From Pseudopyrenochaeta lycopersici (Eukaryota; Ascomycota; Dothideomycetes; Pleosporales; Pseudopyrenochaetaceae): a stretch of DNA of 64,000 bases. Below, piece by piece: positions 1-64,000 of the stretch. The notes under the pieces are model-generated. The model saw only the letters and a program-made list of their open reading frames with translations. It searched no databases and was not told the DNA's origin. Within the stretch, counting starts at the first letter, position 1. Every line of letters begins with the position of its first letter. Both the position numbers and the translations under genes were made by a program. Location: positions 124,001-188,000 of the forward strand of contig NHZP01000043.1 in NCBI GenBank assembly GCA_003313425.1, given 5' to 3'.

Positions 1-1675
1 AACGGATGATCAAGCGAGGAACAATAAATCTCAGACCGTCCACATCTATCACGACGCGAATCACAACTATACTGGCCATACTTTGTACGAAGAGAGGGAT
101 AACAAGACGTCGGATGCTTAGAGCCCACATCAATTACGCCGGCGTCGACAGAAAGAATCCTGTTTCAATGCTCTGAGTGGAGGTTTTGCGGATTTTCGAG
201 CACTGGTCGCTCGGATGTCCGGAGATTGAGATGTCGTCGTAATAAGAGAAGGTTGGGAGCGAGAGTTGGTCTGGAGGAGTCCAAGAAAGTGTTGGCAGGG
301 AATTAAGTTACTGTCTTCACAATACAAACTCTTTAACTCTTTGGAAACTATATTTTTAGTACTCCTCTTAGATAAGCATCGAAGCTAGTGAGAAGGTTGA
401 TTGCAGCATTCACGCCGCACACAACAAAAGGTGAGAACGAGGAGTGGTGATCGTGAATGCATGTCGGCACCAAAACCTTCATCTAGCGTGAAAGAAACCA
501 TCAGTAGCTGGGCGTTTTGTGGGCTGGCCGCTGCATGCAGAGAAGGGCAGAACAGCAACCAGCACATCACAGCTCGACGAAGTTTTGACTCCTTCGGCAG
601 ACCGTGCTGTAGGGTACACTCGTTGGTGAGCTAACCGACGAATGACCTTTACCTTACATGTACCCTGCCGAGCTTGACACGAGCTTTACCATATCGGCTC
701 TAGCTTTGATCAACTTGCAGTGCTATCTGGAGTTTTGCTGGGTGTGGCACAAGTATCCCAATTTGGTTGACAAAACTAAGGGTAGGGACAGGCAGCCAGG
801 TACTGGAAATAGTCGCCTGGGTAACATGTAGTACGTATCTTCGATGACGGCATCTTTGATAGGCGGCGGGTTGATGCTTGTTGGCGTCTGAATCCTGCCG
901 TGTGTTAAAATAGACTGGCCTTCATCCGGGCACTTTTCGATTTGGGCTCCTGTGATTTTCTGGGCTGTGGCTGTGTGGGAAGGACAAAATTAGCTAATGG
1001 GCTCGAAATTATTGCTTCCCAGCCTGAATGGGCTACAGGATGAAGACCAGCCCAGCGACTAAAATTGGCGTATGAAGCAGTCCCTGCCATATCCGAGGAA
1101 CCAGAAACACGTACTTGCCTATGTTGTCTCCGTCATAGTGTCTTTCGACTCGTGCTATTAATACCTCTTTGCGTCGTCTCTTCGTTCCTCAAGGCATACA
1201 CCTCGCGTAAATTCCACGATCGTCCCGCTAAGAAGCCATAGAAGAACCGGGAGATGGGTGGCTTAAGGGAGAGAGGCCAAGCAAACCAGGGCATGAGCGG
1301 GGTCGAGCGGCTTACTGGAGCGTCTTCGTATTTTGGTGGGGTTTTCACACCAGTTGGACCACATCGGCGATTCGGCAGTCTGGAAGTCCGACCTTGACTA
1401 ATGTACTGCGCCCTTCTAAGAACTTGCGTACTTGACTCTGATACAAACAATGCGTCTTGCTCAGAATGATTCACTAGAAATTTCCATCTAGAGCAACGGA
1501 CGAAAAATGGAGATTTACCTTAGCTGGAAAATAAAATATTTAAGGAGTCGTAGGAAGACAGCTTAGAGAAGTTCAGCAGCATACACAGTTCAGACAAACC
1601 CAGCGAATTATCCAGTGGATTTATTACCACAAACTTTCCCCTTTCATTTCTTATACAACGAAATTCCTACAAAAC
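1..1675. other. No recognisable gene; relic repeat sequence
   Basis: No open frame here resembles a protein family I know, and the longest (1133-1474, minus) shows no motif. The stretch around 900-985 resembles 57711-57800: both carry the phrase gatttgggctc and similar flanking words, so part of this interval is probably a decayed dispersed repeat. The last 50 bases before 1676 are probably the 5' UTR of the NmrA-like gene. Confidence 0.4.
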
Positions 1676-2703
1676 ATGTCCTCAATTAAGAGCGTTGTTG
1701 TTATCGGGGTGCGGTCCTTCGAAGTGCTATATTTTTCACTTTAGAAACTTACCTAAACACAGGCATCCGGAAATGTTGGAAGAGAGACCGTAAAAGCACT
1801 TCTTGACGCCAACTTCCAGGTTACGGCCCTGACTCGAGAATCATCTGATTCGAAGTTCCCAGGAAATGTCGAAATTTTCAAGACAGACTACTCTCCGGAA
1901 TCTCTTAAAACGGTATTCTCGGGTAAAGACGCCGTCGTATCCACCATCGGATTTGAGGGTTATAAGAAACAGTTCGAAGTCGTCAAAGCCGCAGTAGCCG
2001 CTGGCGTCAAACGATATATCCCATCGGAGTTTGGGAACACAAGAGAGAAGAAATCGATCGATGTGTTCGAACAGATTCTTATCGACAAAGTCCAAGTTTT
2101 GGATTTAGTGAAGAAGATGGCCGCTGAAAACAAGGATTTCACCTGGTCCGCTCTGGCAACCGGTCCCTTCTTTGACCAGGTCAGTTTGGACAGAATGGAT
2201 AGAATATATGGTTGCTAATTCCAAATCAGCATATGGTTGTTGAAAACTTTGTTGGCCGCCCTGGGGTTTTCGGCGTTTCATTAAAGAATCGCAGCGTCGA
2301 AATATATGACTCTGGCTGTGAGACTGTTTACAGTACCACTCTTCCTGCCATAGGTAAGGCTGTGGCCGAGATTCTGCGCAAGCCTGAAGATACGGCCAAC
2401 AAGTTTCTCGCTATATACAATGTCAAGACGACTCAAAACGAGATCCTAGCTGGGCTGGAAGAGATTACTGGCGAAAAGTGGAAGGTCACCAAGACAAGCA
2501 CATCAGAGGCACTTCGGCGGGGCTCGGAAGGCTTTGCACAAGGAGACGTAACGGCGTTCTTTGATATACTAGCGGCCGATATGTTGGAAGACGGTGCTGG
2601 GCGTGGAATCCTTAAAGGAAACGGTAAGTATGACAACGAACTCCTAGGAGTCTATGTGGAGGATATAAAGACCGTCCTAAATGACTTACTGGCTGCTGCT
2701 TAA
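1676..2703 (+). CDS. NmrA-like / isoflavone reductase-like NAD(P)-binding oxidoreductase
   Basis: Three exons, 1676-1708, 1763-2179 and 2230-2703, encode about 307 residues, normal for this family. The first intron (GT 1709, AG 1762) sits in the dinucleotide-binding motif, which reads VVVIGASGNVGR across the junction, the GxxGxxG turn of an atypical short-chain dehydrogenase Rossmann fold. Later family landmarks are visible: DAVVSTIGFEG, GVKRYIPSEFG, and GPFFDQ at the second junction. The protein is probably cytosolic and either reduces a small phenolic or isoflavone-like substrate or acts as an NmrA-type redox sensor; the sequence does not decide. All junctions keep frame and no internal stop is present, so the gene appears intact. 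A broken relative lies at 61888-62809 with its first intron at the same place. Confidence 0.88.
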
Positions 2704-2948
2704 GCTGGACAAGAGATGTGATTAGAGGTTGAAATAGCATCATTATAAACCACTCGCTCTATATCAATTATCCAGGAAATTAGTGTGAACTTTTATTAAC
2801 GTACTCCACAAGCGAGTCGGAGACCCAAGCGAGTCGGACACTCTGCCCAGACCCCATCAAAACCATCCCATATTTACTATGGTTCACAACAGTAATATAC
2901 TGTGCTGTACACTACAGACCACTCTGGCGAGAAGGTCGCTCCACTGCT

Positions 2949-3210
2949 CTAGTGCAGCACGTGAAACCGTACGCCGCAGCATTGAATGAGAGCCTTGCAT
3001 CCGCGTGAACAGCTAGCGACGACCGTCGATTCGACCGTAGCGACCGTAGCCAGCGGAGCGAAGAAATCATCGTCCGTCTCTTCAGCTGCTTGAATCCGCA
3101 GAGGCCCAGCCAAGCCCACAGGAATTTTCACGAAGCCTACGAAGTTCTCGATGTTCATGTTTGGCGGTTCGGCGAACTCTGAATAGGCGTCGGACACAAT
3201 GGGGAGCAGC
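2949..3210 (-). pseudogene. HMG-CoA reductase catalytic-domain fragment
   Basis: About 82 codons read on the minus strand contain NMNIENFVGFVKIPVGLAGP, which matches the start of the class I HMG-CoA reductase catalytic domain (conserved form ENxxGxxxxPVGxAGPL), followed by APLATVATVESTVVASCSRG, the next conserved block. The full enzyme makes mevalonate for sterol and isoprenoid synthesis and has several hundred more residues; none of the remaining catalytic domain or the membrane anchor is found nearby. The fragment ends abruptly at both sides, so it is a relic, captured or left by rearrangement. Confidence 0.75.
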
Positions 3211-3755
3211 TAATTGTTCTAGATGTTTTGGCGGTTGCATTCGGACACAGCGTGCCCTAGTAAACAGCGATTTTAGTTAAGTAAGTCATGATAAGACGCA
3301 AGACCAATTCCGCCGATTGATTAACGAAGATTTTCGAGATAGCTTAGAAGTAGTCTGGATTTTCTGTGCTCGCAGACTAATACTCTTCGACGATCGGAAT
3401 ATATACTTTATGATCCCCTCTAACAGCAAGATCATAACTTTCTGAGAGCAAGAGACCCCTACCTTTGTCAGTCGATGTATAACAATTTGTGTACGTCTCC
3501 TCCAAATTCCTAAATAGTTGTTCTAAGTCCTCAGTTTTGGGGGGGTTTCTTCTCTCGCGCACGTCCAGAGAGCCTCTCGTCTCTTCGTTCCTTAAGGCAC
3601 ACCCAGTCAGCATAGAACACGAATAACCTCTATCACATGCTTTGATGTATGTTAGTGTCTGCATTTTTACAACTGTATCATAATTATATATAACCTGCAA
3701 GACTCTGGGTGGGATGCACGCGTCAGGACGCCTATTGCGATGCTGCCCAGGCGCT
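3211..3755. other. No gene recognised
   Basis: An open minus frame covers 3377-3787 but shows no domain or membrane pattern. A short stretch near 3575-3605 resembles 1170-1200 (both decode CALRNEET or YALRNEET on the minus strand), which hints at shared repeat ancestry rather than a gene. Confidence 0.35.
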
Positions 3756-4654
3756 TTATGACTGGTAAAGCGATACCAAAGGAGCATAGTAGCTGCAATA
3801 TGGTATAAGCCTGGCGATGGTTAGACTGCGCCACGAACGAAGGTAGAGGCATACCAAGAAGATATACTGGTGAGGGTAGATGCCCATCGTCCGGTTGGAA
3901 TACGCTATGCTATATAGGACCATGGCCCCAACTAGCTGACATGATGTTGCAGCTGCATTTGGTATAACAAGCCAAAGCAGGAACTGCTTCAATGGTAGGC
4001 TCTCTTGCCTCGCTGCCGAGTCCTCATGGAGCCTCGATTGTCTCGCTCTTGACCTGTTATGAATTCCCAACTGTATGCATGATGCTGCTGAGGCTAGGAA
4101 TGACCCCATTGCGAGGCGAGAGAGTAATGCTGACTCGTTGAAAAGACCTCGCTTTTCGTTTCTGTTCTTTGTCAACGATATGAAAGCAACGCAGAGGCTG
4201 TATGTCGTACGGCATCGAAGGAGCGATATCTGGTGCTGTAACGACAGTAAATAGGTACGTAGCCCAGATTGCCCAGGGAGGGAACTGCAAAATGCGCAAT
4301 ACTCGAGCGAGCTGATCACGAAACCAGCCAGCTGGAATGGGGATCTTGTTTGGGAGGTCTTACATTGGTCCCAACGAGAAGTTGCAGGTTGCAAAGCGCA
4401 ATGATGTCCAGCCAGTATATTTGGCTTTTGGAGTGATGCGCCTGTACGGCTGCGATAACACCAGATACTGATAGTCCTATTTGAAGAAAGCCGGATACAG
4501 CCGCTACTCTTCTTTCCCAGACATAGCTGTAAACCAAAACTTCATTCGCCCTTGTCCTTTCGCGCAGCTGGACGTCGAAGTACATCAGCACGATGCTGAG
4601 TATGATGGAACCCGAGAAGCAGACGAGGAAGCAGACGAGAGAGATGAGCGCCAT
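3756..4654 (-). pseudogene. Multi-pass membrane protein gene, probably decayed
   Basis: Three overlapping minus-strand frames each carry long hydrophobic stretches consistent with exons of one membrane protein: 4654 to about 4363 (begins MALISLVCFLVCF, then several helices), about 4299-4060 (WAIWATYLFTVVTAP) and about 4150-3760 (QFLLWLVIPNAAATSCQLVG and later helices). A GT-AG intron could join the first two near 4350, but I could not build one continuous frame to the end. No family is recognised. Organellar or plasma-membrane localisation is expected from the helices only. Confidence 0.4.
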
Positions 4655-5401
4655 TTCAAGGACAGAGGGGACAGCGGTGCTGCACCAGCGTGGAAAGGCA
4701 CCCCCGTTATATACCCCCCCCCCCCCCCAAGATGCCGCTGCTTCGCATGCCTGAGCGCTTGTACAGGGGTTTTAGCGTCACACCTCAGCAAGAGTGCCGC
4801 ATGTATGAGCTTCATTAAGGCCTTGATGCATGAATGATGTTGATCGTTGTACCACTTCTGGATGCTGTTGCACCTGGTCTACAGAGTGTGAGCGAATAGC
4901 CCCTGTGCAGCGATTCATTGCTGTGCCACATGATGGTTACATAGGCAGGGTGAGCCTTGTCTCCATATAAGAGGTATTTCAAGGGACGACATGGTCAAGG
5001 GTTGCGTTGTTCGGAGGCGCTGAAGAGAGCTGTCCTGTGTGCTGAGAGGTGAGGTGTTGCCTCATGTGTGTAAGCCCACGATGAGCCCGTATAGACAGTG
5101 GCCGTGAATCCTTGCTTGTAGCTACACAGGGATACTGCGCATTATTGCTTCATAACTGAGGAGGGATCGATGATCTGCTATGTGACAAGGCGAAGTCCAT
5201 GTGGCGGTCTGTCTCGTTGTCACAATAAAGAGCATAAGTCATGTCGTGGGACTGGTAGGGGCTGATCGACCTGTTTTTCTTGTTACCTAAATGACTCCTG
5301 AGCATCTCAGGGGCCATATGTCATGCAACCCAAGCGGCTGAGCCCCTCTCTCATGTTCAGCTACATGCCCTGGGTTTCGAAGACGTTATAATCCCACGGC
5401 C
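4655..5401. other. Intergenic stretch with a poly-C tract
   Basis: A run of C lies near 4711-4728. No coding region, RNA gene or repeat is recognised in the remainder. Confidence 0.4.
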
Positions 5402-6834
5402 TTAGAATAAGAGGGCAGTGAGTACGTCTGAATGGCCTCCGATAGCAATACTATATGCTGGATCACGCAGATGGACTGTTCTAGGAGAAAATAGCCCACT
5501 GATACGAACAATTACCTTTAATTGTTCCCAACCCTGCTCCAGATACTGCACCTCGTATATCCGCAACAGACCTGGACATGTGCGCTTACCCGAACCTACG
5601 TAGACTCCGCCCATGCGTCGATTGGAAAAGACAAAGTCACCCTGAATGAAGACGTGTACTCGTAGAATCTGTGTAGTCTTAGCAGAGTCTACTTAATAGA
5701 AGGACTGAACTTACAAACTGCAGGTCCATAGATAGAAGGTCGTGCATGATGCCAGTCACCCAATGCTTATGCCCTACAAAACGTCATCCATGGTTCATGC
5801 GTGCTGCAGAACGACTCACCTTCAGACTCAATCTCCCAGAGTAGAATTATCCTTTGGGCAGTGACTTCGCGGTTTTGGTGACCTTCAATTAACAGTCGAA
5901 CGTAAGGAAGCTGGGCGGCAATGCCGATACCGGTGGCAAACAGCACAATGGTGCCATACGACTGGAGCCCGAGCGATGTGCCAAATGGGCCTTCAACGAT
6001 TGCTTTCGCAGTAGTTCCGGTCATCAAATCAGCTGTTAGCCCGTTCCTTTTCTCTACAAGAAGAGATATCGTATCACCATCCCAGGAACAGACATAGAAC
6101 GGATGACTCTGCAAGAAGGCAAGATTTTTCAGGGTGAGCAAGCGGAGGTACAGATACTGGCCTGGCCGGAAACGCCATGGGCGAGCAAGTTTGAGACGTA
6201 GCACCGTTATGTCGGTCGAGGATACCTGCGTTGTGGTAACGCTGGCTACATTGAATCGAGCGTTACGGCTGAGGTTACGGTACGTGGTATAGATCGCCTA
6301 CGACATGTACGTGGCCCCATGCAGGCAGAAGGCTGCAAGCAGATATACCCTTGGTGGATGCAGCAATTTAGCGTGAGGGAGATGCAGCCAGACGGCGCAG
6401 AGGGCTAGAGGAGCGAGGATCATATGGAGCTTTGCAAATGCTTCGTAGAAGTGTCGTCTTATAGGTCCTGTCGACAAAAGATAGATTGCAGCCATGGCCG
6501 ACGCAGCCTCGTCGAATCTTCAGCTTTGTGTTTCTAAGCATGGGTGAGGGCAACTTACTATCAAACCCGCAATCTGAGTCTGGCCGCGAAAACCCTTTTG
6601 CGAAGCGGCAGCGATGCTTGCATGGACGAGCGCCTGAACGACTGCAACCCGCCCCATCCATCGGTGCGCCTTTGCATATGTTTCATATCGGATGCCTAGC
6701 ACGTTAGTGATTGGGTTGATTCTTCCACCGAGAAATAGCGGGATAGTATTGATAACTGATAAATGCGCCGTCCGCTGCAGCAGGTGTGTAGAGCTCTTGA
6801 CCAGTGTGAGGAATGGATGGATTTGGCGGCGCAT
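5402..6834 (-). pseudogene. Ferric reductase-like transmembrane protein (FRE), 5' truncated
   Basis: Read on the minus strand. From 6834 down, the frame gives a ferric-reductase transmembrane domain with SVINTIPLFLGGRINPIT and YETYAKAHRWMGRVAVVQAL. After an intron near 6500-6550 it continues with FYEAFAKLHMILAPLALCAV and RVYLLAAFCLHGA. Next come the FAD-binding part (RFRPGQYLYLRL, HPFYVCSW) and the NAD-binding part (VEGPFGTSLG, IVLFATGIGIAAQLPYVRLL) to about 5767, with a likely last exon at 5402-5614. Intact relatives are plasma-membrane FAD/haem oxidoreductases that reduce ferric iron or siderophores. The N-terminus is missing where the hAT element begins, and an in-frame TAG near 6298 interrupts the frame between membrane and FAD domains. 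Confidence 0.82.
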
Positions 6835-9050
6835 CCATTTGCCAACTGGTAGTTGGATGGATGATGGAAAAATTTCCGGAAAAATCCGAAATCACTTATG
6901 CGAGACGAGGTTACAGGGTTTTTTTTACCCACTATATAGGTGCTATCTCCGTTTCTTTGATAGTAATAATATTTGCCTTGTCCCAAGAATGCAAACACTG
7001 AGCTGCTTGTATCGTAGGCTGTTCAAGATGGTTGCGACGGGTCGTGATCATGAGCCCCATTCGGCTGAATACACGCTCAGGCTCATCGCTCATTGCTGGA
7101 ATCGAGAGAATATCGAATGCCATTTAAGCCAGATGCGGGTACTCCTTAATACCAATAGTCCGCCACCATTCAAGTGGAAACTCAAGCTCGATTGGCTCTT
7201 GGTTGCTATATCGCTCAAACTCATCTGGGATAGCTGCTTTTTGGTTTTTACTTCGTGCCTTGGCCAAACTTTTGCGCGGTTATGAAACGTCTCCAGCGTA
7301 TCAGGTTCATGTATCGTAGTCTTCTTTGCTGGTGACATGGCATCTAAGACGGGTAGTTACGACACGTTGGCGCTCAGATAATAAGAAGTCTTCGAAAGGG
7401 GCTCGGAGTTTGAGGAGTATCTTTATCTCGTCGTAGACGCTGTTCCAGCGAGTGTCGTTGCTTCTGTGGAGCTCACGCGTTTTGATCGTATTCCATTCGG
7501 TTGGGTCGATAATGGACTTGAAGTATTTAAGTTGGGCCTGGTGCCACCGTTTTCGTCTTTGTGGACTTGCGTATATCCAAACGACTAGATTATGAGCCTT
7601 GCCAACTGGTCCTATTCGCCTCCATCGATTTAACTCTTCCTTCAAATTCGCCGGCACCGACCCTTCGAATTCGAAGAGGTTCTTATCGAAGCCGAATAAG
7701 AGATGGCGGGCAATAAGGTTAATAATATGGCCTGCACAGCGCAGGCGGCGCTCGTCAGGATCGAAGCCAAATGCTTCTCCAATTACTTTCATTGCCGAAT
7801 CGTTGCTCGAAGCATTATCCAGTACAAAAAAGCCGAGTCCGTCTTAAATACCAAAAAGTCCTTGATCACGGAAATGACCTGCTCCGCAATATCTATACCC
7901 GCATGCGAGTCAGTTTGCTCGGGTGTTGCTAGCAGTATCGTTTGGTTCTTGAATTCTGCATTGATAAAGTGAGCAACAATGCCGTTGAGCGAGAGGCAAT
8001 TTCCAGAGGTCCAGAGGTCGAAGGAGATGTGGATCTTGCTGACGGAATCCTGCAACTCCTGTTTGACTTTGGCCTTGTGAATCCTATAGCCTTTCATGAT
8101 CCAGTCTTTGACAGTCTTTGCGGTAGGTATTGCATCTTTTGCGCGGGGCGAGAGATAGGTAAGAAGGTCGCGAAACGGCTCACTATCAACCTGCCTAAAT
8201 GACACATTGTCATAGACAATCCAGCGAATAAGCTTTTGGAAGGTGGCTTCATCGAAGGCCAATGCCAGCGCATTTAATATCTCTTGCTCTCGAGACTCAT
8301 TTGTATCTAAGGCTGCTGGCACCGATATACCCCTTCTTTTGAAAGGGATAATTTCTCTCTCCTTGTTCCAAGTTTTGCCGTGAACTTGGCGGATGTGTTC
8401 AACTACATTCGTGCTTCCGCCGTCGACCTTGTAATAATGAGCGTGACATGTCCGTGAAATCGGGTCGGAAGTATGGCAGTGGACACATAGCCACCAGCGG
8501 GCGCCAGTCTCAGTATGTTCAATTGGTACGCCAAACTTCCAGATAGGTGAGTTTAGCCTAGCCGTACGCCTCGAGATCGGAATACTGAAGCCAGGAAGTC
8601 GAGACCAAACAACACTATCGTATTTGAATTTTAATCCCTCAATTAGTGAGGCGTCGGCCGTACGCGCTTTTGTGCTCCACTCCGACTCGAAAGTTGGCTC
8701 TGTTAAGATGTCTGAAGCAATATCAGAAACGCTATCTAGCGACGACTTTACCGACGACGTTGGTGAAGACGGTAACGAAGGTTGCTCAGAATGAGCTTGC
8801 TGAGCCTTCTTCATAATATAGAACCCCTTTTGACATAGAAGTTTAGAGAGTTTGTACGTATAGTACGGAAAGTTATATAGAAAAAGGTTAATAGTATAAG
8901 ATATGATGGGTCCGCGGTGGTGTTTATAGATATAGGGATAGTATTATTAAATGTGATAGCCCCTAAGCCCCTGCATATAATATTAAATATAATATTAGAT
9001 GTGATATCGAATGTGATAGTGGATGTGATAGTGGAGGCAATGTACTATAC
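6835..9050 (-). mobile_element. hAT-family DNA transposon, decayed and internally deleted
   Basis: The transposase runs on the minus strand. From 8814 it has a BED-like finger region (WWLCVHCHTSDPISRTCHAH), then SKIHISFDLWTSGNCLSLNG, a hAT catalytic-core landmark. A frameshift near 7830 moves it to 7792-7307 (RLRCAGHIINLIARHLLF, NDTRWNSVYDEI). The C-terminal dimerisation region follows at 7123-6932 (FDILSIPAMSDEPERVFSRM). A large middle part between about 7340 and 7250 is missing, so the copy cannot encode an active enzyme. Its 3' side abuts the ferric reductase fragment near 6834. The upstream end near 8940-9050 is AT-rich with repeats of the word gatgtgata. I could not fix its terminal inverted repeats or target duplication. 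Confidence 0.85.
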
Positions 9051-10032
9051 CGATGCGCCTCTCAACAGCAATCGCAGCTACCAGCACGCGCAAAGGCAGG
9101 AAGAGCTGCGAACAACTACTACCAGAAGCTATCCAAAACCCTCTACCAAAGATTGGCGAAGTTATGCCGAGAATACGGCACAGGTACTTATTTTCTTGCC
9201 CATCGCAATGGCCGCTTCAACGGATTCATCTCTAGACAAGACAGGTCAGTCCTGGTTGCCGCCAAGTCAAGATATTCTTTATAAGCCCCCCTTCATTGCA
9301 GCTATCAAGGACTAAGTCGTTTCAAGGACAGATTGTATCCCTCGCCGGTGATAAAGTCGCCGTCGCATTGCCATCAGCCTCGACGTGGACGAGCTCAGGT
9401 TACCTCTCACGCAGCGGGTTCATATGCGCCGTGCGACCTCAGCAAATCGGCAAATGTGGAATGTATTACAATCAAAGCCATCAAGGCAGGTTAGTGATTG
9501 GATAATAAAAACGCGGTGGATGGTACATTGAAGAACGGCAGCGAAGATATGTACCCCAAGAGACACCATTTCGAGCCTCACACGTTTGAAACACGAGAAA
9601 AGGTGATCAGTGTTTGGGCGCGTTCGCAAGAGTACTCAAAATGGTGGAGTATGACGTGTAAGCTTCTAAATTTAGATCCTGTGTGAAGAAAGGCCGCTTT
9701 CGACGTTTGCGCGGAGCCCATTTCGCACTCCGTAGCAGCAGGCCTCATCCTCCATCCTTCATTCCGCTCTTTGCCTCTCTTTAACTACGCTTATCTGGTT
9801 GCGCTCCCTCCTCCTTCCTCCCCAAAGCTATTACTCCTCCTACTTAGGTGATGATACTATGGTCATGAATTCGATGATTGCAAGTGCACTTGAGTTCCGG
9901 AAGCTTCTCATAGAGTGTTGTAGTGGCAAAACGGATCTCATCGACCACATATTCCTCGCAGGTACAACGAGAACATTTTCCGGGCTAGTTTACACATTAG
10001 CTACCCGTTTGTTGCAAGGTGTAAGAAACTGA
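9051..10032 (+). repeat. Dispersed repeat, copy A (MADS-like relic plus unknown module)
   Basis: Nearly identical to the reverse complement of 31330-32340 and related to other copies at about 13.9-14.4, 28.1, 30.0-31.1 and 39.3-40.0 kb. From 9056 it holds a broken short gene whose frames read RAANNYYQKLSKTL (from copy E) and, on this strand, DKTGQSWLPPSQDIL. The size, a basic N-terminus and a LAHRNGRFNGF strand resemble short fungal MADS-box (SRF-type) proteins. After a 450-bp spacer, 9799-10032 encodes a second shared module containing FRKLLIECCSGKTDLIDHIF, of unknown function. Relative to copy E, four bases are missing in the MADS-like frame. The boundary with the upstream hAT is near 9050. 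Confidence 0.65.
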
Positions 10033-10096
10033 CCATTTGGTGCTCCGTCTCACTCATTACTTCCTGGTGAGTAACTGAAGTTGCTATACACCCTCG

Positions 10097-10783
10097 CTAT
10101 CGGTCATGACTTCTTGCGAACGCTTCTGCTGCGGGTTCAGTCACTGAAGAGTTGGCGGACAGCGTGACCGATGAGTCTTCATGGAAAGAAGAAAGCCTTG
10201 TACACATCAACGTAACAGGGGATTGCTGCATGCCCTCAGCGTCTGTCGAAGTAATAAGCGATACCTTAGCTCGTTTGACGGTCGGTTGATATTCCTCTGA
10301 GAGGAGCTTTCGCTTCAATGGCTGAAAGAAACTATCATCCAAAGGTGAACAATCCTCTTTTACCTTCCCGTTGTCCTGGTCTTCACTCTCCCATTTCTCT
10401 AGGCCACCACCAGAGCTGATTGTGCGATTCATGGAATATATCGGGTAGTCTGGATTAGAGTATGTTGGTTTGAGCTTCTCGAGCCAATTTCTGTTTTCGC
10501 TCTCGATCTCCTGCGGCATTTCCATGCACTTCCTTGCTAATTCTTGCAGCTCGCCAAAGCTAGCCGTATCCTTGAACGTACGGTCCCGATGGATCTTCTG
10601 CACCCGAGGAAATCGCAGAGCATAATACCTGGTATCAGCCGGTTTGTCAAAGCCAGCACCCATTACATCCGCGACGAAGGGTCGCTTAAACAAGTGGGTT
10701 GGCCACGGCAACTTCCCTCGTTCTAACCTGACGTACCATGAAGGCGGTCGTAGAGGGTTGTGTAAGGAATATTGTACGAGCAA
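10097..10783 (-). pseudogene. ATP-dependent DNA ligase C-terminal fragment within the dispersed repeat
   Basis: A 228-codon minus-strand frame carries RPFVADVMGAGFDKPADTRY, then ALRFPRVQKIHRDRTFKDTA and SFGELQELARKC. This is the C-terminal OB-domain end seen in fungal ATP-dependent DNA ligase-like proteins, where the surface after nucleotidyl transfer contacts DNA. The adenylation domain with its KxDG lysine is absent, so the piece cannot ligate. The low-complexity tail (about residues 140-228) recurs at 39753-39900 on the plus strand. That shows the ligase piece travels with the repeat. It runs opposite to the neighbouring module at 9799-10032, and its 5' end is lost at about 10790. Confidence 0.65.
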
Positions 10784-11330
10784 GATGCTGCGCGTAAAAA
10801 TTTAATTCGACCTAAATTATATGCTTGAATTGCTAAACAAATTCTGCCTTCAATTGCAGAGGAAGAGGATTTAGGCATAGCTTGTTATGCTTGTTGAAAG
10901 CTGGAGACGCGTTGTACGCGCTAGAGCTGATCGGCTCGCTTGTGGAACACGTTAGTACTATAACGGCGGATTGAAATGAACATAAAGACGCAGGTTTTCT
11001 ATCCTTAATCGTCCTTCACAACTAAGTTATATTGCAGTATCAGGTCATGTGACTCATGGCAATAAAGTACTGTGTAGTTTATGTGGAACAAAACTTGGAG
11101 AGACGATCAAGTGCGGCACGTCAGCATATCTGAGGTATGCGCGAGGAGGTGGCAGTGGCTGACTGTCGTAGATGTCCTACCTTTATCAACCATGTCTCGC
11201 GACTTGTTAATTCGAGCTTGTCTTAATATTGTACTACCCACCACAAATAGCTCTCTCCATACGCGTTGAGATTAAATCTCAGGTAACCAGGCAGAGCGAT
11301 TACCAAAGAGTCCTGTGCAGCAATCCAGCT
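10784..11330. repeat. Relic repeat sequence
   Basis: The stretch 11033-11130 resembles 58005-58090 and the reverse complement of about 14580-14650; all carry gtcatgtgactc or a close variant followed by a caataaagta-like word. No gene is seen. Confidence 0.45.
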
Positions 11331-12150
11331 ATTATCAGTCCTTGATTTGACCTTGTACGCAATGTCAAAGCCAAGTTTGGCGTTCTGGACGAAAATACCT
11401 ACAACTTTGACGAAACCGGCTTCCAGATGGGCGCTGGAGGGTCTATTAAGTTGGTCACGACGTCTGAGAAACGTCTTAAACTCCTTGGGGTCCAGCCTGG
11501 CGATCGTGAATGGGCGACGTTGATTGCCAGTATCAACGCCAGGGGCTGGATGATCCCGCTTTTTTTTATCTTTAAAGCAAAGCATCACGAACAGGCCTGG
11601 TATCACAACCCTAAGGACTGGCGGATAGGTGTCAGTGACAACGGCCGGACAACAAATGAGCTTGGTTTGGCCTGGTTGCAGCACTTCATTAAGCATACAG
11701 AGGCTTACAGTGGGTAGCCACCGGCTGCTCATTCTTGGGAACACAATATTATCACCCTCTGTATGCCCCTACACGCCTCCCATATCCTTCAGCCGCTTGG
11801 TGTGGGTTGTTTTGCCCCGTTGAAGCAGGCGTACAAGAAGGAAATCACAGGCTTGGCAAACAGCCACATCAACCATATTCACAAAAGGCGTTTCTAGCCG
11901 CCTTTTTACAGGTATCTGAAAAGGCATTTTCAAAGGACAATATATTATAAAACTTTAGAGCAACTGGTTTGGTTCCATACAACCCAGAGGCAGTGTTATT
12001 GAAGCTTGAAGTAAAACCTCGTACGCCAACACCCCCTTAGTCACCATCACTGCGCGATGCTCGGCCCTAGCGTCCTTCTCGAGGAAGGCTACTATAAAGA
12101 ATAAAGGCAACTTAAACAGTTGGCTGGTGAATATCACAATCAAATGAGTC
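11331..12150 (+). mobile_element. Fot1/pogo-type (Tc1/mariner superfamily) transposase, C-terminal half
   Basis: Plus-strand frames give the DDE domain from the first catalytic aspartate onward: NFDETGFQMGAGGS near 11408, then LLGVQPGDREWATLIASINA, FFIFKAKHHEQAWYHNPKDW, TTNELGLAWLQHFIKHT, and after frameshifts KQAYKKEITGLANSHINHIH and LVPYNPEAVL. Several frameshifts and stops break it, and the N-terminal DNA-binding half is absent. The N-terminal half of a related transposase is at 38716-39325. The element is dead. Confidence 0.85.
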
Positions 12151-12164
12151 TATTTTAGATACCC

Positions 12165-12320
12165 AAAACCTCTAGTACTGCTTGTTAAGCAGCCAAGCAA
12201 TCAAGCAGTAAACAAGCAGCTTACCATGCTTGCTTGCTGCTTGCTTGGCTATTCTATTCTGCTGCTTGACTCATAGATATAAACAAGCAGGAGGCCTGCT
12301 TGCTTCTTGATTGATTATCG
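12165..12320. repeat. CAAGCA-rich low-complexity block
   Basis: Many overlapping copies of caagca and its complement tgcttg occur in both orientations, giving fold-back potential. It resembles the subterminal caagcc/ggcttg repeats of the hAT element at 58657-61775, so it may be a leftover hAT end or a small non-autonomous element. No clear terminal repeats are seen. Confidence 0.45.
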
Positions 12321-12761
12321 GTCACCCTGACCTGACGTCGCGGTGGGTGGGGCTGAGGGGGTGAAACGTTAAGTTAGACTTATCGTTGCAGCCTGGGTTG
12401 CGCTCCATTAGTAGCCATGAGGGGGTTCACACGGGCAAAGGTGAATCGCAACTATGAGTGACATGCTAAGCTACAGACATCGGAGGCTCTCGTTGCGGTA
12501 ATCCCTTGATTTCCATAAAATGCTTTCACAGTCACAGCAAGTTGGGGCGGTACAGTGGCCCCGACACTCGCTGGACCCTTCTCCAGCGAAAATCCTCCCC
12601 TTTACGCACGCGCTTGCGCCGCTGTGGGTCAGCTTCCTCAGCTATCATACCCTTTCGATTCGGCATCCACGTAGACAGCAGTTTCACGAGCGGATTGGGC
12701 ATTCACATAGGTGCGCCGATCTAGATAGCAATAGAAGGTACGCGTTGCCTGTCTGCCTACT

Positions 12762-13816
12762 TCAATCGCCTGCATTCGCCGTGGAGGGCTGAGGCTCAGG
12801 CACAGGCTCTAGAGTATGAAATCCATCACAAGAAGGACAGGAGAACGACTCAACCAGCCCAACTCTGTACGAGTGTCGTTTGGACGTTACTCCAGTTTGA
12901 TTCCCGCACTGTGGGCAGATCTTCTCCTGAAAGAAGCTACTTCGAGACGCTACGTACGAGCAATCGCGAGATCCCACGTGAGTATAGTGACATCTGCCAC
13001 ATATGAAAATGCGCTTAGCAACGTCTTCTATCTTGGACGTGTACGGCCCACTGAGTAGAAGATCAGTCGCCAAATCCGCGGTTGAACGGAGGAGTCCTGC
13101 TGTGCTTTCTAGTCGAAGGATCGAGCTCAACATAACAGGGCGTTTTGCAACGGCAGCGACGACCAGACCCCGCAACTCCTCGTGAGCTGGCAATTCTGTT
13201 GTCGTGTGGTCGTAGATTAAGGCAGCAACGGCGACCCAGTCATCGCTCCCGATGGCATTTATTGTGTCTGCGAATGAAGTTCTTGCAAGCTTGTAGAGCG
13301 ATGCGCAGTCGTATTTGTCAGCGATGGTAGCAACTTGTGCATGAAGGAGGGATTCGGATGTGTCGTATTGAGAGACGTTGTAGCTGGCCTTATAGAAATA
13401 CGACACCATGCAGTCAATAGCATTAGCGAAATCAGGATCATCGTTTAAAGTGATCACTCCACTCTTCGACTCCTACAATATAACGTTAACTAAGGCTTAG
13501 TTTTTGTTTTGACTTAACCACTTACTTCGAAGCCGATAGTGACAGCCTTCTGAAACCATTTAGAATGACAGCATGTGAGAGCTTTGTGGATCTGCCAGCT
13601 CCTCTCGCCAAAGGTCAGGGTGAGATCCGACAAATTACCAGCTAATAGATATCTCCGAAGTATTAGCAGCAGTAGTACTTAGCGCTATAGACTGCAATCA
13701 AGGAGTAGGCATGTCGACGATTAAGGGGTGGTCGTAATCGCCCTCTCCTTGTCTTGAGATGCCTCAAAGGTACGGACTTACCCTGAAAGATCGTGGATGA
13801 AGTTTTCGGCGGCCAT
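12762..13816 (-). CDS. BTB/POZ domain protein with C-terminal cysteine-rich region
   Basis: Three exons on the minus strand (13782-13816, 13526-13652, 12762-13472) join in frame to about 290 residues. The ATG at 13816 starts MAAENFIHDLSG; exon 2 supplies NLSDLTLTFGERSWQIHKAL, the standard start of a fungal BTB/POZ fold, and exon 3 continues SGVITLNDDPDFANAIDCMV. BTB proteins dimerise and often serve as adaptors for cullin-3 ubiquitin ligases. The C-terminal third has paired cysteines (FICGRCHY, KICPQCGNQ, FSCPSCDGF) that look like a zinc-binding region and do not belong to the BTB fold. All junctions are GT-AG and the frame is open, so the gene looks intact despite relics on both sides. Confidence 0.8.
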
Positions 13817-13911
13817 GGTTGCCTTGGGATTGTAACTGGTCATTAGCTGGGGAAGGGAGGAGCGTCTGATATATCCCTCGCGATCCTTAAGCCTGTGATT
13901 GGTTGACTAGT

Positions 13912-14420
13912 TCACACGTCACTTATGCTGTGTAACAGCAACGCTTCGCTGCAGTCCAATAAACAAGCGACACGAACTTTGACTTGTATGCAAGCCCCTT
14001 GACGGGTAGCTAATGCGTAGACTAGCCCGGAAAATGTTCTCGCTGTACCTGCGAGGAATATGTGGTCGATGAGATTCGCTTTGCCATTACAACATTCTAT
14101 GAGAAGCTTCCGGAATTCAAGTGCACTTGTAATCACCGAATTCATGACCATAGTATCATCACCTAAGTAGGAGGGGTAATAGCTCTTGGGAGGATGGAGG
14201 AGGGAAGGAGGAGCCATTTCGTCAGCTCAATCCCGTCCATGCGAGGAGGTATTTGCGCTGGTTGAGCAGCTTATCCCAGATTTGCCTCGCTCATTTTCAA
14301 TCGGACGGATAGAGTCTCGGGACTTTTCGACCTCTGTTCGGTCGTTGGTATCTGAGCACCGTTGACGTTTGGAAGCGATAAGACGACCAATTTTGCCCAT
14401 GAATCTACGACGCCATTACT
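13912..14420 (-). repeat. Dispersed repeat, copy B
   Basis: The minus strand 14217-13990 encodes the shared module (FRKLLIECCNGKANLIDHIF) and 14220-14420 matches 39345-39580 in copy F, with deletions. The frame upstream decodes GKIGRLIASKR as in copy F. No intact gene is present; this is a rearranged copy of the family. Confidence 0.65.
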
Positions 14421-14529
14421 TCCAGCTGATGTCCCACGATCGTTCGCTGCGGTCTGTGAGTTTTATTTGTATACAACTACTGTAAGCAAACAAGCTTGAA
14501 CGAAAATACCGCGTAAAACATTGACGTTG

Positions 14530-14870
14530 GGAAACAACCTCCCCACAGATATTGGCTACCGCCGATGTATGCCCTTGATTACTCCCTGAGTGTTGTTTCT
14601 CATACACTACACGTACTTTGTTACCGCGAGTCACATGGCCTGATGCTGCGAGATACTACCTTAGTGATGAAGGACATGGTTACTGAGAACTAGGCCGCTC
14701 GAGACGAGACGACCTTTGATGACGTTGGTATGATGAATATGACGGTGAGTGGTGGTGAGTGGTGGTGAGTGGTGGTGAGTGGCGCTGAGTGGTGCGAAGT
14801 GGTGCCGATGCCGATGCCGATCCTGAGTGGAGACGAGCGAACAAGACTTTGTCGTCAGCACCACTTGATT
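14530..14870. repeat. Repeat shared with 57890-58130 (inverted) plus GGTGAGT microsatellite
   Basis: The unique part 14530-14740 is the near reverse complement of 57905-58130, including the words tgatgctgcgagatac and gacgagacgacctttga. A 9-bp microsatellite of the form gtgagtggt occupies about 14743-14800, and the partner copy at 57890-57920 has the complementary caccactca repeat. A third, shorter relative is at 11033-11130. No coding region is supported. Confidence 0.6.
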
Positions 14871-15229
14871 GAGGAATATCTCGAAGCGTGACTATCTCAT
14901 GTGACTATCTCATACAGTGAAAGAATAAAAAGAACGTCGAGTCCGCATGCGAATCACGTTCTGCGAGCAGTGCAGCCTCTCCACCAATACACTCCTCCTC
15001 CTCACCTAATATTCGCTCACATTTTGTTGTGATGCTCTTGACGTCTGGGCAGATCTGAATTCTCTAGTAAGACTAATTCATTGCCCGTTGCAAGCCGGCT
15101 CATGCGGATATCAAACAATCTTCTCACTGGCGATGAAGTTGAGCTACTAACGTATCAGAGAGAAGCGCAGGAGACCCTCTGGAAATAGTTCGGCGAAACA
15201 CGTTTAGTCCAGCCTCCTAACATTACAGA
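14871..15229. other. No gene recognised
   Basis: Non-repetitive within the window; no open frame of note and no RNA gene seen. Confidence 0.3.
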
Positions 15230-15420
15230 ATGGCTTTTGATGTTGTGAGGACCTCTTTCGGCCCTGAGACGGCGCTATATATAGCTAACGTTGCTGATAA
15301 TAGAACAGCCCGAAAAGTAAAGGAGCCCGAATGGGAAACTGCACAGATCAAGTTCAATCTATTTTTAGGGACTCACAGGATGGTGACTGCCAGACAACAT
15401 CAACCCGCCGCCCATGAAGG
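15230..15420 (+). repeat. Dispersed repeat, TATA-containing (copy 1 of 3)
   Basis: The segment from gttgtgaggacctctttcgg through a ctatatatagc TATA-like word to about 15365 recurs at 18490-18620 with few differences and at 38305-38480 with more. The TATA-like box and the absence of coding potential suggest a solo LTR or a promoter-bearing relic, but no TG...CA ends or target duplication could be fixed. Confidence 0.5.
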
Positions 15421-15627
15421 TATTGCCAGCTCAGCTAAGTACCACATCTCACCCTTGAGACTCAGCTGACAAGTCAAGCATGCTTGCAGAACTCGATGGC
15501 TTCCTCCTTCCCGTTCCCCTGCCTACCCTGCTATCTCAACGCTCGATTATGTCAAGCATAGTACTTCGAATTAGCCCTAAGTTGCCTGCATATCCTTAAA
15601 GCGTGCATGAGAGTGTGTACCGACTCT

Positions 15628-16339
15628 TCATCGTAGATTGAGCATCGGCGATAGAAGTCTGCGCCAAGATCTGTTGACACCACAGCATGAACGCTTTGTA
15701 TGATTCAGTTGATGAACCGCACCTGCCTCGCCAGGCCCTCCATGGCTTTCTAATATCTTATGCACGGTCGCCGTCGGGCAACCACGTGTACTGCGAAACG
15801 CAATCCCGCCACGAATAACTCTTCTCCGGTTTCTGGACACATTTCCGTTCGCCACTGCTGCCTTCGTTTTCGATTCCTGGCGCGATGCGTTCTTACCAGA
15901 ATGCTCAGGAAGGACAGATAATAAGAGACAGACACCCACCGTCCGATGCCTTCGATAGGTGTTCAAAGATGCGCGTGAAGTCCTTGCCCAGTTCTTGTAT
16001 CATCTGGCCACCATCATTGCCCGTGCGCCTGTTCACCGCAAGCAAGATTTCCAAAGATGATGACTGCGGATTCTCCTTGAGACACAATGCAGGAACATGA
16101 TTCGGATCATTCTTGGTGTTCGAGAGGAAGGCAAGTGTGCTGACCAAACTCCTCTCAACGCTAAACGACAGCGTATAGCCTTCCTGGCGAAATGGAACAT
16201 TGCCAAGAGAGTTGGCAGCGGGGAGGTTGGGAACAGTATGCAGAATGTGGAGGAGGGACACATCCTCGGCGCAGGCAATCGTAGGAGGTAGAAACGTCAC
16301 TAGAGTCATCGCCCACGCCGCAATGAATCCATCAACCAA
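15628..16339 (-). pseudogene. Decayed gene of a multi-copy fungal family (function unknown)
   Basis: The minus frame from 16339 starts MVDGFIAAWAMTLVTF and continues TIACAEDVSLLHILHTVPNL and SVERSLVSTLAFLSNTKNDP, about 135 residues. After a probable intron near 15880-15950 the sequence decodes ELFVAGLRFAVHVVARRRPC, then an in-frame TAG, KAMEGLARQVRFIN, a TGA, and QSVHAVVSTDLGADFYRRC down to about 15610. I recognise the first part as belonging to a large fungal family of uncharacterised proteins, some of which may carry a C-terminal deaminase-like domain; that domain is not seen here. The stops and short length mark it as a pseudogene. Confidence 0.5.
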
Positions 16340-16634
16340 GAGAGGCCGGCATATATGGTCTCACACATAACAGGGCGTGAGAGGACGCTGCCAAGCTGTG
16401 CGGGGTTCGTCTCTTGAGTGGGATAGCCTCCTCCTTCCCCAGCCAATGATTGACGGCGCGATAGGTGTGAAAAGAAACCAAACAAGCCACAGCAGCAATT
16501 AGTCGTGAAATATCAGTATTGCTCCTTGTTACAATTTAATCTTAGTTCAGTTCGGTATAACGTGTTTCACAACCGAGCCGTCCACCCAACCGAACCGGCC
16601 ACTAAGCCCCACCAAACCGCCTGCGCGACGACCA

Positions 16635-16806
16635 ACCCCGAGTGAACCATCTGCTCGCCCGAAAGGCTGCGGCCTAGGGGTACTCAACAAGCCCAGTGTC
16701 TGCTTTTCGCTTACCGTACGGGACACCGGACAGATATGCATAGCATCTGGCCGCGTTCTGGTACCAGCGGAACATCGAGGATATAGCCTCTCGGAGTTCG
16801 ACCTGA
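16635..16806 (-). pseudogene. HET-domain fragment fused to a P450 fragment
   Basis: On the minus strand the frame reads VELREAISSMFRWYQNAARC, then YAYLSGVPYGKRKAD, a TAG, and AAAFRASRWFTRGW. This is the middle of a heterokaryon-incompatibility (HET) domain and aligns by eye with the intact HET domain at 50736 (SMFRWYQNATKCYVYLSDV, RSSRWFTRGWTLQELL). It follows the P450 fragment in the same orientation and frame. It lacks the ILSHTWG start and the QELLAP end, so it is a relic. Confidence 0.7.
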
Positions 16807-17213
16807 TCCGCTTTGTTGGGTTGCTCCTTTCTGGCTTCAATAACCTCTAGACTCGTCTTGCGCAGCTGCTCGATGTTCTTCCAGTATGTGTGGTTTTCAG
16901 ACAGACAAAGAAGCTGTTATAGAGAGCGTCTTCTAGCACGATCTCCGCTGACCTTGAAAAAGGTCGTCATCGCATCCACGAACGGATGCATGGTGTCGCT
17001 ATAATAAGAGTTGAAACGATAGCCCATTCCACATAGCGCGATGATATCCAGCGTCAGGCGTGAGAAGTCATCAGTTACTTGGATTGCGTGGTCTGGCCCA
17101 AAACGCGCCCATTTCATGACAAGCTGGGACGCAATGTCATGCATGTCGTCGAGCATGCCGCGAACGGCCAACGGGCCGAAGAGCGGGCGCAAGATACGAT
17201 GAGCGATGCCCTA
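16807..17213 (-). pseudogene. Cytochrome P450 fragment (CYP505-like)
   Basis: The minus frame from 17213 reads GIAHRILRPLFGPLAVRGML, then DDMHDIASQLVMKWARFGPD and DDFSRLTLDIIALCGMGYRF, and ends with NIEQLRKTSLEVIEARKEQP near 16810 after one stop at about 16918. These are helices C to G of the P450 domain of fungal CYP505-type self-sufficient fatty-acid hydroxylases. The haem-binding cysteine loop and the reductase half are absent, so it is non-functional. Confidence 0.75.
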
Positions 17214-17390
17214 GTTCCTTTCTTGTGGGCCATAGGCAGCCGGTCTTTCTTGTTCCTCCCTTGCGAGCTGTACCTGCCGTTCCCGATCCTCCCGTGCAAG
17301 TCTTTCCTGTTCTTCTCGCGCGAGCCGTTCTTGTTCCTGTTGTACAAGCCGCTCCTGCTCCTCTCTTACTTGATCGTCTCCTTAAGGTAG
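17214..17390 (-). pseudogene. Coiled-coil (EEQERLAR repeat) fragment
   Basis: The minus frame reads REEQERLVQQEQERLAREEQ, then further ERLARED-type heptads, ending at QERN and a stop exactly where the P450 fragment begins. The charged heptads predict a long helix or coiled coil. No family can be assigned from so short a low-complexity piece. Confidence 0.5.
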
Positions 17391-17437
17391 TATATGTGGG
17401 ATTGTCGATATCGCATAGATAACGGATTGATACAAAA

Positions 17438-18031
17438 ATGGAGCGGTACGAGGGGAAGATTGACTCTTTATCCTTTCTTCAGAATAGCCTTGCGCTGCTC
17501 CTTGACGTCTTTGCATCTTGCTGCCACCTGACCAAAATAACAATTCCAGCCAGCAAGTCCGGATCCCGATCGATAGCGTCACTTATAATTCGTCTTGTGC
17601 ACTATACCACACAAGAATACTTTAAACGCATCAGGAAAGAGTGGAATCCCGGTGCTCAGCTAGAAATTGCCTCAACATGCCTCACCTACCTGTCGTTTAG
17701 TACATTTAGGTATGGTAGCTGTTCCACTGATAAAGAGTTTGAAGAGAGGCTTCTGCAAGGCGAATTCCTGGACTATGCCGCTAAGCACTGGGGAGAGCAT
17801 GCGCTAACAGTTCAAGGCGAGGTGCATAAGCTAGCATGTTTGTTTCTTCTCCATAGTGGATCTGTTTCCTGCGCCGCACAGGTAATGTCAGTTCCAGGCT
17901 ACAAGTACCGAGGTTACAGCCAAGGATATCCCAACGAAACAACAGGCTTGCACCTCACAGCGCGCTTTGGATTGCCCCGTCTATCGGAGGAGCTCCTAGC
18001 AAAGCTAGGTGGAGTTGATTGGCACAGTTGA
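17438..18031 (+). pseudogene. NACHT/ankyrin NLR fragment (post-NACHT region)
   Basis: The plus frame from about 17580 reads LVHYTTQEYFKRIRKEWNPG, IASTCLTYLSFSTF, LDYAAKHWGEHA and ETTGLHLTARFGLPRLSEEL. This is the linker between the NACHT ATPase and the ankyrin repeats in fungal NLR proteins, ending in the first ankyrin-like helix pair. The NACHT motifs upstream and the repeats downstream are absent; a hAT remnant begins at 18035. NLR proteins act in non-self recognition; this copy is dead. Confidence 0.72.
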
Positions 18032-18034
18032 TTA

Positions 18035-18310
18035 CATAATACCTTCAAAACTTCCACCAGGAACAAGTCGTATAACACCCATCCGGTCCAATTGCTCAAA
18101 CACAACGAGGCTCCAATTATATCCGGCAATAGCTCCGCCCTGTTGAACGACACCATCAACCCCGCGTTCCTGAATATACGTTCTGGTTCGTCTGATATGG
18201 GCTGTATCGTGAGTATATCAAGCGCCATACGAGAAAGCTGTGGATACTAGTCCTGTCTGCCGAGCCACCATTGTATTGGATCCTCGACCTTCCTCTCTTC
18301 CTCGCAGTCA
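18035..18310 (-). mobile_element. hAT transposase C-terminal remnant
   Basis: On the minus strand the frames give DPIQWWLGRQD and LDILTIQPISDEPERIF, the hAT dimerisation region, followed by NRAELLPDIIGASLCLSNWT. Only the last 90 or so residues remain, with one stop. It interrupts the NLR fragment immediately upstream. Confidence 0.75.
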
Positions 18311-19670
18311 GCCCGAGCAATATATTCCGCAGATTCATCACGATCCGGCTGTGGTTGTCTCGGTGTTGAGTCTTGGTAGCAGATCGAGTTGAGGAATCCT
18401 TTCAGCGATGACGTGATGGCCTTTTTCTGGAGAGTAGAGCCCGCGATATATCAACATGGACATCACGAGGTTGTACCGTCCCAGAAATGCCTGTACTGTT
18501 GTGAGGACCTCTTTCGGACCCTGAGACGGCGCTATATATAGCTAACGTTACTGATAATAGAACAGCCCGAAAAGCAAAAGAGCCCGAATGGGAAACTGCA
18601 CAGATCCAGTTCAATAAACTTCTTCACTGGACACCGACTCATCCAATCGCCAACATGAACTGCCCTAAGTGCGATTACAACAACGAGACGGGCAACACAA
18701 CTTGCACTGGCTCGTGATTATCGCACACAGTCGCCGCCAGCGTGATTTCTAGCGCAGTCGTCAGTGGTGGCGTCCATCCCTTACCAGCGTGATACATGGG
18801 TCTGAAAGAGCAACCGCCACTTTAATAGACATCTTACAGGCAGTGGAATCCATTCATCGTCCGCTCACATTTACAGTTTACTACTATAGCTTGCATCTGT
18901 GCTAATAGTACAGCTCTTTCGCCAGCGCTCATCTACTAGGCTGCCTCTGATGCTATACAAGATACCTAGTATATGTGAAATACAAAATTTAATGAGATAT
19001 GTGCACCGAAGATTAGCCAAACGGGGTAAGAATACTTATGAATATTCATTCATAAGCGGATCGAGTATTCATATTCATATTCAATGTAAAGAATAAGAAT
19101 ATATCATGTCTTGATGGTGGTTGTGGCCTTCGACCGAACGTGAAAATCTGAGTAGCGCACGGGCCATTTTGGAAAGATTTCAGCTCAGCGAAGAGCTGAA
19201 AGACAAAAGAGGCCAGCGCGCCTGCCACAACGCCTGCAGCGGAGAGAGGACGTTGGGAAACAGATTTAAGAAGGCATTTGAGTCGTGTTTAACGAAAAAC
19301 CGATGGATATCGACCTTTCGCTGACCTGGAAAAGTTGATGTTCGGGTGCAGGATTGAAGGGTTGGTTGGTTGGTTGGTATTCATTTTACGTCTGTTTGAT
19401 GAGGATTAAGTCCACCATCTCGCCTCCCGAAGGGCATATACGACGTGCTAAGCTATGGAATTATAGTACAGGCGCACTACCTTAGAAAGCATTTCTTGCC
19501 TACGCAGGTATTGCTACCATGTCAAGCTGCAGCTCCCCTTCCAGTCAGGGAGACTGAGCCGTGTGGGTACATTAGGGAAGAACCCCTTATACTCTATGGC
19601 ATAATGTGCCGTTACGGTAGAAAGAGAAACAAGAGTGTATGAGGAGATTGTAAGGAAGGAGGTAGAAGGG
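18311..19670. repeat. Repeat relics, no gene
   Basis: 18490-18620 is copy 2 of the TATA-containing repeat (see 15230). 18725-18870 is a near reverse complement of 30268-30402. Between about 18900 and 19670 nothing is recognised; an AT-rich stretch with attcat words lies at 19035-19090. Confidence 0.5.
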
Positions 19671-19779
19671 TGAGAAGTGTCGCAGCCGTTGTGCTGCTGG
19701 TGCTGGTGTCGCTGGGTGCTACACTGGAGCCTGGCGCAGTAGCGTCTTTTACTACTGTGCCATTGCACGGCAGGAAGAG

Positions 19780-20514
19780 CTACCGCGGACAGATCTTACT
19801 ATAGTACTGTGTGAGCTGGGTGAATGCCTCAAAGGCCTCTGGATCATCTATCAGCACTGCAGTATACGCGAGGCCGTCGGCCCGGCTAGAGGGTGGCATA
19901 GGTGGTCGAAGTGGCCATCGGCTGAAGGCTGCCAGGGTCTTGCGGCATAGCACGAGGTGCTCTGGCGTCTTGTCGCGTTGGCATGAGCAGGTGAGTTTCG
20001 CGTCGTCGTGGTGGAACTTTCTATGGTACCAGGCAAAGTCCCCATGCATAGATCGAATAGAAAGGAGTCTAGCCAATGTGGCTCTTGAGAGGTCTAGCTC
20101 TCTTGGTCCGCGGCGTGGCGCGTAGTCCAAGTCCCAGCTTTTATACCACCTTGAGAGTTTCGTCTTCTTGTCTAACCACCAGATCTGTTGTGTGCTGCGC
20201 AGTGCCTTGCGGGCAACTGATCTGATGCCTGAGAGTGTGGGCATAGCGGCTTTCCCGGTTGGAGGCGATGGGTGCTGGGCTTCTAGGTTGGCTAGTCTGT
20301 CTGCCGCCTCGTTTCCTTCAATACCTAGGTGGCCAGGGGCCCACTTAATAGAGATATCGTGTGTCTCCATGGCACCGTGGCACTCCAGGAAGGCCCATTG
20401 CGATGTAGGCGGTGCGTCGCCTCTAAGGCACCAGATAACCGAGGTGCTGTCAATGCACAGCCAGATGCGGCGGCTGCTAAGATCTGGCAAACCTGGTTGT
20501 TTGGACGTATTCAA
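19780..20514 (-). mobile_element. Tad-like LINE (non-LTR retrotransposon) RNase H and C-terminal part
   Basis: A 244-codon open minus frame carries the RNase H domain: WLCIDSTSVIWCLRG with the first aspartate, ISIKWAPGHLGIEGNEAADR with the final aspartate, then a LINE-type tail with LLSIRSMHGDFAWYHRKFHH and a cysteine/histidine motif (CSCQRDKTPEHLVLC). The reverse transcriptase and endonuclease are missing upstream, as expected for a 5'-truncated LINE insertion or a later break at 20514. The frame has no stops, so it is among the better preserved transposon pieces here. Confidence 0.85.
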
Positions 20515-20544
20515 GCCCCAAACGACGAGCTAGATGGATCGCAG

Positions 20545-20919
20545 GTAAGTTTACTGCCCTTAACCATCGAGCAGTATCGAGGGGTCTATGCTCGCATGCA
20601 GCAACATCCGGACGTCCTTCGTACGGTGAGGACTGAGTCTCGGCGTACCTACTTCTCCGCTGATGTGATTGTAGGCTGTTCGGAAGGATCTAAAGATGCG
20701 GCGTACCTGATAGCAGGTATCACTAAGGGACAGAATCACAACAGGAGTTTAGTAGGTTCAGCTACAGGTCATTTCATTATCAAGAGAGAGAGAAACTCTT
20801 CGCTGCCGAGCAGCGAAGCAGCACTGCAGACTATATATACTAGTCTGACCCCGCACGAGATGACGCCAGTGCAGTATGGGACGACCCGGGGCCTTGTGCT
20901 GACAATAATAATATTGTAA
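20545..20919 (+). CDS. Short open frame, unknown
   Basis: The plus frame through 20919 reads SLLPLTIEQYRGVYARMQQH and continues without stop for about 125 codons. I do not recognise it and see no clear start or splice partner. It lies against the truncated LINE and may be a gene remnant. Confidence 0.2.
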   Translation, partial: VSLLPLTIEQYRGVYARMQQHPDVLRTVRTESRRTYFSADVIVGCSEGSKDAAYLIAGITKGQNHNRSLVGSATGHFIIKRERNSSLPSSEAALQTIYTSLTPHEMTPVQYGTTRGLVLTIIIL

Positions 20920-21039
20920 AAAGCAGGGAGCAAACGCTAGGTAACCTCTACCCCCCGACTCTCTATCTTAAGAGCCCACCAGCTCCCTAGGTTCCAACCG
21001 CACTCCTAGCAGATTTGTACAGCTATGTTGTGCAACTAT

Positions 21040-24000
21040 TCAGCCCCAATCAGGTGAGCAGTCGTTCAGGGCATCGTTGCGGTTCAGCTGATCTCTCCAC
21101 TTTTTCCCGTTCTGATCCTCCATGTCCGAACACAAGCATAGTGCGTAATTTCCGAACCGTGAAGAGGGGTCAATAGTGTCAGCACTGCCAACTACCTTCC
21201 AGAAAAAGCCCGCCCCAGATTCGGTTTTCAGATAGCACACGGGAATGTTAAAGGTGCCCACTTGTCTCGGCGTCAGATCCCTCCAGGTCTGCCAATTGGG
21301 GTTCGAGATCAGGTCGTCCAGGTTCGCACCTTGATCGTAACTATAGCCATACTTTTCGTGCGTATCAATAGAACTTCTGATGACGTCGGTCACAGAGAAG
21401 GTCACATTGAGATCGGCCAAATTCTTGAATCCAGGAGGGTCTCGTTGAGTGTATGCCGTTTCCCCAATGTTTATCGTGGGTTCCATACTATAGAAAAGAG
21501 TATTAGCATTGTATCCCCGTGCATTTGAGGTTGGGAAACAAACCTAAGGAGAACGTATCCCCAGCCATCGTAGTAGGTCATTTGGTCCCATGCGAAGTCG
21601 CTTGACCCGGCTCCTCCGTCGTCTAACGCCAGCGTATCAGCTTTGGGATCGATTGGAGATGTTCGATATACTTACATTCTTCCTTGGTCATGGCGTGACC
21701 GATGATAGTAACAATCGATCCCTTCCAGGAGTAGTCGAGGATAGCGGCGTGTAGGAAGTTGGCAAAGAAGTCACCAAGCTCTATGGAGCTGATGCTGTCA
21801 TATTCCGAATTAGTGTTGAGCACCGGGATTGGCCTGGTGTCGAGCCATCTGCCGTCCCTGAAAAGCTCGTCTAGCACAAGTCTGCCCCCTTCCTCTGGCT
21901 CATATTGCCCCGCTCCAAGGAGACTGTTGTTTATGTCCTCGATCGCCGCGCGCGCCGAGCTAATAAACTTCGCCGCGACCCTGTTGGGGAACTATCGTTA
22001 GCATCCATACTTATGTAAGGGTAACATGGGATGACATGGAGATAGAGAGAGGTCAGGAGAAGGGATAATGGGATAGGGGCGGGACGTATACTTTGAGAGT
22101 TGATCTGTTTTGTCAATTACGCCGTCAGTTGTGGTCAAGGCTGACTCGATCGCCCCAGACACAACCCCGTACATTCCGCTCCCTAACTCCACACCTGCGC
22201 TATCTCCAGCGAAGGTCGTGAATGTGTCGACGATGCCATTGATGTTGCTAAAAAGTTGAGCCAAACCTACATCTTCGAGATTCTCGCCTGGGAAGTACCG
22301 ACTGAGAGCCTCTTGGAGAATGGCGAAACTTAACCCAGCAGAGTCAATCGCCTCGTCGAGTCTGTGATAGTAACCCTGCAGGTTCTTCATAGCCTTCATG
22401 ATGAGATGTGCGCGCCCACTCCCTTTTTCTGTGTTGTAGGCATTACAGTTGCCGGGCACATCACAGTCGCCATGCACGGTGCAGTCGAGGCTGTCGGTCC
22501 CCCAGTCGCTAGCAAAACCCTTGGCTACATTGCCTGTGGCGTCGTCATCGTAAGTAAGCCAATTGGTTAAATATTCACCGGCATCTGTCTGGTCCCACAG
22601 ATCTGCGGGGAAATCGCCCGATTCATCGTGCTCTGTTATACGAGTTATCAGTTGAAATCCAAAGCTGCCGGATATGGAGACTGACCTGTAACCTCATCGC
22701 AGGATGAGTCGCCATTGAGGCCGCCGCCTCCGCCGCCTCCGCCATTACCAGGGAGATTCACAAACGGCGGTTTCCAGTTGCATGTATTGAGGTATGCATA
22801 TACTGCACCGTTCTCAGAGACAGTCAGGTAATCCGCCTTTCCATCTCCATCAATGTCCGCGTAGTATACCATGCCCTGGGAGCTCATGCCTGAGGCGACT
22901 GTACCCAGGTTGGCCCAGTTCCTGACTCGACCACTATCGGGAATGTTTCCGGTATTGTTGAAGGCTTTGGCAGAACCGCCACTGTACTGGATTATGTAGT
23001 CTAGGGAAGGTTATTAAATTTGCATGTATATTTCTGGAGCGGGATCAAGTTACCATCCAGACCGTCACCATTGATGTCTGCAAACCGGATCTTACTGCTT
23101 GGTTCGCCGACACCAGTGGCTATCGTCTCCTTGTTCCTCCAGAGCTGCGAAGGAGGGAAGCTACTCGATTTCGGGCAGGTATTGAGCCAACAGTTTACCG
23201 CGCCGCCGTCATAAACGACGAGGAAGTCAGAACAACCATCCCCGTTGAGATCTGCAAACGAGACCTTGCGTCCCCGCTCACCAACTCCAGGAGAAATGGT
23301 GTAGGGACCGCTCCAGAGACGATTGCCGTTGTCTTTGCCGATGTTTCCGTTGTTCAAATAGCCCTTGACGGCACCTCCACCGTAGATGACCAAGTAATCG
23401 TCCAAGCCATCGCCGTTAATGTCGTGGAATTCGATACGCGATGAGGTGAGGTCCTCGTCTAGGCCTGGGGCAATCTCTCCTACGTCATCCCATTTGTCCT
23501 GGCCTCGGTTGACCCATGCACGAGCACGCCCATTGTGATCGACGACGACAATATCAACACCCTTGGTAGCGGAGACTTTGGCGAAGCGAATAGCTCTTCC
23601 CTTGGACCCGACGATGCCATTGTTCTTCCACATCCGGATACTTCCATCATTCGAAACGGCCAAAAAATCGGGAAGACCTAAATTGGGCGTACAAGTCAGT
23701 GATACGTGTTTTTACTAAAGCGTAGGGATATGAGAAGGGAGCGATACTCGAACGGTTCGTATCGCGTCTGCACAATATGCAGGATATGCACCCCGGGCTT
23801 ACTTACCGTCTCCATCCATGTCGGCAAACCGTATCATGTCACCGGTCACACCTGAGACCCCTGGGACAATAGTGCCGAGCGAGTCCCAGTTACTTCGGTC
23901 ACCCCCTCCGTCGTTCAAGGCTCCAGTGTTTGACCAAGCTCGAACGGCACCGCCTTCGTATATGACGAGGTAGTCTAAGCAACGTTAGCCTATGACCAAG

Positions 24001-25444
24001 TAAGTGTCTAGGGCAGAATCAACTTACCCGCAAGCCCATCTCCATCAATGTCCTGGATCGAGGCTCGATTGGCAGGCATTCCTGCCGGTCCAGGTGCAAT
24101 AGTCTCTATGCCCTCCCAATTCACCCTGTCGCTGTCCTTGCCGTTGTTGTGAGAATTCTGAGCCCATTTAACAGCGCCACCGGAATATACAAGAACGTAG
24201 TCTGCGTAACCATCGCCATCGATATCCTGGAAGTGGATAATGTCACTGTGTTCGTCTCTCGTAACCCATTTGGGATCGAGGGCCTCGAATTTCTTGCCAT
24301 TGTCGACGTTCTTCCACACCTTGGCCTTGCCATCCTTGTACAGGGCAATCATGTCCGCCTTGCCATCGCCGTCGACGTCTACCATGCGGACCATGTCACC
24401 CCTGACGCCCGTCCACGCTGGGTTTACACTTCCCAGACTTGTCCATTGGTTGGGCTTCCCACCGTTGATCCAGGCGGAGACAGCGCCGCCATCATAGGCA
24501 AGAATGTAGTCGGCTAAGCCGTCGTTGTTAAGGTCAGCCAAGATGACCTTATCACGCGATGCACCGGCCGGACCAGTCATGACGATACCGACTTCCTCCC
24601 AGACGGAGATTCCGTCAAAGACCTTGCCTTGGGCTTCCCAGTTCCCAGTCCCACAGCTACCGTCGACAACGCCACCACCACCGGAGTTACTGTCGGAACC
24701 AAGGCCAATGTTGCTGGGCAGCTTGCTAGCATCGACTTTGGTGGGCTGCGAGATCCAGCCACGTTCGTGCGCTTCCAAGATTCCATTGAACCATGCCACG
24801 GCCATCTTCTCGTAGCCTTGGTCGTTGGGGTGCTTCCGATCAGAGAGATCGCCGGCAGTGATTTGCGTTGGCACAGAGAGAACGTGCTGACCGGCTCCTT
24901 GCTTACGTTTGATGATGGTTCCGAGCTGAGCGTTGAATGTATCGGTTCTTCGCTGCATGCCTGGATCATTGGCCCAGATGACAGGCATAACGAGGACGAC
25001 AGCCTTGGGGGAGCCTTTCCAGATATCGTCCATGATCCCCTCGATCAGGTCCGTTGCGATGCCCAAATCAATCTGTTTGTCCATGTTGTTGGTACCGGCA
25101 TGGACGAGCACGATGTTGGGCTGCGCCGCAATAGACAGCTTGAGAAACTCCCTGATCTGCGCGAGGTACTTCCCGCTATGGCCCTGGTGGTCACCGTCGA
25201 CGGGCATCTTGGGGGACTTCTGGGTGCCAATCATATCAACTGTGCTGTCGTCGTAGGCCAGGAGCTTCTGTCTCAAGCGTTTGCGGTAGCCGTTTCCATC
25301 AGATGCACCGTTTCCCTTGGTGATGGAGTCGCCAAGGGGCATGATGCGGAGGTCGGGTAAGGACTGGCTGGCGACGAGTGGTATGACTATATATAGCAAA
25401 ACAATTGCCCAAGTCAAGGCGTGACATAAGGGGGAGTACCCCAT
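21040..25444 (-). CDS. Secreted SGNH/CE3-type esterase with ten FG-GAP/VCBS repeats
   Basis: Eight exons on the minus strand (24028-25444, 23807-23974, 23054-23677, 22686-23000, 22092-22632, 21676-21980, 21544-21622, 21040-21487) join in frame to 1,298 residues. Residues 1-27 are a signal peptide. Residues 30-235 are a carbohydrate-esterase family 3 domain: LRIMPLGDSIT with nucleophile Ser40, VLVHAGTNN and DRKHPNDQGYEKM with the Asp/His pair; relatives deacetylate xylan. A Gly/Ser-rich linker leads to ten FG-GAP/VCBS units of the form DxDGDGxADY...GGAVxxWxN, which bind calcium in a beta-propeller. A second Gly-rich linker precedes a C-terminal region of about 430 residues with conserved-looking cysteines (DCTVHGDCDVPGNC) that I cannot name. 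The gene appears intact and is probably an extracellular enzyme. Confidence 0.88.
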
Positions 25445-26117
25445 GGTGAACGTGAACCCGTTGGAGTCGTAAACGAAAGGACGAAAGCAAAGGACGAAGT
25501 GAAGGTCTTCAGCTCATAGGGTGAAAACATCGAAAACTGGCGACTACAACACTTATAAACATTCCGTGTTGCTGAACAAAATTGCTCGTTTGATTCATAG
25601 GCTTCCATCGTGTTGGTGTGCGGACGTTCGATACGGATAAATCCAGCTTGTAAAGCGCTAGGCCCCGAACTAACGTACGCGCTTAGTGGACGCCGTGGAC
25701 GCCGTATGCTACGAAGTTACGGCCACCATTCCAACGATCTCACACATGGCTCAACCGTCTAGTCTGCGGTCAGGCGTGCAAAGACCAATCTGCATGCCCC
25801 ACAAAAACTGACTTAGTGGTTACTATTCTTACAATTCTCCGTCTTGGTCCGACGCTACCTGAACCCTTGGGTTCGATATAGTCTGTTCTGTTATAGTCTT
25901 GCGAACCTTTTGCTCGTGGCTCATGAATTACTACTTTGGGACGGTTAGATCAGCGACAGTCTACCTACCGCGCTATGTAGGTAGATACGCGTAAATCAAA
26001 TTAGGTGATTGGTTCTCGTCGGGAAGCTGTTACGATCCTGAGGAACACTGAACGTAGGGCGACAATTACGAGCCAGTGCGGCACGGTTGCGGCACCGTCG
26101 ACCCACACGGAAAGAAG
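25445..26117. promoter_or_regulatory. Upstream region of the esterase gene
   Basis: No coding region seen. The 670 bases upstream of the start at 25444 (minus) must contain its promoter; no specific element can be assigned. Confidence 0.3.
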
Positions 26118-26677
26118 CGGCAAATTTCCGCTATACCACTGCTTGGCGTAATAATTTCCCATCTACCACTGTTTTGAGTACACTACCACACACGTGACGT
26201 CAGCTCAAAAAATATCCCAAATGTCACTGTTTCTATCCCAGATGCCACTGATTCTGACCTACTAAAATTTAGTGGCCCCGTGTCAACAATACGGTCGGTT
26301 GCCCCCAGATTATAGGCTGTCGCTCCCCAGTTTATGGGCGGTTGGCCTCCATCAAGCTAGGCGGCCGACAGCCCAAAACGCATCCAACGCGATATAAGAC
26401 TCAACGCGTTCTGACGCCAATAACAAGTCCTACCACCCAACACCAAAAATAACGGCATCATAATACAGACTCTCTTTTTATGTAAAAATGCTTTTGTCTA
26501 CTGCTCGAGAGCGTCTGGGGGAGGCGCGAAGCCCACTAATAAAACGGTGGCATTTGGGATAGAAACAGTGACATTTGGGATATTTTTTGAGCTGACGTCA
26601 CGTGTGTGGTAGTGTACTCAAAACAGTGGTAGATGGGAAATTATTACGCCAAGCAGTGGTATAGCGGAAATTTGCCG
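26118..26677. mobile_element. Fold-back element (MITE-like) with 123-bp perfect inverted arms
   Basis: Arms 26118-26240 and 26555-26677 are perfect reverse complements over 123 bp, and extend about 8 bp further inward with one mismatch. They begin cggcaaatttccgctatacc and contain the palindromic word tgacgtca next to cacgtg. The 314-bp centre has no open frame. The structure fits a non-autonomous DNA transposon or fold-back element. The immediate flanks (ending aaagaag, starting aataccag) show no convincing target duplication, so superfamily is unknown. The arms are undiverged, implying a recent origin or ongoing correction. Confidence 0.88.
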
Positions 26678-28104
26678 AATACCAGTAGCTATAGATAGTT
26701 TAAGGCCTTATAAATCACTCCACCAAAAAAAAACTGCAAAAACAGCTATAGTATGAGGCTCAATAGCCTCAATTTAGTTCTGCGTTTTGGTGTTCGGGTG
26801 TTGCGTTCCGCGGGGTGTTTCGTTACGGGGTGAACCTCGGTAATTGGCATAGCTCAGGCGGTCCGTGGGCGGCTGTTTTTGACGGTGCGTGGGATATTGC
26901 AGGATTGAGTCTGGCCTCCTTGAAGTAGCACAGACCATTAAGCTCGGCACGGTAGTGTTCGGCCACCCCAAATGCAATTTTTCAGGCGACTTGACTGATA
27001 GAAGGTACCGGAGCGCTGCATTGTTCTACTTGAGGATGTTGATGCAGCCAGCCTGAATCGTACACAAGACAGCAATACGGATGCTAGGCGAAGCCTTAGT
27101 AGGTATAACAGCATGAGCAAGCAGCTCGCTCGGCTCGTCACGTCCACAATCATGTGAAGTCTCTGGCCATGAATTAGCAAGAATGCAAAAATATACTTTG
27201 GCTCGCTCGTGGATGTCGACCTCGACTGAGGCCGCCCTGTCAGCGGCATACTTAAAGCTCTTCTCTCCCTCTTCCCAGACCACAAACCCCATGAATGAGG
27301 ACCAGTTCCCCCTCCCCCCCCCCCAAACTTCCTCCTCCTCGTTATACCACGGCCGTCTATCGCGTTCCTTCTTATCCGCCGTAGTTTCGGCATTAACCCT
27401 ACTCCCTTTACTAGTACATCTCTTAGTGCCCGCCATCGTGTGCCGCCGCCTAGCTGTCGAAGATTCTTCTGATGACAGCAAATACACAGAGTCTGATATA
27501 GACTGCAGTGCTGATTCAGATACAGATTACCTATAAGGCATGGTTGGCTTTGTCATGTTCAACCGCGCTGAAAGGTTTCGGGCTGTCAGAATTTTTTTGA
27601 ATGTTTTTTTGGTCAGAAGGGGTGATGATTGATTGTTTCTGTCTGTTCCTTTTTTCTATAGCTCCTCTGCTTCCGGAGGTTCCGTAGATCGCAATAGTTA
27701 TCGGTCCTACTATTTATCGCTCTTTCCTTGTATTTGACAATCTGACACGGGCACACAGGGTTTTCAGGCACCTTGCGCAATTAACTAGAGCTTGGCTCTA
27801 TTGCTTGATATTGCCCCTTAGTAGATGCATAGCGGGTGTTGTGAGCATTCGCTCGCTGGCTATATCGCAGCCAATATAACAAAGCTCGGCGACCCTCTTT
27901 CTAAGTAAGATGTAGTAGTTAAGCCTTGTCATAACCTGTTGCTGTGGTTCAATACCGACTGCCACTTGATAGCCCGGCTGACCATTCGGTTCAATAAATT
28001 AAGTGCTTGAAACACCTGCTGCTATGAAAGAACTAGCTCTAGATTTGCTGGTGCAACTTCGTTTACTCACCAAGAAGTAAAGAGTGAGATGGAGCACCAA
28101 ATGG
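26678..28104. other. No gene recognised
   Basis: Open frames exist on both strands at 26938-27536 but show no domain; a C-rich run lies at about 27308-27326. A T-rich stretch occurs at 27585-27660. Nothing else is supported. Confidence 0.35.
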
Positions 28105-28827
28105 TCAGTTCCTTACTCCTTGCAACAAACGGGGAGCTAATGCGTAAACTAGGCCGGAAAATATTCTCGTTGTACCTGCAAGGAATATGTGGTCGATGAG
28201 ATTCGTTTTGCAACTACAAAATTCTATGAGAAGCTTCCGGAACTTAAGCAAGTCGCCTGAGTTGATAGAATTGACGGATGGCTTCAAAGACTGGCCATCG
28301 GTGATTCGACTTAACAGCAGCTGGTTTAGCTTAACCGACGCCTCATCCCAGCTAGGAATGCGAGAAGCGGCAGTGCCTAGCACTTTGCAGAACTTCCAGC
28401 CCATCGACACCCAGTGATAGTGTTGGACCTTCTTCAGGCCCCAGTACCCGCTTGCCTTGGTTAGAGGAGGGAGGCATTGCTTCCTCACCTCGATTCTAGA
28501 CTCGGCTATGCCAATGAAACGCCCCCACTGTTTTTCATCCATGGCGCTGGCATCGCTGCTATCGATAATAGCTCCGACACCTCCCTGCGTCTCTCCTTCG
28601 ACGTCGGCTCTTTGTAACCAAGACCGCTTTTTCTCTCTGTATTGTTGGCATTCAGCCACCATAACCCTATCTATGCACAGGAAGAGCCAGTCTAGCTCGG
28701 CGTGCTGCTCGAGGAGCTTGTCTCGCATCGCTACGCACGCTTGTAGTTTGTCGGTGCCATCGTCGATCGATTGCAGACGCGCTCGGAAGGCCTCAATCTT
28801 CGCAGGAACTGGATTGACTAGTCGCAA
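28105..28827 (-). repeat. Dispersed repeat, copy C, with a 240-codon open frame
   Basis: The open minus frame begins MRLVNPVPAKIEAFRARLQS and includes MRDKLLEQHAELDWLFLCID, SAMDEKQWGRFIG and, at its end, the shared module FRKLLIEFCSCKTNLIDHIF. The DEKQW word recurs in copy F and the end module in copies A, B and E. This is the longest frame for the family. No known domain is recognised; the N-terminal part is helical and charged. It may be the family's own protein or a captured host gene. Confidence 0.5.
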
Positions 28828-29950
28828 ACCGACTTCATCGTCCCACAGCTGGCTATGAATCGATGAGCCGCGTATCCAGACAGCCAGACCGTGTAGGTTA
28901 TCTCAGTCTTTAGAGAAGCCTAAGAGAGAGAGGTGCCTTGAAGAGATCCAGGGGGGATAGAAACAACAATGACGGACCTGGAGAGAAATGCAGGTGATCA
29001 TTTGGTTGAAAGCAGAAGACGGGACGGGACGAAGGGAAACGTACATCTTGAATGGCGATAGATGTCTTCCATCGGCTTCGTGCTTGATCGTTGTTAAGAT
29101 TTGATGGCTACACGAAAGCCGAATCAGTCTCCTGGCTTGTGAAGCATGCGCAAGTCACAGCCTACGGCCCGCTTTGTTTTATCTTTAACCATATTAATCT
29201 CAATAGCGCTCAAGTTGTATCATCCGCAGACAGTCAGAGTAGTCTACCATCACTAACACGCACTCAACGAGTGAGACTGACGAAGTAGTTTTGGCCATAC
29301 TTTGGAGAAGGATGTGTAAGCGAACTAACAACAACTTAGCGGTTTGATAACGGAAACGAAAGAATGCATGGCATGTTAGCGTGGTATAGCATTTCAACAA
29401 AGGGTGCGTTAAAGCTTTATTGCAGTCAGAACCTCTACTGGGCGGTAAAGATAGACTGGCGTTGATATGGGTACCTTTTACTCCGGCCCCGTTGACGGTA
29501 GCCGTCGCCAACGCCATCTCGTTGACACTGGACCGGAGGGGCTCTAGCCTCGCACACCAGAGGTCGCAGCTATCCACATAGCACAGCTAGCCGACTCGCC
29601 GATGCGTCGCTTGACAGGCAAACAGCAAAATCGTATGAAAGGAGAAAGCACATCCCGCTGAACATTGAATAATAGGGATAGCCAATAGACTTTGCGACTA
29701 TATTGTTTCCTACATTGATGTGCATCAAGTCTAGGTTCCCAGTCACTGCCTTTGTAGGAGTGAGCTATCAGATTCAGCCACGGCCATGGTGCAAGCGGTG
29801 TTCATCGATGACGTGGTCGGAGTGCTTGTGCTGAAGTCATGCAGTTCCTGTGAAGCAGGGCTCCTGGACGCTCACCTTCGCTAGTTCATGACGAGCTCGA
29901 CGGCAATGGGCTGGCGACTTGATCACCAGTGGAGGGTATACTTTGTCCTT
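28828..29950. other. No gene recognised
   Basis: A short segment near 29515-29550 (ctcgttgacactggacc) recurs at 57867-57885 next to another repeat. No coding region is supported. Confidence 0.35.
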
Positions 29951-29958
29951 AGCAAGAG

Positions 29959-30222
29959 TTAGCCCTCAATAGGCGTGAGAGGTGAGGGGCCTACAAGAGC
30001 ATCTCGATCTGGCGGCGACCAAGGCTGGCCTGTCTTATCCATGGATGCGAAAACATTGTATCGACCGTTGCGATACGCTAGGGAGTATATGTCCGCGTCG
30101 TATTCGTGTCACAGCTTCGACAGCTTTCCGTAGAGGGTTTTCAAGAGCTTCTGGTAGTTGTTGTTGGCGGCTCGTCTTGCATTCGTATGCGCTACCAGCT
30201 GGGACTGCGATTGGGACGACAT
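29959..30222 (-). pseudogene. Short MADS-like protein, relic (dispersed repeat copy D)
   Basis: The minus frame from the ATG at 30222 reads MSSQSQSQLVAHTNARRAAN, then NNYQKLLKTLYGKLSKL, one in-frame TGA, and DADIYSLAYRNGRYNVFASM, DKTGQPWSPPDRDAL, to a stop at 29959. Apart from the single TGA the 88-codon frame is open, making this the best preserved version of the small protein also present in copies A and E. The pattern (basic helix, then a LAYRNGRY beta strand and a WxPP word) resembles short fungal MADS-box proteins, which bind DNA; the assignment is tentative. Confidence 0.5.
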
Positions 30223-30267
30223 GGCTGCAGTGCTGGAAACACGACCTGATCGTCTTGCGTAAACTAT

Positions 30268-31080
30268 GAATGTGAGCGGATGATGAATGGAGTAAGATGC
30301 CTATTAAAGTGGCGGTTGCTCTTTCAGACCCATGTATCACGCTGGCAAGGGATGGACGCCACCACTGACGACCACGCTAGAAATCACGCTGGCAGCGACT
30401 GTGTGCGATAGCCATGAGCCAGTCCACGATGGATGTTAGGTCAACTGTGGTGATACTCTTCAGCGGTTGCGCTTGGCATAACTGCAATGCCATTGTTCGT
30501 ATGCTGTACCGATAGCAGCGCCGACTGCGAGTCTGAGAAGATGGCATGCTGGCTGCTAGTGTTGGGGAGCATTTTCTATCAAGAGCTATACATGGCGGAC
30601 ACTGCAGCTGGTTGGCTGCCTCGTTGATGGAAAACAGTCCTGCAGTCTTGTTGAGGGTATGTTCCTTACCATGAGTATGGAGCGCATGATGGACGAAGGT
30701 CTTCACAGGCAATGCAATAACAGGGAAAGCGACAGTGTACAGAAGGAGAGGAAATGGAGACAAAGGGCGGGCGCAACTACATAGGCCTAAGTTAGTCAAA
30801 GAGAGGCTAAGAGTGGAATGAAGGGTGGAGGGTAAGGACTGCTGAATGCGGAGTGCGAAATGGGCTCCGCGCCAACGTCGAAAGTGGCCTTTCTTCACAC
30901 GCCGATCTAAGTTTAGAAGCTTACATGTCTTACTCCGCCATTTCGAGTATCGCTTGCGAATGTGCCGCAACAACTGATCACTTCTGGTCTCTGTTTCCCT
31001 TTTTCTTGTCTTTTACACGTGTGAGACTTGAACAGGTAGCCTCAGCCTCGGCAAGCGTAGTAGACACTCAAGACCCTCTG
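30268..31080 (-). repeat. Dispersed repeat, copy D spacer
   Basis: 30268-30402 is the reverse complement of 18725-18870. 30780-31080 resembles the spacer that in copies A and E lies between the MADS-like relic and the unknown module (minus frame SKWRSKTCKLLNLD matches SKWWSMTCKLLNLD near 9640). No gene is supported. Confidence 0.5.
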
Positions 31081-31315
31081 TAAAAATATAAACCGTACGT
31101 GTGTTACTATGCAGACTTTGGCTGTATACGTAGTGAGCAAGTTCAAGCAGAAAAATTGTCTAAGTAGTAGTGCCTGACTGCTTCCAGTGAAACCATTCTG
31201 GTTTAGACGCTTAGAGCTTATTTTGACTCTTGTGGAGGTTTCCTTTTCTTTTGGGCTGGAGTAGTGTGCTGAGTGGCCTAGTGCGCTGAGTGGTCAGTGG
31301 TGCATAGCACAATGG

Positions 31316-32340
31316 TCAATTTAAGGTTATTGGGGTAAGCGAGTTCCTTACGCCTTGCAACAAACGGGTAGCTAATGCGTAAACTAGCCCGGAAAATGTT
31401 CTTGTTGTACCTGCGAGGAATATGTGGTCGATGAGATCCGTTTTGCCACTACAACATTCTATGAGAAGCTTCCGGAACTCAAGTGCACTTGCTATCATCG
31501 AATTCATGACCATAGTATCATCACCTAAGTAAGGGGTGTAATAGCTCTGGGGAGGAAGGAGGAGGGAGCGCAACCAGATAAGCGTAGTTAAAGAGAGGCA
31601 AAGAGCGGAATGAAGGATGGAGGATGAGGACTGCTGAGTACGGAATGCGAAATGGGCTTTGCACAAACGTCGAAAGCGGCCTTTCTTCACACAGGATCTA
31701 AATTTAGAAGCTTACACGTCATACTCCACCATTTTGAGTATGGCTTGCGAACGCGCCCCAACACGATCACCTTTTCTCGTCTTTCAAACGTGTGAGGCTC
31801 GAAATGGTGTCTCTTGGGGTAACGTTACATATCTTCGCTGCCGTTCTTCAATGTACCATCCACCGCGTTTTTATTATCCAATCACTAACCTGCCTTGATG
31901 GCTTTGATTGTAATACATTCCACATTTGCCGATTTGCTGAGGTCGCACGGCGCATGTGAACCCGCTGCGTGAGGTAACCTGAGCTCGTCCACGTCGAGGC
32001 TGATGGCAATGCGACGGCGACTTTATCACCGGCGAGGGACACAATCTGTCCTTGAAAAGACTTAGTCCTTGATAGCTGCAATGAAGGGGGGCTTACAAAG
32101 AATATCTTGACTTGGCGGCAACCAGGACTGACCTGTCTTGTCTCTAGAGATGAATCCGTTGAAGCGGCCATTGCGATGGGCAAGAAAATAAATATCTGTG
32201 CCGTATTCTCGGCATAACTTCTCCAATCTTTGGTAACTTAGAGGGTTTTGGATAGCTTCTGGTAGTAGTTGTTCGCAGCTCTTCCTGCCTTTGCGCGTGC
32301 TGGTAGCTGCGATTGCTGTTGAGAGGCCATCACTGTGTTA
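31316..32340 (-). repeat. Dispersed repeat, copy E (MADS-like relic plus unknown module)
   Basis: Read on the minus strand, an ATG at 32330 opens a MADS-like frame: MASQQQSQLPARAKAGRAAN, NYYQKLSKTL, then a single-base frameshift, then KLCREYGTDIYFLAHRNGRF and DKTGQSWLPPSQDIL near 32090. The spacer and the module FRKLLIECCSGKTDLIDHIF (31550-31340) follow. The copy is nearly identical to copy A in opposite orientation 22 kb away, implying recent duplication or sequence exchange. Confidence 0.7.
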
Positions 32341-32593
32341 CCGAAGATTGGGCCAGTATATTCAGTATTGAACGTATTTATTATCAATCTTGGAACGGGA
32401 CCATGCCAAAGTCCCACCAATCAATCTGGATGCAACCGAAGCATCAATGGAAGCATTCTCAGAACACCACCACCACCAAACCTAGGCAGTACCCCGTAGA
32501 CCCAGACTTTGTATTCCCAGTGACCGAAACCAAGTCCCTATGAATAGTATATTGAACAAAAAAACCGACACCGATCGCTAAAAAATAGATGCT

Positions 32594-34364
32594 TCAGTTC
32601 CTCCAGCCAACATTCCACATCATATACGCTATATCTCGTGCCGTGTTCACCGTATCTACCACTCGATCTATGATGCCAAGTTGCTGAGCTTGTTCCTCGT
32701 TGTCCTCAAATGGCATAAACATACCAGATGCTGTTATTCGAAGCCCGCTAGGTTCCGATGTCTTAGGTGGGGTGCTGGGCCGATGTGCATAATTTGATGG
32801 CGTTGGAGTGCTGGGTAGCATGATTCCATAAACACTAGACGGCTCGGATTGATCATCATCTTCATCATCCTTTGGGAGCAAGAAGTTTGTCAATGGGTTC
32901 GGTGGCCACAACGTTTCGTGTGAAGGTGAGGGTGATAGCCGACTTGAACGCCAGAATCCGAGAGAATGAGAAGGCTGCTGTTCTGTTACATCCGGCGAAT
33001 CTGTCCTATATTTGAGTGTTGTAGGCGGTAGCTTAGCGATGGTTTTGCTGTCTCCGCTTGTACTGGTCTTCGAGCTTGTTCGTAACAATGGCCGTTTTCT
33101 GCGTGAGCGCTTCATCATCACCGCCGCAATCTTGTCAGACGAAGAATCGTCGTCGTGGTACTTGGACCAAGGGTTGTGATTGCAATCATTCTCTTCATCG
33201 TCGGCGTCTTTGCACTCGACAGCGATGCACTGCTCCACTTTATCGTCAAAGCGGATGTGTTTCTTCTCGCCCTGATCCGGGGAGTGCAATCCTGACGTGG
33301 CTCGTGAGAAGAAATAGTCAGTGGGTTCTCGACTCCTCGTTCCTGGCATGATCGAGGATACTAGGAGATCAGTTGCCGCTCGGCCAATGATCGGTCGAGG
33401 CTTCCGTCGCTCGAGAGTCACGCCAGTCGTCTGCTGGGCCTGCACTGCCTCTGTAGCCTGCTTGACTAATGACGAATACGATAGCGGCTTCTGCAGCATT
33501 ACTTCCGAGATGCTGCGTTTCTTGAGAATTGGCTTCTCAACACCATTGAGGAAAGAATTGGTTGTGGATAATCGGCTGACTGGCTTGGAGTTTTGCTGCG
33601 AGCCAAAGCGGTTCGATGCCTGCATAGGGCCATACAACCAGGTGACGTCCACGTCCTTTAGCCTGTGTGGCTCGTTAGAATAGCAGGACCAAACCTGGAG
33701 GAAACCGTGAGGGGGGATCGAGACTCACCAGTTCAGTGTATCGGGCGACACCGTCCTTAGCTTGAATTGGGCTTTCGCCCAGGTTCGCCACGATGCATTT
33801 TCGAGCCGGGAGCGCTCGCCATACACGTTCCGGTGCTCCACGATGTACCGCCACGAGGTCCAAATGTCCTCCTCTCTCCACTCATATGATAAATAGTCGA
33901 CATTATGTGACGGTTCTTTACGCATTGCCGTGTCGTCCTCTGATATCGGAAGTGGATCTGGTGTTGGTAGGGGTGTATCTAAAGAAAGGCCCTCGGCAGG
34001 TGAGGGCACTGGCGAAGATGACCGGTTGCTCGATTCTATTATGCTCGTAGGGCCCAAGTCAAAGGAATCGATAGCACGTTTATATCGTCCTGCAGTGTTG
34101 TACTTCGCGAAGGATAGACTGTCGTCCTCGCTACTTGACTCGTCCGACTTAGTGTCCAGTGAGAGACTGCTAGAGGGCGTCGAGTGCAATGATGAGGTAT
34201 GTGAAGAGCTCAGCGAGGGTGCACGCAAGTCCTGCAGCAAGTATGCAGTTCTACGAGGGACACTGAAGGCGTCGAGCGACAGCGATGTCGACGAGGTTGA
34301 GACGCGATATTGGCGGGGCGTGTTGGAAGGGCGCACCCTCTGGCGTCGATAGCACCTCAGCCAT
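32594..34364 (-). CDS. Reg1/Hex2-like protein phosphatase 1 regulatory subunit
   Basis: Two exons (about 34364-33729 and 33662-32594) joined by a 66-bp GT-AG intron give about 560 residues. Exon 1 ends in the signature of the fungal AreA/Reg1-like domain (formerly DUF1752): DYLSYEWREEDIWTSWRYIV, LENASWRTWAKAQFKLRTVS, continuing across the intron as LNWLKDVDVTWLYGPMQ. Exon 2 contains KKHIRFDDKVEQCIAVE, the PP1-binding RxxF-VxQCIA stretch known from yeast Reg1. Such proteins target PP1 to substrates in glucose repression. The rest is Ser/Pro-rich and disordered. The open frame has no ATG at its start (it opens with GTG at 34336); an ATG at 34362-34364 (MAEVLSTPE) is one base out of frame. Confidence 0.85.
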
Positions 34365-35860
34365 AGCTGAGGCCACGCAGGCTCAATGCCTTAATAGCAA
34401 CCACAGTGAGATGCTGGTGGTGGATTTCGTCAGCCAAACCCTCCTTCGCGAGTTTCTCTCGGCTCGGTCTCGACATGCTGCCACTGCCATGGCGGCTCGT
34501 TCGTTAAGTAGAGTCGGAAGATGCGGGAGCTGTTGGGGTTGTCGCTGTGCAAGAATGCCTCTGGGTGGACAACGCAAGGGAGAGCGGCAGCGCATGGAAT
34601 GGCGTCTGTGTTATCGAGACGCGTGGGAGGATGCAAATGATCGGAAGGTTGCAGCGTCGGGAGCAGAGACCAGAGACTAGACCCCGTTCGTTCTGTCCCC
34701 CATCAGTCGGCGAGCCACTCACCCGCGGGAAACTTTATATGGCCGCTTTCATCCAGTCCTGATACGCTGCTAAGCACCGCCGAAACGGTGAACCCCGCTG
34801 TCTCTCCACTTTCACAATAGCAGAAAGATGCCGTCACCGTCCAACAAAGATGGCAGCTTCGTCAATAGGCCTACACTGTTGCATCTGCGCGACCGTTCGC
34901 CAATACGAAAGGTGTAGACGTTCCGTTCCATGGCTATCTCCCTTTGGCTGCAGACGGGGATGTCCGATTGATCGGTTGTGCAGACCCAACAACGAACCTT
35001 GATGGAAGGAGCTGCACGCTCACTGCGGCCGTTGCGGGGAAGTGAGGGACAGCAGCATTGAGCTGATATTGCCTAGCAGTCAAGGTGCTGATAATGTCCA
35101 GGCGACAATGGATTCTATATAGCAATTTAATTGCAACACTAGAAAATCTCGTAATAATAGCTTTTGTGGGTGACTCTATCGCCTCAATTACGCTGCTGGC
35201 TATCTGGTCTTTTTCGCGCATCAGGTGGGAACGTGCATCAGCTGGTGGAGCACGTTATCGATAAGGGCATCTCGATGTGGGTTGTGCCACAGTCCACCTT
35301 TCATTCGCGTGCATCCAACAATAAGCTGGACTGTGGAGCGTGGCTGGCATAAGAATGTCAGCTTGCGGATATTCTGTAGTGATGCAAAAGTGACATTGTC
35401 CAATAGCATTCATTCCGATTTGAGGGTAAGCCGTTCCAAGGAGCCACTCCACCATGTCGACCATCAAGATCGTACCGAGTGTCGGTCGCAGCTCCCTACC
35501 AATGATTGAAAGGCAGTAATCAGCGGCTGCGACGCCCTAGCGCAGTATCAGATAAATGTGCGCTGGAAACTGCAGCTGCATACTGTGCTGAAACTCAACA
35601 GGTATGCATTGCGAGAGAGTGACGTCGAAATTAAGGATATATTGTTGCAATGCCAGCAGTTACAATAAGAACTGCAGTTATTGTGTCCCATCCCCACTCA
35701 ACAGCATATAGAGCCGTACATCCTGTCTTTGGACCTCGCTCTTCACCCTGATCGCTTCCCGTACGTTTGTGTCACATATCGCCAGAGTAGTATCCAGACC
35801 TCAAATAGTCCGCTTCCAGCAAACAATAGATTTGCTTCAATTCGCGCCCGCATTGCAACC
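34365..35860. other. Intergenic region between divergent genes
   Basis: The Reg1-like gene (minus) and the hemerythrin-like gene (plus) diverge here, so both promoters lie within. Open frames at 34383-34762 and 35164-35509 on both strands carry no recognisable domain; the former probably covers the 5' UTR of the Reg1-like gene. Confidence 0.4.
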
Positions 35861-36513
35861 ATGTCGACCATCTCAGACGCCATCATCAAGGACCACCGTG
35901 AGCTCGAGAAGTGCTATGACGAGGTCGTCAACAACCCGGATGATATTGACCATATAACCCAGTATGGCAATCAGTTTACCTGGGAGCTAGCTCGTCACTC
36001 AGTGGCTGAAGAGCTGCTCATCTACCCCGCTTTCGAAAAGTACATGGGCAGGGATGGCCATGAGAAAGCAGAGCACGATCGCAAAGAGCATCACCGGGTA
36101 AGCCGCACCCTGCCCAACGTTTTCCTAGTGTAGCAGTCAATCCTAATGCATCGCAGGTCAAAGAGCTCCTCAATGAATTCCAGGACATGACCGCCGCGAG
36201 TTCCGACTACATTCCTAAGCTCAAGGAGCTCTGGTCGGTGCTCAGCCAACATATCAGGGAGGAAGAGGGCGACGACCTGCCCGCCTTCGAAGAAGCTCTG
36301 AGCTCACCCGATAACCAGGGTGTCTCCGAGAGCCTGGCGAAGAATTTTGGCAGGACTAAGATGTTCGTTCCATCAAGGAGCCATCCCAGCGCTGGTGAGA
36401 ACCCCTTGTTCGAAGGACCCATGGGCCTGTTTGCTGCGCCAATTGACCACGTCGCCGACATATTCCGTAAGTTTCCTGATAATACTATCAGCCCGAACCC
36501 ATCGAATAAATAA
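35861..36513 (+). CDS. Hemerythrin-like HHE cation-binding domain protein
   Basis: Exons 35861-36097 and 36157-36513 join across a 59-bp intron to 197 residues. The chain shows the HHE pattern of metal-ligating histidines and acidic residues: IIKDHRELEKCYDEV, ARHSVAEELLIYPAF, AEHDRKEHHR at the junction with VKELLNEF, and LSQHIREEEGDDLPAFEEAL. It ends with the APIDHVADIFRKFP tail usual for the fungal family. Proteins of this type bind di-iron or other cations in a four-helix bundle. An in-frame ATG at 35681 would add 60 residues of unusual composition; I prefer 35861 because homologous proteins start at the first HHE helix. The gene looks intact. Confidence 0.85.
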
Positions 36514-36714
36514 ATTGTTTGTACGCGTTCAGGTAATGAGCGATGCGTTCGAGGGCAGGAACTGGCGCATTGAGGGGGTGGACGGCTTGTCGCTATGGAG
36601 ATCGGCGCTCTAGGGATGTTAGAAAAATGTATAGTACTTAATCATGAGTTAACTCCAATCTGCATCTACCATATCGCTCTACAATTCCTGCTCACTGTGA
36701 TATTAGCAATGATC

Positions 36715-36806
36715 AGCTAGAGGCTACGAGCAGATTGTGAAGCTGCTGCTCGACAAAGGTGCCGACATCAACGCGCAGGGTCAAGAGTACGGCAATGTAC
36801 TATAGC
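36715..36806 (+). pseudogene. Single ankyrin-repeat remnant
   Basis: The plus frame reads GYEQIVKLLLDKGADINAQG followed by QEYGN and then a TAG stop. This is a typical ankyrin unit of fungal NACHT-ankyrin proteins, with no neighbours on either side. It is a scrap of an NLR-type gene. Confidence 0.75.
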
Positions 36807-37532
36807 GTAATTCCAGAAGCTGTAGATACGCTTCAGAAGAGCATCAGCCGACCTAACTAGGTGTCCTGCTACCTAAGCTAGTTGCGCTTCAGTAGAATGC
36901 CTGCGCAGGCAGGGCTAACGAAGATAGTAACTCGGGCTCTAGCAGGAGCGCACCAGGTAATATCCACCGCTCGACCGCAGCCGCATCCTTCGAACCTGTA
37001 AAACTGGTCATCGCACATTTTCGGAATCCACGGGTTGCAAGAAAGGTCGACGTTCTGTGGGGTGATGGAGGATGACAGGCGAAGGCGAGGGGATGGTTCG
37101 GGCGGGAGGGGTCGCTTTGAGCTGACTAATAAGCAAGTCTCGAGCTCAGCTGGTAGAACCCCGACTTCACTCTCCACTCAAACTGTCTTATCCGCACACA
37201 TGGAAGCTCAAACCCAGCAACAACTACCCCGAGAGGAAGCTATTCGACTTTGCTTCCGCTTCAAACCTCAAGACATACTAGGCGAACCAGGCGCCCGTTC
37301 AATAACTGTTGCTAATGCCTTCATGCAACAGAACTTCAATAGGAAATTCGACTGGGATCAGGACTATGTCTATACACCGGCAGGCATGGATGAGGACGGA
37401 GTAAGGAGGAAATTATTTATGTTTCTCGACGTCAATAAGAATGCAAACCGCGCATTTCAAACTTTGCTCTGCTACAGAGTCGCTAAAGGAAGCCCAATGT
37501 ATATGGTCCTTTCCTGCCAGCGTATATGCTAG
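36807..37532 (+). CDS. Unknown protein fragment
   Basis: From the ATG at 37200 an open plus frame gives about 110 residues: MEAQTQQQLPREEAIRLCFR, FKPQDILGEPGARSITVANA, QDYVYTPAGMDEDGVRRKLF. The composition looks protein-like, but I do not recognise a family, and no continuation is obvious after 37532. A minus-strand frame (37177-36878) contains CDDQFYRFEGCGCGRAV, also unrecognised. One of the two may be a real small gene. Confidence 0.25.
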
Positions 37533-37861
37533 CTGACATATTCAGTAGGACATTCGAGGAAACTAAGTTCAACGGAGTACGCAACTACTCAGATATGTTC
37601 CCATGGGGTGGGCGTGATATGAGGCAGCTCGAAAGAGATAATGTACACCACGTATGTCCGGAGGTACAAGATGTAAATCAGCAAGTGGTAGATTAAACAA
37701 AGCACAGAGTCCTGTCTCATTCCAATTAGGTATCGCTACTCTTAATCGATATTGGCTAGTCTGCACCAAGCGACTTCAGGACAACACTTATGATATCAAA
37801 CTTTTGACAATACATCTGCGATGCATCTCTTGCAAAAAGTTCAGCACAATATGACGCATAT

Positions 37862-38314
37862 TTGCCGTCCACCTTCGTAGACCCTTGTAAGACTGCTAGC
37901 TTCGAAAGCGATAGCTATTTTTGCCAGTGCTGGCTGGAGTCCGCTAGGTCAGACCCAAATTCGGAACACGCTCTCCTTGCCTCCGAAGCATATCCTTTTA
38001 TATATTGGGCTAGTAATGAGTGTTTTGGCGTGCTTCCTCGGCAGCACTTTTCGCCAGCCGACCACAGCGCTCTTGACAACATGTTCAGCGATCCTGCCCA
38101 GATCTATGCCGTGTCCACAGGTGGCCTCTTTGGCCTCCTTCTCGCAAGCACTCTTCCCTGGATAACAGCATTGTTTGCGTTTTGTCCATCGCTTGACGCT
38201 TCAACATCTCGACCTCGCCCAGCTACTCCAACATCGTCGATACTTGGCGCCATGGAGTCTTTTGGAAGTGACCCGGCCGAGCACGTTCGGTCCAGAATGG
38301 CCTTGATGATGTAA
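37862..38314 (+). CDS. Unknown open frame
   Basis: A 150-codon plus frame with one hydrophobic segment (GGLFGLLLASTLPWITALFA) near residue 97. No family recognised. Its 3' end runs into the TATA-containing repeat at 38305, so it is probably truncated. Confidence 0.25.
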   Translation: MPSTFVDPCKTASFESDSYFCQCWLESARSDPNSEHALLASEAYPFIYWASNECFGVLPRQHFSPADHSALDNMFSDPAQIYAVSTGGLFGLLLASTLPWITALFAFCPSLDASTSRPRPATPTSSILGAMESFGSDPAEHVRSRMALMM

Positions 38315-38480
38315 GGACCTGTTTTGAGCCCCAGATCAGGCACTATACATAGCTAACGTTATCATGAAAAAGAATGGCCCGAAAAAGAAAGGAGCCTAAA
38401 TCGAATGGTGCCCGGATCAAGGCTATTTTATTTTTAGCACACCGCAGCTTTGAGAACAGACTGCCTGACTAGCAACTGCC
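38305..38480 (+). repeat. Dispersed repeat, TATA-containing (copy 3 of 3)
   Basis: Resembles 15230-15420 across its length, including gtaaggacctg, tagctaacgtta and ggatcaaggctatttt, and shares with copy 1 the flanking words agaatggc and actgcc that copy 2 lacks. More diverged than copies 1 and 2 are from each other. Confidence 0.5.
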
Positions 38481-38715
38481 AGTACCTAATGGAGTGGACA
38501 CCATGTACTCGCAGCTTGTCCATACTTGCCCGCGGCTCCAGCGATGATAGGACCCTTTCCATAGATTATAACGGCGAGATGAATCCTTGACGCGTCCAGC
38601 ACGGTCGTTTTCCTCGCTCCAAAATCGTCGACGCGGTTGAGGCCGCGCCAGGTACCTCTATACTTGTGCCGCTACATCTTAACGTGTTCCACCAGTCGGT
38701 GGCCAACACCAGTCG

Positions 38716-39325
38716 GTGGCCCACCTCTCCAACACCAACGCGATTGCTCTCCAAACAACCACCATGACTATTCAACGACCACCTCATGCAGCTCAAAAGG
38801 AGGGCCGTGTCCTTCTTGCGTCTCGGGCGATTAATTTTTTAAAAAAAATTACAAGTGTGCACAAGGCCCCGCAGCTGTATGATGTTCCTCGAACGACCCT
38901 CCGAGGCCGCCTTAAAGGCCGCCTGCCTACCTCAACGATCAACGCACGCAAACGTAAGCTATTACCTACCGAAGAGGAGCCTCTCGTTCAGTGGATACTA
39001 GACCTTGATCGACGAGGTTTTCCGCCTCAGATCATTGACGTACGACGAATGGCAGACTCCCTACTCGCCGCACGGGGCGGGCAGCCTCCACTACCACCTC
39101 TCGGCAAGAACTGGGTGTCACGCTTTGTCAACGCGCAGTCAGAGCTTCAGACAAAGCGGAACCGAAAATTTCACTCACAACGCGCGAAATGCGAGGATCC
39201 TGTGAAAATAAACGCGTGGTTCAGTCTCGTACAGGACACGCGCGAGACCTACGGGATAGTAGACGCGGATACCTATAACTTCGATGAGACTGGCTTCGCG
39301 ATGGGTGTCGCCTCAACGCGCTTTC
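38716..39325 (+). mobile_element. Fot1/pogo-type transposase, N-terminal half
   Basis: The frame from the ATG at 38764 gives a helix-turn-helix start (YDVPRTTLRGRLKGRLPTST), a CENP-B-like DNA-binding region (LVQWILDLDRRGFPPQIIDV, LGKNWVSRFVNAQSELQTKR) and the first catalytic aspartate in YNFDETGFAMGVAST. The frame is open for about 185 codons, then the sequence changes to the dispersed repeat at about 39325 and the rest of the DDE domain is missing. The N-terminal half is better preserved than the C-terminal half at 11331-12150. Confidence 0.88.
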
Positions 39326-40031
39326 TTGTAATGAGCCATTTCGTCAGCTCAATCCCCGTCGTACTTGCAAAGAAGTATTTGACTTCCATGCGCTGGTTGA
39401 GCAGCTTATCCCAGATCTTCAACCATGCTTGGAATTTGTCTCGCTCATTTTCAATCGGACGGAGAGAGTCTCGGGTCTTTTCGACCTCAGTTCGGTCGTC
39501 GACAACGTACCTGAGCACCGTTAACGTTTGGAAGCGATAAGACGACCAATTTTGCCCATGAATCTACGACGCCATTGCTTCTCATCCATTGCCCCTTCGA
39601 AACGACACATGGTTCTATGGTTCGCAAAAAGTGGTATGATATCCTCGCCTGGAATTTCCATTATGGCAGAATGCTGATCAACTGCGCTTACATTAGAAAC
39701 GTTCTGCGGCTGCAAGCTCATATCGCGCCTCACAACGAGGGATAGTAAAGAAATGTTCGCTGTATGCCTGCAGACGCTCAAGGGCCCTACGTTAATGTGT
39801 ACAAGACTTCCTTCTTTCCATAAAGACTCATTGGTCACACTGTCCGCCAACTCTTCAGTAACGAAGCCCGCAGCAGAAGCGTTCGCAAGAAGTCATAACC
39901 AACAGCGAGGGTGTATAGCAACTTCATTTACTCACCAAGAAGTAACGAGTGAGACGGAGCACCAAATGGTCAGTTCCTTACGCTTGCAACAACGGGTAGC
40001 TAATGCGTAAACTAGCCCGGAAAATGTTCTT
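39326..40031 (-). repeat. Dispersed repeat, copy F, inserted between two broken genes
   Basis: 39345-39580 matches copy B. 39521-39640 on the minus strand includes DEKQWRRRFMGKIGRLIASK, as in copies B and C. 39753-39900 on the plus strand repeats the tail of the ligase fragment at 10097 (FHKDSLVTLSANSSVTKPAA). 39965-40031 on the minus strand is the end of the FRKLL module. The left edge breaks the pogo N-half and the right edge breaks the MFS transporter exactly after its SD codons, so the junctions are sharp. Confidence 0.7.
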
Positions 40032-41189
40032 GTCTGACAAGCGCCCTCCGGCGATAGAGCCCATCAAGAACCCGCAAGCTGGTGCTAAGTAGAAAAGACC
40101 AGCGATGATGGGGGTATTGAGCTGAAACCGACTACTGATAACATGGCGAGGAATGGCCAGAAGTGTAAACTGTGGCCAAGCCAGGAAGCCACATGCGATA
40201 CTCTAAATCTCGAGCGGTTAGCAAGCTTCATCGATGGCAATTTATACGTACGGTCGCAAGTATATTAGGATAACACATCATTTCAAACACTTTCAGAGGG
40301 CTGCAACGGGCAAGGTGCTCTCGTACAGAGCGACGATCCTGTTTTGCGTCTTTGCTTGCGAGGCCAAACTCGATAAACAGCACCGAGAACGCCAGGCCCA
40401 ACAGAAGCATCCCTGTCTGAAGCCAAAGAATTACTCGCCAGTTCTGATAAGTCACAATGACTGCCGCCACAAGAGGTCCTACATTGGGTTAGCACGTGAT
40501 CATCAGGTCAGATGACTGGCATAAGTTAATACCTAAAGGGGATCCAAGGACGACACCAGCTAAAAAAAGCCCGGTCGCTGTACCGCGTTGTGTCTAAAGA
40601 AGATATCGAAGTTATTATCAGCCCTTATGGTACATTCAGACATGGCGACTTACGGGCGGGAAGTTCTCAGCGAAGATAGTTTGAGCTGCAACGTGAAAGT
40701 ACGTGCCTTGAAACCCAGATAAAACCCGCACAACAATAAATCCTTGAACGTTCGGAACCACACAGGCTGCAGTGGTGAGTGCTATCAAGACACAAATGCA
40801 CCCATTGTATGCGATACGCCGTCCAAGGATCTACGATACCATGGGTTATTAGTTAGCGTTTACCTCCAAGAATAACTAGGGGAACATACAATCTCCACAG
40901 GGCCCCAAAAAAGGGTTGACATGCCCAAGGTCAGGAGGACTCCGGCGTTTGCTAGGTTGATGGTGTTTGGGGAAGCATTGAATTCGGCAGAAACTTCCTT
41001 CACCACACTGAAGAAAACAGTGCTGCTAAAGCAGGCAGAGAGTGTAATCCAGCTAGTTGCAAAGACAATCATACATTTGCGCCAGAATGGCGGATGCAGG
41101 TTCGTCATGACTGGCGGATGCAGGTTCGTCATGACTGGCGGCTGCATCGTTTCCTGGTTATTAGGATCAAGGGCGTTTTCGACTCCCAT
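40032..41189 (-). pseudogene. MFS transporter, 3' truncated
   Basis: Five exons on the minus strand (40890-41189, 40654-40830, 40533-40593, 40252-40478, 40032-40202), all with GT-AG introns and consistent phases, give about 312 residues of a fungal major facilitator. Landmarks: FATSWITLSACFSSTVFF (helix 1), LGRRIAYNGCICVLIAL (after the loop between helices 2 and 3), AENFPPTQRGTATGLFLAGV, GSPLGPLVAAVIVTYQNWRV, and FLMGSIAGGRLSD at the break. Relatives export drugs or metabolites. About four helices are lost where the dispersed repeat joins at 40031. The N-terminus has an 8-residue tandem duplication (PPVMTNLH twice). No stop or frameshift is present in the surviving part. Confidence 0.85.
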
Positions 41190-42385
41190 TCTGGAGTTAA
41201 TGGGCGTAAGTTATATTCGTGGAAGTTACAGAGCATAGAAAACGAGCTACATTCTCGAGTCTGCGGCAATGATGAGGCTATCCCACCCTCGCTCAAACTC
41301 TCGGTCGGCGTGACATGCACCGAGAGCCGTTCAGCCGAGACGCTGACCCTCAGCTTCAAAGCGACTCTGAGCGCCGTCGGCCTTCACCGTGATCGCCGAA
41401 TGCACGCAACCTGGTCAGCTTTGCCACATTTGTAAAGGATGTGCTTCGGCAACTCTGTCACACCTCCGAAGGTAACTCATGTGGAATAGGTCATCCGAAA
41501 TCGTGACTAGCATATATAGCGAGATTGAGCTTGATTGAAACCCCACTCGCGATAGACGGGACTAATTCGATACTCCGTTCCCCAACCTTACTTTCAAACC
41601 TCTTCAAAGGAACAGCAGATCCACACAGTGATCTCACCAAACCAACGCATCCGTTCTCACAATTCTTCTTGCTCACAACCCTCGGCACAAACCGAAGCAC
41701 CAATTCACCATGCAATTCGCCCCAAATCAACAGACACAATGGATTCCTCGTCCACCTTCACACCCTCTGGCTGCTCCTTCGACGCTCCGGGCTCGGTAAA
41801 CAACAGGTCCACATCCCCCAAGAGCACCTCGCAATCCCTGACCACCATACAATTCCTTAACCGTAACCCCCTTTCGCGCGGCACTCTCCGCCGACGCATC
41901 TGCGCCTCGGTATTACGGAAAACTAAAGAACACCGCCACAGCGTCAACGCTGCTTTCCATCTCCTGCACGGCTCGATTACGACAGACGGCCAAAATCCTG
42001 ATCTTGGTTATGCTGAAGGAGGTTTTGCGCGGAAGAATGGTGAAGTGGGAGGCTACAAGGATAGCATCGTTAGATTAATGGGACATATAGAGCGTGACAC
42101 AAAAGGTGAGTGTACATGGGAATGGGATAGGTTTACAGTAGGGCAAGAGGGGAACCCACTCGCGATCACCAGGTTGTATTTTATTCCTTTTACCAGGCTG
42201 CTCTCCCATTTTCAGTACCACCACACCCAGTACAGGCTGCATCAACGCTCCTAGATAGTACACCGTTCTCCCCTCGCGACTTGATGCACAATAGACTGGT
42301 TCCTTGTACCATATTTTAATAGGCGGCGAGCTTTGGGTGGCAGTCCATTTCTTGTGAGGGGATTGAAGAGCGGAAAGGTTTTCTT
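41190..42385 (+). CDS. Unknown open frame (41739-42254) and flanking spacer
   Basis: From the ATG at 41739 a plus frame of 171 residues starts MDSSSTFTPSGCSFDAPGSV and includes LRRRICASVLRKTKEHRHSV. It may be a small hypothetical gene, since the first half has Ser/Thr/Pro-rich composition like disordered fungal proteins. No domain is recognised, and I see no conserved motif. The remaining spacer holds nothing else. Confidence 0.25.
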
Positions 42386-43818
42386 CTAGACCTGATTTTC
42401 ATGCTCCTGATAGTGTGCGTGCGGCTTCGCGATGTTTTCTAAGCGTTGGCGAGTAAGTAACACATACTGCTGGGTTAGGGCTCCGCCAGCTCTGGCACAT
42501 AGCCCGCATGTTGGCTCCCTGGCTGGGCACCTCCGCGCTTCATGGTTGCCAAATTTCTGGCATTTGAAACAGCGTCGGGGTTTGGCAACTTGTTCATACT
42601 TTTTGGTGTATGTTACTTCCCCATCGACCTCTAGATACTTGCGGTGTATGAGTTCGTCCGCTTCCTGCTTGCTGCTGAGGTAGAGGGCGATGGAGCAGTG
42701 GAGTTTGTCCGGGTTCGGACGGCCCACGAAGCGTATCTTCTTGATGGACACTCCGTTCTCGGCGCCTAATTTTGCACAGGCATCATCGCGGAAGTTTATC
42801 CGCGAGTCATCACAGATACTGTTCTTACTAACCCTATCTACTTTGACCGGGTACCATTGTTCACCCTGTATCCGGGCTCCGCGGAAGTGGGGCTGGACCC
42901 ATTCGTCATGCTTCTTAGCTTTGGCGGCTTTCTCGTGGGTTCTCAAACATATCCTGACTTTGTATGGGTCTGTTACCGTTTTCGCAATTCCGATCCAGTT
43001 AATGTCTTTAGTATTGGCGTGGCTGTTGAAGGCTTGCCTCACTCGGTCTCTGATTTCTTTAACGTTGGCAACCTGAAGTTGCGTGTTGACTAGCCCGGAG
43101 AGGTCGAGGGTGATTCCCGGGAGCTTTTGCTGGACTGATGGTTGGGTCGGACTAGGAGTCGCCGTTGGAGATCTGTTTGGTGTTATTCCACGAGCTGCTA
43201 CTGCAGCCCATGATGAGCGATTTGCTCTAAGCATTTGCAACTCACTTCTAAGAGCGGTAATTTCTTCTCGCAATGTTGCATTCTGGTCATTCTGCACGTT
43301 GTTCTGGCTTATTAGCTCCTCGACCTTCGTACCCAGTATGGCATTCTGGACTCGCAGCGTTTCGTTCTGCTTTTCTAGCGCGACCTGATTGGTTCTAATC
43401 TCCTCCATCTTCACTTCTTGCCTCATGATGGTGTCCCGGAGGCTCGCGATAAGCCAAGTCACCTCTTCCCATCTAGTGTGTGACGGCTCGGGTGACCTTC
43501 TCTGCCTCGCTCGCAGTCTGGTTACACGGTTTGTATTGCTCGGGGTCGCGTTCGTCGGTCGATCGGACTGGATTGGGCATGTGCTTGCGTTTGAGCTGGA
43601 ACGACGGGGTCTGCTGTCGCTCCTCCCCATGTTGTTCCATCAAAGAAGGTGACGGGTTGAGATCTGCGTTGTGGACGAGCTGTTTGGCTATTGTCGGTGG
43701 TGTTGGTTCGGGGTTCATCGGTCGACGCGTCTCGACGCGTCGGCGTCTGATCTGGCGGTTCAGGTGGATGCTCTTGCAGGAAGACGTTGTATTCTGGCGG
43801 AGATGTCTGTCTTTCCAT
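42386..43818 (-). mobile_element. Tad-like LINE ORF1 (gag-like protein)
   Basis: The minus frame 43630-42386 encodes a coiled coil (about residues 50-135, with EEIRTNQVALEKQNETLRVQ), an RRM-like or gag middle region, and a zinc knuckle RCFKCQKFGNHEARRC followed by CGLCARAGG. An upstream frame from 43818 (MERQTSPPEYNVFLQEHPPE) is the likely true N-terminus, one frameshift away near 43630. ORF1 proteins of non-LTR elements bind their RNA. ORF2 (endonuclease, reverse transcriptase) should follow but is missing beyond 42386. The RNase H tail at 19780-20514 could come from the same family. Confidence 0.82.
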
Positions 43819-43923
43819 CCGGGTTTTGAAACTCGTTCTTATTAACGTAGTAGACGCCCTCGTATGTTTCTCTTCTCTACCAAATCATCTTCATTGCTCT
43901 TCGATATTAATTGGCAGGCTTAC

Positions 43924-45086
43924 TCAGCCACGTGATATTGAATCCTTGAAGCTCAGCCACTTTGCACCCCCCCCCACCTGCCCCACTATCATCTCCAACT
44001 CGTTCCCAGATCTTCGGCCTTCTTCCATCGCCCTATCCATTTCTTCATTCATTCTAGCCTGGGCGGCATGCCTGGACCACACTTTCCTGGCCTTATAGGC
44101 CATATCCACTAGTAATGGAGCCCACGCAAGGGTTGCAGAGATCTGCCCGATTCCCCAGGCATTTTCCTCAGAAGCATTACCAGAAACCACACTTATCCCA
44201 CGCCGCATTCTCATAAGGGTAACCAGGAATAACAATGACAGTCCTGCTGAAACTGTCGAGCCGAGAAGGACAACAGTACCCAAAACCCACTCCGCTGGTG
44301 TATGTCTGCCCAATAGACCGGCTGCTTTTTGCTGGGAGCCACACCGCCACCATAAGAGAAGCCACATAATGGCTAAAAAAGTGGTCAGAGCCACGCCGAC
44401 GGGAAGCACTGGACCACTGTGCTTATGTTGATGAGGCGAAGGGACTCCAGGGCCGTATATGTCCGCACAGAGTTGCATGAGACCTCCAAATCTGTCGATC
44501 TGGCTTTGATGCCTGTATATTGCGTATATCGAGAATGGAATGATGCTAATAATAGCTATGAGGACCAGGAGCGGCTGTCGAAAAGGTTGATAGTATGCTG
44601 ACAGAGTCATCAATAGGCTGTGGGCGCTCATGCTGATAACAGCCGCGATGACGGCGCTCTCGTACCCTAGCGTAGTATGCTTTAACTGTCGGACGAAACA
44701 AGCCAGCGAGGTCGCTAAAATAAACCAGAGTTGAGAGAAGAAAAACAACTCCTGGCTTGAGATAAGCCATGTTGCAAAACGATTGAAAGGAGGACCACGG
44801 AGGGCAGAGAAGAAAAATAAATCTGAGAACAAGACCGGTCCATAGAGAATCGATAAAGATGCCTGGACAGTATAGTATATCATCACCTACAGGAGCATTG
44901 TCAGTGCTGGTTTTTATAACCCTTCTCGAGTCTTACGCCAATTCCTGCCAAGTCTGGGTTCTCTTTCCCATAAGTCAAGGCGCACACTTTACCACAGTCA
45001 CTAGACAAAGCGGTGAGATTCCAGGTCGGAACCCCAGTAAAAGAAGCGAGCCCCCTTAAATGACTAGAAGTAAGGTTACAAGCCAT
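43924..45086 (-). CDS. Multi-pass membrane protein of unknown function
   Basis: Two minus exons (44937-45086 and 43924-44886) joined by a 50-bp GT-AG intron give 370 residues. The first exon encodes an extracellular-like segment with two cysteines (SSDCGKVCALTYGKENPDLA), and the junction gives DLAGIGVMIYYTVQASLSIL, the start of helix 1. Six or seven further hydrophobic segments follow (for example AVIAAVISMSAHSLLMTLSA, VLLGSTVSAGLSLLFLVTLM), then a charged C-terminal tail. The layout matches a family of fungal seven-helix proteins of unknown function. No stop or frameshift is present, so it is likely functional. Confidence 0.75.
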
Positions 45087-45415
45087 AAATTTGCTTCAAC
45101 AACACTTAGGAGGAATATGAAAGGATTGCAGGGTTAAGTGGACAATGGATCCAACCTCTTTTTAGGGATGTACGGTTTTAAAACTCTGCGTAATGTGAAG
45201 GCTGTGACCCAGCCAACTAAGTATAGTAAGGGCCTTATCCATAGAAAGAGACAGAACGAAGAATGCTAATGGACACTTTCTGGGCTAAGATAGCCAATGA
45301 GCGGCTGACATGTATGAAACAGAGATTGTCGGCGCTATTTGAAGCAATCAAACCAGCCACAGCACATCATACTTGACCAATGAAATTTTTGGCAGTACCA
45401 GTACGCATTAGCTAT
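45087..45415. other. Intergenic, upstream of the membrane protein gene
   Basis: No coding region or repeat recognised; presumably holds the promoter of the minus-strand gene ending at 45086. Confidence 0.3.
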
Positions 45416-45529
45416 TTAAATTGAAGATGTAGAACAAACAATGTTAAAAGTACAGTACTGCTTGTGCTTGAAGAGTAGGTCGTCGGTTAGGCTAAACTCT
45501 CCGTTCTCGTCGACTTGGAAAAGACGCAT
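45416..45529 (-). pseudogene. HET-domain protein N-terminal scrap
   Basis: The minus frame from 45529 reads MRLFQVDENGEFSLTDDL, the usual first residues of fungal HET proteins (compare MRLLKYKEDGELII at 50736). It changes to unrelated sequence before the expected IPPYAILSHTW and stops at 45416. Only the first 20 or so codons remain. Confidence 0.6.
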
Positions 45530-47022
45530 TGCTGGGCGGGAATATCCTAGCGGTAGTACGTGTGAAATAGGTGGAGGGGCTACTGCATGTGTGTCGGTCC
45601 TGCAATTATTCAGGACTCCGGTCAGCTGATCGTTTTCTCTGTACTGAGAATCCAGCATAACAGATTTAGCGGCAGCAGAATTAACGTGCATCCCTGCGTG
45701 GCGGACATCCCGCCGTACCGGAACACCAGAATCACGTTCTATCACAGCCACCCCGACAGTGATTCGAATCCATAGATAATCTCGGAATAGACTCTTTCAG
45801 ACCCGATATCCACCGTCGCCTTAGATTTATTGCGTTGACTATCTTGCTTACAGATGAGCAGCGCGCTCGCGTGAAGGAAGAACGGTAGCACGCTCGAGAA
45901 TGTGGTGGTCGCGATTAGGCAGGTGGGGAGTGTGTAGATACAGTCTATCGCATGCTGCACACCGCTGGCAGCTCGTCGCACACATTGTGGTCGCAGGCCG
46001 CTGTTGTATGGATGCGTCACTGGAGAAGTTGTGCGGTGGCGGTTGCGGCCGTTGTTGCTGTGCTGTATACCGGCGCGAATGGAGAAGCGCGCGTCTCGTC
46101 GAAGAGCTGTCAGCAGTACAGTTGCATGCAACACCGTTTCCTTGTTCTTGTGACGAATTTGTTCTCAGTGCACAGTCCCTAAGACTAGGTGTCTCTTGGT
46201 GGCAATGTGCAACTTTTGCTCAACCCACTGGCCACTGTGGCGGGATGCTTCTACAAACCCCTTTTTACCTCAGGCAACTCTGCGAAACATGTAAAAATAA
46301 GGTGGGAATGGTTTCGTCCAATGAGGATGCTGCCACTGCAAATATCATACAATGTCAGATGAGGAGCAGTTGACACGAAATTCTGCTTCACCAGACCACA
46401 TGCATATTCACAGAATCGTACAGTCACTAGCGAGCAAGGGGGGCTGAGCTCCACCTTTCCATACGTGGTTTAGCACTAAGCGTCATCTTCAGGAAGTCTC
46501 GAGCGCAGACCAAACGAGGTCATCGGTCAGTGATTTCTTATCACGTGGGTCAGGCGCCGTTGCTCACAGGCTGGGCCCAAATTATGTTCCTGCCAACATG
46601 GGTGAAGCCGCATTCGGTAGGGACTGTAAGGCGGAGTAAGAAATTCTCTGTAACAGCAAAGACGGCTAGCAATTTCAGAGAAAAAATAATGTGGGTGACA
46701 ATGAAGGATAATCGCAGTTGTCGATGAGAGGCAGAAATTCAGATCAAGAGACCAAAGAATGCTGAAACCGTCGCTAGTTTGGCAGTTTGTGCGGCAGATG
46801 TGCGATATCGATTGGTTGGATGGCTAATTACCCGCTGAATCAAGTTTTGCTGCTTTCTCACTCTCGCTACCAAGCGCCTACGTCATCAAACATCCCCTGC
46901 TACTCACCGCCACAACTTATCCCGCGGAGCGAATAATAACCTAGGTTACTTCCCTCACCGTCACCGCCCATGCCCATTTGTACATAATTACATCATCCTC
47001 TTGTCGCCCACGTTTCAATCGC
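45530..47022. other. No gene recognised; upstream region of the Zn2Cys6 gene
   Basis: Frames at 45900-46373 (both strands) show no domain. The last few hundred bases must include the promoter of the regulator starting at 47023. Nothing specific can be assigned. Confidence 0.35.
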
Positions 47023-49718
47023 ATGGATAATCGACTTCCCGCACGCAAGGTAGCGATTTCTAGGCTTGGAAGACATGAGCACGACCGCAAGGCCCCTCGG
47101 AAACCCCATGTGCGCAAAGCATGCAACAACTGTCACAAGCGTAAGGTCAGATGTAGTGGCGAACAGCCGCGTTGTCGAAACTGCGCAAACCAACATGTGT
47201 CTTGTGTCTATCCCCAGGCTCGAAGAGATCGCTTGAAAGAGTTCGTCTTCCAAACGCTGGACGATAGCCTAACTAATTCCCGAGCAGGGCTATCGACCAG
47301 AATGGTCAGCTCATTGCGCTTCTCAGAGATCTGAGTGCCCATGTTGACCATGAATGGCTGAAAAAGATTGATGAACTTTTCGATTCAGTATGTCTTCTCA
47401 TATCTGAAGTGTTGCTAGTACTAATACATAATAGCTTGGAGATAATGGCTCCGCTTATGCATCAACCATGGCACTGAATACATTTGGGGGACGATCAAGG
47501 GAGGAGTCATCATCTAATGAAGGAGGTAAAAGTGCCCCTAATCTCGAAGCAGCCGACGATTCTGGGCCAATGGACTCCAAGGACGGCCCTCATCTCTTGG
47601 ACGAGGATCTGCTTCGAAGCAACGAATCAAGAGCTACTGGCTTTGTTGGACAAAATTCTGAAGTTCAATGGTTGCGGAACCTCAAAACTCAAATGGGCAG
47701 TGCAACTTCAGAGGAGGGGACTGGCTGGCCATATGGATTACTCAACGGATTACAAGGTAGCAATAAGGAGGTTATTGTGCAACAAGCAGATGCTTTGTAT
47801 ACTCTGCAAAAATTATCCAAACCAAGTAGGATCTCATCTGTCTCGGATTCCACCTTTTACCTGGATAATGACAGCATCGACGTGGACGCCATGGTGGACC
47901 CATACGAGCTACCTCCGCCAGAGATTGCTGAAAAGTTGTTTGACTGCTATATGAAAACAATTCACAGTTCTTTCCCCGTCGTACCCGATGAGTTCGAGGA
48001 CCAGTTCCGAAGCTACAACAACTCCGTGAAACGAAATCGACTATATCAAGTCCCGGAGCATTGGCAAGCGACATTGAACTTGGTTTTGGCGATAGGGGCA
48101 CAGTATTCGCACTTGATACAGGCCGAATGGCGGGCGGACAAAAGAGACCACCGCATCTATATGACGAGAGCGATTCGGATTCTCGGGTTGGACAAAATTG
48201 CGACTTCTCTCCATGCTCCAAGCTTGTCGATAATTCGGGTATGTTACTGGGTACCCTGGGATGTCCCTGTCGGCACATTCTAATCACTATTAGGCTACCG
48301 GTCTGCTGTCTTTGTATTACTTAACAATCGGTCACGTTAGCCGGTAAGATAGTCCTCACTATAACCTCGTCCGTTTACAGCATTGACATTATTCCTCTAG
48401 AGCCTGGATAATGATAGGTACATCTATACGGTTCGCTCTTGCCGTTGGCCTCCATCTTCGAAACGACGATCCCTCTGCCTCGCCAAAAGAGAAAGAGAAC
48501 TTGGTACGGACATGGTGGAGCCTACATGCTATTGAGAGCCAATTGTGCATCCTCCTCGGTCGGCCTTATATTGTATCCAACGACACATGCACCGTTCCTT
48601 TACCGCAAGTAATGCCTGAAGAACAATCTAGTAACACTGTTCCACCTCAGTCGAGGGATCCGATAGGTATGAGAAGTAAAAGTATCGCACTTTCGGAGAC
48701 CTCTTCATCAGATACGTCCACCAGAGACGGTTTATACCCTGTCGTGCATGTTTCGTTTCTACAGGCTCGCACTAAAATCACTGTTATTGTGCAGAAAGCC
48801 CTCTCGAAACTGTACTTGCCACGGAAATCGATGGATTCCTGGGAACGGATTCAAAAGGAGATTACCTCATTGACAAAAGAACTGGATGAATGGGCGGCAG
48901 CAGTCTTACCTGAAGGACCTGGCCCGGTGGGCTCAATTCAAGAGCATGGAGTTCAGCGCGAGCGATTGTTGCTCAGCTTCCACTACCATAGCGCCAGATT
49001 ACTCATCTCTCGCCCAAGCCTTTGCCGCTCTGAGCGACGCATCAGGAGCCAGAGTGATGCCTCAGCAGTCTTTAATCAGAAGATGGCAGAATCATGTGTT
49101 CAAGCCGCTCAAGCGGTAACGAGACTTTTTCCCAAGCAACTAAGCTGGGTTTTCATTTACCAGCAAAGTCCGTGGTGGTGCATCGTACACTACATCATGC
49201 AGGCGATCGCAGTTTTTCTTCTTGAGATGTCCTTCAGCGGGACTGACACGACCCGCAATGGCGAGGAAATTTCTGAGAGCATCGATAAGCTCGTAAGATG
49301 GCTTCGGTTCATGAGCCTCAGCAATGCCGTCGCCGCACGCGCGTACAAACTGGTAATGAACATCATCAAGGCTAGCGCACATGTCCGAATTAACATATCC
49401 GATATTCCTATAGAGGAACAGGCGAGGCCGTCCTTCAACTGTTTCCCCACCATTTTCGGAGAACAGCAGCCTATACAGGCCTCTTGGGAATTTCAATCCG
49501 ATCAGTACTCTATGTTGGACCCGTGCCTGCAAATGCCTTTCACCTTCGGCACCCCCTTCATAACGGATTTTGATCAATGTAATCTGCTAAATATCGCGTC
49601 CTCTTTAAGTAGAGATCTTATTGGAGATGATCCATGGATAGGGCACCCGAATTTTCATCCAGAGGACAGTCATGGGCCATCTAACGTCTGTCCAAGCGTG
49701 CCGGGACGCACGGTGTAA
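47023..49718 (+). CDS. Zn2Cys6 fungal transcription factor
   Basis: Five exons (47023-47240, 47288-47387, 47435-48238, 48294-48343, 48401-49718) join in frame to 829 residues. Residues 30-60 hold the zinc cluster with spacing CX2CX6CX6CX2CX6C (ACNNCHKRKVRC...), followed by a linker and short coiled coil (DQNGQLIALLRDLS). The fungal-specific transcription factor domain covers roughly residues 290-600, with IHSSFPVVPDEFEDQFRSY and TWWSLHAIESQLCILLGRP. Such proteins bind CGG-type sites and usually control metabolism; no target cluster is apparent beside it. An in-frame ATG at 46978 would add 15 residues. The last 11 codons (49682-49715) and the stop lie within the left inverted repeat of the NLR unit, so the native C-terminus may have been replaced. 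Confidence 0.88.
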
Positions 49719-50176
49719 CGGGACAGGTTCGCACTTCGGAGCCTCGCAAGCTCTTGTTCCTTGGTCTACAGACGTGTAGTGATCAGGATGTATCCTTTGG
49801 TTAATGCTCTTTCAGACTATCCACCTCCGAGGAGCGGATCTACAACGTTTGTCGTACTGTCGATTGATTCGTTACTGCCGTCAAATAACCCTTCATCGAA
49901 ACCCCCCTGTCTATGCGCGAGTTGGAGGGTCTTTAAGAAAATCGGAAGGCGTTATGCTCAGTCCAACTAAGGAAGATAATTACGAAAACTTCAGTGACAC
50001 CATTAAGCTTGTCAAGATGAGGTCCGAGAGTTTCGCCGGGCGGGAGCAGAGATCGTGAAAAGTGTCCCATAGCGTCGGGATGCGCTAGTAAGCTTTAGCG
50101 TGCAGCAAGCCTGCAGTAGCGTGCTCAGATGTTGCTGCGTGTTATCGTAACGAATTCGACGCTATACCTATAACAG
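49682..50176 (+). repeat. Left inverted repeat of the NLR unit
   Basis: Pairs with 55561-56056 in inverted orientation over nearly equal length (495 and 496 bp). The outermost 68 bp (49682-49749) are identical to the reverse complement of 55989-56056; they start taacgtctgtccaagcgtgc. The inner part aligns with substitutions and small gaps; shared words include gagtttcgccggg, gcagtagcgtgctcagat and aattcgacgct. Similarity stops at about 50176. Confidence 0.85.
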
Positions 50177-50735
50177 ATTAATTGCCGAGAGTCGTTGTAG
50201 GGTAACCTGGCACGATCAGCTGCTCAGCCTCGCCATGGGACGCGGCCTTACCCATAGCACTGTGCTGCGCTCCCCGGAGAGGCCGCAACACGCTCTCCAC
50301 AGTGCACAATTCTCCCCATCGTCTTCGACACGCATTTTGTGGGCATCAGTGCTATTTGTCAACTAGTCCATCGGCAAGCGTGTACGCGACATCATGGGCG
50401 AAACTATCAGTGTGCAGTCACGCTGAAGATCAACGCAGCGTCGTTGCGGCAGCCGCACAGCCTTGCAGCTGACTGCCGTCTGAGGCATGGTGCGCCGCCA
50501 TCGTCAAACCAAGAATACGATACAGAACACCAGCCTCAGCTCGCGACTCCCAGAACGCTTCATACTATCATAGTGTCTGGAGCTGTACAGCTGCTTGTTC
50601 TCCTCTCCTTAGGCTGACCTCTACGTAAACAGCAAAGCCCGTTATTACCGCCACGCTCTCCTCCTACCAGGCTGCCGTATCAAGCCCTCGTATCTCGTCC
50701 TACCGCACGCGGCCGCCACGTATCCATATGAGTCG

Positions 50736-53700
50736 ATGCGCCTTCTAAAGTACAAAGAAGATGGAGAGCTTATTATCATTAGCTTCGACGATAACGCGAT
50801 ACCTCCATATACCATACTTTCACACACTTGGGGAGCTGATGACGAAGAGGTGACTTTTGCAGACTTTGTAAAAGGCGACGGCAAGGCTAAGCCTGGCTAC
50901 GAGAAGATTCGCTTCTGCGGAGAACATGCACAGCATGATGGTCTGCAGTACTTCTGGATTGACACATGCTGCATCGATACATCAGACAAGGCTGAGCATT
51001 CGTTGGCTATCAGGTCCATGTTTCGTTGGTACCAAAACGCGACGAAATGCTATGTATACCTATCAGACGTATCAACAAGGAAGCGGAAAGCCAGCAGTAT
51101 GCTTAGCGAATTTACTTGGGAGCCTGCTTTCAGGTCAAGTCGCTGGTTCACACGCGGTTGGACGCTTCAAGAGCTTCTTGCCCCTCGTACAGTCGAGTTC
51201 TTTTCTAAAGAACAAGAGAAGCTTGGTGACAAGGTGACGCTAAAGCCATTAATCTACAAAATCACCAGTATACCACACGAAGTGCTCGACGGAGCCCCTC
51301 TCTCCTGCTTTAGCGTCGACGAGCGGCTGCGGTGGAAAGGCGACAGGGAGACCAAACGTGACGAAGATGCGTGGTATTCATTATCAGGCATCTTTGGTGT
51401 TGAGATAGCGCCGGCTTACAGCGAAGGGGCGGCAAGCGCGTTCAGACGCCTGATGGACGAGATCCATAAGGGGGAAAGATGCATTCAAGACATACGGCAT
51501 ACGGATCCGCGTGACGACAAGAAGCGTATTGAAGATACAAAGGGTGGGCTGCTAGCAGACTCCTACCGATGGGTTCTCAACAACTATACCTTCCAGCAAT
51601 GGCAACAGGACCCGCACAGCCGACTGTTATGGGTAAAAGGTGATCCTGGTAAAGGCAAGACGATGCTGCTCTGCGGCATTATCGACGAGCTGCACAGCTC
51701 GATGCCTCGATCTACCCTTCTGTCGTACTTTTTCTGCCAAGCGACCGATTCGCGCATCAACAGCGCTACTGCTGTGTTACGCGGATTGCTGTACATGCTC
51801 GTAAACCAGCAACCGTCACTTGTATCGCACATCCGCAAGAAGTACGATCACGCGGGCAAAACCTTGTTCGAGGATGCAAATGCATGGGTAGCTCTGACAG
51901 AGATCTTCGTGGACGTGCTTCGAGACCCAAGCCTGAGCACGACGTACCTAATCGTCGACGCACTAGATGAATGCATCACTGATCTGCCTAAACTGCTTAA
52001 ATTTGTGGCAGAGCATTCATCTGCGTCTTACCGCGTCAAGTGGATTGTCTCTAGCCGTAATTGGCCAGATATCGAAGCACAATTAGAGCGGGCCGGGCAA
52101 AAAGTGAGACTGAGCCTTGAGCTAAACGCAGAGTCGGTCGCCGCGGCGGTTAACATCTTCATCCAGCAAAAGGTGGCCCAGTTGGCACAGGAAAAGAAAT
52201 ACAAAGTAGAGATTCGATCTGCCGTGCTCCAACACTTAACGTCAAATGCTAACGGTACCTTTCTCTGGGTAGCGTTAGTATGCCAAGACCTGAAAGCGAC
52301 ACCAAAATGGAACGTGCTAAAGAAGATAGCGCTATTCCCGCCTGGGCTAGACGCTTTGTACGAGCGGATGATGAACCAAATTAACGAGTCAGATAGTGCT
52401 GAGATCTGTCAGCAGGTGCTCGCATCTACTGTACTCTTCTATCGACCTGTTACGATCCCCGAATTAATTACGCTCGTGCAACTACTCGATGACTTTGTTG
52501 ATGATCTAGAGTCAGTGCGACAGATTATTAGCCTTTGTGGATCATTCCTTACTCTTCGAGAAGACACGATCTATTTTGTGCACCAATCCGCAAAGGACTT
52601 CCTACACACAAAGGCATTTAAAAAGGTTTTTCCAGATGGCACTGCAACCGTCCATCAGGTAATCTATTCGAGATCGCTAGCAATCCTATCTAGGACATTG
52701 CATAGGGACATATACGAACTTGAAGCACTAGGATTTCCTGTCAAAAACGTCAAGACGCCTAATCCAGACCCATTAGCAGGGTTGCGCTATCCCTGTATTT
52801 ACTGGATTGATCATCTCTACAACTCAAAACATGAGTCTTGTGCGCGTAGTGTTAGCGATGTACAAGTTACGGCCGTTCTCGATCAGTTTCTACGGAAGAA
52901 GTATCTCTACTGGCTAGAAGGACTTAGTCTATGCCATAGTATAGAAAGGGGTGTAGTATCAATATCCAAACTATGGTCACTTTTACAGGTACAGCATCCA
53001 GAAATTATACGTCTAGATAATGTACTACTTCTAGGGGCTAACTTAACTAGGAGATGCAGGTCCAAAATAAACTTACTCAGCTTGTTCAAGACGCACGACG
53101 ATTCCTCATGTACCACAAAGGGGCGATTGAAGGTTACCCCCTCCAAACATATGCGTCTGCGCTGTTGTTCAGTCCGACGGGTAGTTTGATTAGACAGCTG
53201 TTTCAGCACGAAGCGCCAGAACGAATAACTATTAAGCCAGCTATGAGTGACGGCTGGAGTGCGTGCCTGCAGACCCTCGAGGGCCATAGCGGTTTTGTCA
53301 ACTCAGTAGCCTTCTCGCACAACTCGGCCCAGCTGGCGTCGGCGTCGTATGATAGCACCGTCAAGATCTGGGATGCGAGCAGCGGGGCGTGCCTGCAGAC
53401 CCTCGAGGGCCATAGCAGTTATGTCAGCTCAGTGGCCTTCTCGCACGACTCGGCCCAGCTGGCGTCGGCGTCGTGGGACAAGACCGTCAAGATCTGGGAT
53501 GCGAGCAGCGGGGCGTGCCTGCAGACCCTCGAGGGCCACAGCAGTTGGGTCAGCTCAGTAGCCTTCTCGCACGACTCGGCCCAGCTGGCGTCGGCGTCGT
53601 ACGACAGAACCGTCAAGATCTGGGATGCGAGCAGCGGGGCGTGCCTGCAGACCCTCGAGGGCCACAGCAGTTATGTCAACTCAGTAGCCTTCTCGCACGA

Positions 53701-55219
53701 CTCGGCCCAGCTGGCGTCGGCGTCGGGGGACAGCACCGTCAAGATCTGGGATGCGAGCAGCGGGGCGTGCCTGCAGACCCTCGAGGGCCATAGCAGTTCT
53801 GTCTACTCAGTAGCCTTCTCGCACGACTCGGCCCAGCTGGCGTCGGCGTCGGACGACAGCACCGTCAAGATCTGGGATGCGAGCAGCGGGGCGTGCCTGC
53901 AGACCCTCGAGGGCCATAGCGGTTATGCCAGCTCAGTAGCCTTCTCGCACGACTCGGCCCAGCTGGCGTCGGCGTCGGGGGACAGAACCGTCAAGATCTG
54001 GGATGCGAGCAGCGGGGCGTGCCTGCAGACCCTCGAGGGCCATAGCAGTAATGTCAGCTCAGTAGCCTTCTCGCACCACTCGGCCCAGCTGGCGTCGGCG
54101 TCGAACGACAGCACCGTCAAGGTCTGGGATGCGAGCAGCGGGGCGTGCCTGCAGACCCTCGAGGGCCATAGCAGTTCTGTCAACTCAGTAGCCTTCTCGC
54201 ACGACTCGGCCCAGCTGGCGTCGGCGTCGTACGACAGCACCGTCAAGATCTGGGATACGAGCAGCGGGGCGTGCCTGCAGACCCTCGAGGGCCACAGCAG
54301 TTGGGTCAGCTCAGTAGCCTTCTCGCACGACTCGGCCCAGCTGGCGTCGGCGTCGGGGGACAGCACCGTCAAGATCTGGGATGCGAGCAGCGGGGCGTGC
54401 CTGCAGATCCTCGAGGGCCATAGCAGTTATGTCAACTCAGTAGCCTTCTCGCACCACTCGGCCCAGCTGGCGTCGGCGTCGGACGACAGCACCGTCAAGA
54501 TCTGGGATGCGAGCAGCGGGGCGTGCCTGCAGACCCTCGAGGGCCACAGCAGTAATGTCAGGTCAGTAGCCTTCTCGCACGACTCGGCCCAGCTGGCGTC
54601 GGCGTCGAACGACAGCACCGTCAAGGTCTGGGATGCGAGCAGCGGGGCGTGCCTGCAGACCCTCGAGGGCCACAGCAGTTATGTCAGCTCAGTAGCCTTC
54701 TCGCACGACTCGGCCCAGCTGGCGTCGGCGTCGTGGGACAGCACCGTCAAGATCTGGGATGCGAGCAGCGGGGCGTGCCTGCAGACCCTCGAGGGCCACA
54801 GCAGTTCTGTCTACTCAGTAGCCTTCTCGCACGACTCGGCCCAGCTGGCGTCGGCGTCGGACGACAGCACCGTCAAGATCTGGGATGCGAGCAGCGGCGC
54901 CTGCCTGCGAACATTTAACATTGGCAAGGCTCTTCATAACTTATCCTTTGACTCTACTGGCTCCTGTCTTTATACTGAAATAGGTCCTATCGATCTTCAG
55001 AACCTAGAAGTTCCTAGCATGAGAGATATTGCGGAACCTAAAAACTCCCTGCACGTAGGCACAAATCTTAGCTCAGACGGCATATGGATCAAGTATGCTA
55101 GCAGAAACATTCTATGGATACCATCTGAATACCGGCCATTATGCTCGTCTGTGTCAGGGAATATAGTTGCAATCGGTGTTGGCTCTGGAAGAGTATGGAC
55201 TTGCAGTATTAACCTTTGA
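50736..55219 (+). CDS. HET-NACHT-WD40 NLR (STAND) receptor
   Basis: Exons 50736-52988 and 53060-55219, joined by a 71-bp GT-AG intron, give 1,470 residues. Residues 1 to about 170 are a HET domain (MRLLKYKEDGEL, YTILSHTWGADDEEVTF, FWIDTCCID, RWFTRGWTLQELLAPRTVEF). A NACHT ATPase follows, with Walker A GDPGKGKT at residues 302-309 and Walker B YLIVDALDEC near 403. After the NACHT winged-helix part come 13 WD40 repeats (about 818-1364) and a 105-residue tail. This is the architecture of Podospora HET-E/HET-D and related STAND receptors: ligand sensed by WD40, ATP-driven oligomerisation, HET-triggered cell death in non-self recognition. Key motifs are present and no stop occurs, so it is probably functional. 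It is enclosed by long inverted repeats. Confidence 0.93.
53261..54898 (+). repeat. Thirteen-unit WD40 tandem array (126-bp units)
   Basis: Thirteen consecutive 42-codon units differ at few nucleotides. Changes cluster in codons after the GHS word (SF, SY, SW, SS, SN with following V/A and N/S/Y/R), at the residue before the D of xDxT (Y, W, G, D, N), at the next position (S, K, R), and at D/H/N in SHxS. The rest is nearly invariant at DNA level. The array lies in the second exon of the NLR gene. Confidence 0.95.
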
Positions 55220-55560
55220 CTTAGTGATATGTTATTAACAACATAACAATTCATTCTCTCTTTCTTTTTTCTTTTCTTAACTCTATTTTTTAGAGGGACG
55301 GGGATACACACAAATATATAAGCTATGTGTTGCTATATCGAAGCTTTGAGAATCCTACGACGGAGCAGTTGTCCCTATGTAACCCTACTTGGTGGATCCT
55401 AAAAATCACATTCTCGCTATTCGTATTTTTCTCTTCAGCATCTAAGGGCAGCTTGAAGGGTTGCTCACGGCGTGTGTGCACGATGCGGGCAGGTGGTCAT
55501 CGGCACTTCAAGAAGGATCTCGGCATTTGCCACAGTCTCTCTCTGTTGTAAGCTGACGAT
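55220..55560. other. 3' flank of the NLR gene
   Basis: Contains the 3' UTR region, with a T-rich stretch at 55255-55290. An open plus frame at 55327-55551 has no recognised domain. Confidence 0.35.
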
Positions 55561-56056
55561 CTGTTGTAGGTTTAGCGTCGAATTTGTTACACTAGCATAT
55601 AGCGATATCTGAGCACGCTACTGCAAGCTAGCTACACGCTAAGACACATTGGGGTGTCCCGACGCAATGGGTCACTTTCCAAGATCTTCAATCCCACCCG
55701 GCGAAACTCCCGGATTCTATCTCTACTAGCTTAACGCTAGTATTGAAGCTTACTGAGATGATCTCCCTCGATTTAGCTTTGCATTAGACCCTCCGATTTA
55801 CTAACATACTCTTTGACTCGCGGATAGACAGGGGGTATCGACGAAGGGTCGTTTGACGACAGTAACGGAACGATCCACAGCACGACCAACATCACGGTAG
55901 GGCTCGTCGGAGACTGATAGGCTAGAAGAGCATTGATTTTAGAACATTATCCCGCTGACTACATATTCATAGACTAAGGAATAAAAGGTTGCGAGGCTCC
56001 GAAGTGCGAACCTGTCCCGTTACACCGTGCGTCCCGGCACGCTTGGACAGACGTTA
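55561..56056 (-). repeat. Right inverted repeat of the NLR unit
   Basis: Reverse-complement partner of 49682-50176. The 68 bp at 55989-56056 are identical to the left end; inner sequence is diverged. Just outside, a decayed similarity to the sequence left of 49682 may extend about 25 bp, but no target-site duplication is evident. Confidence 0.85.
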
Positions 56057-56082
56057 CTTAGAGCCATGTTTACCTGGACATG

Positions 56083-57422
56083 TTAGGATGGCCACTTCAG
56101 GAGGCCACATCTCATGAAGATGTTGGTGACCAAAATAAAGTCCTGAGTGGTCGTATCGTTTTGATCGACGTAGAGAGCGCAGATAGCAATAATTGCGTGG
56201 CAATTTGGTGACGTCCAAAGATCAAATGAGAGGTGGATACTTGAACGGGCACAACGTAGCTCCTTCCGTAGGCTTTTCTTCTGTTTTAGGAACTCATTGA
56301 TAACCCATTTTCGAATGGTATGTCGGCCAGGGATAACCTTTGCAAGCTTACGATTAAGGTATGTAAGAAGCTCCAAAAAGTAACCATTTTCAAGCTGAGC
56401 AAAGGCGATATGGCAGAACACGATCCACCGAATTAGAAGCATTTTAAACAACATAAAGTCTGGCGCCCAGACAACCTGTGAGAGGTTCTTCTTTGGTTGA
56501 TTAACTAACTGCTTGTCGATTGATCCCTTCTTTGGTAGAGGCTTGCCGCTCCTATCAATATTGTGTTCGGTCTCCCAGTGATTCAAAACGCTTGAATTGC
56601 CATTCAATTTGAGAGGGCGGTATGTACGGTCCTTCTTTCGATCAAGACACTCACAGCAGTAGTAGTGCTCAGTCATTGATTCGATGTCAATGATCTTGTA
56701 GCCCTTTTCCTCCTCCCAAATATGCGACGTTGTTTTCTTTGGAGGACGCCCCGAGGTGATAATTTCTGACGCCTTATAATATCTACGTCCGTGGAGTTCG
56801 AAGGATTGAGGTGGAAGAGTAGGCTGAGCTGCGGGTTCGAATTCATCTTCAGAGAGAGAGGGTGACGAACTAATAAATGTTGGCTTAGGATCTGCAGCTT
56901 CTTGTTGACATTTCCGACGCTTCTTGGCGTTTGTAGAGGTACGGGCAGTTCGTTTTGGGGGCATATTAGTGCTGGAAACGATGAGCTTAGAGCTGAGGAT
57001 GATGAGTATGATGAGCGTGATACGGGCAACGAGGACGCTGCTCACTCTACGAGCGAAGAAAGGGGGTGCAAGCTGATCAATTTGCATGTTAATCTAGTGG
57101 CTTTTTAAGTAAGAAATAATATACGCGATGAGTAGATGATCGCGGTGCGAGCTTGCACAGTCGCATGAGCTGAAAACTAACCAAAAGTGAGCTGAAAGAC
57201 GTTGCCGACGCAATCGTTCCGGATGAGGCTGGCCATCATCATTCTATTGGCTGACACAACCCCAAACACCATGCACCTATATATATCTGGATTTGGATTT
57301 ATGTGGACATTCAGGAGATCGAATCCAGTCCAGACCAGATAAAATATCCATATAAAACCGCCAAGAAATCCAGCTGGATATCCAGTCCAGTCCACATCAA
57401 ATCCAGACCATTTACATCACTG
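56083..57422 (-). mobile_element. hAT transposon, 5' half only
   Basis: The minus frame 57087-56083 encodes a transposase N-terminus: a nuclear-targeting-like basic run (PPKRTARTSTNAKKRRK), a BED-type finger (EHYYCCECLDRKKDRTY with LNHWETEHNI) and SSIHLSFDLWTSPNCHAI, where it is cut short near 56130. Upstream, reading the minus strand from 57422, the sequence begins cagtgatgtaaatggtctgg, a plausible hAT terminal end, and is followed by tandem ctggat-rich subterminal repeats to 57290. The catalytic C-terminus and the other end are lost at the NLR-unit boundary. Confidence 0.8.
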
Positions 57423-58656
57423 GCTGATACGTACTCAAAGAATGAGAAGCCGGTGAAGCTGCCTCTGCCGCGCTTGAAGGGTTTGGAGGCGACCTAGGGT
57501 CGATTCGAGGCTACATTACTTGGCACGATGGAGGGACGGAGGCAGGTTGGCAGGGGCAGAGACACAAGGGACGAAGCCATCGAGATCTACAAGCATACAT
57601 GGCTTGTTAGCGTGGTCGCATCGGTGGATGTGGTACGTACCTGAGGAGACAGTATCATGGTGAAAGACGCGTAGAGGTTTTATAGCTGACTTAACCCTAC
57701 GATGCGATAAAAATAGATTGGCCTTAATTTGGGCCATTTTTGATTTGGGCCCTTTTCCGATTTGGGCTCCCTTCATCTTTCGGGGCCTTTCTCTTTCAGG
57801 ATCATCTATTTGTATAGTGCCTTCTCTGGAGCCCAAAACACGTCCTCGCTGACGTCGAGCCCATTTCGTTGACACTGGACCCGAGGTCCACCACTCACCA
57901 CCACTCACCATCACTCAGCATCATATTCATCATACCGACGTTATCAAAGGTCGCCTCGTCTCGAGCGGTCTAATTCTCAGTAACCATGTCCTTCTAAGAT
58001 AGTATCTCGCAGCATCAGGCCATGTGACTCGCGGCAACAAAGTACGTGTAGCGTATGTGAAACAACACTCAGAGAGCAGTCAAGGGCATACATCGGCGGT
58101 AGCCAATACCTGTGGGGAGGTTGCAGTGGGCATCGTAGTAATCAGTGATCGACACATCTACTGCAGAAACAGAGATCTTGCTCCACATTGTTCAGATTGA
58201 TGTCATGAAGATTCGACATTACCTGAACAATATTCGCAATGCCAAAGGTCTCTTTGAAGACCCCATCTCAGCTATCGAGCAGCGTGTAAGGAATTCCTCG
58301 GGTTCGAAATCGCATTTTGATCTCCCCTCTCTTCAGCGATTCTTATTGCACACTGCACGTGGGCCGCCACTCACACTCGCTTGAAGTCCCAACATTTCCG
58401 CGGCACCCACATCCCTGTCTCACTTAGGGCTCCATTCAGGCAAAGCTCTCGCCGCACCGTCTTTCACAGGATGAGGAAGTACTGACGTACAACTATTCAC
58501 CATATGTGGACTATACTATGCCCCTTCAGCCGTTGCATAAGAACATGAGGAGGTCAAAATTCCCTTGTGGGAAGTTCGATTGGCGCGATGAAAGGGCGCC
58601 AAACCCAAATGTAGAAGATCTTGGGTCGGCCGTATTAGTATGAGTACCCTAATAAT
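57423..58656. repeat. Repeat relics, no intact gene
   Basis: 57711-57800 resembles 900-985. 57867-57885 resembles 29515-29550. 57890-58130 is the inverted partner of 14530-14760, including the caccactca microsatellite. An open plus frame at 58145-58384 has no recognised domain. Confidence 0.5.
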
Positions 58657-61600
58657 CAGAGATGTCAACAATCAAGCCGATCAAGCCCTCGTCGTCGGCT
58701 TGGCTTGAGGCTTGATTTGGAGTCGTTAGGCTTGACTTGTTTGACTTGATTGCTTAGATGAGGCTGGCTTGGCTTGAAGCTTGATCGGTGGCTTGATTGT
58801 TTATTGTTGTAGAGATCGCTCGGCTATACTAATTACTCGACCTCCTGGCCCCAATAGCACAACTTGTATATAGCGTCTATTTCAGTGTCAGTTATTCTTG
58901 CTGTAGCAACGCTGCTGCCTTGATCAAAGCCAGCCTTATACCACCGCCTTATACACTGAATAGCAGCCAGTAACTAGGGTGAGATCTTCCGCCTTCGGGG
59001 CTCAAGCAGGTCGCCAAGCTCGCTGAACATACGCTCACACTCGCAGCTTGACGCTAGGATAGAGATGACGTCGATAGCCATCTTAGAGAGATTAGGGTAG
59101 CGATCGCGCAAGCTTACCCAGTATTTAATTGGGAAGTTTGCGGCATCACTACCCTTCTCAACCCTTGGCTCGCACCTCTTCCACCTATTAAACTCGTCTA
59201 TCTCGCTGTCCTCAGCAGCCGCGCTAGCCTCAGGATCGATGAGGGCTTCAATAGCCTCGTCAATATCGTTGGTAACAACCTTTGGCCGCCTCACTAGGCG
59301 TGGTGAGCGGTTGTATTCAGCCCAAAGCGCGCGGAACGCGCAATTATTAGCGTCCAGCCACTCAGGCTTGTCAGCCCAGGCAACGTCGCAGTAAGTTTTA
59401 TAGCGCGGATAGAGTATCGTTGCCGCGTAGTACGCTGGTGAGAGGTCGAGTTTATTGTAGTAATCGCTAGCCTTCGCCCAGGCAGCGCGAAGGTTGATCG
59501 CGAGATGGTCCTCAGGCGCGTCGTCGTGCGCATTATAGTCGACTGCCTCGTACACCTTGACGCGCTGCTCGTAGTAAGTAAGTATAAACTCAAAGACTGG
59601 GATAACCTCAGCAATAGCGCCATAACGGCCACTTTTGCCGCGACCTTCAAGCCGCTTTGTTACCAACTTTAGCGGCTTTAGTACGTCTATGTACTCAGTA
59701 ACGACCGCCCAATCGGCGGCTGTTAGCCCGTCCGATCGCATCCAGGGCGCTGCCTCCGGCAGCTTATTGCCGCGACTTATCGCGTACGTGTCCTCATCTC
59801 GCACGCGGCGTATATAGTAGTTAGCGTAGGCGTTAACTGCTGGCTGCAGTTCCACGGCGCGCTCAAAGGCAGAGTAGTACGAGTTCCAGCGCGTGACAAC
59901 TGGCTTGATTGGCTCAAGTATCCTGTATTAATCTGTGGGCAGCTCAGCGTTAGCGAGGCGCTGAAAGTTTTTAAAAAGCTCATGTTGTTACGGCGTTTTA
60001 ATGTAGTTAATAACGCTAAGAAGCACGCCTAAAGGCCCATCCTCGCGCCATTTGCGCATTAACTCGCTCTCAGCAGCAAGCTCACCGCTATCATTGTCGT
60101 ACGCGTCGTCGTTGTTACCCCAGAGTAGCGTCTGACCGATAAGGTTAAGGATGTGAGGGCCGCAACGGAGGCGGCGATAGGGAGCGATGAAGCCCATCTA
60201 CTGCGCGAGCTTAAGGACAGCAGCGTCGTTGTTAGTAGCGTTATCAAGCATAAAGTAGCCAACTGTACGCGGATTTATGCCGAACTGCTGCAGCGTTTTG
60301 CTAACTACTTCAGCAATCTTCTCGCCAGTGTGAGCGCCCGTCAGCTGCGGCAGCGCGATAGGTACGTCTACAAGGTCACCAACGCTGTTAACGTAGTAAG
60401 CAACAACGCCTAAGAAGCCACGCTTGCCGCCTTTAGTCGTCCAGCTGTCAAAGCTAATATAGACCTTACTTATTGATTGCGACAGCTCAGCAACAACCTG
60501 CGGCTGCATAAAGTCGAAACGGCGCATTACAAAGCGTGAAACACTCGCATAGGAGGTCCACAATGCCGCCACTGCCTCAGGATTTGCAGCTTCAAGCAGC
60601 CGTCGAAACGCGGGGGACTCAAACTCAGAAATTGGATGGTTGTTCTCAACAAGCCATGCGACAGCAGCATGTCAAAAATCCTGAATGCTAAAGCCGGCAA
60701 GCTCGTTAGCAACGTCTTAGGATACCTTAACTTTGCCGGCCTTAAAGACAGCGCGCAGCCCGCTCTTACCTGCCTTCGTCGCAGCGTGCGCTTTGCCTGG
60801 AGCTGCGTAACGATAGCCGCGTTTATTCTGCTCTAAATGGCGCGCTAAGGTCGACGTCGATAGCGTTGTTTCGTATATGCCGCCGCCACCAGCGTCGATA
60901 ATCTTATGCTCATAACAATAGCAACAGACAAAGAAGGTGCAGTCTAGGTCCTTAATAAGCGCAACGCGAAAGCCGTAGAGGTATACCCAGCTCTTTTTCT
61001 GCCTCTGCGTAGCCAACGGCTTGCAGTATTAAGGTAAACGTGACTAATTAATCCCCTCGAAGTCGTCTGCAAAGCGCTTATCAAAGCCCTTACTACTATT
61101 ATTATTATCTCCTAACGTAGCTACTGTTGCAGCCTTGCTGCCCTCAATAGACGTGACGATCGCAACGTTAGGCTGAGACTCGCGCAACTGCGACTCAAAG
61201 GTGGGTGGCTCGGTAGCCTAAGACGCGGCAGTCGTCAGTGCTTTACGCGGCGATAGACGCTAAGATAGTTGCTGGGTTGTATTAACGTCAACAGGCTGGG
61301 ACTCAATGCTACAAGCAGCAACCCTTAGGCGCTTGTTCGGGACAGCAGCGCTGTTACAGGGACGTTTAGGGGCTTTGTTAAGCGGCATAGCAACAATAGG
61401 GGCGTAAAAAACCACTAAGTAACTGTCTATATAGGCAAAGGCGACAGTATAGGTAGATGACGCGTAAGATGGACGCGTAAAGTAGCTTTAGGTAGGTAGC
61501 TGAGATGCTTACTAAGCTAACTATAACACCAGGAAAGTATCGCGAGATCGCTCGTACAGCAAACTTAGTAGCCTCATTGAAATCGAAGCGAAAACATGTT

Positions 61601-61775
61601 GCTGAACACTCCCGCAACACTAAAACATCAAGCCAATCAAGCTAACCAATCAAGCTTCGTATTAAGGCTTGATTTGATTGCAAAAATACTAGGACGAGGC
61701 TTGGATTGATCGAATTGACGATCGTCAAGCCAATCAATCAAGTGCTTGATTGTAGCTTGATTGTTGACATCTCTG
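58657..61775 (-). mobile_element. hAT transposon, full length, inactivated by nonsense mutations
   Basis: Terminal inverted repeats cagagatgtcaacaatcaag are at 58657 and (complement) 61775; subterminal caagcc and ggcttg words are abundant. The flanking 8-mers ctaataat and cggatagt agree at five positions and may be a decayed target duplication. The transposase occupies one frame on the minus strand from 61016 to 58833, with a BED-like finger (FFVCCYCYEHKI), KVYISFDSWTTKGGKRGFLG, RLRCGPHILNLIGQTLLW and the C-terminal IDVISILASSCECERMFSEL. In-frame stops occur at 60717, 60674, 60198, 59988, 59928 and 58977, but I saw no frameshift between domains. Confidence 0.9.
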
Positions 61776-61887
61776 CGGATAGTTAAGCGTGATATTTGCA
61801 CTAAGCCCCTAAAAACCTTGTATGAACCTGGCAGTGTCGGCACAGCATTGGTGAGGTCTAATTAACACCCATTGCTAACGCAGGACC

Positions 61888-62809
61888 TCAATCGCGACCG
61901 TCAAACACTGCAGCAAACTTAGCATCAAGATCTTCTTCAGAAAGAATCTCCAGCCCAACTATATCATTGTCCACATGCTCGTAGTGTGTCTTGAATTTCC
62001 CACTTAGCAAAGTTGCCTTCATCAACGCTATGATTTTGGGATACTCTGGTTTCTCTTGGGCGAGTTGTTCAAGTTTGCGTATTCCTCCTTGCTGTTGATA
62101 CTCGTAACCTGCCATTTTGTGCCGAGCAGTGAGTGCTTTTTGGCAAGTTCAAGGAGTTGGGCTTGGGTTGGACCTGCGTTTCGAATACCACCAACAATAG
62201 CTTTTCCAATCCCAGCTAATGTGGTGCTACTGAAAGGGTGGCGGCCGTCATCCCAGAGCTGGGCACTTTTGTTCTTCCAGTCAAATGCCATGTCGTACGC
62301 CACCACGAAATCAGCGAAAGCGCCAATAGAGAATATCGTGTACTCAATAGACCTGCTGCGGCCTTTGTTTTGATGTAATTCTGAATCTCAACGAGGGCAA
62401 GGTGAGGTAGAAGGTTTGCGGCCGCCGGATCAGTGGTCAGAGTGCCAAAGTCGGATGGGATGAAGCGCTTCACACCAGCTTTGATGGCAGCGTCGAGGAT
62501 CAATTTCTGACCAGGAATCCCCTCGACACCAACCGTCGAGACAATAACGTCCTGCCCGTGGAAAGCAGCCTCAAGACTATCGATGGAGTTGTAATCGACA
62601 TCAATGACTTTTACACCCTTTGGCACATCGGTGATGTGCTTGCCAGAACGACTAAGAAGCTGTACATTGAATCCTGCGTCGGCGAGAGCGAGGAGAACAG
62701 CAGAGCGAAGAGTCCCGTTCTGTAAAGGTTATCAGTAAGTACATTCGGTAGTGGCCGCCATGATGAGGTATCTAACGCCCAGAAGGGTGATGTTTGTAAA
62801 GTTGCTCAT
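61888..62809 (-). pseudogene. NmrA-like / isoflavone reductase-like pseudogene
   Basis: Exon 1 (62777-62809, MSNFTNITLLG) and an exon from 62719 give LRSAVLLALADAGFNVQLLS, DVIVSTVGVEGIPGQKLILD and GVKRFIPSDFGTLTTDP. A one-base shift near 62365 moves the family sequence to another frame (YTIFSIGAFADFVVAYDMAF, WDDGRHPFSSTTLAGIGKAI). A second shift near 62075 moves it again (KLEQLAQEKPEYPKIIALMK) to the stop at 61888. The first intron is at the same codon as in the intact relative at 1676. The two frameshifts mark it as non-functional unless they are sequencing errors. It is divergent from the Zn2Cys6 gene at 63400. Confidence 0.8.
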
Positions 62810-63399
62810 TTCGAATAGGGAGGACTTCTTTTGATTGAAGTTGAACGGAGATCCGTATGAATAGTGGGATTGGATTGATACTAGGTGAACGAGATGTTTC
62901 TAGACAAAGGTATTTGTGGTTGTTCTGACCCCTGAGAGGAACACGTTATATAGAGGATGCACCAGCCTTGGCAGAACCAAGTCACATCCGATTCATGCAC
63001 AGAACGACTCAACAACGATGCGCTCGTGTATTTCTCAGCAAACATGGCTTTATAAGTATGTTGTGAAATTCGATTGTCAAATATGCAGAGAGGTTGGAAA
63101 GGCGGATACAAATTGCGTTATTCTAATTATAGCATGCATCGATTCTTCGATCTTTATTGGCTGTAATATATCCGGTACACGTGACAACGGGACCGGCGGA
63201 TGCAAAATACTTCCGCTTGAGCGGATCCAAATAACATGTGCAGGCGACGGACGAAACCCGCGTCCAGCAGCTCTGCTTCGCAGTACCAAGGGCGCATTAC
63301 GACAACCTCGGGATCGTTTTTTAAACACAAGGTTATCATCTTGTAACCTGACTGCGTGCAAATGGCGAGGGGTAGCCAGAGTCCATCTTCCTTGGCAGA
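62810..63399. promoter_or_regulatory. Shared upstream region of two divergent genes
   Basis: About 590 bp separate the start of the NmrA-like pseudogene (minus) from the Zn2Cys6 gene (plus). It would have held both promoters. Open frames here on both strands show no domain. Confidence 0.35.
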
Positions 63400-63791
63400 A
63401 TGCAACTCTCGCAGACGAATCACGAGCGTAAGAACTCATCTTGTCTTAACACAGGAGAATGTTGGACTAACGAAGTCACGCCTACTAGGGCATGCGTACA
63501 ATGTCAGAAACGTAAGCGACGCTGCGACAGGACAAAGCCTTCCTGTGCGCAATGCAAGAAGAATAAGAAGGCTTGTATTTACATGGAGCGGAGACATCGC
63601 GGCCCAGGCAAGAGGTAAGCCCTTGGTACACAGTAGGAGAAATCTGAATCTTTACTGTTGACAGCAAATTTACCGCCAAATTCCTCGAAGATCGGTTAAA
63701 GACCTTGGAATCGTCTCTGTATAAACAATCTAAAGCAGAGCCAGACGACGTCCGGCTACAAGCCTTGCCAGATCAATCTAATAAAACTTAG
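63400..63791 (+). CDS. Zn2Cys6 transcription factor, N-terminal part
   Basis: Exon 63400-63614 encodes the zinc cluster with spacing CX2CX6CX6CX2CX6C (ACVQCQKRKRRCDRTKPSCA...), followed by a basic linker. A GT-AG intron (63615-63664) joins SKFTAKFLEDRLKTLESSL, a coiled-coil dimerisation helix. The frame then meets a TAG at 63789-63791. Further downstream the sequence reads LGYGDSANTLDAS in another frame, so either another intron follows or the gene is broken. A start further upstream by splicing at about 63452 is possible. The fungal transcription-factor domain would lie beyond the window. Confidence 0.65.
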
Positions 63792-64000
63792 ACAATCATA
63801 AGTCCTGATATCCGTCAAGATCTAGGTTACGGAGATTCCGCTAACACGCTCGATGCTTCTACCGTGTACCCCGCCATAGGGTAACCACATACGAGCCCCA
63901 CAAGCCAATTACTCCCCTTGAAGTTCGCAAATTATGCTTCTAGCATTAACGCAACTGCGCATAGAGTTCAAGACGACATAGATGAAGGGCCCTTCTAGCC

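Follow-up and report, generated by a model that had tools for sequence, protein, structure and literature searches.

Structure of the NLR element in the window

The window analysed here is a stretch of 64,000 nucleotides from Pseudopyrenochaeta lycopersici (formerly Pyrenochaeta), in which a receptor gene of the NLR type lies between two inverted arms (49682-50176 and 55561-56056). The 68 outermost bp of the arms are identical. Over the whole arms 377 of 491 aligned positions agree (about 77%), and over their inner part 309 of 423, which bears out the preliminary description of inverted arms with identical ends and diverged interiors. Each arm as first described includes at its outer end 2 bp that belong to a TA target duplication (49682-49683 on the left and 56055-56056 on the right), so that the element proper spans 49684-56054; this copy of 6.4 kb is without a transposase gene. 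It begins with a terminal inverted repeat (TIR) of the L type on the plus strand (49684-50176), starting ACGTCTGTCC, and ends with a TIR of the R type on the minus strand (55561-56054), both delimited by the arm alignment, matches in the genome and a scan for the terminus. The left TIR is followed by 5′ noncoding DNA (50177-50735), recognised by its colinearity with a longer copy at C51:80377 (copies are given here by contig and position), and the receptor gene by 3′ noncoding DNA (55220-55560), both on the plus strand.

Pfam identified HET, NPHP3_N/NACHT and WD40 domains in the NLR, which is likewise read on the plus strand. Pfam matches and the reading frame assign HET and NACHT/NPHP3_N to exon 1 (50736-52988), and the WD40 domain and C-terminus to exon 2 (53060-55219, stop codon at 55217-55219), with thirteen WD40 repeats of 42 codons each at 53267-54904. 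The 71-bp intron between the exons (52989-53059, plus strand, GTACAG...TGCAG) is a prediction from a frame test only, and other frame-compatible introns exist; with it the product has 1470 residues, and the reading frame looks intact on the assumption of this one intron. No other gene was recognised between 49682 and 56056, in agreement with the earlier statement that the NLR stands alone between the arms. Adjoining the element on the left is the gene that it interrupts (48387-49681, plus strand), delimited by homologues, alignment and the single-TA join described below; most of its homologues carry the annotation PF04082 (fungal transcription factor).

Dispersal of the element

The genome (62,731,430 bases in 188 contigs, the window copy being C43) contained at least 31 matches to the left arm and at least 32 to the right, about 30 candidates having been scored per arm. 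The terminus pattern, with up to three mismatches, was found at 24 ends in the genome against none in the reversed control, and these counts together exclude chance. Facing TIR pairs were present at the window copy, C54:45818-51322, C46:221379-227249, C59:56993-63238, C37:304337-324894 and C28:425232-463086. Two TIR-paired elements abut each other at C51:80377-90183 and C51:90170-105027, and a partial pair is found at C5:1936325-1941228. In the DNA retrieved, one end was seen at C34, C62, C66, C69, C30, C14, C5:1966170 and C37:204223, while C51:162098 and C51:244193 are short matches separated by 82 kb. Two sister elements, at C54 and C46, match the window copy along its full length (94-97%). 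Conservation of the TIR is highest in its outer 75 bp: across 17 of the 24 ends, selected for this comparison, the mean major-base frequency per 25-bp bin was 0.93-0.97 there versus 0.76-0.91 further in.

The copies sit in unrelated flanking DNA, which bears on the question whether the element is part of a giant Starship or travels with one. Starships are on record as carriers of NLR genes (PMC12134995, PMC9594970, in the text available), but the element has its own TIRs and TA duplication, its flanks differ from copy to copy, and no DUF3435 tyrosine-recombinase captain was hit among 20 ORFs scanned; we consider an origin within a Starship very improbable. The preliminary description had also allowed for an inversion-prone cassette, and nothing in favour of this was found in this genome.

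Target-site duplication and empty sites

Earlier, no target duplication had been reported for the locus. This statement is corrected here: TA is duplicated, as seen from the empty sites of two sister copies and from the gene join in the window, and the duplication had been overlooked because it consists of TA only. The flanks of the C54, C46, C37 and C28 elements were fused with a single TA and run against the genome. Among the best 40 of 205 candidates scored, 36 matched the C46 join and four the C54 join, all across the junction, and none matched the C37 or C28 join. Three empty sites were read (one of the C46 type and two of the C54 type), each with a single TA versus a TA on both sides when occupied. 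No duplication longer than TA was found in seven element pairs, except at the C51 tandem, whose outer ends have two further bases in common next to the TA.

The insertion point of the window copy falls among the last codons of the PF04082-type gene. When its flanks are joined through a single TA, the frame ends in ...HPEDSHGPST followed by a stop (56059-56061), and six of nine homologues, when aligned, end within a few residues of this joined stop (e.g. ...EDNQDPPA, ...PENSEWPPA), the other three ending earlier. The TA duplication of the window copy itself is inferred from this restored gene end, the two sides being brought together by the single-TA join. When reading frames were followed across the joins of six elements, the gene at the window copy was the sole convincing case of an interruption.

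These data also decide about a stationary NLR flanked by a local inverted duplication, without any mobility. The arm identity of about 77% would fit an old duplication, but the arms are paired at other loci and are bordered by TA duplications, and the empty sites refute this explanation, to which we attach practically no credence. The preliminary description had made its mobile reading depend on the repeat occurring elsewhere and on the existence of empty alleles. The repeat proved to be dispersed and two other copies have empty sites, in support of a transposon with long TIRs that carries a receptor.

A transposase gene in the longer form

The earlier statement that no transposase was found stands for the window copy and fails for its longer relative at C51:80377-90183, in which a DDE_1 gene (PF03184, E 2.7e-30) is located between the TIRs, just 5′ of the NLR. 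The 5′ noncoding DNA of this copy is colinear with the window up to position 50325 (72% identity) and resumes at 50324, with 1.8 kb between; the transposase junction site of the window copy is thus at about 50324/50325, inside its 5′ noncoding DNA. The transposase ATG is found 3 bp into the 1.8-kb segment, that is, 3 bp past the end of the shared 5′ region, and opens an ORF of 564 codons; homologues of 564-565 aa exist. Homologues elsewhere are up to 85% identical, among them several at 83-84% in other fungi, and one is named “transposase tan1”. As regards the CENP-B type helix-turn-helix looked for at the N-terminus of the transposase, Pfam detected DDE_1 and nothing else in the C51 protein, and several of the homologues carry PF03221. 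A scan of viral contigs with the transposase yielded no relative. The NLR of this copy is split by an insert carrying reverse-transcriptase domains; minus this retrotransposon insert, the long form measures about 7 kb.

The DNA of the transposase segment had 20 matches, of which three were at 89% or more: C51 itself, C46 at about 137130 and C88 at about 23279. All three are found upstream of an NLR on the same strand, and the DNA between transposase and NLR is common to C51 and both C46 (97%) and C88 (89-90%); at C88 the two genes are separated by a copy of another pogo family (33% identical). The C46 and C88 loci carry partial transposases, and neither the arm matches nor the terminus scan placed a TIR there. 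No single copy was found with TIRs, an intact transposase and an intact NLR together.

We read the family as pogo-like, from the DDE_1 domain, the names of the homologues and the TA. The unit in the window is very probably a copy of such a DNA transposon of the IS630-Tc1-mariner group, carrying a HET-NACHT-WD40 NLR. Its ends are TIRs of about 493 bp, and its insertion takes place at TA, with duplication of the TA. The full form would have the order TIR, DDE_1 transposase, NLR, TIR, as at C51:80377-90183, and its transposase would cut at the TIR ends and paste into TA. In the lineage of the window copy the transposase gene would have been lost by internal deletion; such derivatives would keep the NLR, and the window copy would have been moved in trans by transposase from full copies. 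The C51 DDE_1 protein probably acts on these particular TIR ends.

It is unlikely, though it keeps some weight, that the NLR element is moved by another TA-inserting transposase and that the DDE_1 gene came to C51:80377 later, as an unrelated insertion or gain. Many more DDE_1 copies are indeed present in the genome (at least 74 matches, from the best 72 of 952 candidates scored), and most of the TIR copies examined are without a transposase. So is C42, a diverged copy at 84% protein identity: it retains remnants of the TIRs, and the upstream DNA retrieved for it contains no transposase. However, a search around the DDE_1 gene (L013:300-3500) revealed no inverted repeats reaching 14 bp, the gene starts right at the end of the 5′ noncoding homology, and the same arrangement of transposase and NLR is found at three loci. 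An NLR lay no more than 7 kb away from 6 of 19 DDE_1 copies of a “close” group and from 2 of 53 of a distant group (one-sided Fisher p 0.003); with a limit of 5 kb the counts were 5 of 19 and 2 of 53 (p 0.012). The split into close and distant was made post hoc, after the list was seen.

An unrooted tree built from the intergenic DNA unites the three transposase-bearing copies and separates them from seven that lack the gene. C42 falls on the side of the transposase-bearing copies, with a very long branch (support 0.857), and with this placement one loss and one gain of the transposase are both possible. Loss within the pogo-like family is favoured, since copies without a transposase must obtain one from elsewhere.

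The NLR family and its WD40 repeats

The NLR query gave at least 58 matches (from the best 56 of 404 candidates scored), corresponding to 52 loci after six split genes had been merged. Fifteen of these 52 scored loci contain DNA of the element: TIR sequence in ten, the transposase junction in two, and 5′ noncoding DNA only in three, where the sharing could reflect a common promoter and need not mark the element. Weak 3′ matches to the element occur at a few further NLR loci; the absence of element DNA from the others may be due to decay, to the limits of the search or to an independent origin. Among the 120 matches listed, the relatives of the NLR were 74-85% identical, with one at 61%; many Pleosporales and some Helotiales are among the named ones.

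The thirteen repeats of the window NLR vary only at positions 3, 9, 10, 11, 12, 19, 28, 30, 34 and 37. When 36 repeats from five copies were pooled, positions 9, 10, 12, 28 and 30 held five to six residues and the other 37 positions one to three. The number of repeats, as found by one pattern search, was 13 in C43, 5 in C54, 4 in C46, 4 in C51a, 10 in C51b, 9 in C34, 10 in C37, 7 in C5 and 0 in C59. The C59 copy is strongly degraded, with 26 TAG and 20 TAA.

NG86 estimates of dN/dS over codons 1-570 were 0.12-0.27 for all pairs minus C59, and 0.18-0.34 with C59 included and stops skipped. Their value as proof of selection is weakened by the fact that some copy pairs are closer in the coding region than in noncoding DNA. 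C51b and C43, for example, differ by 1.6-2.5% in coding bins and 6.8-10.9% in noncoding bins. This points to gene conversion, so that the range of 0.12-0.27 cannot be read copy by copy. At C75 the 5′ DNA is 96% identical and the NLR 82%; together with the mismatch between coding and noncoding DNA, this suggests that receptor reading frames have been exchanged between copies.

The NLR is probably expressed and would serve in fungal non-self recognition, with a repertoire that transposition would spread and recombination between copies would reshuffle. A more speculative proposal, which we hold to be unlikely, is that transposase and NLR form a two-gene selfish unit, in which the NLR would be the persistence gene of the element, retained for its benefit to the latter, and the host repertoire a by-product. 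If true, an immune receptor would be serving the persistence of the element itself, and it could, for example, punish hyphal fusion partners or nuclei without matching copies.

Comparison with known elements and receptors

Capture of host sequence by a pogo element is known from Aspergillus niger, where one carries an amylase fragment. In the available text of a survey of the group, pogo elements measure 1.2-5.2 kb, TIRs of 392-856 bp are given for some insect elements only, a subset of the Fot elements and other pogo families are described as duplicating TA, and tan1 is named among the pogo relatives (PMC7386202). The element described here resembles pogo/Fot elements in the DDE-type transposase of its long form, its TIRs and its TA duplication, but differs in carrying an NLR, in TIRs of about 493 bp and in a length of 6.4 to about 7 kb versus 1.2-5.2 kb, a range that is descriptive and sets no defining limit (PMC7386202). 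In Pyrenophora tritici-repentis, an extra ORF inside the TIRs of a hAT or Tc1/mariner element has been multiplied, and the hAT element occurs as a longer version, probably autonomous, and a shorter one that is not; the cargo reported in the text at hand is a histone H3-like protein or an osmosensory coiled-coil ORF, whereas here it is an NLR (PMC3538342).

The receptor itself resembles the HNWD NLRs of Podospora anserina (het-d, het-e) in its HET-NACHT-WD40 layout and in highly conserved WD40 repeats with few hypervariable positions and varying repeat number; unlike it, het-d and het-e are not described as transposon genes in the parts of these reports that were available, which do mention a TE relic upstream of one NWD pseudogene (PMC12222747, PMC1805685). 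Starships likewise are mobile DNA with NACHT NLRs in ascomycetes, but they are giant tyrosine-recombinase elements with many genes, such as Icarus with 294 kb (PMC12134995, PMC9594970, text in part); compared with them, the present element offers a small, tractable mobile NLR.

In P. lycopersici ER1518, 42 HET genes near TEs and a HET expansion have been reported; the association is one of proximity alone, and the available text describes no NLR-carrying transposon (PMC6034849). As far as the text available goes, published work thus covers NLRs carried by Starships, additional ORFs within Tc1/mariner elements of fungi, and HET genes close to TEs. No NLR inside a pogo or Tc1/mariner element was found in the open-licence literature searched, of which the text was available in part. 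The pogo-like element would explain in concrete terms how the HET/NACHT expansion in this species (PMC6034849, available text) came about, at least in part, and transposon spread of the NLR may partly account for the many such genes of the fungus. Whether non-self recognition repertoires arise from transposition and recombination between copies can now be tested.

Other reading frames inside the copies

MULE ORFs (PF10551) are present inside the C37 and C51 copies. A MULE was rejected as the mover of the element, since the 8-11 bp target duplication is absent in the seven element pairs, which show TA only, and since just two of the 45 genome matches of this MULE family fall inside TIR pairs by coordinates. 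The C37 copy also contains NDC10_II and GCR1_C ORFs, which we take to be nested material.

Related copies elsewhere in the genome

Several further loci on other contigs of the same genome differ in size and arrangement from the NLR-carrying, probably pogo-like element of the window. The copy on contig C37 (C37:304337-324894; segments L016-L018) is 20.5 kb long and encloses a large palindrome containing MULE, NDC10_II and GCR1_C ORFs. At C28:425232-463086 (L025, L026) the facing terminal inverted repeats (TIRs) are separated by 37.8 kb, and the terminal parts examined hold a DDE_1/Tc5-type ORF and a hAT ORF; this locus is perhaps a very large composite element. Two adjoining elements lie head-to-head at C51:80377-105027 (L013-L015), both lacking the outer bases of their right ends, which have 14 bp in common at a near-palindrome within the TIR. 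The C46:221379-227249 copy lies within a repeat, and at least 36 matches to its flanks, joined with a single TA, cross the junction.

The locus at C75:57719-59976 shares 96% identity with the window element in the 5′ noncoding DNA, but only 82% in the NLR, and appears to be a mosaic. At C14:30649 (L027:3265-4932) an ORF of 556 aa lies beyond a right-type end, and HET is the sole Pfam domain found in it.

The window also contains the C-terminal region of a hAT transposase (PF05699) to the right of the element (58977-59927), and a stretch at 38674-39318 with ~68% identity to the pogo-like copy situated between transposase and NLR on C88.
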